Source: Christiangramia flava JLT2011 (GTDB lineage: Bacteria; Bacteroidota; Bacteroidia; Flavobacteriales; Flavobacteriaceae). From it: a DNA stretch of 64,000 nt. How positions within the stretch are numbered: the stretch's first letter is position 1; the number at the start of each line of letters is the position of its first letter. Position numbers and translations under genes: made by a program. A model generated the notes under the pieces. That model saw only the letters and a program-made list of their open reading frames with translations. It was not told the origin of the DNA and made no database searches. The stretch covers positions 3,062,001-3,126,000 of the forward strand of contig NZ_CP016359.1 in the NCBI RefSeq assembly GCF_001951155.1. The letters are read 5' to 3'. Positions 1 through 64,000 of the stretch are shown here, piece by piece.

Positions 1-635
1 AATGGAACGCCAATCGGAAGCTTCAAAATGAGAATTATTTATATATCCGGAAAATGATTGGGGACCTTAAGGCCACACAATCACGCCTGGACTTACTGCT
101 CCACCAAAACGATCCCGTATGGCCAAGTTTTAAGCAGGCCGTAAAAAATGCCGACACGCTTCTTAAACTAAGTTATGCCGGGTTTTCGGAAGAGGATATT
201 GATTTCATCGGTAAAACAACAGCTTTTCAGGGCGGTTCCATGCTGAATATTACTGATAACACCTATCAGGAATTAATGGGCACAGGAAAACTCTATACGT
301 TAGGATCAGATTCTCTCGTTGCTTCTATAGTTCGATATTACACCATTTGTGAACGGGAGGAAATCTATAATATCAGCAACCGTGATTTGCTGTGGCATGG
401 GCTTCAGGTTTCTGAAAAAGGCTTCGGAAAGATGAAAATGGATTATGAATTAGCCACTAATTTTGAGCTGTCAGATTATCCATTTTATTTCGATCCGAAA
501 TCTGAAGAATACCATAATTACCAGATAACCTTGAGATATTTATTATTAGGCCAGCGTATCAATATGTCAAAAATTGAAATGTTGATCAGAGAAACTGAAA
601 CCCTCCAGCTCCAATTAAAGCATGCCTTGCCCTAG
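1..635 (+). CDS. DUF6090 family membrane protein, 5' end cut by window
   Basis: The frame is open to the window edge: codons before the first in-frame ATG (54) read WNANRKLQNEN..., which matches the 'NNWNE.RK' segment that follows the single transmembrane helix in DUF6090 proteins of Flavobacteriaceae. The ATG at 54 is therefore internal and the N-terminal helix lies outside the window. The visible ~210 residues are soluble and mainly helical, with no enzyme motif. The family's function is unknown. The assignment rests on the WN.NRK junction and the general composition. It is followed by about 300 bp without a gene. Confidence 0.75.
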   Translation, partial: WNANRKLQNENYLYIRKMIGDLKATQSRLDLLLHQNDPVWPSFKQAVKNADTLLKLSYAGFSEEDIDFIGKTTAFQGGSMLNITDNTYQELMGTGKLYTLGSDSLVASIVRYYTICEREEIYNISNRDLLWHGLQVSEKGFGKMKMDYELATNFELSDYPFYFDPKSEEYHNYQITLRYLLLGQRINMSKIEMLIRETETLQLQLKHALP

Positions 636-932
636 TTGATGATTGCTGGATATGAGTGCGCCAATTTGTAATAACTGTGGAAGTTTTCTTGGCGAGCAGG
701 TTTTAATTATGTCTTATACTGAATTATCAAAAATTTACTTACCAGGGGGCATTTGCTTGTCATTAAGATTAAATGTTAGATTTGAAAAGTTTAAAGATTT
801 TCTAACAAACTGAAACGTTTTTTAAAGTTAATACACTGCATCCCTTTTGCGTCAAAATTTCTTTCGATAAAACTGTTAAATGAAACTTAAAATAGTATTT
901 TCACACTATTCTCGAAACCTTAAAAAAATTCT
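636..932. other. intergenic region without a recognised gene
   Basis: About 300 bp of AT-rich sequence between the DUF6090 gene and the metallopeptidase-like lipoprotein. It presumably holds the promoter of the latter. I found no convincing -33/-7 pair, RNA gene or long inverted repeat here. Confidence 0.5.
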
Positions 933-2066
933 ATGATTAAAAATCAACTTAAGATTGGTCTTATGAGCCTGCTGTTGGTAGGTTTGACCATTTCATGTGA
1001 AAAGAGCGAAGAAGTTTCTACAATGGAACCCGTGAATTCGAATTCCAATTCTTCATCAAAAATTCAGCTAGAGGATTTATCCCTCAGCGATCAGAGTAAA
1101 GGGGCTTTACCAGAAACTTCTGAGAACTTGGGCGATCTTTTTCGAAATGCCGTTACTCCCAGCGAGTGTGGTCCAACTGAATTAGCTCAAGTTCAATCAA
1201 AATACATTAATGCTATTAGAGAAGAACCACTAGCATTGGCATATAATAGGCTCTATTCTAATTTAAACCTTTATTTTAGTTATTTCCTGGATGATTCTGA
1301 GCAGTATTTTGGAGAAAATGGAGATTATACCCAATTGATGCAAAAACGACAACGTGAATTGGCTGAGTTTTGGTCCATGCCAGTAACAATCAAAGTGCAG
1401 GGACAGCATACGGCCAATTTAGATAACCGTGATAATGTAGCTGCCGTCTTCTACAATTTCTATGGATACAGAACAGAAGATGGCGAATTAATACCGCTAA
1501 CTATCGATCAGGCTTATCAACAGGCAGATCTTATTATGAGTCTAAACGAAGCCTCTCCCAACTTACCTGAAAATCCCTATTTCGCAACAGAAGGTTTTGC
1601 CTCTTCTAATCGTACGATCGTGATTGGTGACGGGCTACCTTCCTGGTTGGCTGAAACCGGGATCGATGAAGGAATCGTATGGACAGGTATTCTGGCTCAT
1701 GAATGGGCTCATGAAATTCAATTTTTGAATAATTCAGTATGGTATCCAACTGGGGCTGCTGATAATGCTCCGGAAGCTACCAGATATACCGAATTGGAGG
1801 CCGACTTTTTCGCATCTTATTTTATGACCCATAAGCGTGGTGCGACTTATAACTGGAAGAGAGTCATAGACTTTTACGATCTGTTCTTTCAGATTGGTGA
1901 TTGTAGCTTTACCAACCAGGGCCATCATGGTACGCCACTTCAAAGAATGGCAGCCGCCAGAGCGGGTTATGAGCTTGCTTCAGAAATGCAGAAGCAAGGG
2001 CACATTTTGACTATGGATGAAGTCCATAATGCCTATTTGGCCGCATTTGATCACATCGTACAGTAA
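933..2066 (+). CDS. lipoprotein with HExxH zinc-metallopeptidase motif
   Basis: A 377-residue protein. The N-terminus is a lipoprotein signal (hydrophobic segment ending in LTISC), so it should be anchored to the outer or inner membrane. After a Ser/Asn-rich linker the C-terminal half holds HEWAH at residues 256-260 and, about 27 residues on, ELEAD (287-291). This is the HExxH + E/D arrangement of gluzincin-like zinc peptidases, with E257 as likely general base and E289 (or E287) as third ligand. Substrate unknown. Single-gene unit ending in a strong terminator at 2087. A family more specific than metallopeptidase-like lipoprotein cannot be named from sequence alone. Confidence 0.8.
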   Translation: MIKNQLKIGLMSLLLVGLTISCEKSEEVSTMEPVNSNSNSSSKIQLEDLSLSDQSKGALPETSENLGDLFRNAVTPSECGPTELAQVQSKYINAIREEPLALAYNRLYSNLNLYFSYFLDDSEQYFGENGDYTQLMQKRQRELAEFWSMPVTIKVQGQHTANLDNRDNVAAVFYNFYGYRTEDGELIPLTIDQAYQQADLIMSLNEASPNLPENPYFATEGFASSNRTIVIGDGLPSWLAETGIDEGIVWTGILAHEWAHEIQFLNNSVWYPTGAADNAPEATRYTELEADFFASYFMTHKRGATYNWKRVIDFYDLFFQIGDCSFTNQGHHGTPLQRMAAARAGYELASEMQKQGHILTMDEVHNAYLAAFDHIVQ

Positions 2067-2086
2067 TATTTTATATTGCAATTAAT

Positions 2087-2117
2087 AAAAAAGCGCCGGC
2101 CAACCCGGCGCTTTTTT
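2087..2117 (+). terminator. Rho-independent terminator of the metallopeptidase gene
   Basis: Stem AAAAAAGCGCCGG / CCGGCGCTTTTTT around a 5-nt loop, with a T-tract on one side and an A-tract on the other. It could also stop transcription of the convergent minus-strand gene ending at 2290. Confidence 0.9.
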
Positions 2118-2289
2118 CATTTTAAAAACGACTGAATTTTGATCCTCGATGACATTTTAAGAGATCTACAAATAGTGATTTTAATATTTCCAAAAACACT
2201 ACGAATCCAGTGATGAGAAGATCTGAAAGATTTTTCATTATTATGAAAAACTCAAACAGCTATTCCAATCTATGCTATTTTACCACTTT

Positions 2290-3534
2290 TTATTTAACAT
2301 TCTTAATCTCTTTTTCAAATTTCGTTTCCACTTCCTGTAGTTTGGTATTCATTTCCATAAAAACCTCCACATTCTTATTGATAAGTTCCATAGGTTTTTC
2401 GGCATGATCGGTTTTGAGCTTGTCGAACTGTCGTTTATAAATGTCCAGAACATTCGATTTTTCATTCACCTTATCCAATTGCAGCTTATATACCGTCATT
2501 TTCTTTTCGCTGGGATATTCCTTTGCGCTTTCTTTTTTCAGTTTTTCACTAATCTGCTGTTTTTCAACTTTGAGATCGGCCTTCTGGATTTCGATTTTCT
2601 GAACCGGGTCCATAAAAGAATTCGCGGCAGCATACACATCTTCGATCTTTCCGTCGCCTTTGGCCATCTGTTTCATAATGTCCATCATTTTTTGCTGGTC
2701 GGCATCTTTTAGTTTCTGGGCCTTTTTCCGAAGATTTTTTTCTTCAGGGTCCTCTATCTTCTGAAGGCTTTCCACAAAAACATTCTGAGCTTCGGCCTGG
2801 CTGTTGGCCATGCTTTCGATCTGTTCATTCAGAAATACCGAAACCGACTCATAATCCTGACCGTTAAAAGTATAATCCGCGTTTTTTTCGGTCACAAGAT
2901 TGATCTGAAACTGGTGGCTGGCACTGCTGATCTTTGTGATGAGAAAAGTTCTGTTCGAAACATTCAGGTAGCCTAAACCAAGCCAGGAAACACAAAAAGA
3001 ATTATCCTTCAGGAAAGCATCGGTGTATTTACTGATATAAAACTTCATGTCTCCGGCAGTTTCCGCGTTACTGTGCTCATATTCTTCGGAATAAAAATCG
3101 CCTTTTTCGCCCATGTTCACCGTTTGCCCGGTAGGCTGCATATTCCTGAAATAAGCCATGAAATAAGCCATATTTGAAAGGTCCTGACCCGCAAACAAAA
3201 CCGGCTTATGGATCCTGAAACTGCGCCTTTTATGATCTTCCTGCTCTACGGTGTAGAGAAACTGCTCTTCATGCTGCGGAAAAGTAATCTGGTAATCCAG
3301 GTTTTGCCCACCTTCGTACTGGCTGAAAAAATCTTTTTCCAGCAACGAATACCCTGAAGAGGTGTTAAAATAAATATATGATCGCACGATTTTTCCATCC
3401 ATCTTGAGTTCGAAATCGATCTTTTTGTCAAAGTGAAAAGACTGGTCCAGTTTATACGGGCTTTCTGGCTGTTCCTGGGCGATCACTTGAAAACTGGCGA
3501 AAACCAGGAAAAAGTAGATTAATTTTTTCATCAT
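2290..3534 (-). CDS. secreted protein with coiled-coil C-terminus, function unknown
   Basis: About 414 residues from the ATG at 3534 (a TTG just before it is possible, but the ATG overlaps the upstream stop as TGATG, the usual coupled arrangement). A signal peptide (MMKKLIYFFLVFASFQVIAQ) implies export to the periplasm or outer membrane. Residues ~25-230 look beta-rich. From ~240 on the protein is charged and helical, rich in Lys/Glu with heptad-like spacing, probably coiled coil. No catalytic motif. Translational coupling to the OmpA-family gene suggests an envelope-associated role. I do not recognise the family. Confidence 0.75.
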   Translation of the reverse strand: MMKKLIYFFLVFASFQVIAQEQPESPYKLDQSFHFDKKIDFELKMDGKIVRSYIYFNTSSGYSLLEKDFFSQYEGGQNLDYQITFPQHEEQFLYTVEQEDHKRRSFRIHKPVLFAGQDLSNMAYFMAYFRNMQPTGQTVNMGEKGDFYSEEYEHSNAETAGDMKFYISKYTDAFLKDNSFCVSWLGLGYLNVSNRTFLITKISSASHQFQINLVTEKNADYTFNGQDYESVSVFLNEQIESMANSQAEAQNVFVESLQKIEDPEEKNLRKKAQKLKDADQQKMMDIMKQMAKGDGKIEDVYAAANSFMDPVQKIEIQKADLKVEKQQISEKLKKESAKEYPSEKKMTVYKLQLDKVNEKSNVLDIYKRQFDKLKTDHAEKPMELINKNVEVFMEMNTKLQEVETKFEKEIKNVK

Positions 3535-4790
3535 CAAATTTTTACAAATTCCACCCTTCTGTTCTGCGCTTTTCCCGCGGCATCGTCATTGCTGGCCACG
3601 GGCAGCGATTCTCCTTTTCCGGAAGTGGTAATCCTTTGTGCCGAAATTCCGAAATCCTGCACCAGTTTGCTTTTGACTGAAGCTGCTCGTTTTTCTGAAA
3701 GTTGTTGATTAAATGCGGTTTCCCCGTCACTATCGGTATGGCCAATGATTTGGATGTTTAGCTCACCATCGCCAAGTGCTTCGGCAATCGTTTTCAGTAC
3801 ACCGTACGACTCCGGTTTGATAACGTCTGATCCTGAATCGAATAGAATCCCGGTAGTGGAAAAAGATCCCTCGGTCAGCAATTTGTTCCGAAGATCCACG
3901 CCACCTTCAGCGATCTTGAAGTTCGTGATGAGCAATTGCTCGGAGTTATCATTGAAGCCGCGAGGGTAAAGTTTAAAATAACTGGCTTTTCCTTCGTTCA
4001 GTAATCGTGGCACATCCACCGTTTTTTCTTCGTTCAGCCAAACGCGTAGCCGGGTTTTGTTCACGGCTACCGACACATGGAACTGGTTTTGGATCACATC
4101 CCGAATATCGTTCTCAATCTTGTTATAAATTTCCTGCTGGCCGTTGGAGTTCTTCCTCACCTGGATGCCCGGGTCGATGAACAGGCAGAAAGGAATCATG
4201 ACCGAGGAGGACGTGGCGGCTTTGCGGTAACCGTTTTCTGCATCGAACCAAAGCTCTAGCATGGCCTGAGAACTGGTTTTAGTTGTGAGGCCCCGGGCCT
4301 GCAGGTCGAATTCGATAGTATACTCTGCGGGCAGTTTTTGAGTGTGCGGCAGGTAAGAAGATTTGTTGGCGAGCATCAACCATTTATCATTGCTATTGCT
4401 GAGGTTTACCACCTCTCCCGAACCATTGGTGTCCCATTTCGCGGGAAAATCCCCCGGATTATCTGCGGAAAAATTATCAAAAACGAGGATCTTATCACCG
4501 GGCACAAAATCGAAATTCTGGTAAAGAGAAGACGAACTTTCAGCAGGGCTTTCTAAGGTTTCAGGATTTTTTTGCGAAGAAGTATTGGCATTTTGCGGTT
4601 CTTTTTTGGTCAGCACACTGTCAATCGCGGCATCGGTTTTTTTGGACACCTCGCGATCGGTTCTGTTCAGAATGGTTCTTTCAGCAGCGCGCTCGGCACT
4701 TTTTTTCAGTTTTTTGAGGATCTGGCCTTCTGCGGAAAAGCTGGAAAGTAGCATGGCCGCCAGCAGGGCCAAAATGGAAATTTTTTTCAT
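3534..4790 (-). CDS. OmpA-family protein with C-terminal peptidoglycan-binding domain
   Basis: 418 residues. Signal peptide at 1-22. A Lys/Glu-rich segment (~25-60) and Ser-rich linker lead to a beta-rich central domain (~90-300) that looks like a laminin/concanavalin-like sandwich. Residues ~310-418 form an OmpA-like domain: GILFDSGSDVIKPES, IIGHTDSDG and the closing NRRVEF, which holds the diaminopimelate-contacting Asp/Arg region. It likely tethers outer membrane or periplasmic material to peptidoglycan. First gene of a two-gene minus-strand unit; its stop overlaps the start of the next gene. Confidence 0.88.
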   Translation of the reverse strand: MKKISILALLAAMLLSSFSAEGQILKKLKKSAERAAERTILNRTDREVSKKTDAAIDSVLTKKEPQNANTSSQKNPETLESPAESSSSLYQNFDFVPGDKILVFDNFSADNPGDFPAKWDTNGSGEVVNLSNSNDKWLMLANKSSYLPHTQKLPAEYTIEFDLQARGLTTKTSSQAMLELWFDAENGYRKAATSSSVMIPFCLFIDPGIQVRKNSNGQQEIYNKIENDIRDVIQNQFHVSVAVNKTRLRVWLNEEKTVDVPRLLNEGKASYFKLYPRGFNDNSEQLLITNFKIAEGGVDLRNKLLTEGSFSTTGILFDSGSDVIKPESYGVLKTIAEALGDGELNIQIIGHTDSDGETAFNQQLSEKRAASVKSKLVQDFGISAQRITTSGKGESLPVASNDDAAGKAQNRRVEFVKI

Positions 4791-4951
4791 GATGTTGAGT
4801 TTTGTGTAATGAATGCTTGGATTAGGCTCGCAATCAGTTTAAAATAGGGGTAATTTTCCGAAGCAACTTTGTAAAAAAGCGTCCTTTTTAGGAAATAATA
4901 ATGGAGTAAAAAAATTGCATTTCAGGGATAATAATTGATCGGCATCGAAGA

Positions 4952-5803
4952 TCAGTCGGCTAATTCCCGGAAGGCATTTATCCAAACCGCCTGTTCGATG
5001 GCGGTAAGTTTAATAAACGGATACTGTGATAGATCGAACTCGCTGGGATTCATACCGAGATAATCCTTAAAACTTTTAGAATAATGGGCGCTATCGTAAA
5101 AATAGAGCGGCGCAGCGGAAGAGGCAAAATTTGGCGATTGCTGGCTAAACGACGAAAAAAGGAAATTATAGCGAATGATTTTGATGTATAGCAGGGGAGA
5201 AATTCCCACCATTTCCTTGAATTTTTTCTGAAAATAACGCGTACTTACCTTGAATCTGCCAACCAGCTCTTCAATTGAAATGATTCCCTTTTGCTGCATA
5301 ATGAGATCCACGGCGATATCGATAAAATTTGATTTAGGCCTGGAGTGTTTGAGCTGTTTCAAAAAGATCTCATCGAGTAACGCCAGTATTTCAGAAGTTT
5401 TGGTTTCCTTTTCAAAGACATCGGAAAAATTTTTCAGGTGATCAGCGAACAGGTTTCTGGGGTTCATCCCGGTGTTAATGATCCTGGAAACATCAATTTT
5501 AAAAAGCTGGGCAATCGCAGTAGGTTTCAGGCAGGCAGCGATCACTTGGAGATCAGGTTCGCGGGTGAACATTTCATAAGGAATCGTTGTCTGGACATTA
5601 AGGAAATAGGCTTCGGTTTCGTATGTAAAATCATCAATCTTCACCTGCATCCGACCTTTCTTCTGAAAACCAATGAAGCTACAACCCGTTGGCAGGCAGA
5701 GATAACCCCGGTTTTGATAAGCCTGCGCCGATTGCCAGTCCATTTCAAAATAGAAAAGAACAAAGTCTTTTAGATCTGGATGCGCCTGGAATTTCCTGAA
5801 CAT
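4952..5803 (-). CDS. AraC-family transcriptional regulator
   Basis: 283 residues. The C-terminal ~100 residues carry two helix-turn-helix units typical of AraC/XylS: IISIEELVGRFKVSTRYFQKKF, then the second helix pair with YDSAHYSKSFKDYLGMNPSEF. The N-terminal ~170 residues are a beta-rich sensing domain of unknown ligand. It stands alone, 148 bp from the OmpA operon in the same orientation, so it could regulate its neighbours, but nothing in the sequence shows this. Confidence 0.88.
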   Translation of the reverse strand: MFRKFQAHPDLKDFVLFYFEMDWQSAQAYQNRGYLCLPTGCSFIGFQKKGRMQVKIDDFTYETEAYFLNVQTTIPYEMFTREPDLQVIAACLKPTAIAQLFKIDVSRIINTGMNPRNLFADHLKNFSDVFEKETKTSEILALLDEIFLKQLKHSRPKSNFIDIAVDLIMQQKGIISIEELVGRFKVSTRYFQKKFKEMVGISPLLYIKIIRYNFLFSSFSQQSPNFASSAAPLYFYDSAHYSKSFKDYLGMNPSEFDLSQYPFIKLTAIEQAVWINAFRELAD

Positions 5804-5919
5804 GCCGGTAGATTCGGTAAAAAGAGCTGATCGGAGTTTACACTTTGCTTAAACCCCAGATAATTAAATTCTAAAATACTGGTAATTAGATTTTTAAATA
5901 TAATGAAATAAAAACATCT

Positions 5920-6381
5920 TTACTCCGCAACGCTTGATTCTGACCGACCACTGCATTCTTCCAGCTGTATACGATATACGATTGGGTAGCGGTCATTCTC
6001 CACTTTATTCGAAAACTCGCTTAGATACTGAACGCTTGTATTTTTTGTCTGGCTAATCAGATCTTTGACGCCTTCGGAAAACCGGTGAAGCAAACTCTTG
6101 GCATCGATGCCTTTTTCTTCGCGATATCTTCCGTAGACCAAAACCGATTTCCAGTCGTGCAGTCCTGGAATTTCATCTACCTGAAACGCGACCTGGGGGT
6201 GTTTTCGCATAGCCCTGATCTTTTCCCCTTCGCCGGAATAACTGATGATGCAGTGATACGACTCATCGTAGAAATAGGTGACGGGAATGATCTCTACACG
6301 ATCGCGGTGGAGATACCCCAACCGGCCGATGTATTTTGATTTAAGGAAATCCAGGCATTCTTTTTTAGTCAACGTTTTCAT
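5920..6381 (-). CDS. pyridoxamine 5'-phosphate oxidase-like, FMN-binding split-barrel protein
   Basis: 153 residues. The sequence LGYLHRDRVEIIPVTYFYDE, then YSGEGEKIRAMRKHPQVAFQVDEI and WKSVLVYGRY, is the split beta-barrel pattern of the PNPOx_2/FMN-binding family. Such proteins bind flavin (FMN or F420 elsewhere) and include stress-linked flavoproteins; the substrate is unknown. It is divergent from the ATP-cone gene, and a TGAC-N4-GTCA dyad (6439) lies in the shared upstream region, 58 bp from this start. Confidence 0.85.
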   Translation of the reverse strand: MKTLTKKECLDFLKSKYIGRLGYLHRDRVEIIPVTYFYDESYHCIISYSGEGEKIRAMRKHPQVAFQVDEIPGLHDWKSVLVYGRYREEKGIDAKSLLHRFSEGVKDLISQTKNTSVQYLSEFSNKVENDRYPIVYRIQLEECSGRSESSVAE

Positions 6382-6438
6382 CGCGTTTCATTTTGGAATT
6401 TGGATTCAAATTAACCTGAAAACCAGGTTTTTTTGAAA

Positions 6439-6450
6439 TGACAAACGTCA
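6439..6450. promoter_or_regulatory. TGAC-N4-GTCA dyad in divergent promoter region
   Basis: TGACAAACGTCA is a perfect 4+4 inverted repeat with a 4-nt spacer. It lies between the PNPOx-like gene (minus) and the ATP-cone gene (plus). Closely similar dyads occur at 8788 (before Hsp20) and 9369 (before TonB). The half-site spacing is like that of Crp/Fnr-family operators; the regulator is not in the window, so the assignment is inference. Confidence 0.5.
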
Positions 6451-6563
6451 GTTTTTCTGAAATTTTCACGTTTTTATTTTAATTTATTTTTTCTCCTCTA
6501 AAACTGATCCTTCTCATAAATTGAAGCGTGCATTTTGAGTAATTTCAGGATGAATATCAGCTT

Positions 6564-7412
6564 ATGAGAAACGCCAACACATCCAGGTATCAAATCCGGA
6601 AGAATTCCGGCGAACTGGCGACCTTTTCCGCAGAAAAACTTAGAAGATCGCTGCTGAAGAGTGGGGCAGGAGTCGAGGTGGCAGAGAACGTGCTTCGGGA
6701 AGTCTCCAGAGAGTTATACGATGGCATCACCACCCGCGAGATCTACCGAAAGGCTTTTAATTTGCTTCATGGGCATGGCAGTCACTTTGCCTGCAGGTAC
6801 AGTTTGAAAAAGGTCATTTATGAGATGGGACCTTCGGGCTTTCCTTTTGAAAAACTCGTGGGATATATTTTTCAGAAAAAGAATTATAAAGTTCAGTGGA
6901 ACCAGGTGTTACAGGGCAGGTGCGTGACCCACGAGGTCGATCTGGTCCTGGAAAAAGATCGAAAAACTGCTTTCGTGGAATGTAAATTTCACAGTGAAGA
7001 AGGGCGCAACTGTGATGTGAAAGTCCCGCTCTACATCCATTCGCGTTTTGAAGATATTTCTCAGCGTTCCGGAGCTCAAAAGTATTCCGGGTGGGTAGTG
7101 ACCAATACTCGTTTTACGCTCGATGCTCTGGAATATGGGAATTGTGTGGGGCTTTCGCTTTTAAGCTGGGATTACCCAAAAGCTAAAGGTTTGAAAGACC
7201 TGGCCGATCAATTCAAGATATACCCGATCACGGTTTCCAGTTTGCTTTCTGCGGAAGAAAAACAAAGTTTGTTGGAGAAGGGTCACGTGCTGGCTTCTGA
7301 AATACTCCAGTACCCGGAACTCCTGCAAAAAGAAAAAATTTCTACCGAAAGAAAGGAGAGGATCATAAAGGAACTTCAAAAGATCATGCACCATGAAAAC
7401 GGAAAAAATTGA
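6564..7412 (+). CDS. ATP-cone domain fused to PD-(D/E)xK nuclease-like domain
   Basis: 282 residues. Residues ~3-90 form an ATP-cone, the nucleotide-binding regulatory fold of ribonucleotide reductases and NrdR (IRKNSGELATFSAEKLRRSL ... YDGITTREIYRKAFNLL). Residues ~95-215 resemble Mrr-type restriction endonucleases: FPFEKLVGYIFQKKNYKV, then HEVDLVL and AFVECKFH, i.e. D...ExK of the PD-(D/E)xK active site. A helical tail follows. It may be a nuclease gated by (d)ATP. It overlaps the next gene by 20 bp, so the two products probably act together. A TGAC-N4-GTCA dyad lies 114 bp upstream. Confidence 0.82.
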   Translation: MRNANTSRYQIRKNSGELATFSAEKLRRSLLKSGAGVEVAENVLREVSRELYDGITTREIYRKAFNLLHGHGSHFACRYSLKKVIYEMGPSGFPFEKLVGYIFQKKNYKVQWNQVLQGRCVTHEVDLVLEKDRKTAFVECKFHSEEGRNCDVKVPLYIHSRFEDISQRSGAQKYSGWVVTNTRFTLDALEYGNCVGLSLLSWDYPKAKGLKDLADQFKIYPITVSSLLSAEEKQSLLEKGHVLASEILQYPELLQKEKISTERKERIIKELQKIMHHENGKN

Positions 7413-8769
7413 AGTACATTTTTTAGGAGCGGCGGGTACGGTTACCGGCTCCAAATTCCTGGTAGAAACGCCCGGCTGTTCCATATTGATCGACTGCGGC
7501 TTCTTCCAGGGGCTTAAAGATTTACGATTAAAGAACTGGGAAGACCTTCCGGTAAATGTTCCCAAAATTGACTATGTACTGCTCACGCATGGGCACCTTG
7601 ACCATGTTGGCTATTTACCAAGACTGGTGATGCAGGGATTTAAAGGGAAGATTTTGGGCAACGCACCCACTTTGGAAATTGCCGAGATCATTTTAAAAGA
7701 CACTGCGAAGATTCAGGAAGAAGAGGCCGAGAAAGCCAACAAGGAAGATTTTTCCAAACACCAGCCAGCCTTGCCATTATATGACCTGGAAGATGTGGAG
7801 CGCACGATCCAGGCCTTTGAGACTGTTCATAGCGGGGAGTGGATTTCGCTTCGGGAAAGCATCAGGTTTCGGCATCAGCTAGGTGGTCATATCCTGGGTG
7901 CCGGTTTTATCGAACTGGAAATCGATGAAAGGCGGCTGGTCTTTTCCGGGGATATCGGGCGAAATGATGATCTGTTGCTCCAAGCTCCTAACAAACCCAA
8001 ATGGGCCGATGTTCTTTTTCTGGAAAGTACCTATGGCAACCGGCTCCATCTTCAGGAAAATGTAGAAGAACTGCTGAAAACGGCAGTATTGGATATCATT
8101 GCTGAAAATGGGATCCTTTTAATTGCCTGTTTTGCGGTGGAGCGACTGCAATTATTGAGTTTTTTACTTTGGAAATTATTCCGAAGCAATAAAATTCCGA
8201 ATCTTCCAGTATATGTAGACAGTCCCATGGGAACGGATGTCACGAAACTTTTTGCGGAATATCATGAATACCATAAGCTCAGTACTTCGGAATTTTCTAG
8301 TATGAGCAGTTATTTTGAGCAGGTAAGTTCCTATCGCCGTACCTGGGAGATCATCGATGAGAATAGACCAAGGATCGTTCTGGCCGGCAGCGGGATGCTT
8401 ACCGGTGGGCGTATTCTTACTTACCTCACGCGTTTTCTGGAGGTGCCTTCTACGAGGCTGATGCTCACCGGTTTTCAGGCTGAAGGAACCCGTGGCCGCG
8501 ACTTGCTGGAAGGCGCCAGGGAAATCAAAATCTGGGGGAAATATTACCAGGTAAAAGCGCAGATCCTGAAGCTGGAAAGTTTATCAGCACATGCAGACCA
8601 GGCAGAACTGATGGAATGGTGTACGGATATTCGGAATATTCCCGAACAGGTGTTCCTTATCCATGGGGAAGAACCGGCTGCGGCAGCTTTGAAACTTCAG
8701 CTAGCGGAACACTATGGCTGGTTTGTTTCCATCCCGTCACTCAACCAAAAGATTCAGCTTTTTCCGTAG
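7393..8769 (+). CDS. metallo-beta-lactamase fold RNase/exonuclease of the beta-CASP (CPSF-like) family
   Basis: 458 residues, full length. The HxHxDH zinc motif is at H66-x-H68-x-D70-H71 (LTHGHLDHVGYL); later metal ligands lie in LGGHILGAGF, FSGDIGRND and, in the RMMBL segment, LSAHADQAELMEW. A beta-CASP domain (~210-400, with SPMGTDVT and GSGMLTGGRI) sits between. Members cut or trim RNA, acting in the cytoplasm. The 20-bp overlap with the ATP-cone/nuclease gene suggests translational coupling and a joint role, perhaps RNA or DNA turnover under stress. Confidence 0.92.
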   Translation: MKTEKIEVHFLGAAGTVTGSKFLVETPGCSILIDCGFFQGLKDLRLKNWEDLPVNVPKIDYVLLTHGHLDHVGYLPRLVMQGFKGKILGNAPTLEIAEIILKDTAKIQEEEAEKANKEDFSKHQPALPLYDLEDVERTIQAFETVHSGEWISLRESIRFRHQLGGHILGAGFIELEIDERRLVFSGDIGRNDDLLLQAPNKPKWADVLFLESTYGNRLHLQENVEELLKTAVLDIIAENGILLIACFAVERLQLLSFLLWKLFRSNKIPNLPVYVDSPMGTDVTKLFAEYHEYHKLSTSEFSSMSSYFEQVSSYRRTWEIIDENRPRIVLAGSGMLTGGRILTYLTRFLEVPSTRLMLTGFQAEGTRGRDLLEGAREIKIWGKYYQVKAQILKLESLSAHADQAELMEWCTDIRNIPEQVFLIHGEEPAAAALKLQLAEHYGWFVSIPSLNQKIQLFP

Positions 8770-8787
8770 CAGAAAAGCACCAAAAAC

Positions 8788-8799
8788 TGACATTCGTCA
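8788..8799. promoter_or_regulatory. TGAC-N4-GTCA dyad upstream of hsp20
   Basis: TGACATTCGTCA, the same dyad as at 6439, centred about 70 bp upstream of the chosen Hsp20 start (8866). Its recurrence in front of neighbouring stress genes suggests a shared Crp/Fnr-like regulator (inference). Confidence 0.5.
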
Positions 8800-8865
8800 T
8801 ATGTTTTTTTTTGAATGCGGAGTAGCTTAGCTGGAGAATTAGCTTTCAATTTAAAATTTGTAGTC

Positions 8866-9303
8866 ATGTCATTAGTTAAGTCCCACAAAAAGAGATTTCC
8901 ATGGATGAATGGTGACACACCATGGAGCCTGGAAAATTTATTTGATGACGACTTCTTTAAGATCAACAGAAGTTTGCCAGCAATGAACGTGAAAGAACAT
9001 GAGGATGATTTCGAGATCGAATTTGCGGCTCCGGGATTTTCGAAAGAAGATTTCGAAGTGAGCATTGAGGATGATCTTCTTTATGTTTCTGCAGAACAAA
9101 GTGAAGAAGACTTTGAAGACGATGATAACTTTACCCGAAAGGAATTCAGTTATTCCAGTTTTCACAGGACTTTTCAATTACCAAAAAGTATCGATTTTAA
9201 AAAAGAGGTGGTGGCCACCTATAAAAATGGCGTCTTAAAACTACAACTCGCAAAAGAAAAAGAGGCCATGAATAGATCAAGAAAGGACATTGTGGTCACC
9301 TAG
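8866..9303 (+). CDS. hsp20: Hsp20/alpha-crystallin family small heat-shock protein
   Basis: 145 residues from the ATG at 8866. An in-frame ATG at 8815 would add 17 residues unlike any family N-terminus. The alpha-crystallin domain runs from ~30 to the end: MNVKEHEDDFEIEFAAPGFS, then SIEDDLLYVSAE, YSSFHRTFQLP and the A/G-x-L-like YKNGVLKLQLAKE. It is an ATP-independent holdase for unfolding proteins. It has its own upstream dyad (8788) and terminator (9322), so it is probably a single-gene unit within the stress block. Confidence 0.93.
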   Translation: MSLVKSHKKRFPWMNGDTPWSLENLFDDDFFKINRSLPAMNVKEHEDDFEIEFAAPGFSKEDFEVSIEDDLLYVSAEQSEEDFEDDDNFTRKEFSYSSFHRTFQLPKSIDFKKEVVATYKNGVLKLQLAKEKEAMNRSRKDIVVT

Positions 9304-9321
9304 GTTTGGGAGAACCTCAGG

Positions 9322-9350
9322 AAAAGCCGGGATATCGTCCCGGCTTTTTT
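9322..9350 (+). terminator. Rho-independent terminator of hsp20
   Basis: Stem AAAAGCCGGGA / TCCCGGCTTTT with loop TATCG followed by further T, 18 bp after the Hsp20 stop. Confidence 0.9.
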
Positions 9351-9368
9351 TATAAAGCTTTTCAAACA

Positions 9369-9380
9369 TGATCAGCGTCA
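9369..9380. promoter_or_regulatory. TGAT-N4-GTCA dyad upstream of tonB
   Basis: TGATCAGCGTCA differs from the dyads at 6439 and 8788 by one half-site base. It lies 90 bp upstream of the TonB start. Same inferred regulator, weaker match. Confidence 0.4.
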
Positions 9381-9470
9381 TATTTATTCCGTCAAAGTCA
9401 GGCTAATTTTAGGGTAGAAATCAGGAGCGATCCTGGAAACTGAACCTTCGAACTTTCAAATTTTAGAGCC

Positions 9471-10211
9471 ATGTTACCCAAAAAAAATCCCAAAGCCGAT
9501 CTCAGCCGAAACAGCCTGATCTTTTTCCAGATCGGGCTAATCGTCATGCTGGGTATTTCTTATCTGGCCATCGAATGGCATTTTGATAGTCGGCCTGCGG
9601 TAGATCTGCAGCAACTCGATATGGAAACAGAACGAATCGTGGATGTACCGGTGACCGAATTACGGGAAAAACTTCCTCCGCCACCCCCACCGCCTCCAGC
9701 CCCGGAAGTGATTGAAGTGATTGAGGACAATTCCGTGTTAGAAGAAAGCACTATTCAGTCTACTGAAACCAACCTGAACGATAAGATCGAAGTGGTGGAG
9801 GTGACCGATATTAAAGAAGAAAAGATCGCAGAAGAGATCGAAGATGTGCCTTTTGTGATCATTGCCAATGTCCCGGTTTACCCGGGTTGTGAAAACCAAA
9901 AAGGCAATGACGCGAAAAAACAATGTATGTCTGGTAAGATCCAGGAACTGGTCAAGAGAGAATTCAGAACAGAACTGAGTGCGGAACTGGGGCTTAAAGG
10001 CATTAACAAAATTTACGTGATCTTCCGCATCAATGACAAAGGCGATGTAGAGAATATCCAGGCGAGAGGTCCACATCCTGCGCTGGAGGCAGAGGCCGAA
10101 AGGGTAGTGAAACTCATCCCGAAGATGGAACCGGGAAGACAACGTGATCGTGCGGTTGGAGTGCTGTACACCTTGCCCATCATTTTTGAAGTAAGAAACC
10201 AATCTATTTAA
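9471..10211 (+). CDS. tonB: energy transducer TonB
   Basis: 246 residues. One transmembrane helix (~14-36, SLIFFQIGLIVMLGISYLAI) anchors it in the inner membrane. The periplasmic linker begins with KLPPPPPPPPAPEV and continues acidic (Glu/Val-rich). Residues ~150-246 form a TonB C-terminal domain (KIYVIFRINDKGDVENIQ ... ALEAEAERVVKLIPKMEPGRQ). It transmits proton-motive force from ExbBD to outer-membrane receptors. No ExbB/ExbD nearby, so it is one of several TonB paralogues. A dyad resembling that of the stress genes lies upstream. Confidence 0.93.
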   Translation: MLPKKNPKADLSRNSLIFFQIGLIVMLGISYLAIEWHFDSRPAVDLQQLDMETERIVDVPVTELREKLPPPPPPPPAPEVIEVIEDNSVLEESTIQSTETNLNDKIEVVEVTDIKEEKIAEEIEDVPFVIIANVPVYPGCENQKGNDAKKQCMSGKIQELVKREFRTELSAELGLKGINKIYVIFRINDKGDVENIQARGPHPALEAEAERVVKLIPKMEPGRQRDRAVGVLYTLPIIFEVRNQSI

Positions 10212-10549
10212 ATACCAGGTTTAGTCGGTGCTTTCATATGTAAACCTGAATTCAGGAGATTGCCGGTGTGAATTAGTCATAATTTCGGCAATCTTCTGAA
10301 TGATTTAGGGTGTTCGTTTGCTAGATGCTGTATTCCATAAGAGCAGTTTCCAGAAGATACAATTCTATAGGTTTCTGAATTCTTTTGAACATTTGCTGGC
10401 GAACACCTTCTGTTCTTTTATGGAAATGGATTCCGCTGCTCATTTTTTAATTCTTGCAGCTAGAATTGCCATCCAGTATCTAAAGTAAAAAAGAGGATCC
10501 TTCCGTCAGCGATTCCATATTCCGCTACTGCAATTCGAAGTTCAAACCT
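10212..10549. other. intergenic region with imperfect inverted repeats
   Basis: 338 bp between convergent genes. It contains a 13-bp inverted repeat, CAGGAGATTGCCG (10253-10265) and CGGCAATCTTCTG (10286-10298), with one G-T pair, plus further complementary pairs (GGTGTTCG near 10308 with CGAACACC near 10401; TTCCATAAGAGCAG near 10332 with CTGTTCTTTTATGGAA near 10410). No T-tract follows. It may be a structured 3' region or remains of a lost element; no gene seen. Confidence 0.35.
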
Positions 10550-11953
10550 TCAAATTTCATGCAGTACCCAATTACCAATTTTTTCAAGAATTTTCGGACT
10601 CATAGTTTGTTCGATCTGCGGGTACTCAGTGATCTGGCCGGTTTTGCTTTCCTGGAACAGGTGATTGAGACCGGGCATCAGAACGACCTCGTACTTTTCA
10701 GCGTGGCTTTTTTGTAAGGCTTTTTCCACTGGTTCCAGGTGGTATTTGGGTGGCACCTGGGTATCGTGACTTCCGTATAAAGCCAAGGCCGGAACATCCA
10801 GTTTGCTAATTTCTACTGATGGATCGTAATTGTAAAAATAGCGGATCCACGGATTGGTTCTACTTTCAACCAGGTTTTCAATAAATTCAGCTTTATCGAT
10901 AGTTGCCGGGAGAATGGAGGCTAACATTTCAGAGTGCTGATAGAAGGACCTCAATTCATTTTTTACTGCGGCAGCGTCTTTATCCGAAGCCGCGATATCA
11001 ATGGCCTTCTTTACATACGTTTGATACTGTTCTTCGTCCTTGACCGGGAAATTTCGGTAATCCAGGGCCTGTTGCAGGGAAACCTGTTTACCCTTAACAC
11101 CGGTGCCCGCTAACATGATAATAAAGGAAACATCTTCTGAAATATTTGCCACCTTGGGAGCGATAATGGCTCCTTCGCTATGGCCTATCAAACCTATCTT
11201 GTTATTGCCGATATCTGATCTGCTCTTTAGATATTTGATGATCTTCAGGACATCATTAGAAAAGTCGGCCGTGGTCACTTTTTCGAAATTTCCGGTCGAT
11301 TCGCCGATTCCACGATCATCATACCGTAAGACCGCGATTCCTTTTCGTGTAAGATAATCGGCCAGGACCCAAAAAGGTTTATGTCCCATATAGGATTCAT
11401 CGCGATCCTGGGGACCACTGCCAGAGATCAATATGACCACCGGTGTATTTTGGCCAAATTCCCGGGGTAGGGTCAAGGTTCCGGCCAGTAGAAGATTTTC
11501 TTCCGGATTTGGGATTTTTACATCTTCCACCAGGTACGGGTACGGTTTAACAGGTTCCTGAGGCCTTTTGGGAGTTTCTGCTTGCTTTACATTTTCTTCC
11601 TTTGAAAGGCTTAACGGAACGCTATTTAGGCCTTCCTGAAAAGTACCGTGAATTTTCCCTGCTTCCTTATCCCAATTTCCGCTGAATTTAAAGCCGAGGT
11701 TAGAAGCGTCAATGATCAGGTTTTTCTCTATCAGCTTCGTGGACGCCGGCTGAAGTTCCTTTAAACCCTGGCTGGGAATTGCCAGTTGGGTAATAAGTTC
11801 ATCCTGATCTTTTGAAATTTCGAAGATGAAAAGCATGGTTTTACCGGGTTGAACTTCCAGATCTCCCTGCCAGGTTCCTTCAATAGACTGCGCATATAGC
11901 TCATTGAGGAAAATGGATACTATTAGCAATAACGTAATCATAATGGTTTTCAT
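10550..11953 (-). CDS. secreted alpha/beta hydrolase
   Basis: 467 residues with a signal peptide. Residues ~20-130 form a beta-rich N-terminal domain (GTWQGDLEVQPGKTMLFIFE). The hydrolase domain follows: oxyanion region ISGSGPQDRDE, DDRGIGES, nucleophile elbow GHSEG (Ser ~257), acid in GSHDTQVPP (~393) and catalytic His in GLNHLF (~428). It probably cleaves an ester or peptide bond in the periplasm; substrate unknown. Separated from the upstream sigma-factor pair by a hairpin at 11977, so it may have its own promoter. Confidence 0.9.
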   Translation of the reverse strand: MKTIMITLLLIVSIFLNELYAQSIEGTWQGDLEVQPGKTMLFIFEISKDQDELITQLAIPSQGLKELQPASTKLIEKNLIIDASNLGFKFSGNWDKEAGKIHGTFQEGLNSVPLSLSKEENVKQAETPKRPQEPVKPYPYLVEDVKIPNPEENLLLAGTLTLPREFGQNTPVVILISGSGPQDRDESYMGHKPFWVLADYLTRKGIAVLRYDDRGIGESTGNFEKVTTADFSNDVLKIIKYLKSRSDIGNNKIGLIGHSEGAIIAPKVANISEDVSFIIMLAGTGVKGKQVSLQQALDYRNFPVKDEEQYQTYVKKAIDIAASDKDAAAVKNELRSFYQHSEMLASILPATIDKAEFIENLVESRTNPWIRYFYNYDPSVEISKLDVPALALYGSHDTQVPPKYHLEPVEKALQKSHAEKYEVVLMPGLNHLFQESKTGQITEYPQIEQTMSPKILEKIGNWVLHEI

Positions 11954-11976
11954 AAGAATGTTGAGTTTAGGGCATA

Positions 11977-12008
11977 GCTATCCGTCTGCTGAAGTTTCAG
12001 CTGATAGC
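11977..12008 (-). terminator. intercistronic hairpin between the sigma-factor pair and hydrolase gene
   Basis: Nested stems GCTATC / GATAGC (outer) and GCTGAA / TTCAGC (inner, 2-nt loop). There is no clear T-tract in the minus-strand direction, so it may be a weak terminator or mRNA-stability hairpin. Confidence 0.35.
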
Positions 12009-12031
12009 AATACGGGTATTTAAACAATGGT

Positions 12032-12625
12032 TTAGTGGTTAATGTCGGAGAGCAGCTTCTCGGTGGCTTCCAAAGATTTTTTGTAAGACCGGAAGACCCA
12101 AAATGCAAATCCTAAAAAAGCAATGATGGAAATTGGAAAAGTCAGGGTCCAGAAATGCTCGGTTTCACTGAGGTCTACACCTTTAATAGCTGAAAGTACA
12201 GGAATGGCTACGATCAGTAAAAACAGTCCTAATGACACGTTCAATTTTTGAAATTTTTGAAACCTCATCTTCCGTTTTCCGAAATCATTTAAAGTGTCTA
12301 AATAAGTTTTCGAGGAGATGGGTAAATTTTGCATAAGATTCAGACTGCGTAAGGAAATTACCGGCAGTGTAAGGAGCAAACCAATCGCAATGATCGCGAA
12401 GATCTTTTCAGCCAAAGGATCTATTTTTACAAAATTCATGATTAAATAAACGGCTCCAAGGTAACAGATGATCGTGCCTATCATTTCAGGATACCTGATT
12501 TTATTCAATTTTGAATGATACTTCTGTTCGGTTACCTTTTCAAGAAGGTTCTTAGTGAGCAACTCCTGTTTTTCTACTTTTTTGCTCATTCCTTCCCATA
12601 AATTTTTCATCTCTTCTAATTCCAT
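12032..12625 (-). CDS. membrane protein paired with ECF sigma factor, candidate anti-sigma factor
   Basis: 197 residues. A charged cytoplasmic N-terminus (~1-45, EEMKNLWEGMSKKVEKQELL) precedes four hydrophobic helices in two pairs (~47-65, 72-90, 128-146, 157-175). It starts 5 bp after the stop of the sigma-factor gene, the usual place for an anti-sigma factor. There is no recognisable zinc anti-sigma motif (HxxxCxxC), so the role is inferred from context only. Confidence 0.7.
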   Translation of the reverse strand: MELEEMKNLWEGMSKKVEKQELLTKNLLEKVTEQKYHSKLNKIRYPEMIGTIICYLGAVYLIMNFVKIDPLAEKIFAIIAIGLLLTLPVISLRSLNLMQNLPISSKTYLDTLNDFGKRKMRFQKFQKLNVSLGLFLLIVAIPVLSAIKGVDLSETEHFWTLTFPISIIAFLGFAFWVFRSYKKSLEATEKLLSDINH

Positions 12626-12630
12626 GATAG

Positions 12631-13119
12631 TTAGTTTTTAGTTAGTCGGGATTTCAATTTTTTCTTGATCCTTGAAATTTTGGTTCCAACGTTCGTTTTT
12701 GTGATTCCTATGATTTCTGCAATTTCATCATGACTCTTTCCTTCGAGGAACAACAGGATAATACCTTTTTCCAGGAGGTTTAATTGTTGAATTTGATCGT
12801 GGAGCAACTGTAGTTTTTCTTCTTCTGAATGATCCTGCTGCTCCGTAATTCTTTCTGCCATAGGATCAATACTGGTAGTTCCTATGTTTCTCTGACTCTT
12901 TTTCAAATGATAGATCGCGGTATTCATGGCCACCCGGTACATCCAGGTGCTTAATTTGGAAAATTCCTTGAAGCTGTCGTAAGATTTCCAAAGTTGAAAA
13001 ACAATTTCCTGATAAAGATCTTCCCGGTCCTGCAGACTATCGGTATACAGAAAAGTCACTTTATAAATCAGGCCTTCATGTTCTTTAATCGCTTTGGTAA
13101 AATGTTCTTTTTTATTCAT
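12631..13119 (-). CDS. ECF-type RNA polymerase sigma factor
   Basis: 162 residues, typical ECF length. Region 2 is visible as GLIYKVTFLYTDSLQDREDLYQ.., with FSKLSTWMYRVAMNTAIYHLKK (2.3/2.4), and region 4 as LLEKGIILLFLEGKSHDEIAEI.. with TKTNVGTKISRIKKKL forming the helix-turn-helix. It directs RNA polymerase to a small regulon, presumably under control of the membrane protein encoded just downstream. The 5' flank is AT-rich and may hold an autoregulated promoter. Confidence 0.9.
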   Translation of the reverse strand: MNKKEHFTKAIKEHEGLIYKVTFLYTDSLQDREDLYQEIVFQLWKSYDSFKEFSKLSTWMYRVAMNTAIYHLKKSQRNIGTTSIDPMAERITEQQDHSEEEKLQLLHDQIQQLNLLEKGIILLFLEGKSHDEIAEIIGITKTNVGTKISRIKKKLKSRLTKN

Positions 13120-13331
13120 CTGAAATTGAAACTGCTCCTTATTAGTGTATCAAATTTTGAAAAAATCACACATCAGAAGATTTTTTTTTAAAAACATTTT
13201 GAGACCATCGGTAATTCGCTTTATCACAACAAAATTACCATTTATCCACAGGAAACTTACCGGTTAACGAATTATAGCCCTTTTTGGTGCTTTCCTGGAA
13301 TAAATTGCGGGTATAAACAAAACTTGAAGCT

Positions 13332-13481
13332 ATGAACTGTAACGATTTCCACAAGCAGAAACGACCGAGAAAAGTCTCGCAAGTTTCCTTTCAGTGCCCC
13401 ACCTGCATCAAAAATGTTTGTACCGCTCACAAGGGAGATGAAAATGTATGCCTTTGCGGCTTAAAGATCATTGGAAGATAA
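13332..13481 (+). CDS. 49-residue Cys-rich putative zinc-ribbon protein
   Basis: A short ORF starting MNCNDFHKQKRP. It has CPTC at residues 22-25, then Cys30, His33 and CLCG (40-43), enough Cys/His for one or two zinc sites, and a basic N-terminus that could bind nucleic acid. Its 3' end overlaps the longest reading of the next ORF, and the STAS protein then starts 38 bp after its stop. No family recognised. The Cys clustering argues against chance, but no ribosome binding site is evident. Confidence 0.55.
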   Translation: MNCNDFHKQKRPRKVSQVSFQCPTCIKNVCTAHKGDENVCLCGLKIIGR

Positions 13482-13519
13482 CGAAAACTGAATCCAGACA
13501 AAAACTCCAATCACTTTAC

Positions 13520-13828
13520 ATGAAAAACATGCATCTACACGTCAAGGAAATGAACAACCAGTTACAGCTGAAGGGGCGGCTTACCGGCGACAATATCAAA
13601 GTGATACAGATCCGCCTGAAAACACTCTTCAATTTTTCAGAACAACTCATTATCGATCTTACCGGTCTGAGCCGGATTGAACCGGAAGGCATCTATAAAT
13701 TGCAACGATTAAAAGCGGAAGCGAAAGAAATGGATAAGAAACTGTTCCTGATGAGCGTACGGAATAAGAGAGTGGAAAAATCTTTCCGAACGCTTGATCT
13801 TCAGGAGCTTCTGGATATCGCAGTGTGA
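13520..13828 (+). CDS. STAS-domain protein, orphan anti-anti-sigma-like
   Basis: 102 residues from the ATG at 13520; upstream in-frame starts (13448) overlap the Cys-rich gene and add unlike sequence. The fold pattern LQLKGRLTGDNI, LIIDLTGLSRIEPEGIY, KKLFLMSVR is STAS/SpoIIAA-like. Where SpoIIAA has the phosphorylated Ser of D-S-S-G, this protein has E-P-E-G, so it cannot be switched by Ser phosphorylation in the usual way. It resembles the STAS protein at 22479. No cognate RsbW-type kinase is in the window. Confidence 0.75.
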   Translation: MKNMHLHVKEMNNQLQLKGRLTGDNIKVIQIRLKTLFNFSEQLIIDLTGLSRIEPEGIYKLQRLKAEAKEMDKKLFLMSVRNKRVEKSFRTLDLQELLDIAV

Positions 13829-13848
13829 AAAAAGGAATTTTCCTCGCG

Positions 13849-13879
13849 CCGTTCATCCCTGAAAATACACCGTTCATCC
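13849..13879 (+). promoter_or_regulatory. direct repeat resembling a LytTR-regulator binding site
   Basis: CCGTTCATCC occurs twice, at 13849-13858 and 13870-13879, exactly 21 bp start to start. LytTR regulators bind 9-bp direct repeats of the form [TA][AC][CA]GTTN[AG][TG] with about 12-13 bp between. The second copy (ACCGTTCAT) matches fully, the first all but one base. It lies 95 bp upstream of the T9SS type B gene. The core resembles the CCATTCGTC half-sites at 21546, 22878 and 29540. Confidence 0.6.
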
Positions 13880-13973
13880 TAGCTCCAATTCGCTTTAACG
13901 AATAGTCCCTGTCAAATTCTATTAGCTGAATTATTTTCACCTTCAATAAAACATAACCAGCCAAACTAAAAAT

Positions 13974-14843
13974 ATGAATACTCTAAAGGCCATTTTCGTA
14001 TTCACCTCTTTACCCAGAATTTTCCGGATAGTCTTCCTGGTAATCTTGGTGCTTACTGCGGAAAACATCCAGGCTTCTTCTTATTCTGAGGCTATGGAAA
14101 AAGAAACGAATAATGGTAAAAATCCTCATTCTCTTTCCGAAGAAGAAAAACAACTGAATTTACTAATCTATAAAATCCCGAACGATGCTGATTCTGATGG
14201 CCTTACTGATTTTGAGGAAGCGATTTTAGGAACCGATCCTGAAAATCCTGATACCGATTACGACGGGATTAATGACGGCGAGGAATTTCATAAAAATACC
14301 GACCCGTTGAATGCCTGTGATCCAGATGCTGATAATGCCCATTGTGACCAGGATGGTGACGGTCTTACCAATTCTGAAGAGATCAGCGCGGGAACCGACC
14401 CACAGCAGGCAGATACCGATGGGGATGGTCTGGAGGATGGAGAAGAGCTCGCTCAGGGAAGTGATCCGTTGGATGCTTGCGATCCAGGCTGTGAAACCGG
14501 CAGTATGGCAGAAACCATGGAAATGGAAGAAGTGATCGATGTGGCCGTTAAGAACCAATTGATCTCCCCAAATGGAGACGGTAAAAACGACACACTGGAA
14601 ATCAAAAATCTGGAGCAGTGCACCAAAAGCAAAGTGCAGATCTTTAATCGATGGGGAATTCTGGTATGGGAATCAGATTCTTATAACTCCGGTAAAATTT
14701 GTTTTGACGGGAGAGCCAATGCGAAAATGGCAGGAACCCAGACCGACTTTTTACCCGCAGGCACCTATTTCTACCTCATTGAATACTGGGATAAAACCAA
14801 GGCTAAACATACTAAAACCGGTTATATCTACCTCAACTGGTAA
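13974..14843 (+). CDS. T9SS type B sorted protein with thrombospondin type 3 calcium repeats
   Basis: 289 residues with an N-terminal signal/membrane segment (~14-37). Residues ~65-170 are calcium-binding TSP3 repeats (DADSDGLTDFEEAILGTDP, DTDYDGINDGEEF, DQDGDGLTNSEE, DTDGDGLEDGEEL). Residues ~200-289 are a gliding-motility-associated C-terminal (type B) sorting domain: ISPNGDGKNDTLEI, VQIFNRWGILVWES, FLPAGTYFYLIEYWD. It should be exported by T9SS to the cell surface. It is 22 bp ahead of a PorP/SprF gene, the usual partner of type B cargo. Confidence 0.9.
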   Translation: MNTLKAIFVFTSLPRIFRIVFLVILVLTAENIQASSYSEAMEKETNNGKNPHSLSEEEKQLNLLIYKIPNDADSDGLTDFEEAILGTDPENPDTDYDGINDGEEFHKNTDPLNACDPDADNAHCDQDGDGLTNSEEISAGTDPQQADTDGDGLEDGEELAQGSDPLDACDPGCETGSMAETMEMEEVIDVAVKNQLISPNGDGKNDTLEIKNLEQCTKSKVQIFNRWGILVWESDSYNSGKICFDGRANAKMAGTQTDFLPAGTYFYLIEYWDKTKAKHTKTGYIYLNW

Positions 14844-14865
14844 CCCACACCTAAACTAACTGATC

Positions 14866-15777
14866 ATGAAAAAACAAAGTCTCATTATTGCCCTGCTAAC
14901 TGGTTTCCTGGCCTTTTCGCAACAGGATTCCCAGTTCACTCAGTACGTTTACAATACGGTGAGTTTTAACCCGGGTTATACCGGTAGCCGGGGTGTTCCA
15001 ACGCTCACGGGGATGTATCGTAACCAATGGATGGGTATGGAAGGCGCGCCGGTGACGCAAAGTTTTAATTTTCATGGCCCCGTTGGAGAGCGGGTAGGAA
15101 CGGGCTTAATGGTCATGCATGATAAGATTGGCCCGGTCCGGGAAACGTATATTGATGGTCTTTTTTCATACAAAATCCGGTTGAAAAGGGGCGGAAACCT
15201 GTCTTTTGGTCTTAAAGGCGGATTGCATTTCTTCAACGTGGATTACAGCAGACTCGCCAATTACGAAGATGATCCCGAAATGATCAATAAATACTGGAAC
15301 AAAAAGGTTTCGCCAAATTTTGGGGTGGGAATGTATTATTATACCGATGATTTTTACGTCGGAATATCACTTCCCAACATCCTGGAAACACGACATTTTG
15401 ATGGAGAATCTGTCTCCCAGGCAAAAGAAATGAAGAACTTTTACCTGATGTCTGGCTATGTTTTTGAAATTGAACCCGACTGGCATCTCAAACCATCCCT
15501 GCTTCTAAAGTGGGTTCGCGGTGCGCCTATGCAACTGGATGTCGCAGCAACGGCCTGGTTCAGAAAACGCTTTTCCCTGGGCGCATCTTATCGCTGGGAT
15601 GCGGCCTATAGTATTTTAAGCGGATTCCAGCTTACTGAAAATTTACTCGTTGGGCTTTCTTATGATAAGGAGGTGACCGATCTGGGCAATACACAATATA
15701 ATGATGGCTCTCTGGAAGTGCTTCTTCGGTTTGATATGTTCCGCGGAAGGGGCTACCAGAGCCAGCGACTGTTTTAA
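14866..15777 (+). CDS. PorP/SprF family T9SS outer-membrane protein
   Basis: 303 residues: signal peptide, then the family signature QDSQFTQYVYNTVSFNPGYTGS near the N-terminus, followed by alternating beta-strands of an outer-membrane barrel (GLFSYKIRLKRGGNLSFGLKGG, PNFGVGMYYYTDDFYVGISLPN). PorP/SprF proteins are linked to surface attachment of type B T9SS cargo. Encoded directly after such a cargo gene; the unit ends at the terminator at 15799. Confidence 0.92.
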   Translation: MKKQSLIIALLTGFLAFSQQDSQFTQYVYNTVSFNPGYTGSRGVPTLTGMYRNQWMGMEGAPVTQSFNFHGPVGERVGTGLMVMHDKIGPVRETYIDGLFSYKIRLKRGGNLSFGLKGGLHFFNVDYSRLANYEDDPEMINKYWNKKVSPNFGVGMYYYTDDFYVGISLPNILETRHFDGESVSQAKEMKNFYLMSGYVFEIEPDWHLKPSLLLKWVRGAPMQLDVAATAWFRKRFSLGASYRWDAAYSILSGFQLTENLLVGLSYDKEVTDLGNTQYNDGSLEVLLRFDMFRGRGYQSQRLF

Positions 15778-15798
15778 TCTACCCTTTACTTAACCTAT

Positions 15799-15831
15799 GC
15801 CTGGTTCCTTTGGATCGGGCTTTTTTATTTT
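15799..15831 (+). terminator. terminator of the type B cargo/PorP operon
   Basis: Stem GCCTGGTTC / GGATCGGGC (three G-U pairs), loop CTTT, followed by TTTTTTATTTTT. Confidence 0.75.
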
Positions 15832-16481
15832 TGAAATTCTGAAACCAGTCCGGTTAAATTTCCAGGTCTACGAGCAAAGGATTAAATAAAACCTGGTTGA
15901 ATTCCAGTTTTTCCTCCTGGAAAAAGTTGAAACTGGTTGAAAATAAATGGAATTGCCACTATCTCTTTGTTTCTACGTCAAAATGGTGAAACGAATGGTC
16001 TTTTCTGGTTTTAACGGGGAACTGATGGACTTCCGATCGCTGACGGGTAAGAATTTTAATGGTTTGATCCAGGTTTTGAATTTTAGCATTTTCCGCAGGC
16101 TCATCAGGTGTTTGGGAGGTTCTGAAAACAGTACTTTTCGACTTTTTCCACAGCGTGGGTATCCCTCGCTCCATTATCGATGAGGTTTCTCCCATTTTAA
16201 TACCAGTTTTAGAAAATCTTCGGCGCCAGAATTTCAGAAAGCTACATCCCGGTGAATCACTATCCCCTTGAGTTACTGCGTTAATAATTGCAAAAATCAT
16301 AAACCTGTTCACCTATGGTGGTTTTTTGAAAGTTTCGGAAATCAGGAAATACTTTCCTCATCCTTGGAAGCGAAAACTGATCGTTCGGAACACTTTTTTC
16401 GAAAGAAAGGTTTCCAGAAAGACTGCAATTCCTGAAGCATTACAGAATAGTAGCATACAGCATATTTTTCCGAAGAAAAAC
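15832..16481. other. 650-bp region without a convincing gene
   Basis: It lies between the PorP operon and the 3' end of the fibre cluster. A hairpin TTTTTCC / GGAAAAA and two CTGGTTGAA direct repeats lie near 15890-15935. A 117-codon minus-strand frame (15959-16312) begins with GTG, has biased basic/Ser composition and matches no family I know; I rate it as probably non-coding. Possibly decayed sequence. Confidence 0.4.
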
Positions 16482-17060
16482 TTATAACAAACTGCCCACC
16501 ACCGTGTATACGATATTGAAATTGCCTGTTCCGCCGGCAAATTTGCTGCTGGCCTTGATCCGGAATTGCACCGGGATATCGGTTCTACAGCCCACAAATT
16601 CAAAGATCTTGATCGCCTGGGAGCCATCGTTGGGAACAGGGATATAATCACCGCCGTTGGAGGGCGTAAGGTCACGCGGTCCCAGGGGTTGAATGATCAA
16701 AAGGTCATAAATGCTTACCTCCGGGAACCTGGAGCCGCTATTCATATAAGTACGGGCTTCAATTTGCAGATTGGCGGGAAGGTTTTGCGTATGCACATAC
16801 ACGCTGTACCTGAAAACATTTTCATTGCACATGACTTCGGAATTCAGCAATAATAGAGGATCCAGCGTAAAACTGATCAGGTTGGCATCGATCGCGCTTT
16901 CAAATCCTGTGACTGTGTCATCAAGGCCTGCTTCGCGAACCACATCGTCAATATTCTGAATAAAAGCCGGCATCCCCGAAACATTCATCGTACCCGGCAA
17001 CAGCTGCGCATGAATCCAACTCGAAGTAATGATGGACAGGAAAAGTAGTATTTTTTTCAT
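16482..17060 (-). CDS. secreted beta-rich protein, putative minor fibre subunit
   Basis: 192 residues with a clear signal peptide (ending IHAQ). The mature part is beta-rich and ends FNIVYTVVGSLL, an alternating hydrophobic strand like the C-terminus of the major-subunit candidate at 21622 (TLVYTLTDL). Cys78-like and Cys157-like residues may form a disulfide. Last gene of the chaperone-usher-like operon, 11 bp after the previous stop. No named family recognised; the subunit role is inferred from size, composition and position. Confidence 0.7.
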   Translation of the reverse strand: MKKILLFLSIITSSWIHAQLLPGTMNVSGMPAFIQNIDDVVREAGLDDTVTGFESAIDANLISFTLDPLLLLNSEVMCNENVFRYSVYVHTQNLPANLQIEARTYMNSGSRFPEVSIYDLLIIQPLGPRDLTPSNGGDYIPVPNDGSQAIKIFEFVGCRTDIPVQFRIKASSKFAGGTGNFNIVYTVVGSLL

Positions 17061-17071
17061 GGTTCAGGTTG

Positions 17072-17647
17072 TTAGCGTATTTCAAAAAGTATTTCAAAAC
17101 CAGGCGGAAGAGAAAGAGCTTCCGGGTTCTGGATCATGTATTGCACCTGGTAGCCGGTACCTTCGCCATCCCCGGAATAACCGTTGGCAAAATCGTAGAC
17201 AATGACCTGCTCGCTGGTACTGAGATTCACAGGATTATAATTGGGATTTGGATTATAATCTCCGCCAATATTGGCGGTATTGATGATCTGTAGCTGGATG
17301 CTCATACCCGCCGGAATGGGCTGGCTGGCTCTAACAAAGATCCTGGCATTCTGGTAATTAAGTGACCGCCAGGTGAAATTCACCCAAAAATCACCGCTGG
17401 AGGCACCCGGGCCACCACCGGTAAAAGGATTTCCGGCTTCTAAAGTTTCACCGCCACCTGCAGCAGCACTGAAGGGATCTGGCTCCAGGTCAATCAGTGA
17501 AATTGGCTGCACCTGGACCGTAGCTCCTACACTTTGCTGGTCGCCGCCCAGGATAAAACTATTGGGATCAAACGCATTGATGGTCTCCTGCGCTGTAAAT
17601 TTCTGCAGGGAAGCGATCAGTATCAATAAATAACAGGCTTTTCTCAT
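17072..17647 (-). CDS. secreted beta-rich protein, putative minor fibre subunit
   Basis: 191 residues with a signal peptide. Gly/Pro-rich near 65-90 (AAAGGGETLEAGNPFTGGG), then beta-strands (FWVNFTWRSLNYQNARIFVR, MSIQLQIINTANIGG), ending in a hydrophobic strand GFEILFEIR. Its start overlaps the stop of the usher-like gene (ATGA), indicating translational coupling. It could be a tip or anchor component of the assembled fibre. Family not recognised. Confidence 0.7.
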   Translation of the reverse strand: MRKACYLLILIASLQKFTAQETINAFDPNSFILGGDQQSVGATVQVQPISLIDLEPDPFSAAAGGGETLEAGNPFTGGGPGASSGDFWVNFTWRSLNYQNARIFVRASQPIPAGMSIQLQIINTANIGGDYNPNPNYNPVNLSTSEQVIVYDFANGYSGDGEGTGYQVQYMIQNPEALSLPPGFEILFEIR

Positions 17648-20628
17648 GGCTTTTTTCCAAGGTTATAGGTCTTTTTACTGAATTTGATTTTCCGTGGGCG
17701 TGCAACAATGGGCATTTCAATTGCCACAAGTTCTCCAGGTTGCACGCTCACTGCAAGCTCTTTCTCAAAATCATAATCTTCTTCGTTTCTGAAATGCAGC
17801 AATTTCAGGCTGTAATTTCCGGGGACGATGCGATCAAAATGGAAGATTCCCTGTTCGTTCGATTCGGTCATATAGCTGAATTGTTCATTGCTGATCTTCA
17901 CATAACCGCGATAAGCGCTTTCACCGTTCTGATTTTTCATGCTGATGTAGCCTTTGATCCCGCCCGCCTGGCTGATCTCAAAATAACTATGGTGTTTGGC
18001 GTTTGGCTGAATGTTGATTTCAATCGGGGATTGGGTGGTCACCACGCTCGATGCCTGAAGGCTCGACTCGTCAATGAAAAGGTAATGTTGCCCTACCGGA
18101 AGATTGTTAAGCTCAAAATGGCCATTTTTATTGGTCACCACCTCTTTTCCGGCAGCCAGAATCCGAATCCCGGAAACGTCCAAATCTTCGGTTGACGTAC
18201 CAATCGTTCCACTGAGGCTGCCCTGATCAAGGACACGTTTTAACGGTACTCCCAGAAAATAAGTGTATTTCCCCAGGGCCAGCAACTCTTTTCGGTTCAT
18301 GGCGCCTGCATTTTCGTAATAGGTAATACGGGTTTCAAATTGGTGATGACGAGCTAGCCTGAAAAGGAAGTTCGATGTCACAAAATCTCTTCGGAGGTAG
18401 TTTTCATCCGGACTAAAACCGCTGTTGTAGGTCGCATTCCATCTGAAGTTTCTTCCGGCGCTCAGGTTAAAACCCACATGATAACGCGTATAGGCCATTT
18501 TTGCATCGCTATAACCATAACGGTTACTGTAATTATGGTTCATCCCGCCGCGTAAACTCAACGCATCTGTCAGGCGATAGGCAGAATTGAAATTGATGGA
18601 GTAGGTGTTTTTAAAATCGTCGCTTCCAACCAGTAAATTCTGCGTTTTGGCCAGCCTTCCATTGAAATTGAAAGAAAGTTTCTCTCCGGAATACAAATAG
18701 CGATACAAGAGGCTTCGTTCCTTATAAAAATAAGATTTGGGCTCAAGCTGGTCTTCACGTTGACGGGTTTCCGCACGAAGACTGAAGCTATGCTTGCGAT
18801 TCACGCGATACCCGGCCAGGGCATAAGTGTTTTCAAAATAAGGTTCAGCAGCATAGAATAAGGGATTTAATCGTTGATTGACACGGGAAACGGTGTGTCC
18901 AACCGCGAAATTCCATTTGCCGGGGTTGTAAAATAGACTGTTCGAAAATTGCCGACTATTCCGCAGGCTTCCGAAATAATATTCGCCACTTAAGGTATAC
19001 GAACCATTGAACGAAAATTTACCAAATCCCTGCAAAACGTTTAGAAATGCGGCAGATGACTGGTGCTGATTGGTAAAACTTGCTGAAGCTTCAGCCTCCA
19101 CCTGCGTACGGCGGCGCTTAAAATTTACACTGGCGGTCAGGATTTGTCCTTTTTCATCGGGATTTGCTTCGATATTGGGATTGGCGCCCTGGATACTTCC
19201 GGAAGAATGTGCCAGGTTCAGGGCAACCTGAAGCGAATCGGTAAAACGATAGGTCGCCTTGGCTCCAAAAAGTGGGGAACTATTGAATTCATATAGCCTG
19301 GGCTTGGAATAATAGGTCGAAAATTCCCATTTTTGAAGCTTTTGATCGATTCGAAAACCCATTCCGTAGCGATTATCAAACCCCAGCCTATTCATGAAAT
19401 ACGCATGGTCTCCAAGGAAAACCCGGGTACGGTCCTTATAGCTGTAGATCAGGCTGTACTGGTCGGTTACCCCAAATCGTTTCAGGTATTGCTGCTTCGG
19501 AAGTCGGAACACGAAATTTAGATGATGGTCCTTTTTCAGGTCGAGGTACCCATCGCCAAATACTTCCGCCGAAATGGTGGAAAAATGCTCGTCTTTATAA
19601 GTATAGCTGTTATAATTCAGTGAGGCACGAACAGGAAACCGGAAATAAGCATCTTTTTTCTGGATCTTGCTCGGGAATATACGGGTAGAGGAGTAGGCGC
19701 GTAAAGGCTCTTTCAGTTCCTTGCTGCTTACCTCAAGATAGGTCGTAATGGTTTGAAGCTGCTGGATCTTCTGGCTGGCTTTAGCCTGTACCTTCACGAC
19801 CTTTAAAGAATCTGGTGCAATTGTTCCTTTTTCGGCGTCCAGAAGTTCTACATTCGACTTCAGGCTGATTTCCTGCCTTACGTTCCCATTATTCCGGATA
19901 CCGTAAACCACTTCGACAGGAGCCCCTGCCTGAAGCGTCTTCGGATAGGAAATGGCGAAAATTTCCAGGCTCGGATTTTTGGCAATGCTTACCTGGATTT
20001 CGTCCTGCAGTACAATTTCTCCATTTTCCTGAAGGATTTCCAGTGATACAGGTCGCGATCCCGGTTTTGCTGATGAAGGTATAAAAAAGCTTAGGAGCGC
20101 GACCTTTTTATCACTGTTTTGAAGTTCGTCAATGCTGCTTACCGATACCAGTTTCCAGTCTTCCGGAAGCGTAGCCTGTAATTGCAGTTTTTGATCATGA
20201 GCGTTTTCGCTGGCGATCTCTATGGGAAGTGTGTGCCGGCTTCCGGGTTCCAGGGATGTGTTTTCGGGTTTGGAAATGATCGAAATATTCGGTTTTTCAA
20301 AGACTTTTTCTGAAAAATCAGCGGTAGGGGAATTGATTTTTTTGGTATTTGATTCAGAAATATGGATCGCTTTTTCCGAAGCATTTTGCAGAAAGGATCT
20401 GGTTTTTTCTGAAGTGGATTTCGATTTTTCCGAAATAACTTCAGCAATCGTATCTCGGGAACCAGTTTTGGTCATATTAGCCGGTAACTCAGATTCCTCT
20501 TCCAGGTTTTCCAATTCCTCACGGCTAAAAGGCTCCTCAGAAGCAGGAAGCTGAGGAGTGGATGGTTCTCTCTGGCAGGCACTTAGTGCAAGCCACATCC
20601 AGGCCACGTATAGTAATCGCAGTTTCAT
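17644..20628 (-). CDS. large outer-membrane beta-barrel resembling a fimbrial usher
   Basis: 994 residues. The N-terminus resembles a lipoprotein signal (WLALSAC), followed by a Glu/Ser/Lys-rich low-complexity stretch (~25-120). Residues ~130-330 look like NEW3/Ig-type beta-sandwiches (RHTLPIEIASENAHDQKL, VEVVYGIRNNGNVRQEI). Residues ~335-815 have the alternating pattern of a large barrel, beginning with RVFLGDHAYFMNRLGF..RYGMGF, reminiscent of the RLGD...R.G.Q segment at the start of usher barrels. Two carboxypeptidase-regulatory-like domains (~825-980; TNKNGHFELNNLPVGQHYLF, NEQGIFHFDRIVPGNYSLKL) close it. Order and size parallel FimD-type ushers; homology is inferred, not shown. Confidence 0.6.
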   Translation of the reverse strand: MKLRLLYVAWMWLALSACQREPSTPQLPASEEPFSREELENLEEESELPANMTKTGSRDTIAEVISEKSKSTSEKTRSFLQNASEKAIHISESNTKKINSPTADFSEKVFEKPNISIISKPENTSLEPGSRHTLPIEIASENAHDQKLQLQATLPEDWKLVSVSSIDELQNSDKKVALLSFFIPSSAKPGSRPVSLEILQENGEIVLQDEIQVSIAKNPSLEIFAISYPKTLQAGAPVEVVYGIRNNGNVRQEISLKSNVELLDAEKGTIAPDSLKVVKVQAKASQKIQQLQTITTYLEVSSKELKEPLRAYSSTRIFPSKIQKKDAYFRFPVRASLNYNSYTYKDEHFSTISAEVFGDGYLDLKKDHHLNFVFRLPKQQYLKRFGVTDQYSLIYSYKDRTRVFLGDHAYFMNRLGFDNRYGMGFRIDQKLQKWEFSTYYSKPRLYEFNSSPLFGAKATYRFTDSLQVALNLAHSSGSIQGANPNIEANPDEKGQILTASVNFKRRRTQVEAEASASFTNQHQSSAAFLNVLQGFGKFSFNGSYTLSGEYYFGSLRNSRQFSNSLFYNPGKWNFAVGHTVSRVNQRLNPLFYAAEPYFENTYALAGYRVNRKHSFSLRAETRQREDQLEPKSYFYKERSLLYRYLYSGEKLSFNFNGRLAKTQNLLVGSDDFKNTYSINFNSAYRLTDALSLRGGMNHNYSNRYGYSDAKMAYTRYHVGFNLSAGRNFRWNATYNSGFSPDENYLRRDFVTSNFLFRLARHHQFETRITYYENAGAMNRKELLALGKYTYFLGVPLKRVLDQGSLSGTIGTSTEDLDVSGIRILAAGKEVVTNKNGHFELNNLPVGQHYLFIDESSLQASSVVTTQSPIEINIQPNAKHHSYFEISQAGGIKGYISMKNQNGESAYRGYVKISNEQFSYMTESNEQGIFHFDRIVPGNYSLKLLHFRNEEDYDFEKELAVSVQPGELVAIEMPIVARPRKIKFSKKTYNLGKKP

Positions 20629-20668
20629 GAGTTTCAGATTTGAGGAAATGGGTTAGTGCCTTTTGGGT

Positions 20669-21457
20669 TTATTGCACGCTCAGGTTGATGTTGGTCCCGA
20701 TAAATTCCTTTCGGGAATCGGCTGTTAGGATACATTCATATTCTCCTTTTTCGAGATCGGAAATATCTAGTTCATATTGCTGGCAGGCGCCGGGGAAAAC
20801 CATTTCCCGTTTCGATTTTCGTTCGCCAACCTTGAAGCCTTTGGAGTCGTAAATCTCCAGGGAGAGTTGTACTCCTTCCATAAAAAGGGAAGTATTGGAA
20901 ATACCAATTTTCAGGGATTTGACGGTATCGATATCTTCGTTCAGGCTGATCGCTTCAAAATCGATATTCACATTTTCCTTCTGATTTACATTAGTGATCA
21001 AACCAATCGCGTAGCGTATTTTGGTATCCAGCTGGATATTGGTTGTTAGTTGTTCCTCTTTTACCGGTTTGGTTGCTTCGATCATTAATGCTGACCAGTA
21101 AGTGCCTTTCAGACTTTGATCTTTTGGAATCTGGATGGAATACTTATAGACGAACTGCTCCTTGGGAAGTAGCACCTTATCCATCAGGCTTCCCTGGAAC
21201 CAGGGAAGAGAAGATTGTTTGTGAGAGACCGTATCGGTAAAAAAGCGGTTGGTCTCACAAGAGAAGATAACATCATTTAATTTGAAAGTGATCTGCTGCG
21301 GAAGATCGGTGGTGTTCATCAGGATCAGCTCTCCTTCAATTCGGTCACCGGCGTTACCGGAATATACATGTGTAAGACCATTAAGAACAACGATGCTCGC
21401 GTAGGAGTGGCTACTAAGAAGTACGTAAAGTGCTGTGGTTACCATAAGATTCTTCAT
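20669..21457 (-). CDS. periplasmic Ig-fold protein, putative fibre-subunit chaperone
   Basis: 262 residues with a signal peptide. Two Ig-like domains: residues ~22-135 (HVYSGNAGDRIEGELILMNT.., FVYKYSIQIPKDQSLKGTYW) and ~140-262 (TKIRYAIGLITNVNQ, LKIGISNTSLFMEGVQLSLE). The order resembles both the two-domain pilus chaperones (PapD type) and the DUF916-DUF3324 pair of WxL-interacting proteins. It lies 40 bp upstream of the usher-like gene and has its own conserved promoter (21477-21546). The chaperone role is inference from fold pattern and position. Confidence 0.6.
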   Translation of the reverse strand: MKNLMVTTALYVLLSSHSYASIVVLNGLTHVYSGNAGDRIEGELILMNTTDLPQQITFKLNDVIFSCETNRFFTDTVSHKQSSLPWFQGSLMDKVLLPKEQFVYKYSIQIPKDQSLKGTYWSALMIEATKPVKEEQLTTNIQLDTKIRYAIGLITNVNQKENVNIDFEAISLNEDIDTVKSLKIGISNTSLFMEGVQLSLEIYDSKGFKVGERKSKREMVFPGACQQYELDISDLEKGEYECILTADSRKEFIGTNINLSVQ

Positions 21458-21476
21458 AGGGGGTGAATTTATATTC

Positions 21477-21546
21477 TAAAATTACTGACAGATTGCACGA
21501 AAACTCGGTGAAATTCGATGGTTCGTAAGGAAGTGTAGACGAATGG
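21477..21546 (-). promoter_or_regulatory. conserved bipartite promoter of the chaperone-usher-like operon
   Basis: In the gene sense: CCATTCG (21546-21540), 18 bp, CCATCG (21521-21516), exactly 31 bp, then TAATTTTA (21484-21477), a near match to the Bacteroidota -7 element. The same half-sites and spacings occur at 22296, 22809 and 29471. The second half-site ends 59 bp upstream of the chaperone ATG. Candidate target of the LytTR regulator encoded at 22901. Confidence 0.7.
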
Positions 21547-21573
21547 TCGTTAAACTGCTTTAAGTAAAAAACA

Positions 21574-21598
21574 TAAAAAAAGGCCCGAAATGGGCCTT
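21574..21598 (-). terminator. terminator of the major-subunit gene
   Basis: In the minus sense AAGGCCC / GGGCCTT with a short loop, followed by TTTTTTTATGTTTTTT. It separates the major-subunit gene from the promoter of the chaperone-usher-like operon, allowing different expression levels. Confidence 0.88.
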
Positions 21599-21621
21599 GA
21601 GGTTTTGGGCAAAAAAAGGTC

Positions 21622-22266
21622 TTATAAATCAGTCAAGGTATATACAAGGGTAGATTGGTAGGAACCGGCATTGTAACTGGCAAAATTCCCATTTTGCTCC
21701 AGCGTGTAGGTTAATTTTACGCCGTATTCCTGGTCACCGGTATACACACTTTCAATACTGTCTACGAGTAGGGCATCGGTACCAATTGGGACAGACACAC
21801 CGAGTGCCACACCACCTGGCATGATCGTGCCGGCAGAGTCGGCCGTACCACCGTCTGAAATGATCACGGGCGCTTCCGGTGAAATACGAAGGTCCAGATT
21901 GCCTGGGAACGTACTTCCGGCTTCCATTTTCACATTGATCTTTCTTGTAAGATCATATCCTTCTGTATTAGCAGCACTGGCAACCACACTGGTATAATTC
22001 AGGAACAGGTTGGAATAGCTTATATCCTGGAAGGCGTAGAGACCCGCTTCAGCATTAGTACCAGATAAGGTTACATTGGTCATGTCGAACATGATCGCGC
22101 TGGCTTCGGTTCCCGTATTGGCATCAAAGATATCGAGCAGGGCCACTTCCGGAACATTTACATCCAGAATGTGTGAAGCGATGTTCGTGTCGTTGTTGTC
22201 CTGGGCCAGCAGGCTTTGAGCTCCAGAAAGGACAAGGGCGGCGACTAATAGTTTCATTTTTTTCAT
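21622..22266 (-). CDS. secreted protein, putative major fibre subunit
   Basis: 214 residues. Signal peptide (ending SLLAQ), then a mature Ala/Thr/Ser-rich, acidic beta protein with few charged clusters and no Cys, typical of abundant surface subunits. It contains HILDVNVPEVALLDI near the start, RKINVKMEAGSTFPGNLDLRI in the middle, and ends YNAGSYQSTLVYTLTDL, reminiscent of the closing strands of DUF4402 or spore-coat-U pilins. It is monocistronic: its own conserved promoter (22296) and a strong terminator (21574), as expected for a major subunit. The role is inferred. Confidence 0.65.
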   Translation of the reverse strand: MKKMKLLVAALVLSGAQSLLAQDNNDTNIASHILDVNVPEVALLDIFDANTGTEASAIMFDMTNVTLSGTNAEAGLYAFQDISYSNLFLNYTSVVASAANTEGYDLTRKINVKMEAGSTFPGNLDLRISPEAPVIISDGGTADSAGTIMPGGVALGVSVPIGTDALLVDSIESVYTGDQEYGVKLTYTLEQNGNFASYNAGSYQSTLVYTLTDL

Positions 22267-22295
22267 GTTGAAGAGTTTTAGGATTAATTCTGAGG

Positions 22296-22365
22296 TAAAA
22301 CTACTGAGGATGGTCTTTTGAATTAGTCATTTTTCGTTGATTAAACCTTAACTATAGACGAGCGG
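22296..22365 (-). promoter_or_regulatory. conserved bipartite promoter of the major-subunit gene
   Basis: In the gene sense: CCGCTCG (22365-22359), 18 bp, TCAACG (22340-22335), 31 bp, TAGTTTTA (22303-22296). The half-sites are more diverged than in the other three copies, but both spacings are identical. It lies 69 bp upstream of the ATG. Confidence 0.6.
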
Positions 22366-22424
22366 AAGTTTTCAATACTTGAAGTGTTTTAGGGCAAAAT
22401 TCTTCTCACGGTTATCCTTAAAAT

Positions 22425-22453
22425 GAAGAAAGCCCCTGATTGTTTCAGAGGCT
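22425..22453 (-). terminator. terminator of the STAS gene
   Basis: In the minus sense AGCCTCTGA / TCAGGGGCT (one G-U pair) with a 5-nt loop, followed by TTTCTTCATTTT. Confidence 0.75.
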
Positions 22454-22478
22454 CATGGCTAATTTCAAATACTGCGTA

Positions 22479-22778
22479 TCAGGCAGCCGCGGCGGGGTGG
22501 AACGCGTTGTGAAGTCCCGCAATGTATAGGGCGTTGTGAAGTATTGGGTTGTCTAATCCTGTAAAAACAATTTTCTTGTTCTTTTCCTTGGCTTTGCATA
22601 ACATCAGGTACAGCATGAACACTCCTGCAATATCAACCACCTCGATCTCGCGAAGATTGATCTCAATGGTGTTGAACACTTCCAGAGCGTATTCTAATTC
22701 TTCCTGGGTTTCGCTAACATTTCCGCTGTACAGTCTTCCTTTTATTTGAAGATTCCGTGTGTTGTTTAAAAAAGCCAT
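22479..22778 (-). CDS. STAS-domain protein, orphan anti-anti-sigma-like
   Basis: 99 residues. Strand pattern RNLQIKGRLYSGNV, TIEINLREIEVVDIAGVFML, KKIVFTGLD is that of STAS domains. At the SpoIIAA phosphorylation site (D-S-S-G) it has D-I-A-G, so the acceptor Ser is Ala. It lies 122 bp after the LytTR regulator gene with its own copy of the conserved promoter (22809), and upstream of the fibre subunit. It could bind a kinase or regulator of the same network; partner unknown. Confidence 0.78.
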   Translation of the reverse strand: MAFLNNTRNLQIKGRLYSGNVSETQEELEYALEVFNTIEINLREIEVVDIAGVFMLYLMLCKAKEKNKKIVFTGLDNPILHNALYIAGLHNAFHPAAAA

Positions 22779-22808
22779 AATCGTTAGTTTTTGTTTTCTT
22801 TCCTACTT

Positions 22809-22878
22809 CAAAGATGCAAGCATTTAAAAGAAAACTGGCTCGTTTTTCGATGGCTACGAACTTACTGTAGACGAATGG
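22809..22878 (-). promoter_or_regulatory. conserved bipartite promoter of the STAS gene
   Basis: In the gene sense: CCATTCG (22878-22872), 18 bp, CCATCG (22853-22848), 31 bp, CATCTTTG (22816-22809). Half-sites are identical to those at 21477-21546, with the same spacing to a -7-like octamer. 70 bp upstream of the ATG. Confidence 0.7.
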
Positions 22879-22900
22879 CAAAAAAACGCAAGTAAATGGT

Positions 22901-23620
22901 TTAGAGGAGATTCAAACGGCGAATGAGCTCTGATCTGTTCGAGCGGCTCACCGGGATCACATCTTTGTCTATGAGTACGCTATTGTCTTCAATATCAATG
23001 ATCTTATTCAGGTTGATAATGAAGGAACGGTGCACTTTGAGAAACAGTTCGCCCGGTAATTTGTTCTCGATTTTTTTTAGAGTAGAATGAACGGTGTAGT
23101 TTTTACCGGTGGTTTTGATGAGGATATAATCGCCTTTTGCCTCGATGAGTTTGATGGAAGGAACATCGATCTTGATCAGGCGGCGGTCTATATTGACGTA
23201 TAACACGTTTACAGAATCTTCGGCCTGGTTCATTTCAGTGGTTCCCGCTGTTTCAACATTTCCGCTGTTAACCGCTTTGGCTTTCTCAACAGCTTTATTA
23301 AAACGTTCCGGCGCGACCGGTTTTACAAGGTAATCTACGATGCAGCTGTATTCAAAGGCGGTAATGGCAAAATTCATATCAGAAGTCGTCAAAATCACTT
23401 TTGGCGGGTTCTTCAGCGTTTGTATAAAATCAAAACCTGTAAAATCTGGCATATGAATATCGAGAAAGATCAGGTCTACATCATTGTTCTGGTTGAGGTA
23501 TTTCAGGGCTTCCATAGCATGTGGAAAGCTACCTGCCAGTTCCAGGTCCGGGTGATTGCTAACTATCTCTTCCAGAATGGCTCTGGCCATTTCTTCATCG
23601 TCTACGATAATGCAGTTCAT
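22901..23620 (-). CDS. LytTR-family response regulator
   Basis: 239 residues. Receiver domain 1-120 with acidic pocket, phospho-acceptor Asp in DLIFLDIHMPDFTGFDF, and Lys in YLVKPV. LytTR DNA-binding domain ~140-239 (IKLIEAKGDYILIKTTGKNY, STLKKIENKLPGELFLKVHR, SFIINLNKI). Last gene of the phosphorelay operon, 9 bp after the Hpt gene. LytTR proteins bind direct repeats upstream of promoters; the repeated elements at 21516, 22335, 22848 and 29510 are its likely targets, including its own operon. Confidence 0.93.
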   Translation of the reverse strand: MNCIIVDDEEMARAILEEIVSNHPDLELAGSFPHAMEALKYLNQNNDVDLIFLDIHMPDFTGFDFIQTLKNPPKVILTTSDMNFAITAFEYSCIVDYLVKPVAPERFNKAVEKAKAVNSGNVETAGTTEMNQAEDSVNVLYVNIDRRLIKIDVPSIKLIEAKGDYILIKTTGKNYTVHSTLKKIENKLPGELFLKVHRSFIINLNKIIDIEDNSVLIDKDVIPVSRSNRSELIRRLNLL

Positions 23621-23629
23621 AAGTGTTTT

Positions 23630-23947
23630 TTAAAGGGTCTTGATAAATTGCCTGATGCTGTCAAGAATTAGATCGAATTTAGCCTTTTTTTCGGTAATGC
23701 CTTCTAAAAGTTCGTCTTCGTAGGAAACAGCAAGTTGGTAGGCATCTTCCAGGCCTAAAATACTAATTTTATGCTTCAGTTTATGAACGTTTTCGGCACA
23801 ATTTTCCAAATAGCCCTTTTCCAGGTTCTGCTGGTAGGTGGCAGCTTCTATTGGAAATTCTTTTTTCAGGATCGCGATAATTCGCGACTTGCAGCTTTCA
23901 CTGCCCTGGCAGATTTGCTCAATTTGCGCAAGACTGGGTTTTTTCAT
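23630..23947 (-). CDS. Hpt (histidine phosphotransfer) domain protein
   Basis: 105 residues, all-helical, with the Hpt signature around VHKLKHKISILGLEDAYQLA; the His of HKLKH is the likely phosphate carrier (usual HxLKG with Gly replaced by His). It overlaps the upstream kinase gene by 29 bp and sits 9 bp ahead of the LytTR regulator, so it likely relays phosphate from a kinase/receiver pair to that regulator. Confidence 0.82.
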   Translation of the reverse strand: MKKPSLAQIEQICQGSESCKSRIIAILKKEFPIEAATYQQNLEKGYLENCAENVHKLKHKISILGLEDAYQLAVSYEDELLEGITEKKAKFDLILDSIRQFIKTL

Positions 23948-24998
23948 GGGAGGTCTGGTTTATTTTGGGGAGCTGAAAAAAGAAGGTACTTCCTAAACCG
24001 GGAGTGCTTTCCAGCCAGATTCTTCCTTTATAGAAATCGATGATTTTCTTCACGATAGACAGTCCAATTCCAGTAGAAGTCTGGTTATTCTCCAGCTTTT
24101 CAAAGATCTTAAAGATCTTTTCGTGCTGATTTTTTGGGATGCCTTTGCCATTATCACGCACGAAAAACGTAAAATTTTCTTTGTCTTCGGAATGGCCGAT
24201 CTCCACTTTGCCGACTTTTCCATCTTCCATACTGTTCACGGCATTGTGTATCAAATTCTGAAACAATTGCTGCAACCGGAAACGGTCACCTTGTATCACG
24301 GGAAGATCGGTGATCACTTCCACTTTCGTGGATTCCGGGATATACAGTATTTGTAGGGTTTCTTCCAGGAGATTTCCTAAATCTACTTTATAGGTTTCCA
24401 GCTGCGCCTGGTCTATGGTAGAATAGTTCAGCACGCCTTCAATAAGCGCGTCCATTCGTTCCACATTCTGAAGCAATAACCTAAATTTATCCTGGCCTTC
24501 GGGAGTGATTTCTTTTAAATGATCGCTCAGGATCCAGTTTGCCAGTGCGTCGATACTGCGCAGTGGCGACTTCAGGTCATGAGAGACCATATGCGCATAA
24601 TCTGATAGCACTTCGTTCTTCTGTTCCAGCGTATGAAGAAGCTCTTCCCGTTGGGACTGGATCTGGTGGATCTGCGTAGCCTGCGTTTCTATGAAATCGG
24701 CCAGTTCTTCAACTTCCATTTCCTTATGCCCGTATTTCGCCGCCTTCACATTCATCATATTCAGGCAATTATTAAAGGTGTCAATGATTTTTTCCTTTTT
24801 CTCCGCATCGTTCCGAAGTTTGGAATTGGCATCAAAAAGTTCATCTGAACTGATGCGCATCGCTCGCTGGGACATGGCGATCTGTTCCTCGTAATTATTA
24901 TAGGAATGGCTGATGGAATCCAGCAGCGGCATCAATTCTTCTTCCGAAATATGAGCAGGAAGGTATTTTTTCAGTTGTCTTTTCAAAAGTGAATTCAT
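23919..24998 (-). CDS. sensor histidine kinase (HisKA/HATPase), cytoplasmic
   Basis: 359 residues with no transmembrane helix. An N-terminal helical region (~1-120, coiled coil) precedes the H-box (DYAHMVSHDLKSPLRSIDAL, phospho-His ~141) and a HATPase domain with the N, G1 and G2 boxes (FQNLIHNAVNSM, VRDNGKGIPKN, STGIGLSIVKKI). The lack of a sensory domain suggests that it takes input from the FIST or H-NOX proteins of the same operon. Its start overlaps the FIST stop by 4 bp. Confidence 0.92.
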   Translation of the reverse strand: MNSLLKRQLKKYLPAHISEEELMPLLDSISHSYNNYEEQIAMSQRAMRISSDELFDANSKLRNDAEKKEKIIDTFNNCLNMMNVKAAKYGHKEMEVEELADFIETQATQIHQIQSQREELLHTLEQKNEVLSDYAHMVSHDLKSPLRSIDALANWILSDHLKEITPEGQDKFRLLLQNVERMDALIEGVLNYSTIDQAQLETYKVDLGNLLEETLQILYIPESTKVEVITDLPVIQGDRFRLQQLFQNLIHNAVNSMEDGKVGKVEIGHSEDKENFTFFVRDNGKGIPKNQHEKIFKIFEKLENNQTSTGIGLSIVKKIIDFYKGRIWLESTPGLGSTFFFQLPKINQTSHEKTQSCAN

Positions 24999-26131
24999 GA
25001 CTCGCTGATTAAAGTTAAGGTCATCGTTTGATTGTGCAATTCACAAAACCGGTTCGTTTCAAAAGGCGCCATTTCTCCGTAAGAGTAGAACCCAAAAAGG
25101 AAACTGTCCTGGCCAATGATCTCGGCCACTTCTTCCAGCTCTTCCTCGGCGCGCTGATCCATCACCAGTTTCCTGCCAATGCAACTCACCACCAGGGCAA
25201 GGCTCGGTTTGTTTTTCCGGTTTTTCATGGCCTTTTTTGCGGCTTTGGAAGCACCTTCCACCAAACTGTCTACGGATGCCATCATTAACTGTACCTTGGA
25301 ATTGACCGGGGCATTTCCCGCCAGGATCATCGAGTTATTCTCTTTATCGATATTCAGTACGGTACGGGTCACCGGTTCGGTTTGGTCGTTAACCCGAATA
25401 TTAAGCGGGTAGAAGAGGGAGGCACCCGGCAATTCTTTAGATTTTTCACCCAGATACTTGGAGTACAGGTCAAGGGCCGGCATTCCGTCAATTTCATATA
25501 AAATATTTCCTTCGGCTTTGGTGATCACACGTTCGGGCCCGAATGGGATCCATCCTCCCGAACTCGCGTAACTAATGTCCAGTGATTCGCCATAAAAACC
25601 AATTGCGATCACTTCACCTTCCTTCGGTTTTTCATTATAGGAAACCAGGGTCTTTTCAAAACGGTCATTATCGCCGCACATACCGCCGGTGACAGATAAT
25701 TCCTGGTCGAGATTCGATTCCATACCCTTAACCAGTTTGCTGCCGTTCACAAAACTTCCTTCGGAAATCACGAAAATATGCCGAAGATTTTCCTGCGGAA
25801 GGTTCGCCACCAGCGCTTTTCCCAATTCGTCGGAATCCTGCTGAAATTCGCAGCAATTGGCTTTACGTACTTCAAAAGAGCTGGTTTCAAAATCGATGGC
25901 GGTCATCACGGCCGAATTATCCAGAATGTCCTGATGGTAAATTTCACCTGCTGAAGAACCGAAAACGATATGCCTTGTAGGGAAGGCAGCTATCGTCTCC
26001 TGGTAAAAATCGTCACTTTCAAGCAGTTTACGATCTCCAAAAACAAATACCAGCGGATTTTGTAGGGACTCAAACTCCCGGTTTTTGATCCAGTTTTCAC
26101 CTGCCGGTCTTTTTGCCTGAACTATTTTCAT
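24995..26131 (-). CDS. FIST-domain sensory protein (FIST N and FIST C)
   Basis: 378 residues, cytoplasmic. FIST N (~25-215): LVFVFGDRKLL, HIVFGSSAGEIYHQ, GGMCGDNDRFEKTLV. FIST C (~225-360): EIDGMPALDLYSKYLGE and a closing FLFGFYSYGEMAPF. FIST domains are predicted small-ligand (amino-acid-like) sensors and are often next to kinases. It overlaps both neighbouring kinase genes by 4 bp, so it is a dedicated part of this phosphorelay. Confidence 0.92.
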   Translation of the reverse strand: MKIVQAKRPAGENWIKNREFESLQNPLVFVFGDRKLLESDDFYQETIAAFPTRHIVFGSSAGEIYHQDILDNSAVMTAIDFETSSFEVRKANCCEFQQDSDELGKALVANLPQENLRHIFVISEGSFVNGSKLVKGMESNLDQELSVTGGMCGDNDRFEKTLVSYNEKPKEGEVIAIGFYGESLDISYASSGGWIPFGPERVITKAEGNILYEIDGMPALDLYSKYLGEKSKELPGASLFYPLNIRVNDQTEPVTRTVLNIDKENNSMILAGNAPVNSKVQLMMASVDSLVEGASKAAKKAMKNRKNKPSLALVVSCIGRKLVMDQRAEEELEEVAEIIGQDSFLFGFYSYGEMAPFETNRFCELHNQTMTLTLISES

Positions 26132-28500
26132 GATTCTTTTTTTAAGGTAAAGAAAAAAGTAGTGCCTTCGCCCGGAGTACTTTCCAGCCAGATGCGACCA
26201 CCGTGCAGATCCAGGATCTTTTTCACGATGCTCAGGCCAATTCCTGTAGAGCGCTTGTTATTGCCAAGAGACTTGAAAATGGTAAAAATCTTGTCATGAT
26301 TCTCTGGCGCAATACCCACACCGTTATCTTTGATCGAGAAAACATACTCATTTTCAGATTTTTGGCAGTCAATTTCAATAAGTCCTTCAGGCTTGTCGAT
26401 ATATTCTATCGCGTTGCTGATGATGTTCTGGAAAAGCTGCTGAATCCGGGTGGGGTTCTCCTTGATTCGCGGCAGCTTACTAAGGAATTTGATCTTTATG
26501 TGTTTGGGGATATAGATCATTTCCAGCATTTCTCCAACCACCTCGTTGAGGTCTATACTTTTCTGGTTAACGTCTGATTTGTCCAGGCTGGAATATTTCA
26601 GGATATTTTCGATGAGATAATCCATTTTTTCCACCTGTTCTTCCATCAGCCTCAAATTCGTTAGTTCAGCCTCTTCCAGTTTCTGGCGGAAGTCTTCAAT
26701 GGTCCAGCTCAGCAATGCGGAAATATTCCGAAGTGGAGATTTGAGATCATGCGACACGATGTGCGCATATTCGTTGAGGCGCTCGTTCTGCTCGGCCAGG
26801 TTCTCCAGAAGCAGTTCCTTCTGCATTTCCAGGTGCTTTTGCTCGGTAATGTCCAGGTGAATGCCAATGGAACCAATATTTCTTCCCTGGGCATCGAAAT
26901 TGGGCGCTCCACTGAGTAACCAGTAGCGGGTTTCACCTTCCTTATTCTTGATCTGGATCTCGTAGGAATCTGAAATTCCCTTCTGGCGGCGAGATAACAG
27001 TTTCTGTCCTTCTTGCTGATCTTTGCCAAAAAGCAACACTTCCTGGGCTACCTGATCGTGTAGTTCTTCTTTGGAATAACCGCTGATCTCACAGAAATTC
27101 TGGTTCACGAACTGGATGCGGCCCTCGGTGTCTACTTCCATAAAGCCCAGTTTCATATTATTGATGATATTGCTGTATTTTTCCTTTTGTCTGCGTAAAT
27201 TCTCCTTGTAGCGGCTGCGCAGTGTAATATCCTGGTAATTCCAGAGGTGACCGCGGTATTCCTCGTTATTGTAGACCGGGATGTAGTCCCTTAGGAAAAC
27301 ACGGCCGTCCACCAGGCGCAATTCATCGGCATAGACCGGTTTTTTATCTTTTAGGATCTTATCGATATCTGCTACGAATTTATCGGGATCTTCAAACATC
27401 ATTTTAGACTGTTCTGCGGCATTTTCACAATTCGCACCAGTGAGAGCATCGGCAGGAGCTTCAATACCAAACATTTTGCAGAATTCCTGGTTGGTAATTA
27501 CAATCTCGCGATGTTGATTTTCCAGCAGGATCCCGGTATGAAGATTTTTCAGAAGAGTGGACAGCCTGTTCTCAGACTCTCTCAGCTGGTCCCGGGCGAT
27601 CTTTTCCTTATTGATGTTTTCTACCGTCGCCACCATTTGTAAGGGCAGGCCTACTTCATTCTTTACAGAATTGACCGAAGTCTTTCCCCAGAAGGCCTCC
27701 CCATCTTTGGTAATATATTTGGTTTCCAGCGAAAAGTGATCGATCTCATTATTGTAAAGTTTCTGCAGCTGTGTTTTGAAGTTCTTTTTTTCATTTTTTT
27801 CCAAAAGCTCTTCGAGTTTAACATTTTCAAACTCGGTTTTAGAATAGCCAAGCATATCTACCAGCGCTTTGTTGGTATGAATGAGTTTATCGTCTTCGCT
27901 ACTGAATAAAATGATGCCCAGCGGCGAGTTTTCCAGGATAAGGTCCAGTTGTTTCTGCTGAAGATTGGCAATTTCTCTAAGCCGTGTTTCTTCGGTAATA
28001 TCCCTTGCAATACCCTGTGCAGCGACCGCTTTTCCAACTTCGTTATAGATGATGCTGGCATTTACCTGAAGCAGTTTCCTTTCCCCGTTTTTTGTCACAA
28101 CAGGGATTCGGGAGTTGATATAGGAGCCGGTGCTAAGCAATTCACTGAAATTGCGTTTGACCTGGTTCACCGCCTTATGGCTCACCGTATTCATCAAATT
28201 GAAAGGTTCTACTGCGATATCGTACCCCAATAGTTCCGTAGCTGCGCTGTTCATATTGAGCACTTCACCGTTAAGGTCGATCACAACATAGGGATCATTG
28301 ATATTCATAAAAACGCCTTCGAGTTCCGAAGTCTTTTCACTTAACAACTGCTTTAACCGGGAATTTGATTGCCGAAGCGCCTGCGAAACGCTGTACAACT
28401 CAGCCGACTTACTTTCCAGTATGTTTTCGGCTGCCTTGCGTGCCTGGCGTTCCCGTTTCAGGGCTCTTTCTAGAACTTCTATTTTGGTGGTTACACTCAT
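26128..28500 (-). CDS. PAS-domain sensor histidine kinase, cytoplasmic
   Basis: 790 residues. A coiled coil (~1-70) followed by about four PAS modules (~70-190, 195-315, 320-430, 440-560; e.g. VFMNINDPYVVIDLNGEVLN, ENSPLGIILFSSEDD, NNMKLGFMEVDTEGRIQFVN), then the H-box EYAHIVSHDLKSPLRNISAL (~579) and HATPase (FQNIISNAIEYI, IKDNGVGIAPEN, STGIGLSIVKKIL). No membrane segment. Encoded directly after the H-NOX gene (4-bp overlap), and H-NOX proteins commonly control a neighbouring kinase. Confidence 0.93.
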   Translation of the reverse strand: MSVTTKIEVLERALKRERQARKAAENILESKSAELYSVSQALRQSNSRLKQLLSEKTSELEGVFMNINDPYVVIDLNGEVLNMNSAATELLGYDIAVEPFNLMNTVSHKAVNQVKRNFSELLSTGSYINSRIPVVTKNGERKLLQVNASIIYNEVGKAVAAQGIARDITEETRLREIANLQQKQLDLILENSPLGIILFSSEDDKLIHTNKALVDMLGYSKTEFENVKLEELLEKNEKKNFKTQLQKLYNNEIDHFSLETKYITKDGEAFWGKTSVNSVKNEVGLPLQMVATVENINKEKIARDQLRESENRLSTLLKNLHTGILLENQHREIVITNQEFCKMFGIEAPADALTGANCENAAEQSKMMFEDPDKFVADIDKILKDKKPVYADELRLVDGRVFLRDYIPVYNNEEYRGHLWNYQDITLRSRYKENLRRQKEKYSNIINNMKLGFMEVDTEGRIQFVNQNFCEISGYSKEELHDQVAQEVLLFGKDQQEGQKLLSRRQKGISDSYEIQIKNKEGETRYWLLSGAPNFDAQGRNIGSIGIHLDITEQKHLEMQKELLLENLAEQNERLNEYAHIVSHDLKSPLRNISALLSWTIEDFRQKLEEAELTNLRLMEEQVEKMDYLIENILKYSSLDKSDVNQKSIDLNEVVGEMLEMIYIPKHIKIKFLSKLPRIKENPTRIQQLFQNIISNAIEYIDKPEGLIEIDCQKSENEYVFSIKDNGVGIAPENHDKIFTIFKSLGNNKRSTGIGLSIVKKILDLHGGRIWLESTPGEGTTFFFTLKKES

Positions 28501-29036
28501 TGTTCAGAAATGACAAATTTCACCTGGCTGCCATCGGCTTCGACCAGGTTGTAATCTATAACGGGTGTCTTTTTAAAGAATTCAAAGGTCTTTTCCATGA
28601 GCGCCATCGCGAACATATAAAGGGAGTTCTTGGAATAGTAGGTCATTTCCAGAAGCTTTTCGTCTTTCTTAGAAATTTCGAAAGTAGGCAGTTCTGCTCC
28701 CGGATATAGTTTTTGTACTTCCACATGAATATGGTCCTGCACGGAAGCCAGAAGTTCTATGGGCGATGCGTAGCGGGCAAAAATATTAGCGTGGCCCTGG
28801 GCAAGTACGTCAAAGAAATACCGGCCATATTCGTAAATAAGCTTTTGCACGGGAATACCGGTTTCCTCGCTCAGGTGTACAATGAGTTGCTGCATTTCCA
28901 GGAAATCATAAACGCCCACGGCGGTATAGCTTCCTTCCGAAGCAAGGTCAGATTTTTCAATGATATCATCTACCATCTCCAGGCCGAATTTTTCTTCCAC
29001 CATTTCTAAAAACTCTGTAAATACGATTCCTTTCAT
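28497..29036 (-). CDS. H-NOX (heme NO-binding, HNOB) domain protein
   Basis: 179 residues, the single-domain bacterial H-NOX length. MKGIVFTEFLEMVEEKFGLEMVD is the family N-terminus. His104 in DHIHVEVQKLYPGAELPTF aligns with the proximal heme ligand (7 residues before Tyr, as in soluble guanylate cyclase His105). The heme-propionate motif YxSxR is present as Y133-x-S135-x-N137: Arg is replaced by Asn. It would sense NO (or other gas/redox state) and signal to the adjacent kinase. The altered motif may change heme affinity. Confidence 0.9.
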   Translation of the reverse strand: MKGIVFTEFLEMVEEKFGLEMVDDIIEKSDLASEGSYTAVGVYDFLEMQQLIVHLSEETGIPVQKLIYEYGRYFFDVLAQGHANIFARYASPIELLASVQDHIHVEVQKLYPGAELPTFEISKKDEKLLEMTYYSKNSLYMFAMALMEKTFEFFKKTPVIDYNLVEADGSQVKFVISEQ

Positions 29037-29037
29037 C

Positions 29038-29451
29038 TTAATTTTGGATTAGTTCATTTACGGTCCAGTACTTCAGTACGGCACCAATTTTTTCAACATA
29101 GTCATCATATTTCAGCGGTTTGATAACATATCCCGCGATACCGGTTCGATAGCATTCCAGTAGATCCTTGCGGTTGCTGGAAGTAGTAAGGATAATGGCC
29201 GGGATCTGCCTCAACTGCTCATCGGCTTTGAGAATTTCCAGGAATTCGATGCCATTCATTTTAGGCATGTGGAGATCCAGTAAAATGATATCGGGAAGAT
29301 TTGCGGTGTTCTGGAGCACTTCCAGCGCTTCTTCACCATTCTTGGCTTCCAGGAGGTTATGGTTTAAAGAAAGGCTGCTAATGGCTCTCTTTAATTTCAT
29401 GACCTCGATGAAATCATCTTCAATTAATAGAATATTCAGTTTAACCTTCAT
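29038..29451 (-). CDS. single-domain response regulator (CheY-like receiver)
   Basis: 137 residues: acidic pair ILLIEDDFIE, phospho-acceptor Asp in DIILLDLHMPKMNGIEFLE, Thr/Ser in AIILTTSSN, Lys in YVIKPLKYDD. No output domain, so it probably serves as phosphate intermediate or sink between the kinases and Hpt. First gene of the seven-gene relay operon, 1 bp ahead of H-NOX, preceded by a conserved promoter at 29471. Confidence 0.93.
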   Translation of the reverse strand: MKVKLNILLIEDDFIEVMKLKRAISSLSLNHNLLEAKNGEEALEVLQNTANLPDIILLDLHMPKMNGIEFLEILKADEQLRQIPAIILTTSSNRKDLLECYRTGIAGYVIKPLKYDDYVEKIGAVLKYWTVNELIQN

Positions 29452-29470
29452 CGTTTTGTTATAAGCAGGA

Positions 29471-29540
29471 TAAATGTCTCAAAAATGCCATTTAACGGCC
29501 GCTGTATTTCGGTGGAAGGAAGAGAAGTGTCGACGAATGG
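29471..29540 (-). promoter_or_regulatory. conserved bipartite promoter of the H-NOX/FIST phosphorelay operon
   Basis: In the gene sense: CCATTCG (29540-29534), 18 bp, CCACCG (29515-29510), 31 bp, GACATTTA (29478-29471). The upstream half-site is identical to two other copies; the -7-like octamer is weak (an alternative CATTTTTG begins 22 bp after CCACCG). 59 bp separate the second half-site from the ATG. It implies that the LytTR regulator controls its own operon. Confidence 0.62.
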
Positions 29541-29629
29541 AATTTTTCCGTAGATAAAAATAAATCAGATCTCCTGTGAATTTTCCATTTCGAAAACGAT
29601 TGAGGAGAAGGCCTTTACAGAGAAGATAA

Positions 29630-29650
29630 CGGCCCGATAAGATCGGGCCG
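29630..29650 (-). terminator. terminator of the giant surface-protein gene
   Basis: Perfect stem CGGCCCGAT / ATCGGGCCG with 3-nt loop right after the stop codon; the minus-strand tail TTATCTTCTCT is only moderately T-rich. Confidence 0.7.
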
Positions 29651-29654
29651 TATG

Positions 29655-32600
29655 TTAATTCTTCACCAGGAATTTCTTGTTCAAAATGCCTTTTTCGCTG
29701 TAAACCTTTACAATATACGTGCCTGCAGGAAGCGATTCCATCCGGAAGCGAACGGCTTTTTCCGTAGGAATGTCCCTGAAACTGGATAGTAGTTTTCCAC
29801 CCATATCGAATATGAGAATTTTGGAAACCGGTATTTCCTGCTGATTTTCCAGCTCGAAAGTGTCAGGATCATTGTAATAGCCTATATCAAAAAAGCGCTC
29901 CAGGTCTTCTTTTTCTGAAGGTTTCTCCAGCAACCTGTTCCTGAAAACCAGCATAAAACGCTTGGTGATCTCGCCTTCTTCTGAAATTGCCTTGTAAGAA
30001 GCCTGGCGGAGATTATGAAGGCTGTCTAATTTCTGGTCTTTCAGATAAATTTCTTTGGAAGGAGACCAGTTTTCCAGGCTGTCTATGGAAATCTCAAATT
30101 CTTTGGCTGAAGAAACTCTCATTCCCAGCGGCAGTTTCAGCTCGCCACCAAATTGCGGCACGGCCTGTATCACCATCGACGCGTCATTGACGAGCCAGTA
30201 GAGGTCTTCTTTGTTGCTTTCGATGAGCGGGGCGTCATAACCGAGGTCCACCCCTTCAGTAGCATTGAGATCACCGGTCACCAGTAGTTGACGATGATAA
30301 CCTTCCGGTGAATGGAACTGCAGCCTGATCTTGGGCCTTAGGTCGCTGGTCACAGCCTGTTCAGGGGACTTACTACGTTCTTCCTGCATCAGGAACTGGG
30401 AATTTCCCGGGTTTTCGCGCTGGAAGATCCGCTGGTGATTTTCAAATTTTACGTTTCCGCCCTGAACATTGTAATTATTTCCGCTAACATCATCTATGGA
30501 GACATTCACAAAGAAGCCCTGTCCCACAGGGATGTAACGCGCCGGGATTTTGGATCCTTTTCTACCGTTGGCATTGATACGGGCATCGTTGGCAATAGCC
30601 GGGACGCCACCAGAAAGGTTCATCGTGGCGTAACCGCCCACGTATTCTGCCAGGATATGCGTGTTTTCCTGCCCAAAGTGGTCCCAAAAATAGAGACTTC
30701 CATTAAATACATTGGCTGAGTTCCTTCCGCCGGAAACATCTTTCAGGTTATCGCGAATAAATTCCGTAGCGTCAATAGCCGAAGGATACGGATTTCCCAC
30801 CAGGCGGTTCTCACCTTTGGAAATTTTCAGGGAAATACTACCATTATTGGGCATTCCGCGGAAAGTGTAATTCTGCAGGTCACGGATGCTCGCGGCACCC
30901 CGCGTTCCTTTCATCGTGAAACCTTCCGCAGTTTCGAGGTTTGCATTCTGGTCTATGTGATGCCACTGGCTGTACTGGTTGGCACTGCCGTGGAAGACAT
31001 ACAACCAGTAGGTGCTGATGTGCAATCCACCGGAATAACTATGATCGGCCCAATGATATTGGGGATTGAACGAGATACCGGCCGGGTTTTCGGGATCGCT
31101 TCCATCCATCAGCACTTCGGAAATACGGTAACCCGAATTTGGCTGTTTTCCCTGCTCACTCACCGGTGAGGTCCAGTAATTGTAATTGAAACTGTTTTGC
31201 GTTCCCTGCTGGTCTTTATCTAGATAGCCGGAACTTTCCGAAGCAAGAACACTTCCGTCTGGCTGCAGGAGCTGAGATTCGCCATCCAGGTCTATTACGC
31301 CATCGAGTTTCAGGTAGCGATCAACGATCAGCGCATTTCCGCTGAAGTTGTTTTCTCCACTCATTTCAAAAGTGCCATTTTCAGACAGCAGCCCGAGTAG
31401 CCGAATCTGGTTCTGATTATTGGCAGCCGCCTCATTCTTAATATTTCCGCGAAGGATCACGATGTTCCAGTTGATCTTTTCCGAAGGTTTCACACTGCTG
31501 CCATTTGGGGAATCCCAAACCTGGCGCTGCGTGATCGCCCGGCCATTATAAGTAGCCGGCAGGGTCCAGGAGGAACGATCGTACCAGGCGGTGTTTACAT
31601 CCTGAAACAGGATATAGGGCAGGGGCGCAGTATTTTCCTGGAGAGTGGTCATATTTAGTAAAGTACCGTCCAGGTTATTAGAAGAAGCGTCGGGCGTAGA
31701 TCCACCATTTAGCTCGTTTACCAGCAGGCGGTAATAGCCGGCCAGTGTATTCCAGGCTGGAGCTCCCGGAACCGCGACAGGCAAAATACTTCCCTGGACA
31801 TTTCCGTTCTTATTTTCCAAAGGCTGATTCATCATAAACCGAAGCTGCTCCGCGCTCAGCGCCTGTTTCCACAATCGTACTTCCTGTATCCAGCCATGAA
31901 AATGGTCTGCTGGCCGCTGTTCTGCGGAAAGGGATGCTCCAATGCTCGCCGGAAGCTCATTTCCGGAAATCGTGGCCCCGGTAACCGACTTCACCTCGAC
32001 GCCGTCTATATAAAGGCTTATCTTATCGGCAGCTACCGTACAGGCCAGGTGATACCATCTGTCTGTAGTGATCTTAAAAGGAGAACTGATTATCTTATTG
32101 TTATACTGAAATTCCGGTTTGGCATTGGAGATCAAAAGCTCGTAGCCGGTATTGTTCAGCCTGTCTTTTTTACTGATGACGGTTTTCGCAGCATCAAGAT
32201 CATGCGGTTTCACCCAGGCTTCCACCGTGAAATTGCCAGCAAAATTGAAGTTTTGACCCAGATCCACATAATCATCTTCTCCGTCAAAATCCAGTTGACT
32301 ACAGGCACCGGAAAAAGAAACCTCGGTTTCATCGTTTATGGCTTCGCAACCATTTTCGGGATTAACGGTCCACCGAAGAATGTAGGTAGTTTCCGGAAGT
32401 CCGGAAAAACGGCTTGAGGGATTGCTCAAATCGTCAATTTCACCGCCTTCACCTGAAATAATGCTCCAGGTTCCAGAACCCAATTCGGCATTCACGGCCG
32501 TGGCATTCAGGAAAACCGATGTTCGGCCACATTCTTCAATGTTAATCTTTTCCCCTGCTTCCACAGGGATCTCTTCCGGTTGTGTAAGAGTGATGGATTT

Positions 32601-35600
32601 ACTGATGGTGGTACAGCTTTTTGCCGTACTCAGCTGAAGCGTATAATTTCCAGCCGGAATGTCAGTAAGATTCAGCAAAGTCTCAGCGCTCTGGATCCTG
32701 GCGACTTCTTCACTTTCAGAATTCAGAAGCACGGCAATGTATTGCGGAGTTTCTTCTTCCAGGAAACCTCCGCTGAGCTCGGCTGTAATTTCACCGGTAG
32801 CGTTTCCAAAACATGCTATATTCGTCACCGTGGTATTCAGCAATTCTAGGGGTGCAGGTTCGCGTATTTCGAATTCCTGATAAGCGGAGCATCCGTTGGC
32901 ATCGGTTACGACGACCGAATAGCTTCCGGCTTCAAGATTATTAATGGTTTGCGTGGTTGCCGCATTGCTCCATTCGTAAGTAAAAGGTTCCGTTCCCGTT
33001 GTCATTATCAGGCTGGCACTACCGTTATCGCCACCAAAACAACTTACATTCTGAATCGCAATATTATCGATCATCGGGCTGGGATTGATCTGAATCCTGA
33101 GGGTGTCGCTCACGGCTTCGCAAGGCGCATCTGGTTCATCAGAAGTAAGAATGAGCGTTGCAAGGCCATTTTGTATTTCTTCTTCGGAAGGTTGGTAAAT
33201 TGCGTTCAGTTCATTTGGAGAAGGCACAAAGCTGCCATTTCCGCCACTCCAAAACCCGGAACTGACAGATCCTGATACACTTCCGCCTAATTGAACTTCA
33301 GAAGCATCTGAGCAGATTACCTGGTCTTTACCGGCATTGACGATCGTTGCGGGAATTACGGTAACTTTTGTCGACTTGATGGTATTGTCGCAACCATAGA
33401 AGTCGGTTACCTGAAGTTCGTAATCGCCCGCTTCCGCCGGAGTCATATTTTCAATGATAGGGTTGGCTTCGGAAGATGTGAAATTATTAGGACCTGTCCA
33501 CTGATAGGTTATGGGTTCCCTTCCGCCTTCGAGATTGGCGAAAAGCTGTACGCTTCCGCCTTCGCAAACCGGGGAGTCATTGGAAGGTTCAAAATCAAAA
33601 GCCACCGCGTTGATCTCGGCAAAGGAAATGTCATCGATCCCAAAGTCATTTCCGTCCCTGATCGTATTTTCATTGATGATGCGCAGTTTCACTTCGGTAA
33701 ATTCCCCGGAATTCCAGACTTGTGGATTGTAAAATTCGATCCATTCTCCTACATTCTGAAACCGAAGGTCTCCAAGAGTAGATTCTGCTACAATTTGCTC
33801 ATTCCCTCCATTCCTAACGATGATCTGTAACCGCAGCTGCGCGTATTTTTCAGCTTCATTACGATAGACCAGGTTGGTGGTCCAGGCACTGAAGTAATAA
33901 TCGGTTCCAGGTTTTACAGCAATATAACCGTTCGATTCCCAAACAGTACTTCCCAGGTTGGGATCCCCGTTCACGATCATGAAATTCCCGTTTCCAGTGG
34001 TATGGTCGCCGTTGTCATGGAAGGATCCGTGGTACTGGTTGGAATTGGTATCCACCGTGTAAGTTCCTTCAGGCACAAGTTCCTGCTGGCCGTTGCGATT
34101 GGTCTGGTAGCTGTATTGGGTAACAAAGCCAGTATTCCCGGCTTCAAAATCACCATTTTCGATAAGATTTTCTGAAATATCTATGGAGCCTGTACCTTCA
34201 CAGCCATTTTCCCAAACCCTGATGCTGTATCCCTGTGCCGAAGTGACGTCGATCGATGCAGCATTCCCTATGACTTCGCCGGAACTGGTCCATTCATACT
34301 GGTCATAATTACCTTCCACGTACAACCGGATCTTATTCGGTTCGTTAGGGTAGGCACAATAATCTGCCCTGATCTGCGGCTGAGGAGGATTTCTTACGAT
34401 AACTTTTACGGAAGCAGAACCAGGACAACCTGTTTCTGGATCAGTATAGGTGGCGGTATAAGTAGTGGTCTCTACAGGACTGATGTTCTGCGGATTCGTT
34501 TCTTCGGAAGTCCAGTCGCTGGTATCGGCAGTCCATTGTACTTCAGCAGGCTGCCCGCCTTCCCCGGTGATACTGATATTATCGATGGCCCAGTAATAAT
34601 CTCCATTGGCATTATCATAATTGAAACGGATCTGCACATTTTCGTGGCCAATCAGCGAACTGATGTCATAATTTCCCTGCACGAAACCATTAGGACTTCC
34701 CTGGGTAGAAGTATAGGAAGTTCCGTTGAGACTTGTCCACGCGCCGTTACCGATGCGGTATTCTAACCGACCGATATCCAGGTTGTCGTTCCAGCGACTA
34801 CCGCCATCCCGGTAATAATGCCAAAAGCTCAGGTTTAATGACTGGTAAGCAGACGTGCTGAAAACCGGGCTCGTCAATGCCACATTGGAAAAGGCACCGT
34901 TATTCTGGCGGCTGTTTACCAGGAAGAACGAAGAATGGTCGTTTGACCGTAGGTTTACATCGTTGCACTGGTATTCATAATCCCACCAATTAGGCCCAAC
35001 ATAGACATAACCACACTGCTCATCAACAGTGGTATTATCACTGGCGATGTTCCAGGAACGTGTGCCATTGCCGGTAGAGCTCCATCCATCTGCACCTGAA
35101 TTGAAATTGGCATTCAGAATTTCAGAAGGAAGCTCGGAAACCTCCGGTAATTGCGTTTCAGAAAAAAGATCGATGCTGCCACCTTCGCAGATCTCGATCT
35201 CTTCAGCTTGCCTCTCCCCATCATTTACCGCAGCAAAGACCTGGGTATTGGGCGAGGGGGTAACCGGTACGGTAATACTGTAGGTTTGTGGGTTCGAACA
35301 GTTATTTGAGCTCAGGCTGTACTGGTAAGTGACAGCGAGTGTTTGATTGGTAGTATTTTCCAGGGTTTCCGATATTGCTCCGTTTCCACTTGCGGCGGCA
35401 TTGCTGATCCCGTTCACGGCTTCGCGTCTCCAGGTAAAAGTAGTCCCGGTAACGCTGCTTTCCGGCTGGTATGTAAAAGCGGTCCCGCTACAAACACTTC
35501 CCGGAGAAAGGGTACTGGTAAGCACTGGAGTAGGAGTTACTGTGGTATGGATTTTTTCCGAAGCGATGCAACCATCCGGGCTGATCATCGTCACTTCGTA

Positions 35601-38045
35601 TTCCACGTCAATCGGGTGATTCGTTGTATTCACCAACACTTCATCGATCATCCCCGTGTCGCTGTTAGCCGGAGTCGAAATTCCGCTGATGGCCGGGCGG
35701 GACCAGTTGAACTGGGTGCCAGGAACTGAGCTTTCAAATTCATAGTTAAAAGCGGTTTCTGAACAAAATCCTGGTACCTCTGAAGGGCTGGTAAGGACCG
35801 GAGCATCATATTCGGTTACGATAACTTCGGCTACCTGTTCACAACCCGAGGCATTTTCAGCTTTGATATAATAGGTTCCGGCCGGTGCTTCCGCTGGATT
35901 TTCCAGTTCAGAAGTCGCCGCTTCATCTTTCCAGTAACTAAAGTGAAGAGAATTACCCGAACCTGCTGTAATAGGCTCTGCCGTAAGATCGACCGCGGCG
36001 GGAGCACAAACGGTTTCAGGATTATTCACCACCAGTACCGGTAATGGGTTTACGGTGATCGGGATTTCCAGCGGACTGGTTTCGCAGGAAGCGGCTTCCG
36101 CCACCACGCGGTAGATCACTGTAGCTGCTTCGGAAGTAGAGTTGGTTAAATGTTGTACGATCTCTGGACCACTTCCCGGTTCGGCACCAGTGATCGCGCC
36201 GGACGGGGTAATAGATTTGATTTCCCAGCTGAAATTGGTATTTTCAATGTTGCTGTTTAGTTTAATCGAACTGGTTTCGCCCGAGCAAATTTCCTGCGCC
36301 GATGGTGAAACCGAGATACTTGGCAGGGGATTCACGGTAATTTCAAAATTCACAGCTTCTCCCGTGCAACCATCATATTTTGGAAGCAGACTGATACTGG
36401 CCGTTTTTGGTGTGTTGGAATTATTTACCGGAGTAAAGACCGGGATTTCTGTCGCATTGGTACGATTGGAAAGACCAATTTCTGCACCTCCCGAAATGTC
36501 AAAAACCAGCGCATGGATATTTTTTTCCACCGAAATAGCCGAAACTTCGGTTCCGGAACAAAACGTCCTGTTTTCCGGAGCCTCCAGAACCGGTTGAGGT
36601 TTTATCCTGATTTTGAAGGTTTTGGTTTCTCCTTCGCAGGAATTGGCAACAGGGTAATAACTCACCGTAGTTTCCATAATTTCAGCCGTGGTATTGGTTG
36701 CGCTAAAAGCAGGAATGCTTCCTTCTCCGGAAGACGGGATGCCAGTTTCCGTATTATCGGCAGTCCATTGAATAGTGGTGTTTTCAACCGGGAGATTACT
36801 GAAAGCGATCAGGCCCACATCTTCCCCTTCACAAATGGTGATATCCTGTAGCTGTTCCACTTTAGGCGTTGGATTCACGGTGATAGTAAAGGAACGGGTT
36901 TCGCCTAGACAGGAATTGGCTTCCGGAGTCACCAGTATATTTGCGGTAATGGGAGAATTTCCGTTGTTTTCAGCAGTAAAATCTGGAATATTGCCCGAGC
37001 CATTAGCGGCCAGGCCAATAAAAGCCTGATCATTGGTCCAGCTAAAACTGGTTCCGCTCACATTGCTGCCCGTAAAGTTGATCGAGGAAATAGTTTCGCC
37101 GTTGCAAACCACTATATCTTCCGGAGTATCAAAATCTGGAGTAGGATTAACAGTTATCTGAAATTCCATGGTTTCACCCTGGCAGGAATTGGCTTCCGGT
37201 ATCACGCTGATGTTCGCCGTGATGGGTTCTTCGGTAGTATTTTGAGCGGTGAATGATGGAATTTTCCCATTTCCGCTTGCTGAAATCCCAATTGATGCCT
37301 CGTCGCTTTGCCATTGATAGGTCGTGTTCGAAACCTGGCTTCCGCCGAAAATGATCGCCTCCACGGTCTCTCCATTACACACCAAAAGATCAGTTTGATT
37401 ATTTACTGAAGGTGTTGGAAAGACCGTAATCTGGAAAATCTTGCTTTCACCTTCACAACCGTTGATATCCGGAGTGACCTCCACGCTAACGATTTTGCTT
37501 GCGGAACCCGAATTACCTGCCGTAAACTGAGGAATGGACCCAGTACCGGAAGTGGGTATCCCAATGGACGAGTCATTGGCCACCCAGCTGTAATTAATGT
37601 TGCCGGAAGCGTTGGAACTAAAGGAAATAGATTGAATTATTTCCCCATTACAAACACTGATGTCATCTGGAACCTCTACGTCTGGGATCGTGTAAACTTC
37701 AATAACTTCCGAATTACTCCCGATAATTTGCTGTCCAGCTTCACAGGTGAGTGTAACTTTCAGGGAAAAAGAGTCATCATCGCTGATGCCTGTGGCGGAA
37801 TAGCTGCTGGAAGAGGCGTTATTAATAGGTTGTGAGTTGCGATACCACTGGTAATTCAGTTCGTTGCTGCCTATCCCGGTAACTTCGGAAGTGAACTCAA
37901 CAGACTCTCCCGGGCAAATAGAACTGGCATTGGCCGAAATTTGGACAGCAGCATTTTCGGCACACTGGGCATGAACCGTGGAAACGCTTAAGAATAAAAA
38001 TAAAAATGCCGAAAATGTGGCCAATAAATGATTAGAGGCAAACAT
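29655..38045 (-). CDS. giant multidomain T9SS surface protein (PKD-like repeats, SprB repeat, LamG, type A CTD)
   Basis: 2796 residues, signal peptide (ending VHAQC). Residues ~30-120 Ig-like; ~115-570 about six PKD-like modules of ~90 residues, each starting with a V.PTP.V...D..VCNGE-type segment; further PKD-like/Ig modules to ~970. ~977-1165 is a jelly-roll (WWDYEYQCNDVNL..., WAIDNISITG); ~1290-1480 a second one (NGDFEAGNTGF ... FGIDDISF); ~1660-1730 an SprB repeat (NVSCFGGDNGSASL, YSVVVTDANGC); ~1915-2060 a LamG/concanavalin-like domain (LDFDGEDDYVDLG, VEAWVKPHD). The last ~60 residues are a T9SS type A sorting domain (KILIFDMGGKLL, LPAGTYIVKVYS, KKFLVKN). A likely adhesin or surface-layer filament. 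Confidence 0.95.
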   Translation of the reverse strand: MFASNHLLATFSAFLFLFLSVSTVHAQCAENAAVQISANASSICPGESVEFTSEVTGIGSNELNYQWYRNSQPINNASSSSYSATGISDDDSFSLKVTLTCEAGQQIIGSNSEVIEVYTIPDVEVPDDISVCNGEIIQSISFSSNASGNINYSWVANDSSIGIPTSGTGSIPQFTAGNSGSASKIVSVEVTPDINGCEGESKIFQITVFPTPSVNNQTDLLVCNGETVEAIIFGGSQVSNTTYQWQSDEASIGISASGNGKIPSFTAQNTTEEPITANISVIPEANSCQGETMEFQITVNPTPDFDTPEDIVVCNGETISSINFTGSNVSGTSFSWTNDQAFIGLAANGSGNIPDFTAENNGNSPITANILVTPEANSCLGETRSFTITVNPTPKVEQLQDITICEGEDVGLIAFSNLPVENTTIQWTADNTETGIPSSGEGSIPAFSATNTTAEIMETTVSYYPVANSCEGETKTFKIRIKPQPVLEAPENRTFCSGTEVSAISVEKNIHALVFDISGGAEIGLSNRTNATEIPVFTPVNNSNTPKTASISLLPKYDGCTGEAVNFEITVNPLPSISVSPSAQEICSGETSSIKLNSNIENTNFSWEIKSITPSGAITGAEPGSGPEIVQHLTNSTSEAATVIYRVVAEAASCETSPLEIPITVNPLPVLVVNNPETVCAPAAVDLTAEPITAGSGNSLHFSYWKDEAATSELENPAEAPAGTYYIKAENASGCEQVAEVIVTEYDAPVLTSPSEVPGFCSETAFNYEFESSVPGTQFNWSRPAISGISTPANSDTGMIDEVLVNTTNHPIDVEYEVTMISPDGCIASEKIHTTVTPTPVLTSTLSPGSVCSGTAFTYQPESSVTGTTFTWRREAVNGISNAAASGNGAISETLENTTNQTLAVTYQYSLSSNNCSNPQTYSITVPVTPSPNTQVFAAVNDGERQAEEIEICEGGSIDLFSETQLPEVSELPSEILNANFNSGADGWSSTGNGTRSWNIASDNTTVDEQCGYVYVGPNWWDYEYQCNDVNLRSNDHSSFFLVNSRQNNGAFSNVALTSPVFSTSAYQSLNLSFWHYYRDGGSRWNDNLDIGRLEYRIGNGAWTSLNGTSYTSTQGSPNGFVQGNYDISSLIGHENVQIRFNYDNANGDYYWAIDNISITGEGGQPAEVQWTADTSDWTSEETNPQNISPVETTTYTATYTDPETGCPGSASVKVIVRNPPQPQIRADYCAYPNEPNKIRLYVEGNYDQYEWTSSGEVIGNAASIDVTSAQGYSIRVWENGCEGTGSIDISENLIENGDFEAGNTGFVTQYSYQTNRNGQQELVPEGTYTVDTNSNQYHGSFHDNGDHTTGNGNFMIVNGDPNLGSTVWESNGYIAVKPGTDYYFSAWTTNLVYRNEAEKYAQLRLQIIVRNGGNEQIVAESTLGDLRFQNVGEWIEFYNPQVWNSGEFTEVKLRIINENTIRDGNDFGIDDISFAEINAVAFDFEPSNDSPVCEGGSVQLFANLEGGREPITYQWTGPNNFTSSEANPIIENMTPAEAGDYELQVTDFYGCDNTIKSTKVTVIPATIVNAGKDQVICSDASEVQLGGSVSGSVSSGFWSGGNGSFVPSPNELNAIYQPSEEEIQNGLATLILTSDEPDAPCEAVSDTLRIQINPSPMIDNIAIQNVSCFGGDNGSASLIMTTGTEPFTYEWSNAATTQTINNLEAGSYSVVVTDANGCSAYQEFEIREPAPLELLNTTVTNIACFGNATGEITAELSGGFLEEETPQYIAVLLNSESEEVARIQSAETLLNLTDIPAGNYTLQLSTAKSCTTISKSITLTQPEEIPVEAGEKINIEECGRTSVFLNATAVNAELGSGTWSIISGEGGEIDDLSNPSSRFSGLPETTYILRWTVNPENGCEAINDETEVSFSGACSQLDFDGEDDYVDLGQNFNFAGNFTVEAWVKPHDLDAAKTVISKKDRLNNTGYELLISNAKPEFQYNNKIISSPFKITTDRWYHLACTVAADKISLYIDGVEVKSVTGATISGNELPASIGASLSAEQRPADHFHGWIQEVRLWKQALSAEQLRFMMNQPLENKNGNVQGSILPVAVPGAPAWNTLAGYYRLLVNELNGGSTPDASSNNLDGTLLNMTTLQENTAPLPYILFQDVNTAWYDRSSWTLPATYNGRAITQRQVWDSPNGSSVKPSEKINWNIVILRGNIKNEAAANNQNQIRLLGLLSENGTFEMSGENNFSGNALIVDRYLKLDGVIDLDGESQLLQPDGSVLASESSGYLDKDQQGTQNSFNYNYWTSPVSEQGKQPNSGYRISEVLMDGSDPENPAGISFNPQYHWADHSYSGGLHISTYWLYVFHGSANQYSQWHHIDQNANLETAEGFTMKGTRGAASIRDLQNYTFRGMPNNGSISLKISKGENRLVGNPYPSAIDATEFIRDNLKDVSGGRNSANVFNGSLYFWDHFGQENTHILAEYVGGYATMNLSGGVPAIANDARINANGRKGSKIPARYIPVGQGFFVNVSIDDVSGNNYNVQGGNVKFENHQRIFQRENPGNSQFLMQEERSKSPEQAVTSDLRPKIRLQFHSPEGYHRQLLVTGDLNATEGVDLGYDAPLIESNKEDLYWLVNDASMVIQAVPQFGGELKLPLGMRVSSAKEFEISIDSLENWSPSKEIYLKDQKLDSLHNLRQASYKAISEEGEITKRFMLVFRNRLLEKPSEKEDLERFFDIGYYNDPDTFELENQQEIPVSKILIFDMGGKLLSSFRDIPTEKAVRFRMESLPAGTYIVKVYSEKGILNKKFLVKN
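36300..37700 (-). repeat. six tandem PKD-like module repeats within the giant surface gene
   Basis: Modules of roughly 265-290 bp begin near 37700, 37440, 37150, 36875, 36605 and 36340, each with the protein pattern PTP...D..VCNGE.(I/V)..I and an internal SG.G.IP.F.A.N segment. Protein similarity is clear, DNA identity is partial, so the duplications are not recent. Confidence 0.8.
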
Positions 38046-38189
38046 ATGCAGACCGGTTTGTAGGTTACTATTTGGGGTTGATAAAGAGTTTTATTTGGGA
38101 ATCAACTGCTTAATCTGGGTCCTCCGGTACTGCGAGATAAAAGTTTTTCATAGGTCAGGTTTAAGATTTTGGGTACTGTAAAAATACAA

Positions 38190-38213
38190 AAATCAGCAAT
38201 ATGCTGCTGATTT
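38190..38213 (-). terminator. terminator of the XRE regulator gene
   Basis: In the minus sense AAATCAGCA / TGCTGATTT with a 6-nt loop, followed by TTTGTATTTTT. Confidence 0.8.
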
Positions 38214-38234
38214 TGAAGGTAGAATGTGTATTTA

Positions 38235-38987
38235 TTAAAGGTATTTCTTCAGCTTGTTGATCTCTTCTTCCAGGTTTGATAATTTCCCTTTCAGATCATT
38301 TTCTGGTTGCGGCAGCTGGTTCATAAAGATCTGTTTGATCTCCCAGAGTTCCAGGATCTCTTCCTTTTTCAGAAGAATATCTTCATAACCAGGCTGCTGT
38401 GTGGAAAGAACGATCTTTGAACCACTAATGGTTAAATTCCGTAAAATCAACCTTTTTTCAGTAATGACCATTACCAGCGGCGCAGTACTGATATTTTCAG
38501 AATTTTCCAGATCGAGCCATTCACCCACCACCATGTCATTGGGCTGAATTCCGCTAGACTTTGAAGCCATTTCAGAAGTAGAGATCACGAAGGCACGTCT
38601 CTTTTGAGTGGATTGCAATGGCAATTTTACACAGGGAAGGGAATTGATAAATTCTTCCTGGTGATAATTTCGAATATACTCGAATTCGGTTTGAGGGAAG
38701 ATGCAGGGAATTCGTGACATTAAATCTTCGTAAAAGGAATTGGAATAGGGCAGGTCTTCCTTAAACTTCAGTAGTTTGTTAATAGTAAGTTCTTTGGTGA
38801 GCAGGTCATCGATGGTTATGCTAAAATAATTAGCAATCTTAATGATCGTTTCCAATTTTGGTTCGCTTCGTTCTTCCTCATAAGCACCTAAAGTAGCTCG
38901 CTTCAGATCAAATAACTCCGCAAACGCCTGCTGACTAAGCTTTTTTACATTCCTAATCTTTCTAATATTTTTCCCAAAAAAACTCAT
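38235..38987 (-). CDS. XRE-family regulator with S24/LexA-like C-terminal region
   Basis: 250 residues. HTH_3 domain at ~5-60 (NIRKIRNVKKLSQQAFAELF, LKRATLGAYEEERSEPKLET). The middle (~110-215) resembles an S24/LexA-like fold (FVISTSEMASKSSGIQPNDMVVGEW), but I see no clear Ser-Lys protease dyad. A short coiled coil ends it (NLEEEINKLKKYL). Divergent from the PspA/flotillin operon, with palindromes in between (39021-39052). It likely regulates itself and perhaps that operon. Confidence 0.85.
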   Translation of the reverse strand: MSFFGKNIRKIRNVKKLSQQAFAELFDLKRATLGAYEEERSEPKLETIIKIANYFSITIDDLLTKELTINKLLKFKEDLPYSNSFYEDLMSRIPCIFPQTEFEYIRNYHQEEFINSLPCVKLPLQSTQKRRAFVISTSEMASKSSGIQPNDMVVGEWLDLENSENISTAPLVMVITEKRLILRNLTISGSKIVLSTQQPGYEDILLKKEEILELWEIKQIFMNQLPQPENDLKGKLSNLEEEINKLKKYL

Positions 38988-39020
38988 TTATGCTAAAAAT
39001 ATTTGCAATTATAATTTTAA

Positions 39021-39052
39021 TTAGTATCTTTAACTAACAATATTAGCTAATA
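39021..39052. promoter_or_regulatory. paired dyads, candidate operator of the XRE regulator
   Basis: TTAGT-N7-ACTAA (39021-39037) and the perfect palindrome TATTAGCTAATA (39041-39052) lie side by side 34-65 bp upstream of the XRE start, sharing the TTAG half-site. The arrangement is like autoregulated HTH_3 repressor operators. The AT-rich setting raises the chance of coincidence. Confidence 0.45.
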
Positions 39053-39242
39053 TAGAAAATTTATACTATTAAAATTGGTAGTTATAGGTTTCTTTTCAAA
39101 TTATGTTCTAATCACTAAAAAAATTAAAATTATGATCGCATTTATAATTAGTCTGGTAATTATGTTAATAATACCTTAAAAAGCGCTGAGTTTTTTCGTA
39201 ATATTAAAATCTGAAAATCAATCCTAATCAAAACTGTTTCAC

Positions 39243-39638
39243 ATGCAAAATTACTTTCAGGTTACCAGAAACTTTCTTCTGGAGCTTAACCTTGACATCA
39301 CTTTTGAAAATGAAGAGGAGGGAATCCTGGTGATCCAAAAGGAAAACGCGGGATTCAAGAACCTGATCCTGGGAGTGGCACCGCCAATCCTGATCATAGA
39401 ACAATTCATTTTCCGGGTGAATAACCAGTCTGAAAAGATTTTTCGCAGCCTGCTTCAGAAGAATCGTGATATCATTCATGGAGCCTTTGTCCTGGATGAA
39501 TCTGGCCAGAAGGTCATTTTCCGCGATACGCTGCAAATCGAAAATCTTGACCTTAATGAACTCGAGGGCTCGCTGAATTCCTTGAGCCTCCTGATGAGCG
39601 AATACTCAGAAAAAATTATTGAATTCTCTAAATATTAA
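39243..39638 (+). CDS. YbjN-like small protein
   Basis: 131 residues. The alternating pattern (FLLELNLDITFENEEEGILVIQ, LIIEQFIFRV, GAFVLDESGQKVIFRDTLQ) followed by a helix is that of the YbjN / type III chaperone-like fold. Such proteins often occur with PspA-flotillin gene sets and may chaperone or sense envelope stress. First gene of a plus-strand series; 11 bp before PspA. Confidence 0.65.
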   Translation: MQNYFQVTRNFLLELNLDITFENEEEGILVIQKENAGFKNLILGVAPPILIIEQFIFRVNNQSEKIFRSLLQKNRDIIHGAFVLDESGQKVIFRDTLQIENLDLNELEGSLNSLSLLMSEYSEKIIEFSKY

Positions 39639-39649
39639 ACCATACCGTT

Positions 39650-40366
39650 ATGAATATCTTTAAACGACTTTTTAAAATAGGAGAGGCAGAAGCAAATTCT
39701 GCTTTAGATAAAATGGAAGACCCCATCAAATTGACCGAACAGGGGATCAGGGATCTTAAACTGGACCTGGATAAGAATCTGGAGGCTCTGGCTCGGGTTA
39801 AGGCACTCGCAATCCGTGCTAAAAATGACCAGGAAGAATTCCTGGATAAAAAAGAAGATTATCACCAGAAGGCGGTGTTGATTCTGAAAAAAGGACAGCG
39901 CGGCGAGATGGATGCTGCTGAAGCTGATCGCCTGGCAAAAGAAGCCCTTGTAAAAAAGGAAGAAGCCCAGCGACACGTGGAGCGCGCCGAGGCTGAAACC
40001 AAGAAATTCAATGATAATGTTTCGCAGCTCGAGCAGAATATCCAGTCTATCAAGGCCAACATCAGTAACTGGGAAAATGAACTCAGAACCCTGAAAGCTC
40101 GCGTGAAAGTGAGTAATGCTACTAAAAGCCTAAATAAGCAAATGGCAGAAATTGACAGTAGCGGGACCGTTTCGATGCTGGAACGAATGAAAGAAAAAGT
40201 AGCGCAGGAAGAGGCGCTGGCCGAGGCCTACGGCGATATTGCCAACGCCAGTAAATCAATCGATGAAGAGCTGGAAAAAGCGGCAAATTCTACGGAAGCT
40301 AAAGCCGATAGCGATCTCGACAAGTTGAAGGATCAACTGGGCTTAAAAGATGAAGACAAAAGTTAA
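39650..40366 (+). CDS. pspA: PspA/IM30 (ESCRT-III-like) family protein
   Basis: 238 residues, almost entirely helical coiled coil. The family N-terminus is visible (IFKRLFKIGEAEANSALDKM, EDPIKLTEQGIRDLKLDLD) as is the long hairpin (RAKNDQEEFLDKKEDYHQKA). PspA-type proteins polymerise on the inner membrane to protect it under stress. Followed 6 bp later by an OB-fold membrane protein and then a flotillin, a recurrent envelope-stress gene set. Confidence 0.92.
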   Translation: MNIFKRLFKIGEAEANSALDKMEDPIKLTEQGIRDLKLDLDKNLEALARVKALAIRAKNDQEEFLDKKEDYHQKAVLILKKGQRGEMDAAEADRLAKEALVKKEEAQRHVERAEAETKKFNDNVSQLEQNIQSIKANISNWENELRTLKARVKVSNATKSLNKQMAEIDSSGTVSMLERMKEKVAQEEALAEAYGDIANASKSIDEELEKAANSTEAKADSDLDKLKDQLGLKDEDKS

Positions 40367-40372
40367 CAGAAC

Positions 40373-41083
40373 GTGGCAGAATTATTCCAAATATTATTCT
40401 CTGAGGTAAATCTTACACTCACTATTTTCCTGATCTTGTTGCTGATCTACTGGATTCTCACGATGATCAGTGGGATCGACTTCGACCTGGATATGGACGT
40501 GGATATTGATACAGATTTGGATATCGATACCGACCTGGCAACAGACGGCGCGAACATGGACTTCCAGGACGTCTCGAATGCGGAGCTCACCAAGGAACAG
40601 GTAGTGGGAAAAAGAATACAACCTTTAAAATGGTGGCAGATCCTGCTGGTCTATTTCAATTTTGTAGGGCTGCCATTCATGTTCACCTTTACCTGTTTCA
40701 TCTTTATCTGGTGGTTCAGCACGGTGCTGCTTACCGCGCTAACCTCAAGTTACAGCAATTTCTTTGGGTTCGTGATCTTACTGGCCGTTTTCATTCCGGC
40801 TCTTTTCCTAACCAAAATATTCACCACTCCTTTTAAGAGCTTCTTCAGGAATCTCAATAAAGATGGGGATGCTGCCAAAGATTTTGTTGGAAGAAAAGGC
40901 GTTTTACTCTCCAGTATCTCGGGCGAGAAAATGGGAAATGCGGAAGTACATATAGATGGTGATTCGCTCTCTGTTTACGTGAAATCGCTGAACGGTGAAC
41001 CGCTGGCTTACCAGGAAAAAATACTAATCATTAAGCAATCTGCTGATAGGAACTACTTTCTCGTACAATCCTATCAGGACTAA
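40373..41083 (+). CDS. membrane protein with OB-fold C-terminus, YuaF/YqiJ-like (flotillin partner)
   Basis: 236 residues from a GTG start. A transmembrane helix at ~14-34, then a striking Asp ladder (Asp at every second position from 36 to 54), two or three more helices (~88-150), and a soluble beta domain (~165-236; DFVGRKGVLLSSISGEKMGN, SLSVYVKSLNGEPL) like the NfeD/YuaF OB-fold. YuaF/YqiJ proteins are encoded with and interact with flotillins. It is 12 bp ahead of the flotillin gene. Confidence 0.8.
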   Translation: MAELFQILFSEVNLTLTIFLILLLIYWILTMISGIDFDLDMDVDIDTDLDIDTDLATDGANMDFQDVSNAELTKEQVVGKRIQPLKWWQILLVYFNFVGLPFMFTFTCFIFIWWFSTVLLTALTSSYSNFFGFVILLAVFIPALFLTKIFTTPFKSFFRNLNKDGDAAKDFVGRKGVLLSSISGEKMGNAEVHIDGDSLSVYVKSLNGEPLAYQEKILIIKQSADRNYFLVQSYQD

Positions 41084-41095
41084 AAAATCATTTTT

Positions 41096-43174
41096 ATGAA
41101 TCAAATACTACCAATTATAGGAATTGGATTAGGGATCGTTTTGTTCCTGATCGTCGTATACTTTGCGATTATCGCAATGTTTTACAAGAAAGTACCACAG
41201 GGCCGGGCTATTGTAAGAACCGGTTTTGGAGGAACAAAAGTAGCCACAGATAAAGGGCTTTATGTAGTTCCGGTTTTTCACAAGGTGGAAGTTATGGATA
41301 TTTCGGTGAAGAAGATCCAGATCGAGCGCCTCGCTCACGAAGGTCTTATTTGTAAGGACAACATGCGGGCAGATATTAAGGTCGCCTTCTTCGTTCGGGT
41401 GAACAATGATGTTTCCTTCATCAAAAGAGTGGCTCAGACCATTGGTGTGGACCGCGCTTCCAGGATCGAAACGCTAGAAGATCTTTTTGAGGCAAAATTT
41501 TCCGAAGCCTTGAAAACCGTAGGTAAAAAATTCGATTTTATTGAGTTGTATGAAGCCCGTCGCGAATTCCGTGATGAAATTGTGAATATTATTGGGACCG
41601 ATCTAAATGGGTACACCCTGGAGGATTGTGCGATTGATTTCCTGGAACAAACCCCGATCTCACACCTGAAAGCCGATAATATCCTCGATGCGGAAGGTAT
41701 TAAGAAGATCACCGAGCTTACCGCGGTTCAGAACATGAAAGCCAACCTGATCAAGCGCGACGAGGAAAAGACCATTCGCAAGCAGGATGTCGAGGCTCGA
41801 GAGGCCATCCTGGAACTCGATAAGCAGTTAGCTGAAAAAGAAGAAGCTCAGAAAAGAGAGATCGCCAATATCAAGGCCAGAGAAGAGGCAGAGATCAGCA
41901 AAGTTTCCGAAGAAGAAAGACTGAAATCTGAAACAGCCAGGATCGCCACCGAAGAAAAAGTGAAGGTCGCGGAAGAAAACATGAACAGGCAGATCATCGT
42001 GGCCGCTAAAAACAAAGAGCGCACAGACGCCATAGAATCTGAAAGAGTAGAAAAAGACCGCATGCTGGAAGTGACCGAGCGCGAGCGAATCGTGACCTTG
42101 GCACAGATCGAGAAAGAGAAGGTTGTGGAAGTGGAGAAAAAGAACATCCAGGATGTGATCAAAGACCGGGTAATGCTGGAAAAAGGAGTGGTGGAAGAGC
42201 AGGAGAATATGAAAGATATCCAGGCCTTCAAAACGGCTGACCGGGACAAGCAGGTTAAAATTACTAATGCGGAAGCCAGCGCCCAGGAGGAACTGATCAA
42301 AACGATCAAAGCTGCGGAAGCCAAGAAAGAAGCGGCAAAACAACGGGCTGAAGAATTGAACATCGAGGCTCAGGCCCAGAAAGAAGCCAGCCAGAAAGAA
42401 GCTGAAGCCCGTAAAACTATCGCGGAAGCCAAGGCGAAAGAAGAAGCGACCATTGGTCTTTCAGAAGCTGAAGTGATGCACGCGAAAGCTGATGCCAGCG
42501 AAAGACAGGGTCTGGTGGAAGCTCATATCATCGAGAAAAAAGCCAAGGCGGAAGCTGCTGGAATCGAAGCCAAAGCAGAGGCCAGTAGGAAAGAAGGAAA
42601 AGCCGCTGCGGAAGTTATTAAAGAGAAAGCACTGGCAGATGCAGCCGGAATTGAAGAAAAAGCTGCTGCGATGAAAAAGCTGGACGGGGTTGGAAAAGAC
42701 CACGAAGAATTCAAATTGCGATTGGATAAGGAACTGCAGGTAGACCTTGCCAATATCAATATTCAGAAAGAGATCGCAGACGCTCAGGCAACCGTGATCA
42801 GCGACGCACTGAAGGCTGCCAAGATAGATATTGTGGGTGGAGAAACCATGTTCTTTGACCAGATCATAGGGCAGATCACTCGTGGTAAAGGTATTGACAG
42901 GCTGGTGCAGAACAGTTCCAATATTCAGGATCTGAAAGATTCGATTCTAGGAAGTGACGATATCAAAGGAAATCTGCTAACAAAAGTTCGGGAGTTCTCT
43001 GAAAAATACGGCATCTCTTCCGAAGATATCAAAAACCTGACGATCGCTAAACTGCTTATGGAACTGCAGTCCCGATCTAACGATTCTAATGAACAGACCA
43101 TGCTCGGCAACCTGTTCAACCTGGCAAAAGGCCTGGGACTTTCAGACCAGCGACTGTCAACTTTGAAAGTTTAA
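41096..43174 (+). CDS. flotillin-family (SPFH/Band 7) membrane scaffold protein
   Basis: 692 residues. One N-terminal transmembrane helix (~5-27). SPFH/Band 7 domain (~30-210; YKKVPQGRAIVRTGFGGTKV, RADIKVAFFVRVNNDVSFI, RDEIVNIIGTDLNGYTLEDC). Residues ~230-560 are Ala/Glu/Lys-rich coiled coil with EAEAKA-type repeats, and a C-terminal globular tail follows. It is larger than YqiK-type flotillins, chiefly through the coiled coil. It organises membrane microdomains; its partners here are the OB-fold protein and PspA. Confidence 0.92.
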   Translation: MNQILPIIGIGLGIVLFLIVVYFAIIAMFYKKVPQGRAIVRTGFGGTKVATDKGLYVVPVFHKVEVMDISVKKIQIERLAHEGLICKDNMRADIKVAFFVRVNNDVSFIKRVAQTIGVDRASRIETLEDLFEAKFSEALKTVGKKFDFIELYEARREFRDEIVNIIGTDLNGYTLEDCAIDFLEQTPISHLKADNILDAEGIKKITELTAVQNMKANLIKRDEEKTIRKQDVEAREAILELDKQLAEKEEAQKREIANIKAREEAEISKVSEEERLKSETARIATEEKVKVAEENMNRQIIVAAKNKERTDAIESERVEKDRMLEVTERERIVTLAQIEKEKVVEVEKKNIQDVIKDRVMLEKGVVEEQENMKDIQAFKTADRDKQVKITNAEASAQEELIKTIKAAEAKKEAAKQRAEELNIEAQAQKEASQKEAEARKTIAEAKAKEEATIGLSEAEVMHAKADASERQGLVEAHIIEKKAKAEAAGIEAKAEASRKEGKAAAEVIKEKALADAAGIEEKAAAMKKLDGVGKDHEEFKLRLDKELQVDLANINIQKEIADAQATVISDALKAAKIDIVGGETMFFDQIIGQITRGKGIDRLVQNSSNIQDLKDSILGSDDIKGNLLTKVREFSEKYGISSEDIKNLTIAKLLMELQSRSNDSNEQTMLGNLFNLAKGLGLSDQRLSTLKV

Positions 43175-43217
43175 GCAATTTCGGGTTGTCGTGAGGCAAC
43201 CCAAATGTTGCTTTTTT
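43173..43217 (+). terminator. hairpin terminator after the flotillin gene
   Basis: Outer stem AAGCAA / TTGCTT and inner stem GGGTTG / CAACCC, followed by TTTTTT. It lies between the flotillin and AAA+ ATPase genes and may attenuate rather than stop transcription. Confidence 0.7.
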
Positions 43218-43270
43218 AAAACTTTTTTCGCAAAGCGGAAAACTTCCGCACTAAATGCTATTGAATCTAT

Positions 43271-46200
43271 ATGGATCAAAATAATGAAAATCAGCATCGT
43301 TCTGATGCGCTGGATGGTGGAACTTACGAGATCATCAGGAAAAGGCTTGCAGGCCATAAAACTGATCTGCAGGAAAGACTTGCCCGGCTGAATGATTCCC
43401 GGAAACAGGTTTTTGGTTCGCTGGAAACCCGTTTGATCGCCAACCATCGCGTAAGTACCGGCAACAGTTGCATCGCCAGGGATATGGTTTCGCTGGGCAA
43501 TATTTGCATTTTTGGATATAATGTGCACTTTGGATTGCGTACCGAGATCGCTCTTTCTGATGTTTTCAGCCTGTACCGCTATGACGGTGAGAAATTCGAA
43601 CCAATTGAAGCAGATCTTTTACAGGATCCCACCTTCAAAAGCGATTTTGAGAATCTTTATAAATATTACCGAAATACGATATTTGCCAAATTCGCCAAAA
43701 TGGGGAATTACCTCCATATGGTGTTTCAGCTCAGCGACAGCGTGACCGATATTAAAACTTTTAAATGGCTCATTAAAGAAGACCATTTGGAGTATATCGA
43801 CAATCGCAGTGAGCACGAATTCAAATTTCCGGCACAACACCAATTTACCTGGAAGGAGGCCACCCGGGATATGCAGCGCTACGGGGAACACCCGCACGTG
43901 GCAATTCTCGATAAAGTATTCGTGGAAACCGTTGGCGGAGATCTTACTATCAAGATTGAGGATAATACCAGCGACGGAAAAGGGATTTATTCCGAACCGG
44001 TAGATTATAAAGACCAGACGCTGGATGACGGCCAGATTCGCTTTGCCGATCTTGGTAACCTGATTGCCCTGGAGATCAAACCTTTCCAGGAGGCACCGCG
44101 CTATTTCGTGTACAACCACAAGGTCCAGGAAGTCCAGAAGATCGATTCGCTGCAGGAAGCTGCCGTGTTGTTGCCAGACGACCAGGGAATCATATTTCCT
44201 GATGGCTATTATTTGCAGACCGGCGAATTTCACCAGTTCAGCAACGAGGTAGAAAACCTGAAATACCAGGGAGCAATTCCTTCCCCAAACGGAGAAGACT
44301 TCTTGTTTCTCTTTTATTCTGCTGCGGAAGGCGTCTATGTGTTGATGGATTATAACCTGATAGAACAGGAGATCAAAACGCCTATTATTTGCGGAGGGTT
44401 TACCATTCTTGCCGGTGGAGAACTATGCTATTTTAAACCGGAAGATGATCAGACCAAACATCACATGATACAGGTGTGGCAGACCCCGTACCTGGAAGGT
44501 GATATCTTACCTTCGGAACACCAGGATTCGTTCCTGTATAAAGTGGGGAACAAGGATATTGTGTCAGCAATGGCCGAAGCCACCGAATTGCTCAACCTCT
44601 TGAACAAGGAAGATAATTATGACGGTTTGTATGCCGATATTGCCAAAATTTCCAAGAATATTTTGGACGCTTATTACTGGCTGGACCACGAGGAAGCTGC
44701 CGGACTGGTTCAACCATTACAATCGATCCACCAGGCTGCTAATTCAGCGATTGACGAGTTTCAGAAGGTTGTGGAACTAAAGAAAAATGCGGCGGCACAA
44801 ACCAAGGCTATCCGGGAGCGTGCCGGAGAACTTTTCAGCAAGATCAAGAGTACTTCTTTTAAAAACATTCAGGAGTTTGTAGCCCTGCTATCCGAATTGC
44901 GAGCTATTCGAGGGGAGGTGATCGGGTTGTATGAGATCAGGTATGTTGATGAAGCGCTTCTGCAGCAGCTGGAAGCAGAAATCGTAGAATACAATGCCAC
45001 CATTTCCCGGCGATGCGTGGAGTTCCTTCTTCAGGAAAAAGCCCTGCAACCTTACCATTTGCAGGTTCAGGAAAAACAGGAAAAGCTGGAAAACCTCACT
45101 AAGGTCATCGAAGCGAAGCAGCTGGAAGAAGAAGTGAACCAGATCGGGCAGGATCTCGAAATGCTTATCGACATCGTTTCAAACCTGGAAATCGAGGATA
45201 CTTCGCATTCTACCAGGATCATCGATAATATTTCGCTCATTTTTGCCACGATCAACCAGTTGAAAGCGTCGATCAAGAACAAGCGTAAAAGCCTGGGCGG
45301 GAAGGAAGCGAAAGCTGATTTTGCGGCACAGTTGAAATTGATTGATCAGAGCATCATCAATTACCTCGATATCGCCGGTACCCCGGAAAAATGTGACGAA
45401 TTCCAGGCAAAGATCGCCATCCAGCTGGAAGAGCTGGAAGGAAAATTTGCAGATTTTGAAGATTTCATCGAGGAAATTATTGAAAAAAGGGAAGAGGTTT
45501 ACAATGCATTTGAAAGCAAGAAAAGTGCGATCAATGAAAAGCGAAACAAAAAGGCCATTTCCCTTCAGAATGCCGCGGGCAGAATTCTGAAAAGTATTTC
45601 CAAGAAAGGGGAAAGCCTGAAATCGGCTTCGGAGATCAATGGTTATTTCGCGTCAGATCTCATGGTGAACAAACTCCGCGATATCGTGGAGCAACTTCGC
45701 GAGCTGGACGACAGCGGGAATGCCGAAGAGATCGAAACGGCTTTGAAAACCAGCAGGGAAGATGCCCTCAGGAAACTGAAGGATAAACAGGAGTTGTATG
45801 AGGACGGTGAAAACATCATCAAACTGGGTAACCATAAATTTGGTGTGAATAAGCAGGAACTGGACCTGAGCATTGTTTTCAAGAATAACCGGTTGTTTTA
45901 CCATCTAAATGGAACCGATTTTTTTCAGCCGCTGGAAAATGAAGTGCTGAACCAAAACAGGGAATTCTGGGACCAGGAATTCATTTCTGAAAATAAAGAG
46001 GTCTACCGTTCTTCTTTTCTGGCTTTTAAGATATTCAAGGGTATTGATGTTAAAGAACTTCGCTCACTTACGGAAGATCAATTGCTGAAACTGGTTCAGG
46101 AAGAATCGGCTGGAAATTATAGCGAAGGTTATATCAAAGGCGTGCACGACCTGGATGCATCAAAGATCCTGAAGGTGCTGGTACAGAAAGACTCTGAACT

Positions 46201-48151
46201 AGGAATACTGAAACACAGGCCGGAGATCAGGGCGTTCGGAAGGTATTTCTGGGAGCAACTGGAAGAGGACGCTAAAAAATCTTACGATAATGCGATCAAG
46301 GCTTCAGGACAGGTCTTAAGTTATTTTCCGGATACCCGCGAATATGATTTTCTTATCGCAGAACTGGATCAGTCCATTGCTGATTTTGGCCAAAGTTCCG
46401 GTCTTTTTCCTGCGGAAGTTTCGCTGGAAGTAGCAAATTATCTTTTCGAAGAATTGCAAAGTGACGACCGTTTTACGGCAAGTCCTACCGCGATGCAACT
46501 TTCGGCTGATTTCCAGGCCATGCTTAAAAAGGAAAAAGCCGATCAGAAATTTCAGTCTGGACTGGAAAGTATTGAATTGTATTCGGCCAGGGTAAAATTG
46601 GTTCGACAATGGCTTTTGGCCTTTATCAGAAGTCAGGACCTGCCACAGCTTTCAGCTTATATCGAAGAGGCTGTTTGCATGATTCTCTTTCCGCAGCATC
46701 AGCATGAGAGTATCCAGGCCCGGCCAGATGCTTTGATCAGCGGTTTAAAAGGGGACCATCCTGGGATCAATGAGGGAACTTATCAATTCAATTACCATCA
46801 TTTTACCCAACGATTGCAAGGCTACTTTAATGAGCAGGTTCCGGGTTTTATGGCATTTAGAGAAGCGCGGCACCAGGTTACCGAAGCTTTAAAAGACCAG
46901 CTGAAACTGGAAGAATTTCGCCCGCGCGTGCTAACTTCTTTCGTGAGGAATAAGCTGATCAACCAGGTCTATTTTCCCTTATTCGGCGAAAACCTGGCCA
47001 AGCAGCTGGGAAGCGTTGGCGAAGGGCGAAGAACCGATCGTATGGGAATGTTGCTGCTGGTTTCACCACCTGGTTACGGAAAAACCACGCTGATGGAGTA
47101 CATTTCTAACCGCCTCGGCCTCGTCTTCATGAAGATCAATTGCCCCGCCATTGGGCACGATGTTACCTCGGTAGATCCGGAAGCGGCAACGAACTCGGCT
47201 GCAAGAGAAGAGCTGAAGAAGCTTAATCTGGCCTTTGAAATGGGCAATAATGTGATGTTGTACCTGGATGATATCCAGCATTCGAGTGCAGAGTTTCTTC
47301 AGAAATTCATTTCCCTGGCAGACGGAACGAGGAAGATTGAAGGAGTTTACAATGGGAAACCAAAAACCTATGACCTGCGCGGAAAAAAATTCTGTGTGGT
47401 CATGGCCGGGAATCCGTATACCGAGAGCGGTGAAAAATTCAGAATTCCGGATATGCTTGCGAACAGGGCCGATATTTACAATTTAGGTGATATCATTGGC
47501 GATACCGCGCATCTGTTCAAGCTCAGCCTCATCGAGAATTCATTAACGTCGAACCCGGTTTTGCAGCAGTTGCGATCGCGTAATTTTGACGATGTCTATG
47601 CACTGCTGGAAGCCGTGGAGAACAAATCTGAAATTACAGAATTACAGGGTAATCACACCCGGCAGGAAATCGAGGATTACCGGCAGGTACTGGAAAAGGT
47701 CATCGCAATTAGGAATATCGTCTTGCGAGTGAACGAAGCGTATATTCGCTCGGCTGGAATGGAAGATGATTACCGCGAGGAACCGGCATTCAAGTTGCAG
47801 GGATCCTATCGGGATATGAATAAGCTGGTGGCCAAGGTGGTACCGATCATGAACGAGCAAGAACTGCAAACTTTGTTATTGTCCCACTATGAGAATGAAT
47901 CGCAAACGCTCACCATGGCCGCGGAAGCCAATTTGCTCAAGTTTAAGGAACTTTACGGAACGATCTCTGAAGACGAACAGGCTCGCTGGAACAGCATCAA
48001 GGAAACCTTCAGAAAGAATAATAAACTTAAAGGTTTGGGTAGCCAGAATGAAATGGCGCAGTTGCTTTCCCAGTTAATGGCTTTCGGTGATCACCTGGAA
48101 GGCATACGGAATGTACTGCAGGAAGGTTTACCCAGGAACCAATCTGAATAA
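43271..48151 (+). CDS. giant AAA+ ATPase of the 'DNA repair ATPase' type
   Basis: 1626 residues. The N-terminal ~500 residues are a unique beta-rich region (RDMVSLGNICIFGYNVHFGL). Residues ~500-850 are long coiled coils. An AAA+ module lies near 1250-1500, with Walker A SPPGYGKTTLMEY (~1268) and Walker B VMLYLDDIQH (~1328), followed by FCVVMAGNPYTESGEKFRIP, in the sensor region. Databases call such proteins DNA repair ATPases, but the neighbours (PspA, flotillin) suggest envelope stress or membrane remodelling. It begins 97 bp after the flotillin, behind a terminator-like hairpin. Confidence 0.88.
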   Translation: MDQNNENQHRSDALDGGTYEIIRKRLAGHKTDLQERLARLNDSRKQVFGSLETRLIANHRVSTGNSCIARDMVSLGNICIFGYNVHFGLRTEIALSDVFSLYRYDGEKFEPIEADLLQDPTFKSDFENLYKYYRNTIFAKFAKMGNYLHMVFQLSDSVTDIKTFKWLIKEDHLEYIDNRSEHEFKFPAQHQFTWKEATRDMQRYGEHPHVAILDKVFVETVGGDLTIKIEDNTSDGKGIYSEPVDYKDQTLDDGQIRFADLGNLIALEIKPFQEAPRYFVYNHKVQEVQKIDSLQEAAVLLPDDQGIIFPDGYYLQTGEFHQFSNEVENLKYQGAIPSPNGEDFLFLFYSAAEGVYVLMDYNLIEQEIKTPIICGGFTILAGGELCYFKPEDDQTKHHMIQVWQTPYLEGDILPSEHQDSFLYKVGNKDIVSAMAEATELLNLLNKEDNYDGLYADIAKISKNILDAYYWLDHEEAAGLVQPLQSIHQAANSAIDEFQKVVELKKNAAAQTKAIRERAGELFSKIKSTSFKNIQEFVALLSELRAIRGEVIGLYEIRYVDEALLQQLEAEIVEYNATISRRCVEFLLQEKALQPYHLQVQEKQEKLENLTKVIEAKQLEEEVNQIGQDLEMLIDIVSNLEIEDTSHSTRIIDNISLIFATINQLKASIKNKRKSLGGKEAKADFAAQLKLIDQSIINYLDIAGTPEKCDEFQAKIAIQLEELEGKFADFEDFIEEIIEKREEVYNAFESKKSAINEKRNKKAISLQNAAGRILKSISKKGESLKSASEINGYFASDLMVNKLRDIVEQLRELDDSGNAEEIETALKTSREDALRKLKDKQELYEDGENIIKLGNHKFGVNKQELDLSIVFKNNRLFYHLNGTDFFQPLENEVLNQNREFWDQEFISENKEVYRSSFLAFKIFKGIDVKELRSLTEDQLLKLVQEESAGNYSEGYIKGVHDLDASKILKVLVQKDSELGILKHRPEIRAFGRYFWEQLEEDAKKSYDNAIKASGQVLSYFPDTREYDFLIAELDQSIADFGQSSGLFPAEVSLEVANYLFEELQSDDRFTASPTAMQLSADFQAMLKKEKADQKFQSGLESIELYSARVKLVRQWLLAFIRSQDLPQLSAYIEEAVCMILFPQHQHESIQARPDALISGLKGDHPGINEGTYQFNYHHFTQRLQGYFNEQVPGFMAFREARHQVTEALKDQLKLEEFRPRVLTSFVRNKLINQVYFPLFGENLAKQLGSVGEGRRTDRMGMLLLVSPPGYGKTTLMEYISNRLGLVFMKINCPAIGHDVTSVDPEAATNSAAREELKKLNLAFEMGNNVMLYLDDIQHSSAEFLQKFISLADGTRKIEGVYNGKPKTYDLRGKKFCVVMAGNPYTESGEKFRIPDMLANRADIYNLGDIIGDTAHLFKLSLIENSLTSNPVLQQLRSRNFDDVYALLEAVENKSEITELQGNHTRQEIEDYRQVLEKVIAIRNIVLRVNEAYIRSAGMEDDYREEPAFKLQGSYRDMNKLVAKVVPIMNEQELQTLLLSHYENESQTLTMAAEANLLKFKELYGTISEDEQARWNSIKETFRKNNKLKGLGSQNEMAQLLSQLMAFGDHLEGIRNVLQEGLPRNQSE

Positions 48152-48163
48152 GCCGGAAAACTG

Positions 48164-48187
48164 AAGCGCCGCCTTCTGGCGGCGCTT
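48164..48187. terminator. bidirectional terminator between convergent genes
   Basis: Perfect stem AAGCGCCGCC / GGCGGCGCTT, loop TTCT. It begins 13 bp after the AAA+ gene and touches the stop codon of the minus-strand gene at 48187. The T-tracts are short on both sides. Confidence 0.8.
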
Positions 48188-48639
48188 TAAAATTTCGGAA
48201 AGAAGCGACCAGTTTTCTTTTGGTAGCTTTCGTATTCCTGAAACTTTTCAGAAAGCAGTTCTTCCTCGTAATTCGATTTGACATAAAAAAAGGCCAGCAA
48301 TACTACTGAAAACAGGATTTTCCATAACGAACCGGTCATAATTCCGAAGGCGAGCGTCATGAGGAATAGTCCGGTATATATAGGATGTCTTGACAGTTTG
48401 TAAACCCCTCTTGTTTGTAGTACCGCATTTTTTGCAGGAGAGGGAAAAGGAGACAACTTTTTGCTCAGCTGAAAAATGGCAATGACAGCCATCGCAAAAC
48501 CCATTAATAACAGGACCAGGGAAACTGCGGTTAAGAGTATCGGAATGGGGAATTCGGTGAGGTTGATTGGGATGAAATACCCGAAGAGAATGCCCAGCTG
48601 GATACTGAAATAGGAAATGTCTTTTTTGGAAACTTTCAT
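48187..48639 (-). CDS. isoprenylcysteine carboxyl methyltransferase family membrane protein
   Basis: 150 residues with four hydrophobic helices. The signature RGVYKLSRHPIYTGLFLM and the closing EEELLSEKFQEYESYQKKTGRFFP are those of the ICMT/PEMT-like methyltransferase family (SAM-binding RHP..G and E..L...F...Y). Bacterial substrates are mostly unknown (lipids, small amines). Upstream of it lies a minus-strand series of small enzymes. Confidence 0.85.
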   Translation of the reverse strand: MKVSKKDISYFSIQLGILFGYFIPINLTEFPIPILLTAVSLVLLLMGFAMAVIAIFQLSKKLSPFPSPAKNAVLQTRGVYKLSRHPIYTGLFLMTLAFGIMTGSLWKILFSVVLLAFFYVKSNYEEELLSEKFQEYESYQKKTGRFFPKF

Positions 48640-48673
48640 AATTCGATGATACGAATACCGCTTTTTATTTTCA

Positions 48674-49318
48674 CTAATCTCCTGTTAAACTTCTGGCGAT
48701 AATGACGAGATCTTTACCTGATGATCGATGCTCTTCAGGTTGATCAATCAATTGGTCGAATACGACTTCGAAACCTTTTTCCTGCAGCTGTGCCAGTAAC
48801 CAATCCCTGGAATGATAAAAAATCATCATTTCGTCCTGACCATTCGATGATTTCTGCATTCCGGAAAGTTCGTGATCGCCTTCCATCAAACTCATATAGA
48901 TTATGCCACCAGGTTCCAAAATAACGGCAAGCTGATGCATAAAACTGGCCGTTTCAGCCTGGTTGAGATAAGGCAGACAAAAAGCTGCCATTACCGCCTC
49001 ATATCTATGTGGCCAATTTTCCAGCTCTTTGAAATTCAATGGTCTACAACTTATTCCGGGTAGATTTTTCCGGGTGATTTTCAGCATTTCTTCGGAAAGA
49101 TCGGTAGCCAGGATTTGGAGGTCTTCGCGCTGTTTCAGAAGAAAAGCTGTAACATTTCCAGGACCGCAGCCTAATTCCAGCATACTCCCATGAGGGGGCA
49201 GCAACCTGCAGAACTCTTTCAGGGATGGAGCATATAGCGAAACGTCCATGAAGCGCTGCGCGTAACTTTCAGCATATTTATCAAATAGCTGAACGGTATT
49301 TTTGGTTCGCTTATTCAT
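48674..49318 (-). CDS. class I SAM-dependent methyltransferase
   Basis: 214 residues. Motif I MLELGCGPGNVTAFLL at ~41, post-I acidic residue in ILATDLSEEML, motif II-like YEAVMAAFCLPYL and motif III LEPGGIIYMSLME. Substrate unknown. Its start overlaps the end of the VOC gene by 8 bp, suggesting co-translation. Confidence 0.88.
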   Translation of the reverse strand: MNKRTKNTVQLFDKYAESYAQRFMDVSLYAPSLKEFCRLLPPHGSMLELGCGPGNVTAFLLKQREDLQILATDLSEEMLKITRKNLPGISCRPLNFKELENWPHRYEAVMAAFCLPYLNQAETASFMHQLAVILEPGGIIYMSLMEGDHELSGMQKSSNGQDEMMIFYHSRDWLLAQLQEKGFEVVFDQLIDQPEEHRSSGKDLVIIARSLTGD

Positions 49319-49808
49319 TTTTTATTTCCGCCAGTAAATTTGGAAGATCTAAGGGCCTGGTATACATGTTTAGCGAACCGTCTGGCGATAAAGGCCATTC
49401 TTCCTTTGGCCGATCCCAGTATAATTCCACCCCGTTCTGATCTGGATCATTTAGGTACAAAGCTTCGGAAACGCCATGATCAGCCGCACCGGTTAGCTGA
49501 TAGCCGGCTTCCTGTAAACGCTGGTAGATCTGTGCAAGATCTTTTCTTTCGGGGTAACAGATCGCTGTATGAAAAAGCCCGGTATTCCCGGGTGCTGGCG
49601 GTTTTCCATCCTGGCTATACCAGGTATTCAGGCCAATATGGTGATGGTAACCTCCCGCGGAAAGAAATGCCGCATTTTCTCCCATTCTCATCATGATTTC
49701 AAAGCCCAACAGGTCACAATAGAATTCAAGCGCCTTTTCGATATTGGAGACTTTCAGGTGCACATGGCCAATCTTGGTTTGAGCGGGAACAGTATATTTT
49801 TTTTCCAT
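49311..49808 (-). CDS. VOC-family (glyoxalase/dioxygenase-like) protein
   Basis: 165 residues. Two beta-alpha-beta-beta-beta modules: IGHVHLKVSNIEKALEFYCD and later GLFHTAICYPERKDLAQIYQ, with metal-ligand candidates His in HVHL and Glu in NGVELYWDRP. It resembles CatE/catechol dioxygenase-like members (GGYHHHIGLNTW). It lies 2 bp from the nucleotidase gene in an apparent operon. Confidence 0.88.
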   Translation of the reverse strand: MEKKYTVPAQTKIGHVHLKVSNIEKALEFYCDLLGFEIMMRMGENAAFLSAGGYHHHIGLNTWYSQDGKPPAPGNTGLFHTAICYPERKDLAQIYQRLQEAGYQLTGAADHGVSEALYLNDPDQNGVELYWDRPKEEWPLSPDGSLNMYTRPLDLPNLLAEIKNE

Positions 49809-49810
49809 TT

Positions 49811-50350
49811 CTAGCTTGAAGATAATTTAAAATACTGAAGAATTTCCTGCCAGGATTTTACCCGGTTATTATGCGGAATATCCACATTATGAAAGGCTTC
49901 GAACAGCAAACCGGTACCTTTGAACGGATTGAGGTTCTTGGGGTGATCGTCTATCATAAAATCAGTTGAAATTACGCGTTTGCTTCCGCAGAAAACGATT
50001 TGCTGCCAGTGGATGAAGGGAAAATGCATTTCCAGCCAGTCCCTTTTTTCAACCAGGCTTTGGGGGAATTCCATTGCCGCTGAAACGATGAAAACATCAA
50101 AATGTTCGTTCAGTATTTTCAGACCTTCAACCGCGTTTGGCATGAGGGGAACAGAGCTGAAAAAGCCTTTTGTGCTGGCATATTCCCTGACGATTCCTGG
50201 TTTTGGAAAAGCTTCTGCCTCCGTTTTCCCTTTGATGTCACGCCGCTGAAGATGAGCCGCATTCTTCTCGTTGTACCAATTGAGAAAATGGGTTTCCACA
50301 TCGGCAAGAACGCCATCCATATCTACCGCGATCGATTTTTTCATGCTCAA
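49811..50350 (-). CDS. 5'(3')-deoxyribonucleotidase-like HAD phosphatase
   Basis: 179 residues. HAD motif I is AVDMDGVLADVETHF (nucleophile Asp and acid Asp), motif II FIVSAAMEFP, motif III/IV KRVISTDFMIDDHPKNL. It matches the NT5C family, which dephosphorylates (deoxy)nucleoside monophosphates. Followed 2 bp later by the VOC gene. Confidence 0.9.
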   Translation of the reverse strand: MSMKKSIAVDMDGVLADVETHFLNWYNEKNAAHLQRRDIKGKTEAEAFPKPGIVREYASTKGFFSSVPLMPNAVEGLKILNEHFDVFIVSAAMEFPQSLVEKRDWLEMHFPFIHWQQIVFCGSKRVISTDFMIDDHPKNLNPFKGTGLLFEAFHNVDIPHNNRVKSWQEILQYFKLSSS

Positions 50351-50362
50351 AGAATTTAGGAC

Positions 50363-50740
50363 TTATTTGAAAAGTTCGGCATATTTATTCCGATTTTCAA
50401 ACAGGATCCAGCCTACTACAATTGCCAGAATAACCGGTAACAGCAGGCCATCGGGCGCAAAATAGAAGTGGGTAAGGAGGATCCCGATCATAATTGGGAA
50501 AAGGATCAGGGCGCCTACGGCACGTGTTCTTGCTGGAACTATTAAAATCCCGCCTAGAATTTCAGCGATTGCAACCAATGGCATCAACCATTTGATGGTC
50601 ATCATCGCTTGCATCAGTTTCATCAGGTCTTCCGGAAGATCTTCCGGAACTGGCATGTAGTTGAAAAATTTATTAAGCCCCGCGTTGATAAAGATCAATC
50701 CGGTTAAAATGCAGACCACCAGGAGTACCTTTGATTTCAT
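50363..50740 (-). CDS. DoxX-family membrane protein
   Basis: 125 residues with four transmembrane helices (~5-22, ~48-66, ~72-92, ~97-115). The pattern GLIFINAGLNKFFNYMPVPE and LVAIAEILGGILIV is typical of DoxX/DoxD-like proteins. Role unclear; other members are linked to respiratory or redox homeostasis. 12 bp upstream of the nucleotidase gene in the same direction. Confidence 0.85.
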   Translation of the reverse strand: MKSKVLLVVCILTGLIFINAGLNKFFNYMPVPEDLPEDLMKLMQAMMTIKWLMPLVAIAEILGGILIVPARTRAVGALILFPIMIGILLTHFYFAPDGLLLPVILAIVVGWILFENRNKYAELFK

Positions 50741-50792
50741 GGTATTTTTTACCTAAGATACTGCATTTCAGAAAATCGCGGAATGGAACTAC

Positions 50793-51770
50793 TTAATTTT
50801 TACCTCTTAGTTTTTTCCGAATTTTCTTGAAATAATATAAAGGATAGCTTCGGAAGAGTAGGTGGGCTGAATGTGACAGTTTTTCCGCAGTAGATCGTGC
50901 GGGTTTCCTGCTGAAGCCACTTCTGGAGATGTAATATCTTTCCGGGACTTTCTTCCAGGCCGGAAAACGGAAGTAAGGCCGGTTCTTTTCACTAACCAGG
51001 TGATAGGCCGCCATCTCATATGCCGCCTGAAAACCTTTCTGGAAACGGCTGCCAATAAGCACTTTTTCAGCTGATATTTCCAGGAGCATATGCTCTTCGA
51101 TCGATTCCTTTACCAGGTCCCCGAAATGCATTTTCAAACCGGGGGCAGTCATCACCACTTCCGTAAAGCTTTGAACATCGGTTTGCAGCTCGATAAGGTC
51201 CTGGCCATTTACCAATTTCCAAAAGATCATTCTTCCATTTTTCCAGGAAACTTCATCATAGCCAAAGTAATGCTCTGGTGTTGACAAAACTTCTTTCCAG
51301 TCCCGGGATTGCAGGCAAAGCTGATTGATTTTTGGATCATTTCGGAAGAAACATAAACAGCCTGAAAGCCAGTTTACGCGAAAAGAAATGATGTCGTATC
51401 GTTCTTCCCGGCAGATCTTCTGCAGGAACTGATCCAAATTTCCGAAGATGACATCCATATCCCCATAGGCCCAGTAATCATAGTGATCGATGAGATCACT
51501 GAAAATCAACCCGTAAAAAGGTTTTAGATCGCAGAGCTTATAGGCACGTGTGATTCCGGGATCAATCCCGGTTTGCTGCAGGGTTCGCGTGTTGATATCC
51601 TTTAGTTGCCCCTTTTTCCAGATCACGTTTTTCGGAAGTTGTTCCGGATTTTTCAGATTAGTGAAAATCAGGAAATCGGTGTCCCGGTTCTTTTCAACAG
51701 AAGCCAGGAACAATGAAAAATACTTAGGTAATTTCCTGCTGAAATAGGGAAGAAGAACAATTGAACGCAT
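50793..51770 (-). CDS. DUF6625 family protein, glycosyltransferase-like
   Basis: 325 residues. IVLLPYFSRKLPKYFSLFLAS and later YDYWAYGDMDVIFGNLDQFL, where D-x-D in GDMDVIFG recalls the metal-binding DxD of GT-A fold glycosyltransferases. ISFRVNWLSGCLCFFRND follows. It probably modifies a surface glycan; no other glycan genes are adjacent. The assignment to DUF6625 is from recognition of the N-terminal block. Confidence 0.8.
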   Translation of the reverse strand: MRSIVLLPYFSRKLPKYFSLFLASVEKNRDTDFLIFTNLKNPEQLPKNVIWKKGQLKDINTRTLQQTGIDPGITRAYKLCDLKPFYGLIFSDLIDHYDYWAYGDMDVIFGNLDQFLQKICREERYDIISFRVNWLSGCLCFFRNDPKINQLCLQSRDWKEVLSTPEHYFGYDEVSWKNGRMIFWKLVNGQDLIELQTDVQSFTEVVMTAPGLKMHFGDLVKESIEEHMLLEISAEKVLIGSRFQKGFQAAYEMAAYHLVSEKNRPYFRFPAWKKVPERYYISRSGFSRKPARSTAEKLSHSAHLLFRSYPLYYFKKIRKKLRGKN

Positions 51771-51836
51771 GGAGGATTAACTGAATTTTTGCAAATACCT
51801 TTTCAAGCTACGTCAAATTTTTTAAATCGATTGTCG

Positions 51837-52622
51837 TTACACCACGATCTCTCCCCTGAGATAAAGCCTGGAATACCCACTGATAAGTACTCGATCTTTT
51901 TCCATGGAACAAAACAAATGACCGCCTCTGGTTGAAAGTTGTAAAGCTTCCAGTTCCTGTTTCCCTAATTGGGCAGACCAGTAGGGCGTGAGGCTCGTAT
52001 GGGCGGAACCCGTTACGGGATCTTCGATAATGCCAGATTGTGGTGCGAAAAAGCGGGAAACAAAATCTACTTTTTTACCTGGAGCGCTGGCAATAAGCCC
52101 GCGTGCGTCCAGCGATGCGATCGCTGAAAGATTGGGTGATATATTCCGAATACTTTCCTCGGTCTTGAAAATGAACATATAGTCGGTCTTTCCTTTAAAG
52201 ATCTTCAGCGGTTTTACTGAAAAACAGCTTTGGAGTTCGGGAGTGACAGGGATCTCAGAAATAGAATCGGCCGGGAAATCCAGCTGAAGTCGTTCTCCAT
52301 CCTTTTTTACCAGTAACTGGCCGCTGCGATCGCTCCAAAAATGCAGCTGTTCTCCCTGAAAACTTTTTTCATGGTAAAGTACATGAGCCGCGGCGAGTGT
52401 GGCATGACCACAAAGATCCACTTCAACAGTAGGAGTGAACCAGCGAATCTGGTAGTTTTCATCAGCTTTGACTACGAAAGCAGTTTCTGCAAGATTGTTT
52501 TCCATGGCAATATTCTGCATCAGTTCAGCTTCCAGCCAGTGGTCCAGCAGGCAGACAGCGGCAGGATTTCCAGCGAAAACTTCCTTAGTGAATGCGTCTA
52601 CCTGGTAAATTTCGATATTCAT
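51837..52622 (-). CDS. PhzF-family isomerase-like protein
   Basis: 261 residues from the ATG at 52622; an upstream in-frame start (52655) would add 11 unlike residues, whereas MNIEIYQVDAFTKEVFAGNP is the usual family N-terminus. Catalytic Glu in NNLAETAFV; VDLCGHATLAAAHVLY and the second-half IEDPVTGSAHTSLTPYW complete the diaminopimelate-epimerase-like fold. Substrate unknown; no phenazine genes nearby. Confidence 0.92.
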   Translation of the reverse strand: MNIEIYQVDAFTKEVFAGNPAAVCLLDHWLEAELMQNIAMENNLAETAFVVKADENYQIRWFTPTVEVDLCGHATLAAAHVLYHEKSFQGEQLHFWSDRSGQLLVKKDGERLQLDFPADSISEIPVTPELQSCFSVKPLKIFKGKTDYMFIFKTEESIRNISPNLSAIASLDARGLIASAPGKKVDFVSRFFAPQSGIIEDPVTGSAHTSLTPYWSAQLGKQELEALQLSTRGGHLFCSMEKDRVLISGYSRLYLRGEIVV

Positions 52623-52704
52623 AAGAGCGGTTGTTAGGCGTGAAATTTCCTGCAAGTTAAAGATTAACTTTTACGAAATGCCTGAAAACTCCTTAAATTC
52701 CAGC

Positions 52705-53514
52705 TTACCTTGTTTTGACCAGGATCACGCCGTAGGAAGCGCGGAAACCGTATAGGGCGGTAGCTGTAGCATCCTGAAGCAGTTCATATTTTTCCACTTC
52801 ACCCATTTCCAGTTCATTCAGGTCTTTCAAAAATGCCGGTTTTTTATTGATCATCACCAAAGGCATTTTGGTGGCGGGAGTTTCAGAAGAAAGTCCGAAT
52901 TTCTCCATAATCTCCGGAAGGATCTTTTTGTAAAATCCATCAGCATCTCCCGGTACCAGGTGATCAATATGCAAGGAACTCATTCCCCACTGGTAGTTTC
53001 CGGGTTCGAGCTCCTCAATCAATCGCTGCCTGATGGAATGAATGTCCAGTTCATTCCGAAGCGAAGAGATCAGTTTTTGTATTTGCTGATTTTTGTAGAA
53101 GGAGATGACGTGATAGTTTTTTCCCGTCTGTATTTCGATAAAATTTGGGAAAGCATCCAGGTGATATTTCGAATTTTCATGAAACCAGTCCAGGTTTTTA
53201 TCGATTTCACCGATTATCGAATCTACGGAAATCTGTTCCAGTTTCGCAGTTTTGAGGATCAGGTCGCCCTTTTTCCTGGTATAAAAAAGAAACTGGTTGT
53301 CACTTCCCAAATTGATGATCTCCTGATTTGTCCAGATTCTTAAAGCTGACTGTTCGGTTTCGCGAAGATCGGGTAGATTATATCTATTAGTTAAAGAATC
53401 CAGATTTTCGTAGAACCTTTCTGAGAGCCTGTTTTCCGGGATGCCAATAGTTTGCTGTGCGAAGGTTTGGAAGCTGGCAAAAAGCAGGAAAAAGCAAAAA
53501 TGGTGAAATTTCAT
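52705..53514 (-). CDS. secreted protein with TonB-receptor plug-like C-terminus, function unknown
   Basis: 269 residues from the ATG at 53514, which opens a good signal peptide (MKFHHFCFFLLFASFQTFAQ); an upstream start at 53571 would put 19 polar residues before it. The body is mixed alpha/beta with no catalytic motif. The last ~30 residues, DATATALYGFRASYGVILVKTR, match the DATA.YG.RG..GV(I/V).(I/V)..K segment of SusC/TonB-receptor plug domains, but no barrel follows. Confidence 0.75.
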   Translation of the reverse strand: MKFHHFCFFLLFASFQTFAQQTIGIPENRLSERFYENLDSLTNRYNLPDLRETEQSALRIWTNQEIINLGSDNQFLFYTRKKGDLILKTAKLEQISVDSIIGEIDKNLDWFHENSKYHLDAFPNFIEIQTGKNYHVISFYKNQQIQKLISSLRNELDIHSIRQRLIEELEPGNYQWGMSSLHIDHLVPGDADGFYKKILPEIMEKFGLSSETPATKMPLVMINKKPAFLKDLNELEMGEVEKYELLQDATATALYGFRASYGVILVKTR

Positions 53515-53629
53515 GTATGTTTTTTCATAGGTTTTTTCAGAAAAACTGGAATCTCCAGCAGCTGAATTCAAATTGCTGAATATAATAGAATTTACAGGTT
53601 TACCAAATTAGGGAATAATTCCGATTCTA

Positions 53630-54070
53630 TTAAAACCGAAACCGAAGTCCTCCAAATCCATTCAGGAACATTTGGTTATATCCTCCTTCGTAGAGCGGTT
53701 GCAATTCAATGATAAGCGAGAGATTGGGCAATTCTTGAATGGGTTTGATCAGCACACCCGCCTGGATAACGATCCCGTCGAAATAGTTCACTACCAGCCC
53801 GCCGCCGATATAGGCATCGTAATATTCCTTCCGCCGAAAATTATAATTCAGGACAACTTCCGGGGTGATCCCATGAATATTGGTGCCGGAATAGAATCGA
53901 ACCTCTGACCATAATTTTTCATTGAATTCATAGCCAACACCTACCTTAGAGAGGTGATTGTTCGTGTAAAAGGATGCTGATAACTGTGCGTTTCCCAATT
54001 GACAGATGCATAGGAAAAACCCTAAAAGGCTGAAGTGCCGAACAGGTTTAGAAAACTTGTTGAATTTCAT
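53630..54070 (-). CDS. small outer-membrane beta-barrel-like protein
   Basis: 146 residues, signal peptide (LLGFFLCICQLGNAQ). The remainder alternates in beta-strands (SASFYTNNHLSKVGVGYEF, AYIGGGLVVNYFDGIVIQAG) and ends GGLRFRF, with terminal aromatic as in outer-membrane proteins. No family recognised. Confidence 0.7.
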   Translation of the reverse strand: MKFNKFSKPVRHFSLLGFFLCICQLGNAQLSASFYTNNHLSKVGVGYEFNEKLWSEVRFYSGTNIHGITPEVVLNYNFRRKEYYDAYIGGGLVVNYFDGIVIQAGVLIKPIQELPNLSLIIELQPLYEGGYNQMFLNGFGGLRFRF

Positions 54071-54268
54071 AAAGTTGATGATTGTTAGTATTGATAAATT
54101 TAAATTGATCAGATTTCATAGGCCACAAGCCAAATTCTGAAATTTCAGAAACTGAGACTTCCTGTTTACTAACCGTCTAGTAGGGATTGCCATAATTGAA
54201 CCGTACGGCTATCGGTTAAAGCTAAAATAGGATTGGCAATGTAAAGCTTTTTTCTGAAAGAACAACGG

Positions 54269-54385
54269 CTACAAACTGTCAGAAACCGATTTTAATTCCA
54301 ATTCTTCGATCAGCCACTCAACTTTGTCGATGGGTTTATATCGTGTTTTCCAATGCGGGTATTCACCAAACTGAAATTCATAGGT
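54269..54385 (-). pseudogene. in-frame continuation (38 codons) beyond the TGA of the 54386 lipoprotein gene
   Basis: Directly after the TGA the same frame runs on for 38 codons to a TAG. The product reads as ordinary protein, including EFQFGEYPHW and IDKVEWLIEELELK. CGA to TGA is a single transition and would restore Gly-Arg-Thr-Tyr. This points to a nonsense mutation, or to read-through. Confidence 0.55.
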
Positions 54386-54874
54386 TCAGCCCAGGTACAA
54401 GTCTAACTGTTCGACGTTCAGAGCCTTTTTGTGAAAAGCAGTATCTAAGTAGGGGAAATAGCTTTTTCGCTGTTGAACATCGGTCATGTGATGGATCACG
54501 AGCCACGGTGCATCTTTAGCTTTTCTGGAAAACTCCGGATCGATTGGATAGCCGAATTTTTGCAGGTAGGCATGGATCTTTTCCCGATTTGTCTCATCTA
54601 TTTCCTGGTATTGCCTGATGAAATCCCGGTATTCTTCTGAATCAGAACCATAGGTTTCAAGAACGGAGCTCTTTTCATTCTTGCGAAAATTTTGATCCTT
54701 TTTAAAAATATCTACCAAAAATGCCTCTCGTTTTTCTGGTGTATTCAGTGCAGCAATTTCCGAAGAAATTACAGGCTTCTCAACTGTTGGTTTTGGAGAA
54801 TCCTTTTTTTGAGATTGGGAATTCTGGCAAGCGGTTGCTATCAAAAATGCCAGCAGGAAATAAAATTTTCGCAT
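54386..54874 (-). CDS. lipoprotein (DUF6624-like), possibly truncated by a TGA
   Basis: 162 residues with a lipobox (LIATACQN) after a short signal. A Lys/Ser/Pro linker precedes a helical domain (~40-162; YRDFIRQYQEIDETNREKIH, LVIHHMTDVQQRKSYFPYLD). The sequence and its likely His/Asp residues recall DUF6624 proteins, a family of unknown function. It stops at TGA (54386) after LDLYLG, but coding-like sequence continues in frame (54269-54385), so the full-length ancestor was probably about 200 residues. Confidence 0.7.
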   Translation of the reverse strand: MRKFYFLLAFLIATACQNSQSQKKDSPKPTVEKPVISSEIAALNTPEKREAFLVDIFKKDQNFRKNEKSSVLETYGSDSEEYRDFIRQYQEIDETNREKIHAYLQKFGYPIDPEFSRKAKDAPWLVIHHMTDVQQRKSYFPYLDTAFHKKALNVEQLDLYLG

Positions 54875-54987
54875 GATGTTTTACAGATTGGTTTTGGAAA
54901 ACAAAAGATTCAGAAATAACGGTTTCCTGTAAATATAATAATTTCCAGCTCAAATCCTTCGTCACTCAAAAGATCTGGATTAAGTGA

Positions 54988-55968
54988 TCATTGCAGTAGT
55001 AGTCGAAACCCGAAAACCGGAAGTTTTCCCTGCATGAAATCGAGATCACCCGAACGTTTGAAACCCATGTTTTCATACATATTCCAGGCTGTTTTCATCG
55101 CTTTGGTAGTGTGGATAATGACCTGCCTGGATTGATTATCGCGTGCTTTCTGGATACATTCAGCAGTAAGCATTTTTCCTATTCCCAATCCGCGCAGGTT
55201 AGGATCTACCGCGAGCAGGCGAAAACCGCTGGAATGAAGCTCTCCCGTTGCCGTACCTCCGGAACCATAATCCTTCATATCCTTAAAGAATACCACAGCG
55301 CCGCCTATTTTTCCCTGTTCTGAGACTGCGATCAGTAATTCTATGGTTTCATTTTCAGTGAGCTTTCCTACATTCCGAAGCAGATCGTAATAGGCAGGCT
55401 GCTCAGCCGGCTTGGGAAACCCTTTTAATGCGGAATAGACCTCGACCATTAAAGCGCCAATTTGCGAAAACTCTTCATTCCTGGCGGGCCTTATGCTGAA
55501 ATTGAAATACTCCCGCAGTACTTTTTTATCAAACGATTCTCCCTGTAGCCGTTCATTTACTCTTTTTAAGCTATTCAGAAAGTCTTTTTGCTGGAATAAC
55601 TCTTCCAATTGCTGGTCAAAAACATTCCATAATTCTTCGAGTTGCGGAAGATGGTCACGACCTTTTGAAGTAAGACTAATGAGTTTTGATCTGCTGTCTG
55701 AAGGGTTTTTATGTATTTCCACCAAACCTTCGGATTTTAGTTCACGTACCACGTTCTTAACGGTAATGCGGGTATAGGAAATCGCTTCGGTAATTTCAGA
55801 AACACTAAGCGCACGCTCTGATTTTGAGAGTAAATAGTAGATGCCAAACCAGCTGGACCGAAAAGGCAAGCCCGATAATTCGTAGGTGCGATCTCCCGCT
55901 ACCTGCAATTGCTCATAAATTCCCCGCATTTGCGAGCCTACTGATAAATACCCAAGATCTGCTAACAT
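54988..55968 (-). CDS. MarR-type HTH regulator fused to GNAT acetyltransferase
   Basis: 326 residues. Residues ~1-150 are a MarR-like winged helix (SVSEITEAISYTRITVKNVV, KSEGLVEIHKNPSDSRSKLI). Residues ~165-326 are a GNAT domain with the acetyl-CoA loop (LLAVDPNLRGLGIGKMLTAE) and closing AWNMYENMGFKRSGD. This fusion is known in bacteria and may couple acetylation of a small molecule to gene control. Stand-alone gene. Confidence 0.92.
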   Translation of the reverse strand: MLADLGYLSVGSQMRGIYEQLQVAGDRTYELSGLPFRSSWFGIYYLLSKSERALSVSEITEAISYTRITVKNVVRELKSEGLVEIHKNPSDSRSKLISLTSKGRDHLPQLEELWNVFDQQLEELFQQKDFLNSLKRVNERLQGESFDKKVLREYFNFSIRPARNEEFSQIGALMVEVYSALKGFPKPAEQPAYYDLLRNVGKLTENETIELLIAVSEQGKIGGAVVFFKDMKDYGSGGTATGELHSSGFRLLAVDPNLRGLGIGKMLTAECIQKARDNQSRQVIIHTTKAMKTAWNMYENMGFKRSGDLDFMQGKLPVFGFRLLLQ

Positions 55969-56031
55969 AATTACGAAATAACTTCTGCTAAATTACGAAA
56001 GTTATTTCATAAGTATTAAATTATCGGATAT

Positions 56032-56622
56032 TTATTCTGTAATGAGCTGCGCGGTCATTTCCGGTTGACCGGGATAGCCGGCAAGCACAATTTCAGAATA
56101 GGTTACTTTTTGGATAAACAGCACCTTGCTTCGTTTCTTCCGTTTATAAAAACTAAGGAAATAAGAATCCCCGATCCTTTCCAGCCTGAAACCGTCATTT
56201 TCCGAATTTTGCTCCCCTAAATCCACTAAAATCTCCTTTTTGGATTCATTCGTTTTCAGCTTAAATTGAAGTTCAGCAAGCGCTTCTTCGCTCAAATTGG
56301 TTTCTGTAGGGCGAATCCTTGTCCAATGAAAATCTCCGCCATTTTCGAGACTACAAACCAGCTCGTTTTCAGTAATAAAGCGAATCCTGCCCATGCGATT
56401 ATTGGAGGTATAAAGAATGTCATTCTCCACACGGTAGGGCGCCTGACTGTAAATTTCATCAAAATTATAGGTGGTGATACTGTCGTTCTGAAATTCAAAA
56501 ATTGGCACGGCGGGGATCATATAGGTGTCTCCAGGTGTGTACATCAACCATTTTCCCGGAAGCTTTTGAGCATGTATTTGTGAACTGATCAGGATCAAAA
56601 TAAAGAGTTTAAAAAATTTCAT
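56032..56622 (-). CDS. secreted lipocalin-like hypothetical protein
   Basis: 196 residues, signal peptide (ILILISSQIHAQ). The mature part begins KLPGKWLMYTPGDTYM and continues as beta-strands (ITTYNFDEI, LYTSNNRMGRIRFITENELV), the G-x-W start and strand order resembling lipocalin-like domains. Function unknown. It begins 22 bp after the DUF2200 gene stop. Confidence 0.7.
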   Translation of the reverse strand: MKFFKLFILILISSQIHAQKLPGKWLMYTPGDTYMIPAVPIFEFQNDSITTYNFDEIYSQAPYRVENDILYTSNNRMGRIRFITENELVCSLENGGDFHWTRIRPTETNLSEEALAELQFKLKTNESKKEILVDLGEQNSENDGFRLERIGDSYFLSFYKRKKRSKVLFIQKVTYSEIVLAGYPGQPEMTAQLITE

Positions 56623-56644
56623 AATGCTTTTTATGGGTTATTTA

Positions 56645-56995
56645 TCAAGTGCGAAGGATCTTTTCCATTTTACGACCTTTCGCCAGTTCGTCGATCATTT
56701 TATCGAGATAGCGAACTTTCTGCATCAAAGGATCTTCTATATCTTCCACGCGATAACCGCAGATCACACCGGTTATTTTCGAGGCATTTGGGTTCATCTC
56801 CGGAGCCTGGTCAAAAAAATCTTCAAAATTGGTTTTTTTCTCCAATACCTGTTGCAGCTGTTCTTCGTTATAACCAGTGAGCCATTTGATGACCTCGTGA
56901 ACTTCCTGCTGTGTACGGCCTTTCTTTTCGGCTTTAGCGATGTAGTGCGGATAGACGCTCGCGAATGACATGGAGTAAATGCGGTGTTTTGCCAT
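56645..56995 (-). CDS. DUF2200 domain-containing protein
   Basis: 116 residues, a complete family-length protein: [20 protein letters not shown], then [40 protein letters not shown] and [18 protein letters not shown]. It is conserved in many bacteria, with no known function. Confidence 0.92.
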
Positions 56996-57061
56996 TTTGT
57001 ATATTCTTAAACTTGTTTCAAGTTACTATAAATTCCCGATTAATATATTCCAATCTCACAA

Positions 57062-57541
57062 CTAATCCAGCTTGGAATTCCCGCGCGAATAACTGGCATA
57101 TTTTTCTGATTCAATTAAGGTAATCTCCAGCGAATCTGCTCTTAATTCCATTTGTTGCTCATAGCGCCTGGTCTTCAGGTCAAATTCTCCCAGGAACAGG
57201 CTGGGAACTTTTTCTGAAACCGAATCTGTTAGTTCTTCATTTTGTGTGATGGTCAGTTTTGTGGAATCTGCATTTATGGAAAATCGAAATTTGTAATTTT
57301 CCTGTTGATGCCCGGGCACAATGAACAAGGAATCGTAAAAACGTATTGCAGGGTATTGAATGCTGTCGTTGCGGTAAAAGCTTAAGGTAGACAACTGGTT
57401 ATTGAGCTGGTCCTGTATTTCCCTCCCGGCAAGTTTCATTTTGTACACGACCCATTTTCCCTCCAAACGGATTTGATAAGATTTCTTTTTGCAGGATGCC
57501 TGAACCAGGATGAGCGCAATAAATAGTACAAGATTCTTCAT
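57062..57541 (-). CDS. lipocalin-like lipoprotein, function unknown
   Basis: 159 residues from the ATG at 57541, which opens a lipoprotein signal (LFIALILVQASCKKK); a start at 57589 would put 16 residues ahead of it. After RLEGKWVVYKM come alternating beta-strands, a pattern similar to the secreted protein at 56032 (G-K-W near the start). Confidence 0.72.
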   Translation of the reverse strand: MKNLVLFIALILVQASCKKKSYQIRLEGKWVVYKMKLAGREIQDQLNNQLSTLSFYRNDSIQYPAIRFYDSLFIVPGHQQENYKFRFSINADSTKLTITQNEELTDSVSEKVPSLFLGEFDLKTRRYEQQMELRADSLEITLIESEKYASYSRGNSKLD

Positions 57542-57691
57542 AATGTCTAAGCTATAACTATCAAAATTTATAAAGATGAGCCAATGCAAAGCATGGTAAA
57601 ACCTTCTGATTTCTGAATGATTTTAAGGTAGAGCTTTTTTTGAAAATATTACAGGTTCCGCTCTAAAGTATTCAAATACCTTGCTTTAAGA

Positions 57692-58279
57692 TCAGTTTTC
57701 GAGGGAATCCAGTTTGATATGGACCTTGAACATGATGGAATTATAAAGAAAATATTTTGAGCCGAAATGGATATTCAGTGGTCTTATTTCGTAGGCCAGT
57801 CTTTTATTAGGTTTTGAAATCCTGATACCCAGAGAAAATTTTCCACCGAAATAGAACGACTGAAAATATTCTGAAGAGCTTATACCGTTCATTCCACCGG
57901 TTCCGGTGAGTCCGCGGGAATAGGAACCAAAAATTCCTGGAGTCGTGACAAGCGATAGCGATTGAAACCTGGCGAGGTCGTAGTGCAGGTCAAGTGCCAA
58001 CGTGCTCAACCGGTATAGCTGATCTGGCATATCAGTGGTCGCAAAAGGAAGAAACCCACCGTATTGTAGGTTGGGATTAAACCGAAACCTGTTGCTTCTC
58101 CCAAAACTTCTCTGGTAGCCAATTTCATAAACCAGCCCAAAACCACTTTCCTGTTTGCCTTCGCTGTAACCAAATCCGATCCCGGTGGTGAGGGAATTGA
58201 AATGCCGGGTGTCCTGTGCGGAAAGTTTAAATGTGGTAAGTAACAGAATGACAATAAGTAGCTGGTAGAATCTTCTCAT
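57692..58279 (-). CDS. outer-membrane beta-barrel protein
   Basis: 195 residues, signal peptide (LLIVILLLTTFKLSAQ). Strands such as GIGFGYSEGKQESGFGLVYE and YFGGKFSLGIRISKPN indicate a small porin-like barrel. It starts 7 bp after the ABC ATPase gene, so it is probably co-transcribed with it. Confidence 0.75.
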   Translation of the reverse strand: MRRFYQLLIVILLLTTFKLSAQDTRHFNSLTTGIGFGYSEGKQESGFGLVYEIGYQRSFGRSNRFRFNPNLQYGGFLPFATTDMPDQLYRLSTLALDLHYDLARFQSLSLVTTPGIFGSYSRGLTGTGGMNGISSSEYFQSFYFGGKFSLGIRISKPNKRLAYEIRPLNIHFGSKYFLYNSIMFKVHIKLDSLEN

Positions 58280-58286
58280 GAAAAGT

Positions 58287-58949
58287 TTAGTTTTTGGTGA
58301 GGTATCGATTGGTAATCAGATCGTTTTCATTTTGAATAGGGAGCAATCCCTGGTCTTTCAGCAATAAATTTCGATTGGATACCTTCAGCACATCCAGGTA
58401 ATAATGATCTGTTAATAAAATGCCTTTGGAGTTCTTCAATGTTAAAATAAAATTCTGAATGTATTCTTTATAAACAGGTTCGATCATGGAAAACGGCTCG
58501 TCGAGCAGGAGGTAAGGATGCTGAAGGTTTCCGATCAAAAGAACTTCCAGGTATCGAAGCTGGCCCAGTGACAGGTCACCGATCTTTTTATGGCAAAAAT
58601 CAGCAACGCCTTTAGCATAAAAAACCTTATCCTGGTCATTCCCATTTGGAAAAAATAATGGGATGATCTCTCTTACTTTCCTGTTCTTCGGAAGAAAGGA
58701 ATCCTGTGGAAGAAAAGCGATTTTTCCCGAGGCAATAATCTTCCTGCAAGGAAAGTCTTTACCGTCCATCAGAATTATTCCGGAATCGGGCTTCAGTAAA
58801 CCGAAAATGATCTTCAGCAAGGTTGATTTTCCGGTTCCATTACGGCCAAAAAGCCCTACAATCTCATTGTTGTCGATTTCGAGAAATACCTCATTGAGTA
58901 GCGGTTTTCTTCCGAAGCCTTTTGAAATATTTTCCAGTTTGAGACTCAT
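58287..58949 (-). CDS. ABC transporter ATP-binding protein
   Basis: 220 residues. Walker A GLFGRNGTGKSTLLK (~33-47), Q-loop IAFLPQDSFLP, signature DLSLGQLRYLEVLL (LSLGQ for LSGGQ), Walker B PYLLLDEPFSMIEP and H-loop LLTDHYY. It is translationally coupled to the tiny membrane protein upstream (4-bp overlap), which may be its permease partner. Confidence 0.92.
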   Translation of the reverse strand: MSLKLENISKGFGRKPLLNEVFLEIDNNEIVGLFGRNGTGKSTLLKIIFGLLKPDSGIILMDGKDFPCRKIIASGKIAFLPQDSFLPKNRKVREIIPLFFPNGNDQDKVFYAKGVADFCHKKIGDLSLGQLRYLEVLLIGNLQHPYLLLDEPFSMIEPVYKEYIQNFILTLKNSKGILLTDHYYLDVLKVSNRNLLLKDQGLLPIQNENDLITNRYLTKN

Positions 58950-59227
58950 CCAATCAGTTTTGAACAGAGCAATATCAGGAATGCCAGGACCAGATTCAGT
59001 ATAAACGTGTTTCTGATCAAGGCTGTTTTGGTGAAACCAAGGTTATAGTAGAGATAGTATTGTGGCTTTTTGAAATAATCGAAGGCGAGCACGCCCAGGA
59101 AAATCCCAAAACTGCAGAAAATTAGCAGGGCATAAGGAAGATTGTAGCAAAAACCGATCAGTAAACAAATGGGTGTATTTACGGAATTGATTTCCCTGAA
59201 AAACTTAAAATTTGGAGCCGTGAACAA
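58946..59227 (-). CDS. small membrane protein coupled to the ABC ATPase
   Basis: 93 residues from a TTG; the frame has no ATG and is open to 59264, so the start is uncertain and a longer form is possible. About three hydrophobic helices (~17-35, 37-50, 72-92). Its stop overlaps the ATPase start (ATGA). It could be a minimal permease subunit. Confidence 0.6.
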   Translation of the reverse strand: MFTAPNFKFFREINSVNTPICLLIGFCYNLPYALLIFCSFGIFLGVLAFDYFKKPQYYLYYNLGFTKTALIRNTFILNLVLAFLILLCSKLIG

Positions 59228-59270
59228 AGTGATTTTTGAGTTGAAATGGTAATTTCTATTCGATTAAAAC

Positions 59271-60182
59271 TTAGAAATTCGCGCAATATTGTTTTTTCAA
59301 TTGAATGACTTTATCACCATACATTTCAGTAAAACCTTCATCCAAAGCGTGATCGAGGTCGTCACAGGCTTCTTCCAGTTTACCTCCCTCTACATAAATT
59401 AGCGCTCTTACCATATAGGCATAGGAATTTTCAGGATACAGACTAATGGAAATATTGATATCCCGATATGCTCCTTCCAGATCGCCAATTTTCAACTTGT
59501 TAAACGCCCGGTTACTGTAACCCAATGGTTCGCCCGGTTTTAATTCCAGGACCTTATCGTAATATTCAATGGCCTTGACATGGTCGCCCATTTCCTGGTA
59601 TTTGAAACCCAGATTGCCATAAGCCGGGTAGAAGTCAGGATTGAGCTGGATGGCTTTTTCGAGATAGAAAATCGTTTCATCACCTTTCCCGATCTCATCA
59701 GTCACCGCCCCAAGGTTGATCAAAATTCCCACATTGGTAGGATCGATCTCATAAGCCTTCAGCAAGTCTTCATATCCTTTTTGAAAATTTCGGATATTGA
59801 GATAAGCGGTAGCACGATTCATATAAGAATATAGCTGAATATCCATATTATCTGTCAATTCCAGGCTTTTTGAAAAATCATCAATAGCCTTTCCAAATTC
59901 CCTGGTGGTCAGGAAGAAATTTCCACGAAAACCATATAAAATCTCATTTTCGGGATGCAGTTCGATGGCATCATTGTACAATTTCAATTCATCGTTGTAG
60001 GCATCCTGTGTTTCGTAAGACTTTTTACGGGTTCTCAAAACCTGTGGATTGGAATACAACATTTTTAATTGTTCCTCTTTTGATAATTGGAGAACGCTGT
60101 CCAGAACCGGTTCCTTACTCACTTCCTGAGCGGTCAAAATACTGGAAACCAGTATGCAGCAGCAGAATAGGAAATTTTTCAT
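59271..60182 (-). CDS. secreted TPR-repeat protein
   Basis: 303 residues, signal peptide (CCILVSSILTAQ). Residues ~70-285 contain about six tetratricopeptide repeats (EILYGFRGNFFLTTREFGKA, YPAYGNLGFKYQEMGDHVKA, PLGYSNRAFNKLKIGDLEGA, SYAYMVRALIYVEGGKLEEA). TPR arrays mediate protein-protein contacts; partners unknown. Confidence 0.88.
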   Translation of the reverse strand: MKNFLFCCCILVSSILTAQEVSKEPVLDSVLQLSKEEQLKMLYSNPQVLRTRKKSYETQDAYNDELKLYNDAIELHPENEILYGFRGNFFLTTREFGKAIDDFSKSLELTDNMDIQLYSYMNRATAYLNIRNFQKGYEDLLKAYEIDPTNVGILINLGAVTDEIGKGDETIFYLEKAIQLNPDFYPAYGNLGFKYQEMGDHVKAIEYYDKVLELKPGEPLGYSNRAFNKLKIGDLEGAYRDINISISLYPENSYAYMVRALIYVEGGKLEEACDDLDHALDEGFTEMYGDKVIQLKKQYCANF

Positions 60183-60319
60183 ATTTACGGAATTAAAGCT
60201 TTGCTATAGTCCACGAAAACGGAAGTAGGGGAAAACGTTTTCAATTGAATGGTGGCTATGAGAACCAGCTGTGCAACTAAAATAGTGTTTTTCTGCCAGG
60301 GAGTCAATTTTAAAAAATA

Positions 60320-60598
60320 CTAGGCATACTGGAAGATCCAGGCTATAATTATGATGGTTAGAACTACTGAAAACAAATAAACAATGATCAGTTTTTTGCG
60401 CTCTTTCCTGGCTTTCGCCCTGATCTCTTCCTTGATCATTAGCATTTCTTCCGGCGATAGTTCTTCAAAATCCACCACGGTAGTTCCAGCGAAAGATCGC
60501 ATCAAATCCTTCCGGTCGCGGAAACTTTTCCGTCGTAACATCGAGCGGTTAAGCTTCAGGCTCTGGTTGGCCTGTGACATGCTTCCTTCGCCTCCCAT
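60320..60598 (-). CDS. small single-pass membrane protein, function unknown
   Basis: 92 residues. A basic N-terminal half (NRSMLRRKSFRDRKDLM), a helical Glu/Lys-rich middle (LSPEEMLMIKEEIRAKARKE) and a C-terminal transmembrane helix (~70-89, LIIVYLFSVVLTIIIIAW). A tail-anchored arrangement. The start could also be at Met7. Confidence 0.65.
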   Translation of the reverse strand: MGGEGSMSQANQSLKLNRSMLRRKSFRDRKDLMRSFAGTTVVDFEELSPEEMLMIKEEIRAKARKERKKLIIVYLFSVVLTIIIIAWIFQYA

Positions 60599-60830
60599 CA
60601 GTAGCGTGATTGAATGGGAAGACTGTGGGAAATAAGTGATGAACTACGCGTTCTCTGTCTGCAAAGAGGAGCCAGAAGACCTGTGAAAACTTCGGATTTT
60701 AAAAGGCCCGGTGTTTTCTTTACATACTTCGAGATAATAATTCCAGTTTTGATTTCGCGATTATTCCGAATTTCTCCCGGCATAACGCTTATGGTTAATA
60801 AAGCCAATTTAAGGGATTTCAAATGAAAAA
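60599..60830. other. intergenic region upstream of the IS110 element
   Basis: About 230 bp with no convincing gene. A 74-codon minus-strand frame (60598-60822) lacks family resemblance and is probably not coding. With the following leader it makes 520 bp without a gene. Confidence 0.4.
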
Positions 60831-61120
60831 AAGAAGGGAAATCCGTAGAAATAGTAAGGCTTATTTTTGCTTGATTTGATAGTGTGGCTGATTTTCAGAA
60901 AACTAGAACTGAAAATGAGTAAAATAAAAATCGTTACAATTCGATTTCTCAACAGATATTTGTGCTGAAGCCGGCTTCAAAGGAGCTTTGATTTGAATCA
61001 GATTTTGATCGAGGAACAAGATTAGATGAACCGCTGGAACCACGATTCCGTCAACAACGATAGTCCCCTCTTTTCAAAGATAGCCATTAAATAGAGCAGG
61101 TTTCTATAAAAACTGTTGTG
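60831..61120 (+). ncRNA. putative left end and bridge-RNA region of the IS110 element
   Basis: About 290 bp of non-coding sequence ahead of an intact IS110-family transposase. In the IS110 group this segment encodes the bridge RNA that sets target and donor choice. A perfect 14-bp palindrome (TGAAGCCGGCTTCA, near 60965) could form one of its stems. Exact ends and the RNA fold cannot be shown by eye. Confidence 0.35.
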
Positions 61121-62104
61121 ATGAAGCGTGTTTTTGGAGTAGATATCAGCAAAAGTTATTTTGATGTGGTGGACGAGGAGGGGAATCATTGGCAGTTTTC
61201 CAATGATGCCGCCGGTTTTGAAAAATTTTTAAAATTGCTCTCTTCGGAAAGTCTGGTGGTCATGGAGGCAACGGGATATTATCATCACGGCCTTGCCCAG
61301 TTCTTATGCAGAAAGCATATCCGGGTGGCAGCGGTGAATCCACTTTCCGTAAAACGATTTCTACAGATGAAGCTTTCCAGGATCAAGACCGATAAAACCG
61401 ATGCACAGGAAATTTGTGAATATGCCCTTCGGAATGAAGTCCGTCTCTATACCGCGCGAGAAGCCTGGCAGGTAGAAAGTTCCCAGTTACTGAGCCTTCA
61501 GGAGTTGTGGCTCAAACAGCGCACGGCGATCAGGAACCGCTTACATGGAGAAGAAGTTTTGGGATTTCCTTCAGAAGCCGTATGCAACAGTTTATTAAAG
61601 ATGCTGGAGTCTATAGATGCGGAATTGAAATCCCTGGAGGAAAAACTGGAATCCCTGATCCTGGATGAACGCCGGGAACAATTGGAACTCCTCACCAGTA
61701 TTCCCGGAATTGGAAAAAAGACCGCTATCCTCCTGATCGTGATGACCAGGGGTTTTACGAGTTTCCAGAATTCGCGACAGCTTAGCTGCTATGCCGGCAT
61801 TACTCCGGTTATCAGGACTTCCGGAAGCAGTATTCGCGGTCGCAGCCGGATTAGTAAAACCGGGAATGGGAAGCTTCGGAATCTGCTTTTTCTCTGTAGT
61901 TTTTCAGCCAGTAAACTGAATAAATCCTGTAAAGAATTGTACGACCGAATCGTAGCCCGAGGAAAAAGTAAAAAACTGGCCTTGATCGCCGTTTCCAATA
62001 AACTGCTAAAACAGGCCTTTGCGGTGATCAATTCGGGAGGAGCATACGATTCCGAATATCGTTCTAAATATTGTGGCGCTACTTGCCCAGTTTCAGTATC
62101 CTAA
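61121..62104 (+). CDS. IS110-family transposase (DEDD recombinase), intact
   Basis: 327 residues from the ATG at 61121 (a GTG three bases earlier is also in frame). N-terminal RuvC-like DEDD domain: Asp8 (VFGVDIS), Glu49 (VVMEATG), Asp91 and Asp94 (KTDKTDA). C-terminal Transposase_20 domain: LLTSIPGIGKKTAILL, FQNSRQLSCYAGITP, and the Ser-bearing SGSSIRGRSRISKTGNG. No frame damage, so it may be active. The last 26 bp overlap the 3' end of the CDF gene on the other strand, so the element's right end must be very short. Confidence 0.92.
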   Translation: MKRVFGVDISKSYFDVVDEEGNHWQFSNDAAGFEKFLKLLSSESLVVMEATGYYHHGLAQFLCRKHIRVAAVNPLSVKRFLQMKLSRIKTDKTDAQEICEYALRNEVRLYTAREAWQVESSQLLSLQELWLKQRTAIRNRLHGEEVLGFPSEAVCNSLLKMLESIDAELKSLEEKLESLILDERREQLELLTSIPGIGKKTAILLIVMTRGFTSFQNSRQLSCYAGITPVIRTSGSSIRGRSRISKTGNGKLRNLLFLCSFSASKLNKSCKELYDRIVARGKSKKLALIAVSNKLLKQAFAVINSGGAYDSEYRSKYCGATCPVSVS

Positions 62105-62876
62105 TGGCACCCTGCACGACCAGGATAAAAACGATCGAACCTATTACAAGGTCAGGTTTATTCGAATTGAGCCAGTGAACCAGCAGTGCCGCGAGGATGA
62201 CCCCAAGATTAATAATGACATCATTGGACGTAAAGATCATGCTCGCTTTCATGTGCGCTTCCTGTTTGCTTTTTGATTGCTGAAGCAGGTAAAGACAAAT
62301 CCCGTTGGCGATCAAAGCAAAAATAGATACGATGATCATCATGGTAAAATCAGGCATTTTTTCTTCGGAAAAGAATCGGCGCAACACCTCCCCGAAGCCA
62401 ATAATTGCCAGGATCAGCTGAAAAATTCCTGCCAGCCTGGCGATTTTCTTTTTCAGAAGAACAGAACCTCCCACTGCAAAAAGGCTGATACCGTAAACGA
62501 AAGAATCGGCCAGCATGTCCAGGCTATCGGCGACCAGACCCATCGATTTAGAGAAGAAACCCGTGGTCATTTCGATGATAAAAAACAGGAAATTGATGAT
62601 TAGGACAGACCAGAGCAGTTTCTTCTGTTGGGTGTTTTCAGAAAAATCAGTTTGATCGGTTTCTTGCGTTTGCAGTCTTTTGCCGCCAAGGTTAAGGTCC
62701 AAAATGGATTTTTCGATCTCCTGAACTTCACCCTGATGAAATACCTGTAGCCTGCGGTTTGGAATATCAAAATCCAGGTTTTTAATACCGGAAATGCCGT
62801 CTAGTTTCATACGGATCAGGTTCTCTTCCGAAGGGCAATCCATTTTTGAGATTTCAAATACCGATTTTTGCATCAT
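62079..62876 (-). CDS. cation diffusion facilitator with N-terminal HMA-like domain
   Basis: 265 residues. Residues ~5-70 are an HMA-like ferredoxin fold (FEISKMDCPSEENLIRMKLD), in which the usual CxxC is C-P-S-E. Residues ~87-260 are a cation-efflux domain with about six helices and metal-site Asp residues (LVADSLDMLADSFVYG and SNDVIINLGVILAALL). It should export a divalent metal. The IS110 transposase runs into its 3' end, but the CDF reading frame ends normally (IRILKLGK). Confidence 0.88.
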   Translation of the reverse strand: MMQKSVFEISKMDCPSEENLIRMKLDGISGIKNLDFDIPNRRLQVFHQGEVQEIEKSILDLNLGGKRLQTQETDQTDFSENTQQKKLLWSVLIINFLFFIIEMTTGFFSKSMGLVADSLDMLADSFVYGISLFAVGGSVLLKKKIARLAGIFQLILAIIGFGEVLRRFFSEEKMPDFTMMIIVSIFALIANGICLYLLQQSKSKQEAHMKASMIFTSNDVIINLGVILAALLVHWLNSNKPDLVIGSIVFILVVQGAIRILKLGK

Positions 62877-62952
62877 GGAATTACTGCTTTTCCCAAAAAT
62901 ACGAAATGAAAGGAAGGCGCTAAAAAATACTGCTGGATGAAATGGGAAATAA

Positions 62953-64000
62953 TTATTCCCGAATCAAAGAAAAGTGGCCTTTAATATTTGTTTCGTTACT
63001 AAGGTAAGTTTGGAACCAGTAATCATCAGAAGGCATTGGATGGCCATTAAACGTTCCATCCCAACCACGGCTTTGAGAAGATAATTCTTTTAGTAGTTTC
63101 CCGTACCTATCAAATATCCGAATTTTAGAAGGTGACAATCCCTCTGTACCCTGAAGTTGCCAAAAATCATTATATCCATCATTATTTGGGGTGAAAAATT
63201 TAGGATAATCGAAGATGCTAACTCTTTTAAAATCTGAGCCGCATCCTAATTTATCCCTTACTTCAGCAATATAAGTGCCGCCAGGAAGATCCAGGAATAC
63301 ATTTTCATTTTGAAACTGTATTCCATCTATAGAGTATTCAAATTCGCCATCTCCAGAGGCTATAATTTCAAGAGAGTTATTATTTGATAGACTATTTACA
63401 GTTACATAATCTATACGCGGTAAAGTGGATCTAATTAACTCTACATCAAATGATTTTTGACAAATTATTCCATTTGTATACTTTGTAACCTTGAGGGTAT
63501 AAAAACCAGCATTTTCTAGGGACACAGTATTTTCGGTAGAAATGACCGTACCATCTTCCTGAGTCCATTCCCAACTGTCAAAATCTTCATTGGCATTTAG
63601 ACTAATAAAATTTTCTAAATCGCATAAATAATATTTTTCTTCCAGATTAATTTCAGGCATTTGATTTACAATCAATAAAAAGCTCGTTTCTGCCTGACAT
63701 ATTTTGTTATTTTCATCCTCCACTCTTATAAAAATTTCTTGTTGCCATGGAACGGTATTTCTGAAATTTGTAGCAATAGGGGATGATAGCTGATTTCTAT
63801 TCTCATCATAATAAAATACTTTTAGCCCATTTTGGCTATTAAGGATTTGATTTTCAATGTCTGATGTGTCAAAATAGGCATATCCATTTTCTTCATTACA
63901 GCTATAAAGATCATCTGGAGTATTGATCATTGGAGCGGAAGTGGTCTTTAGTTTAATAAAAGTTTCAGCGTAACATCCAGAGAAAGTGTTGGTGACTCTT
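62953..64000 (-). CDS. T9SS type B surface protein, 5' end cut by window
   Basis: The frame stays open upstream of the first in-window ATG (63930) to the window edge, with sensible coding (SGCYAETFIKLKTTSAP), so this is the C-terminal ~350 residues of a longer protein. PKD-like modules (e.g. INTPDDLYSCNEENGYAYFD, INLEEKYYLCDLENFISLN) precede a gliding-motility-associated type B sorting domain (FFTPNNDGYNDFWQLQG, KIRIFDRYGKLLKEL, GHPMPSDDYWFQTYL). Expected on the cell surface. Confidence 0.92.
   Translation of the reverse strand, partial: RVTNTFSGCYAETFIKLKTTSAPMINTPDDLYSCNEENGYAYFDTSDIENQILNSQNGLKVFYYDENRNQLSSPIATNFRNTVPWQQEIFIRVEDENNKICQAETSFLLIVNQMPEINLEEKYYLCDLENFISLNANEDFDSWEWTQEDGTVISTENTVSLENAGFYTLKVTKYTNGIICQKSFDVELIRSTLPRIDYVTVNSLSNNNSLEIIASGDGEFEYSIDGIQFQNENVFLDLPGGTYIAEVRDKLGCGSDFKRVSIFDYPKFFTPNNDGYNDFWQLQGTEGLSPSKIRIFDRYGKLLKELSSQSRGWDGTFNGHPMPSDDYWFQTYLSNETNIKGHFSLIRE

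Follow-up and report, generated by a model that had tools for sequence, protein, structure and literature searches.

Activation by LytTR regulators from direct repeats is a known kind of mechanism, and, as far as we know, the Flavobacteriaceae have few described regulons or transcription factor sites. In Pseudomonas aeruginosa the LytTR-family system AlgR/AlgZ governs genes for alginate and for type IV pili, and the core half-site of AlgR is given as CCGTTCGTC (both from an excerpt of PMC4064291). At PyhjX, the LytTR regulator YpdB has a pair of direct repeats whose period is 21 bp, according to an oligonucleotide in PMC4847170, and AgrA at agr P2/P3 has repeats centred near -60, according to part of the text of PMC4227749; both arrangements resemble the one described here. 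A relay that starts from an H-NOX protein is represented by Vibrio fischeri, where H-NOX and its kinase HahK are believed to pass into an Hpt step and to govern the exopolysaccharide (syp) genes (PMC8738867, in part). The flavobacterial primary-sigma promoter is described as bearing a TAnnTTTG -7 box at -12 to -5 (an excerpt of PMC9723704). The locus compared with these systems lies in a 64,000-nucleotide stretch of the Christiangramia flava JLT2011 genome, positions 3062001-3126000 (the window), in which four promoters share a 33-bp site. It is highly likely, judging from sequence and its conservation, that these promoters belong to a conserved regulon of the LytTR regulator encoded at 22901-23620, which would activate them from repeats, its own operon included, and the shared tag is very probably the switch by which an H-NOX relay controls the cell surface.

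The initial annotation had proposed that four promoters in the window share one exact bipartite architecture, in which a first element is followed after 18 bp by a second element and after a further 31 bp by an octamer. A regular-expression scan of the window (CC[AG][TC]TCG-N18-N6-N31-N8) returned 16 matches, which included all four sites, each on the minus strand and each with gaps of exactly 18 bp and then 31 bp (Table 1). The four second-element sequences were also recovered, although they had been listed in a different order from the octamers, and the distances of 59, 69, 70 and 59 bp to the start codons fit when counting begins where the second element ends. The gene-sense consensus of the four is longer than first described, CCRYTCGTCKAYANT-N10-YCAHCGAA, and this 33-mer has four exact matches in the 4.0-Mb genome (one contig), all within the window, an exact match that holds by construction since the pattern was derived from these sites. 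Two other matches occur at three mismatches, and the reversed 33-mer has one match at three or fewer mismatches in the whole genome; the spaced motif is thus infrequent elsewhere, as the earlier reading needed it to be. Further matches to CCRYTCGTCTA in this genome were discarded as sites, two of them being tRNA-Glu genes and two lying inside genes. None of the four window boxes is a perfect TAnnTTTG.

Table 1. Features of the window (window coordinates) and further R1 hits (genome coordinates, marked g)
Feature	Coordinates	Strand	Remarks
Candidate fifth site	13235..13306	+	Weak; one-base insertion; 14.7 bits in window, E 0.11 genome-wide; 5' of a STAS, TSP3/CHU_C, PorP/SprF gene run
Small fibre-operon protein, probably secreted	16482..17060	-	Signal-like start by eye
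Small fibre-operon protein, probably secreted	17072..17647	-	Signal-like start by eye
Large outer-membrane/usher-like protein	17644..20628	-	
Periplasmic chaperone-like protein	20669..21457	-	Two Ig-like domains
-7 box TAATTTTA	21477..21484	-	29 bp past 33-mer
33-bp LytTR-type site, chaperone/usher-like operon	21514..21546	-	Two half-sites, 21-bp period; start 21546, second element CCATCG; sequence and model
Putative major fibre subunit	21622..22266	-	Putative target
-7 box TAGTTTTA	22296..22303	-	
33-bp site, major subunit-like gene	22333..22365	-	Start 22365, second element TCAACG; sequence and model
Orphan STAS protein	22479..22778	-	Putative target
-7 box CATCTTTG	22809..22816	-	
33-bp site, orphan STAS gene	22846..22878	-	Start 22878, second element CCATCG; top score genome-wide; sequence and model
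LytTR response regulator	22901..23620	-	Proposed site-binding protein; domain and conservation
Hpt phosphotransfer protein	23630..23947	-	Pfam PF01627, 24.2 bits vs cut-off 24.6
Second histidine kinase	23919..24998	-	
FIST protein	24995..26131	-	FIST N and C domains; weak NosP resemblance
PAS-repeat histidine kinase	26128..28500	-	
H-NOX (HNOB) haem sensor	28497..29036	-	HNOB 131.8 bits
Single-domain receiver	29038..29451	-	Pfam PF00072
-7 box GACATTTA	29471..29478	-	Weak, a poor -7 box; better-looking alternative CATTTTTG 9 bp nearer site
33-bp site, receiver/H-NOX/.../LytTR operon	29508..29540	-	Start 29540, second element CCACCG; proposed autoregulation; sequence, model and relatives
R1 hit	771265-771328 g		26.4 bits; no clear gene, nearest downstream ORF ~380 bp off; may serve a small RNA or short ORF
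R1 hit	2586037 g		Before Polysacc_synt_3 flippase and glycosyltransferase
R1 hit	2594563 g		Before receiver-GT2 protein, then Hpt; inside longest ORF, yet 5' of likely ATG of receiver-GT2 gene
R1 hit	2596250 g		Before GMP-type nucleotidyltransferase, then T9SS protein

Conservation of the site was studied in two sets of loci from relatives, both selected by protein and blind to the motif. The first set comprised 76 stretches, each of at most 20 kb, around LytTR relatives, with one (L131) contributed by the genome of the window itself; the second comprised 75 further loci, taken from the best 80 of 561 obtained in named genomes by LytTR homology, from genera that include Winogradskyella, Algibacter, Psychroserpens, Lacinutrix, Zunongwangia, Tenacibaculum, Flavobacterium, Aquimarina and Mesonia. 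The operon layout is REC-HNOX-PAS kinase-(FIST-kinase)-Hpt-LytTR, with some loci lacking one gene or another. Upstream of the receiver gene a site at four or fewer mismatches was found in 47 of 63 relatives' loci in the first set, compared with 72 of 1133 other ORFs (the remaining 16 receiver upstreams had more than four mismatches), and in 65 of 70 loci in the second set, compared with 136 of 1153 other ORFs; the contrast is conservative because the other ORFs include likely targets, and the genomes are related and not independent samples, so that kinship inflates the counts. The reversed pattern at four or fewer mismatches was found neither in the receiver upstreams nor before the other ORFs. 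The motif is therefore kept in relatives, as had been anticipated.

The same loci led to a revision of how the site is read. The exact spacing of the proposed bipartite architecture stands, and its register does not: the elements are direct repeats of a half-site of ~12 bp, 21 bp apart, and the CCATTCG...CCATCG register was dropped in favour of this 21-bp repeat following a test anchored on the first half-site alone. With first half-sites taken at two or fewer mismatches (selecting sites by both halves would be partly circular), the best second half fell at plus or minus 21 in 45 of 57 receiver promoters of the first set (38 at +21, 7 at -21) and in 59 of 66 of the second (51 at +21, 8 at -21). 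As in LytTR-controlled promoters, there are two direct repeats of ~9-12 bp that lie ~21-22 bp apart, and at part of the relay promoters there are three, where the 33-mer matches twice, in overlapping copies offset by 21 bp. The repeats also stand at a fixed distance upstream of the core promoter, the receiver sites being less regular. An octamer nAnnTTT(G/A) starts 28 or 29 nt past the best 33-mer at 62 of 73 non-receiver sites in the first set (L131 included) and at 101 of 136 in the second. Among receiver sites it starts at 28/29 in 11, at 49/50 in 15 and at neither in 21 (first set, n=47), and at 28/29 in 12, at 49/50 in 16 and at neither in 37 (second set, n=65); the second peak at 49/50 corresponds to one repeat further.

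The placement of the site bears on the direction of control. If the -7 box is set at -12 to -5, as in an excerpt of PMC9723704, a site at offset 29 spans ~-74 to -42. In the non-receiver set column conservation peaks at the octamer, the columns between site and octamer reach 0.61 bit at most, and there is no conserved -33 element. A site clear of the -7 box, with a preferred spacing of 28-29 bp and no conserved -33 element, is the layout of an activator, and makes it unlikely that the LytTR regulator is a repressor, or has a dual role, at these promoters, even though LytTR proteins are able to work both ways, AlgR being described as a repressor of rhlA (part of PMC4064291). Activation is hence the reading that is followed below.

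A sequence model (R1) was built from the sites at four or fewer mismatches in the 75 loci from other genomes: 45 of these promoters have the octamer exactly 29 nt downstream, and their ungapped 78-column alignment is the sole input of the model. In the window's genome the four sites rank 1, 3, 4 and 5 among 29 hits at E<=10, with E-values of 7.3e-8 to 8.8e-6 (graded as rough by the tool); R1 holds no sequence from this genome, but its members were collected with a window-derived pattern, so the test is not fully independent and the ranking is weaker support for that reason. Four further hits were found at E<=0.01, and three of them lie before surface-polysaccharide or relay-type genes (Table 1).

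Site presence follows the LytTR gene. Among 295 relatives, 72 were scored as positive for a LytTR relative at E<=1e-70 and 223 as negative; a site at two or fewer mismatches was found in 37 of the 72 (35 had none) and in 8 of the 223, and most of these eight may be chance matches, because the reversed-pattern control has matches in 25 of the 295, 10 of them LytTR-positive. Proximity is also seen: of 77 sites, 53 have the LytTR gene no more than 20 kb away. The genus of the window was compared separately in 23 relatives, of which nine have the LytTR gene, 11 are near-complete genomes without it and three are poorer drafts: R1 gave a hit at E<=0.01 in eight of the nine and in none of the 11, one of the 45 R1 sequences (L065, from genome G004) being itself from this genus. 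The exception among the nine is G020, which is LytTR-positive and has no R1 hit; the poorer drafts G009 and G023 had no R1 hit at E<=0.01. That the sites are bound by some other regulator, such as a second LytTR protein, while the operon's LytTR protein merely lies nearby is improbable, more so than repression. In favour of it, each genome has several LytTR proteins (15-71 candidates in matching genomes at first look), a paralogue in the window's genome (L131) lies ~15 kb from the nearest site, and the draft G018 has two R1 hits with no close LytTR gene, its best LytTR protein having only 36-38% identity. Within the genus, however, site presence tracks this LytTR gene, and G006, which has the paralogue alone and is counted among the 11, gave no R1 hit. 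In the five loci that carry the 52-59% LytTR paralogue, no adjacent site was found at five or fewer mismatches. G018, for its part, is a 170-contig draft in which one hit (C115:314-402) shares its contig with an H-NOX fragment at 1006-1362, so that the relay is probably present there and split in the assembly. The paralogue of the window's genome (2611343-2612059 in genome coordinates) carries an in-frame stop and lies beside a second STAS gene, and intact counterparts occur in other members of the genus.

The genes that follow the sites in relatives are of several kinds. A total of 320 ORFs with a site within 300 bp (both sets, L131 excluded) were clustered by sequence, and the clusters, whose family names rest on one or two members each, comprise 116 receiver genes, 57 large proteins (with a T9SS sorting domain in both homologues scanned, one of them from the window's genome), 42 STAS proteins, 40 glycosyltransferases, 11 short putative ORFs of median 105 aa (L066_14 and ten similar), eight flippase-like proteins, three groups of five, four chaperones, four UDP-glucose dehydrogenase-like proteins, four GT2 proteins, one more group of four, three GMP transferases, one more group of three and two H-NOX proteins, alongside seven singletons. 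Many of the non-receiver genes thus recur (STAS, glycosyltransferase, flippase, T9SS and chaperone/fibre). Fibre genes adjoin the relay in L065 (Gramella sp. AN32), L095, L102, L104 and L107, where a site with 2-5 mismatches stands in front of the chaperone gene or that of the major subunit; in L114, which has a more distant fibre set, neither gene is preceded by a site. The link first drawn from the phosphorelay to a surface-fibre gene set therefore holds in so far as fibre genes are among the targets, but the regulon is not limited to fibres, polysaccharide and T9SS genes being commoner. These data also bear on the notion that the four promoters arose by chance or by recent duplication of one promoter, to which their lying within ~8 kb of one another would lend itself. 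Few columns are invariant among the four outside the half-sites and the -7 box, and relatives have the same layout before several unrelated gene families, leaving that notion a negligible probability; chance was ruled out by the receiver-upstream tests in two locus sets together with the within-genus contrast. The regulatory code is real, specific and widely conserved.

The chaperone-like protein of the window has the two-domain periplasmic fold of PapD-like chaperones. Its closest solved fold is that of a Gram-positive WxL-interacting protein, which scored above the classical pilus chaperones. The large protein of the same operon had no match to an usher Pfam family at E<=0.1. When the PDB was searched by sequence, the chaperone alignment found a single weak match, titin, and the usher alignment likewise one, NOMO2. 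For the putative major subunit no Pfam or NCBIfam family was found, and its predicted fold has a pLDDT of 34. Elsewhere in the window a sigma-factor-like gene pair (12032-13119) has what by eye is a close second copy ~0.68 Mb away (L008:149-1237). Within the relay operon, the H-NOX protein keeps H104, Y133 and S135 and has N at position 137, which is R in 106 of 114 homologues. We take the H-NOX motif to be a proximal His plus YxSxR, with position 137 as the R of this haem motif; the N137 protein may differ in haem binding or chemistry.

Taken together, a multistep relay would read as follows. The H-NOX and FIST sensors, with two kinases, would take in the signal, which we infer to be NO, and phosphate would pass from the receiver to Hpt and on to the LytTR regulator. 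The latter is predicted to bind direct repeats of the ~12-bp half-site, with core CCATTCGTC, spaced by 21 bp or two helical turns; the two repeats (or three, at some promoters of the relay itself) would end ~42 bp before the start site, placing LytTR just upstream of RNA polymerase, where it would activate a primary-sigma promoter bearing the Bacteroidota -7 box. The putative output is the relay operon itself and a set of surface genes, namely a polysaccharide flippase, glycosyltransferases, T9SS surface proteins and the orphan STAS protein, to which the chaperone/usher-like fibre would be added in some species, C. flava included. A broader proposal is plausible and somewhat favoured: a family-wide surface-matrix regulon of the Flavobacteriaceae, in which a gas-sensing (H-NOX and FIST) multistep phosphorelay has a LytTR output that reads 21-bp repeat arrays, the repeat number (two or three) tunes autoregulation against targets, and polysaccharide export and chaperone/usher-like fibre are swapped between species.

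No published description of this regulon was found in the literature searched. Judged by that literature, the regulon appears to be new, and so do the relay, the half-site and the layout with two or three repeats. The promoter code is legible from sequence alone, its targets are defined, and with a plausible signal and a named candidate for the regulator it makes a link from H-NOX to surface or biofilm-type genes in marine Bacteroidota directly testable. The core half-site matches that of AlgR, given in the excerpt introduced above, at all but one of nine bases; AlgR sites need not form regular direct repeats, and the phylum and promoter type are different. As far as we know, H-NOX, FIST and Hpt are not among the parts of the AlgR/AlgZ system. 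The half-sites of YpdB and AgrA differ in sequence from the half-site here, and both regulators belong, to our knowledge, to simple two-component systems without receiver/Hpt steps. NosP NO sensors have FIST N and C domains and stand beside histidine kinases, as the FIST protein does here; the latter scores 57.5 bits with the NCBIfam NosP equivalog, below its cut-off of 450, and so falls outside NosP proper. In V. fischeri the Hpt is a domain of SypF, whereas here receiver and Hpt are separate proteins and the C. flava relay is proposed to end in a LytTR regulator whose own operon carries a site.
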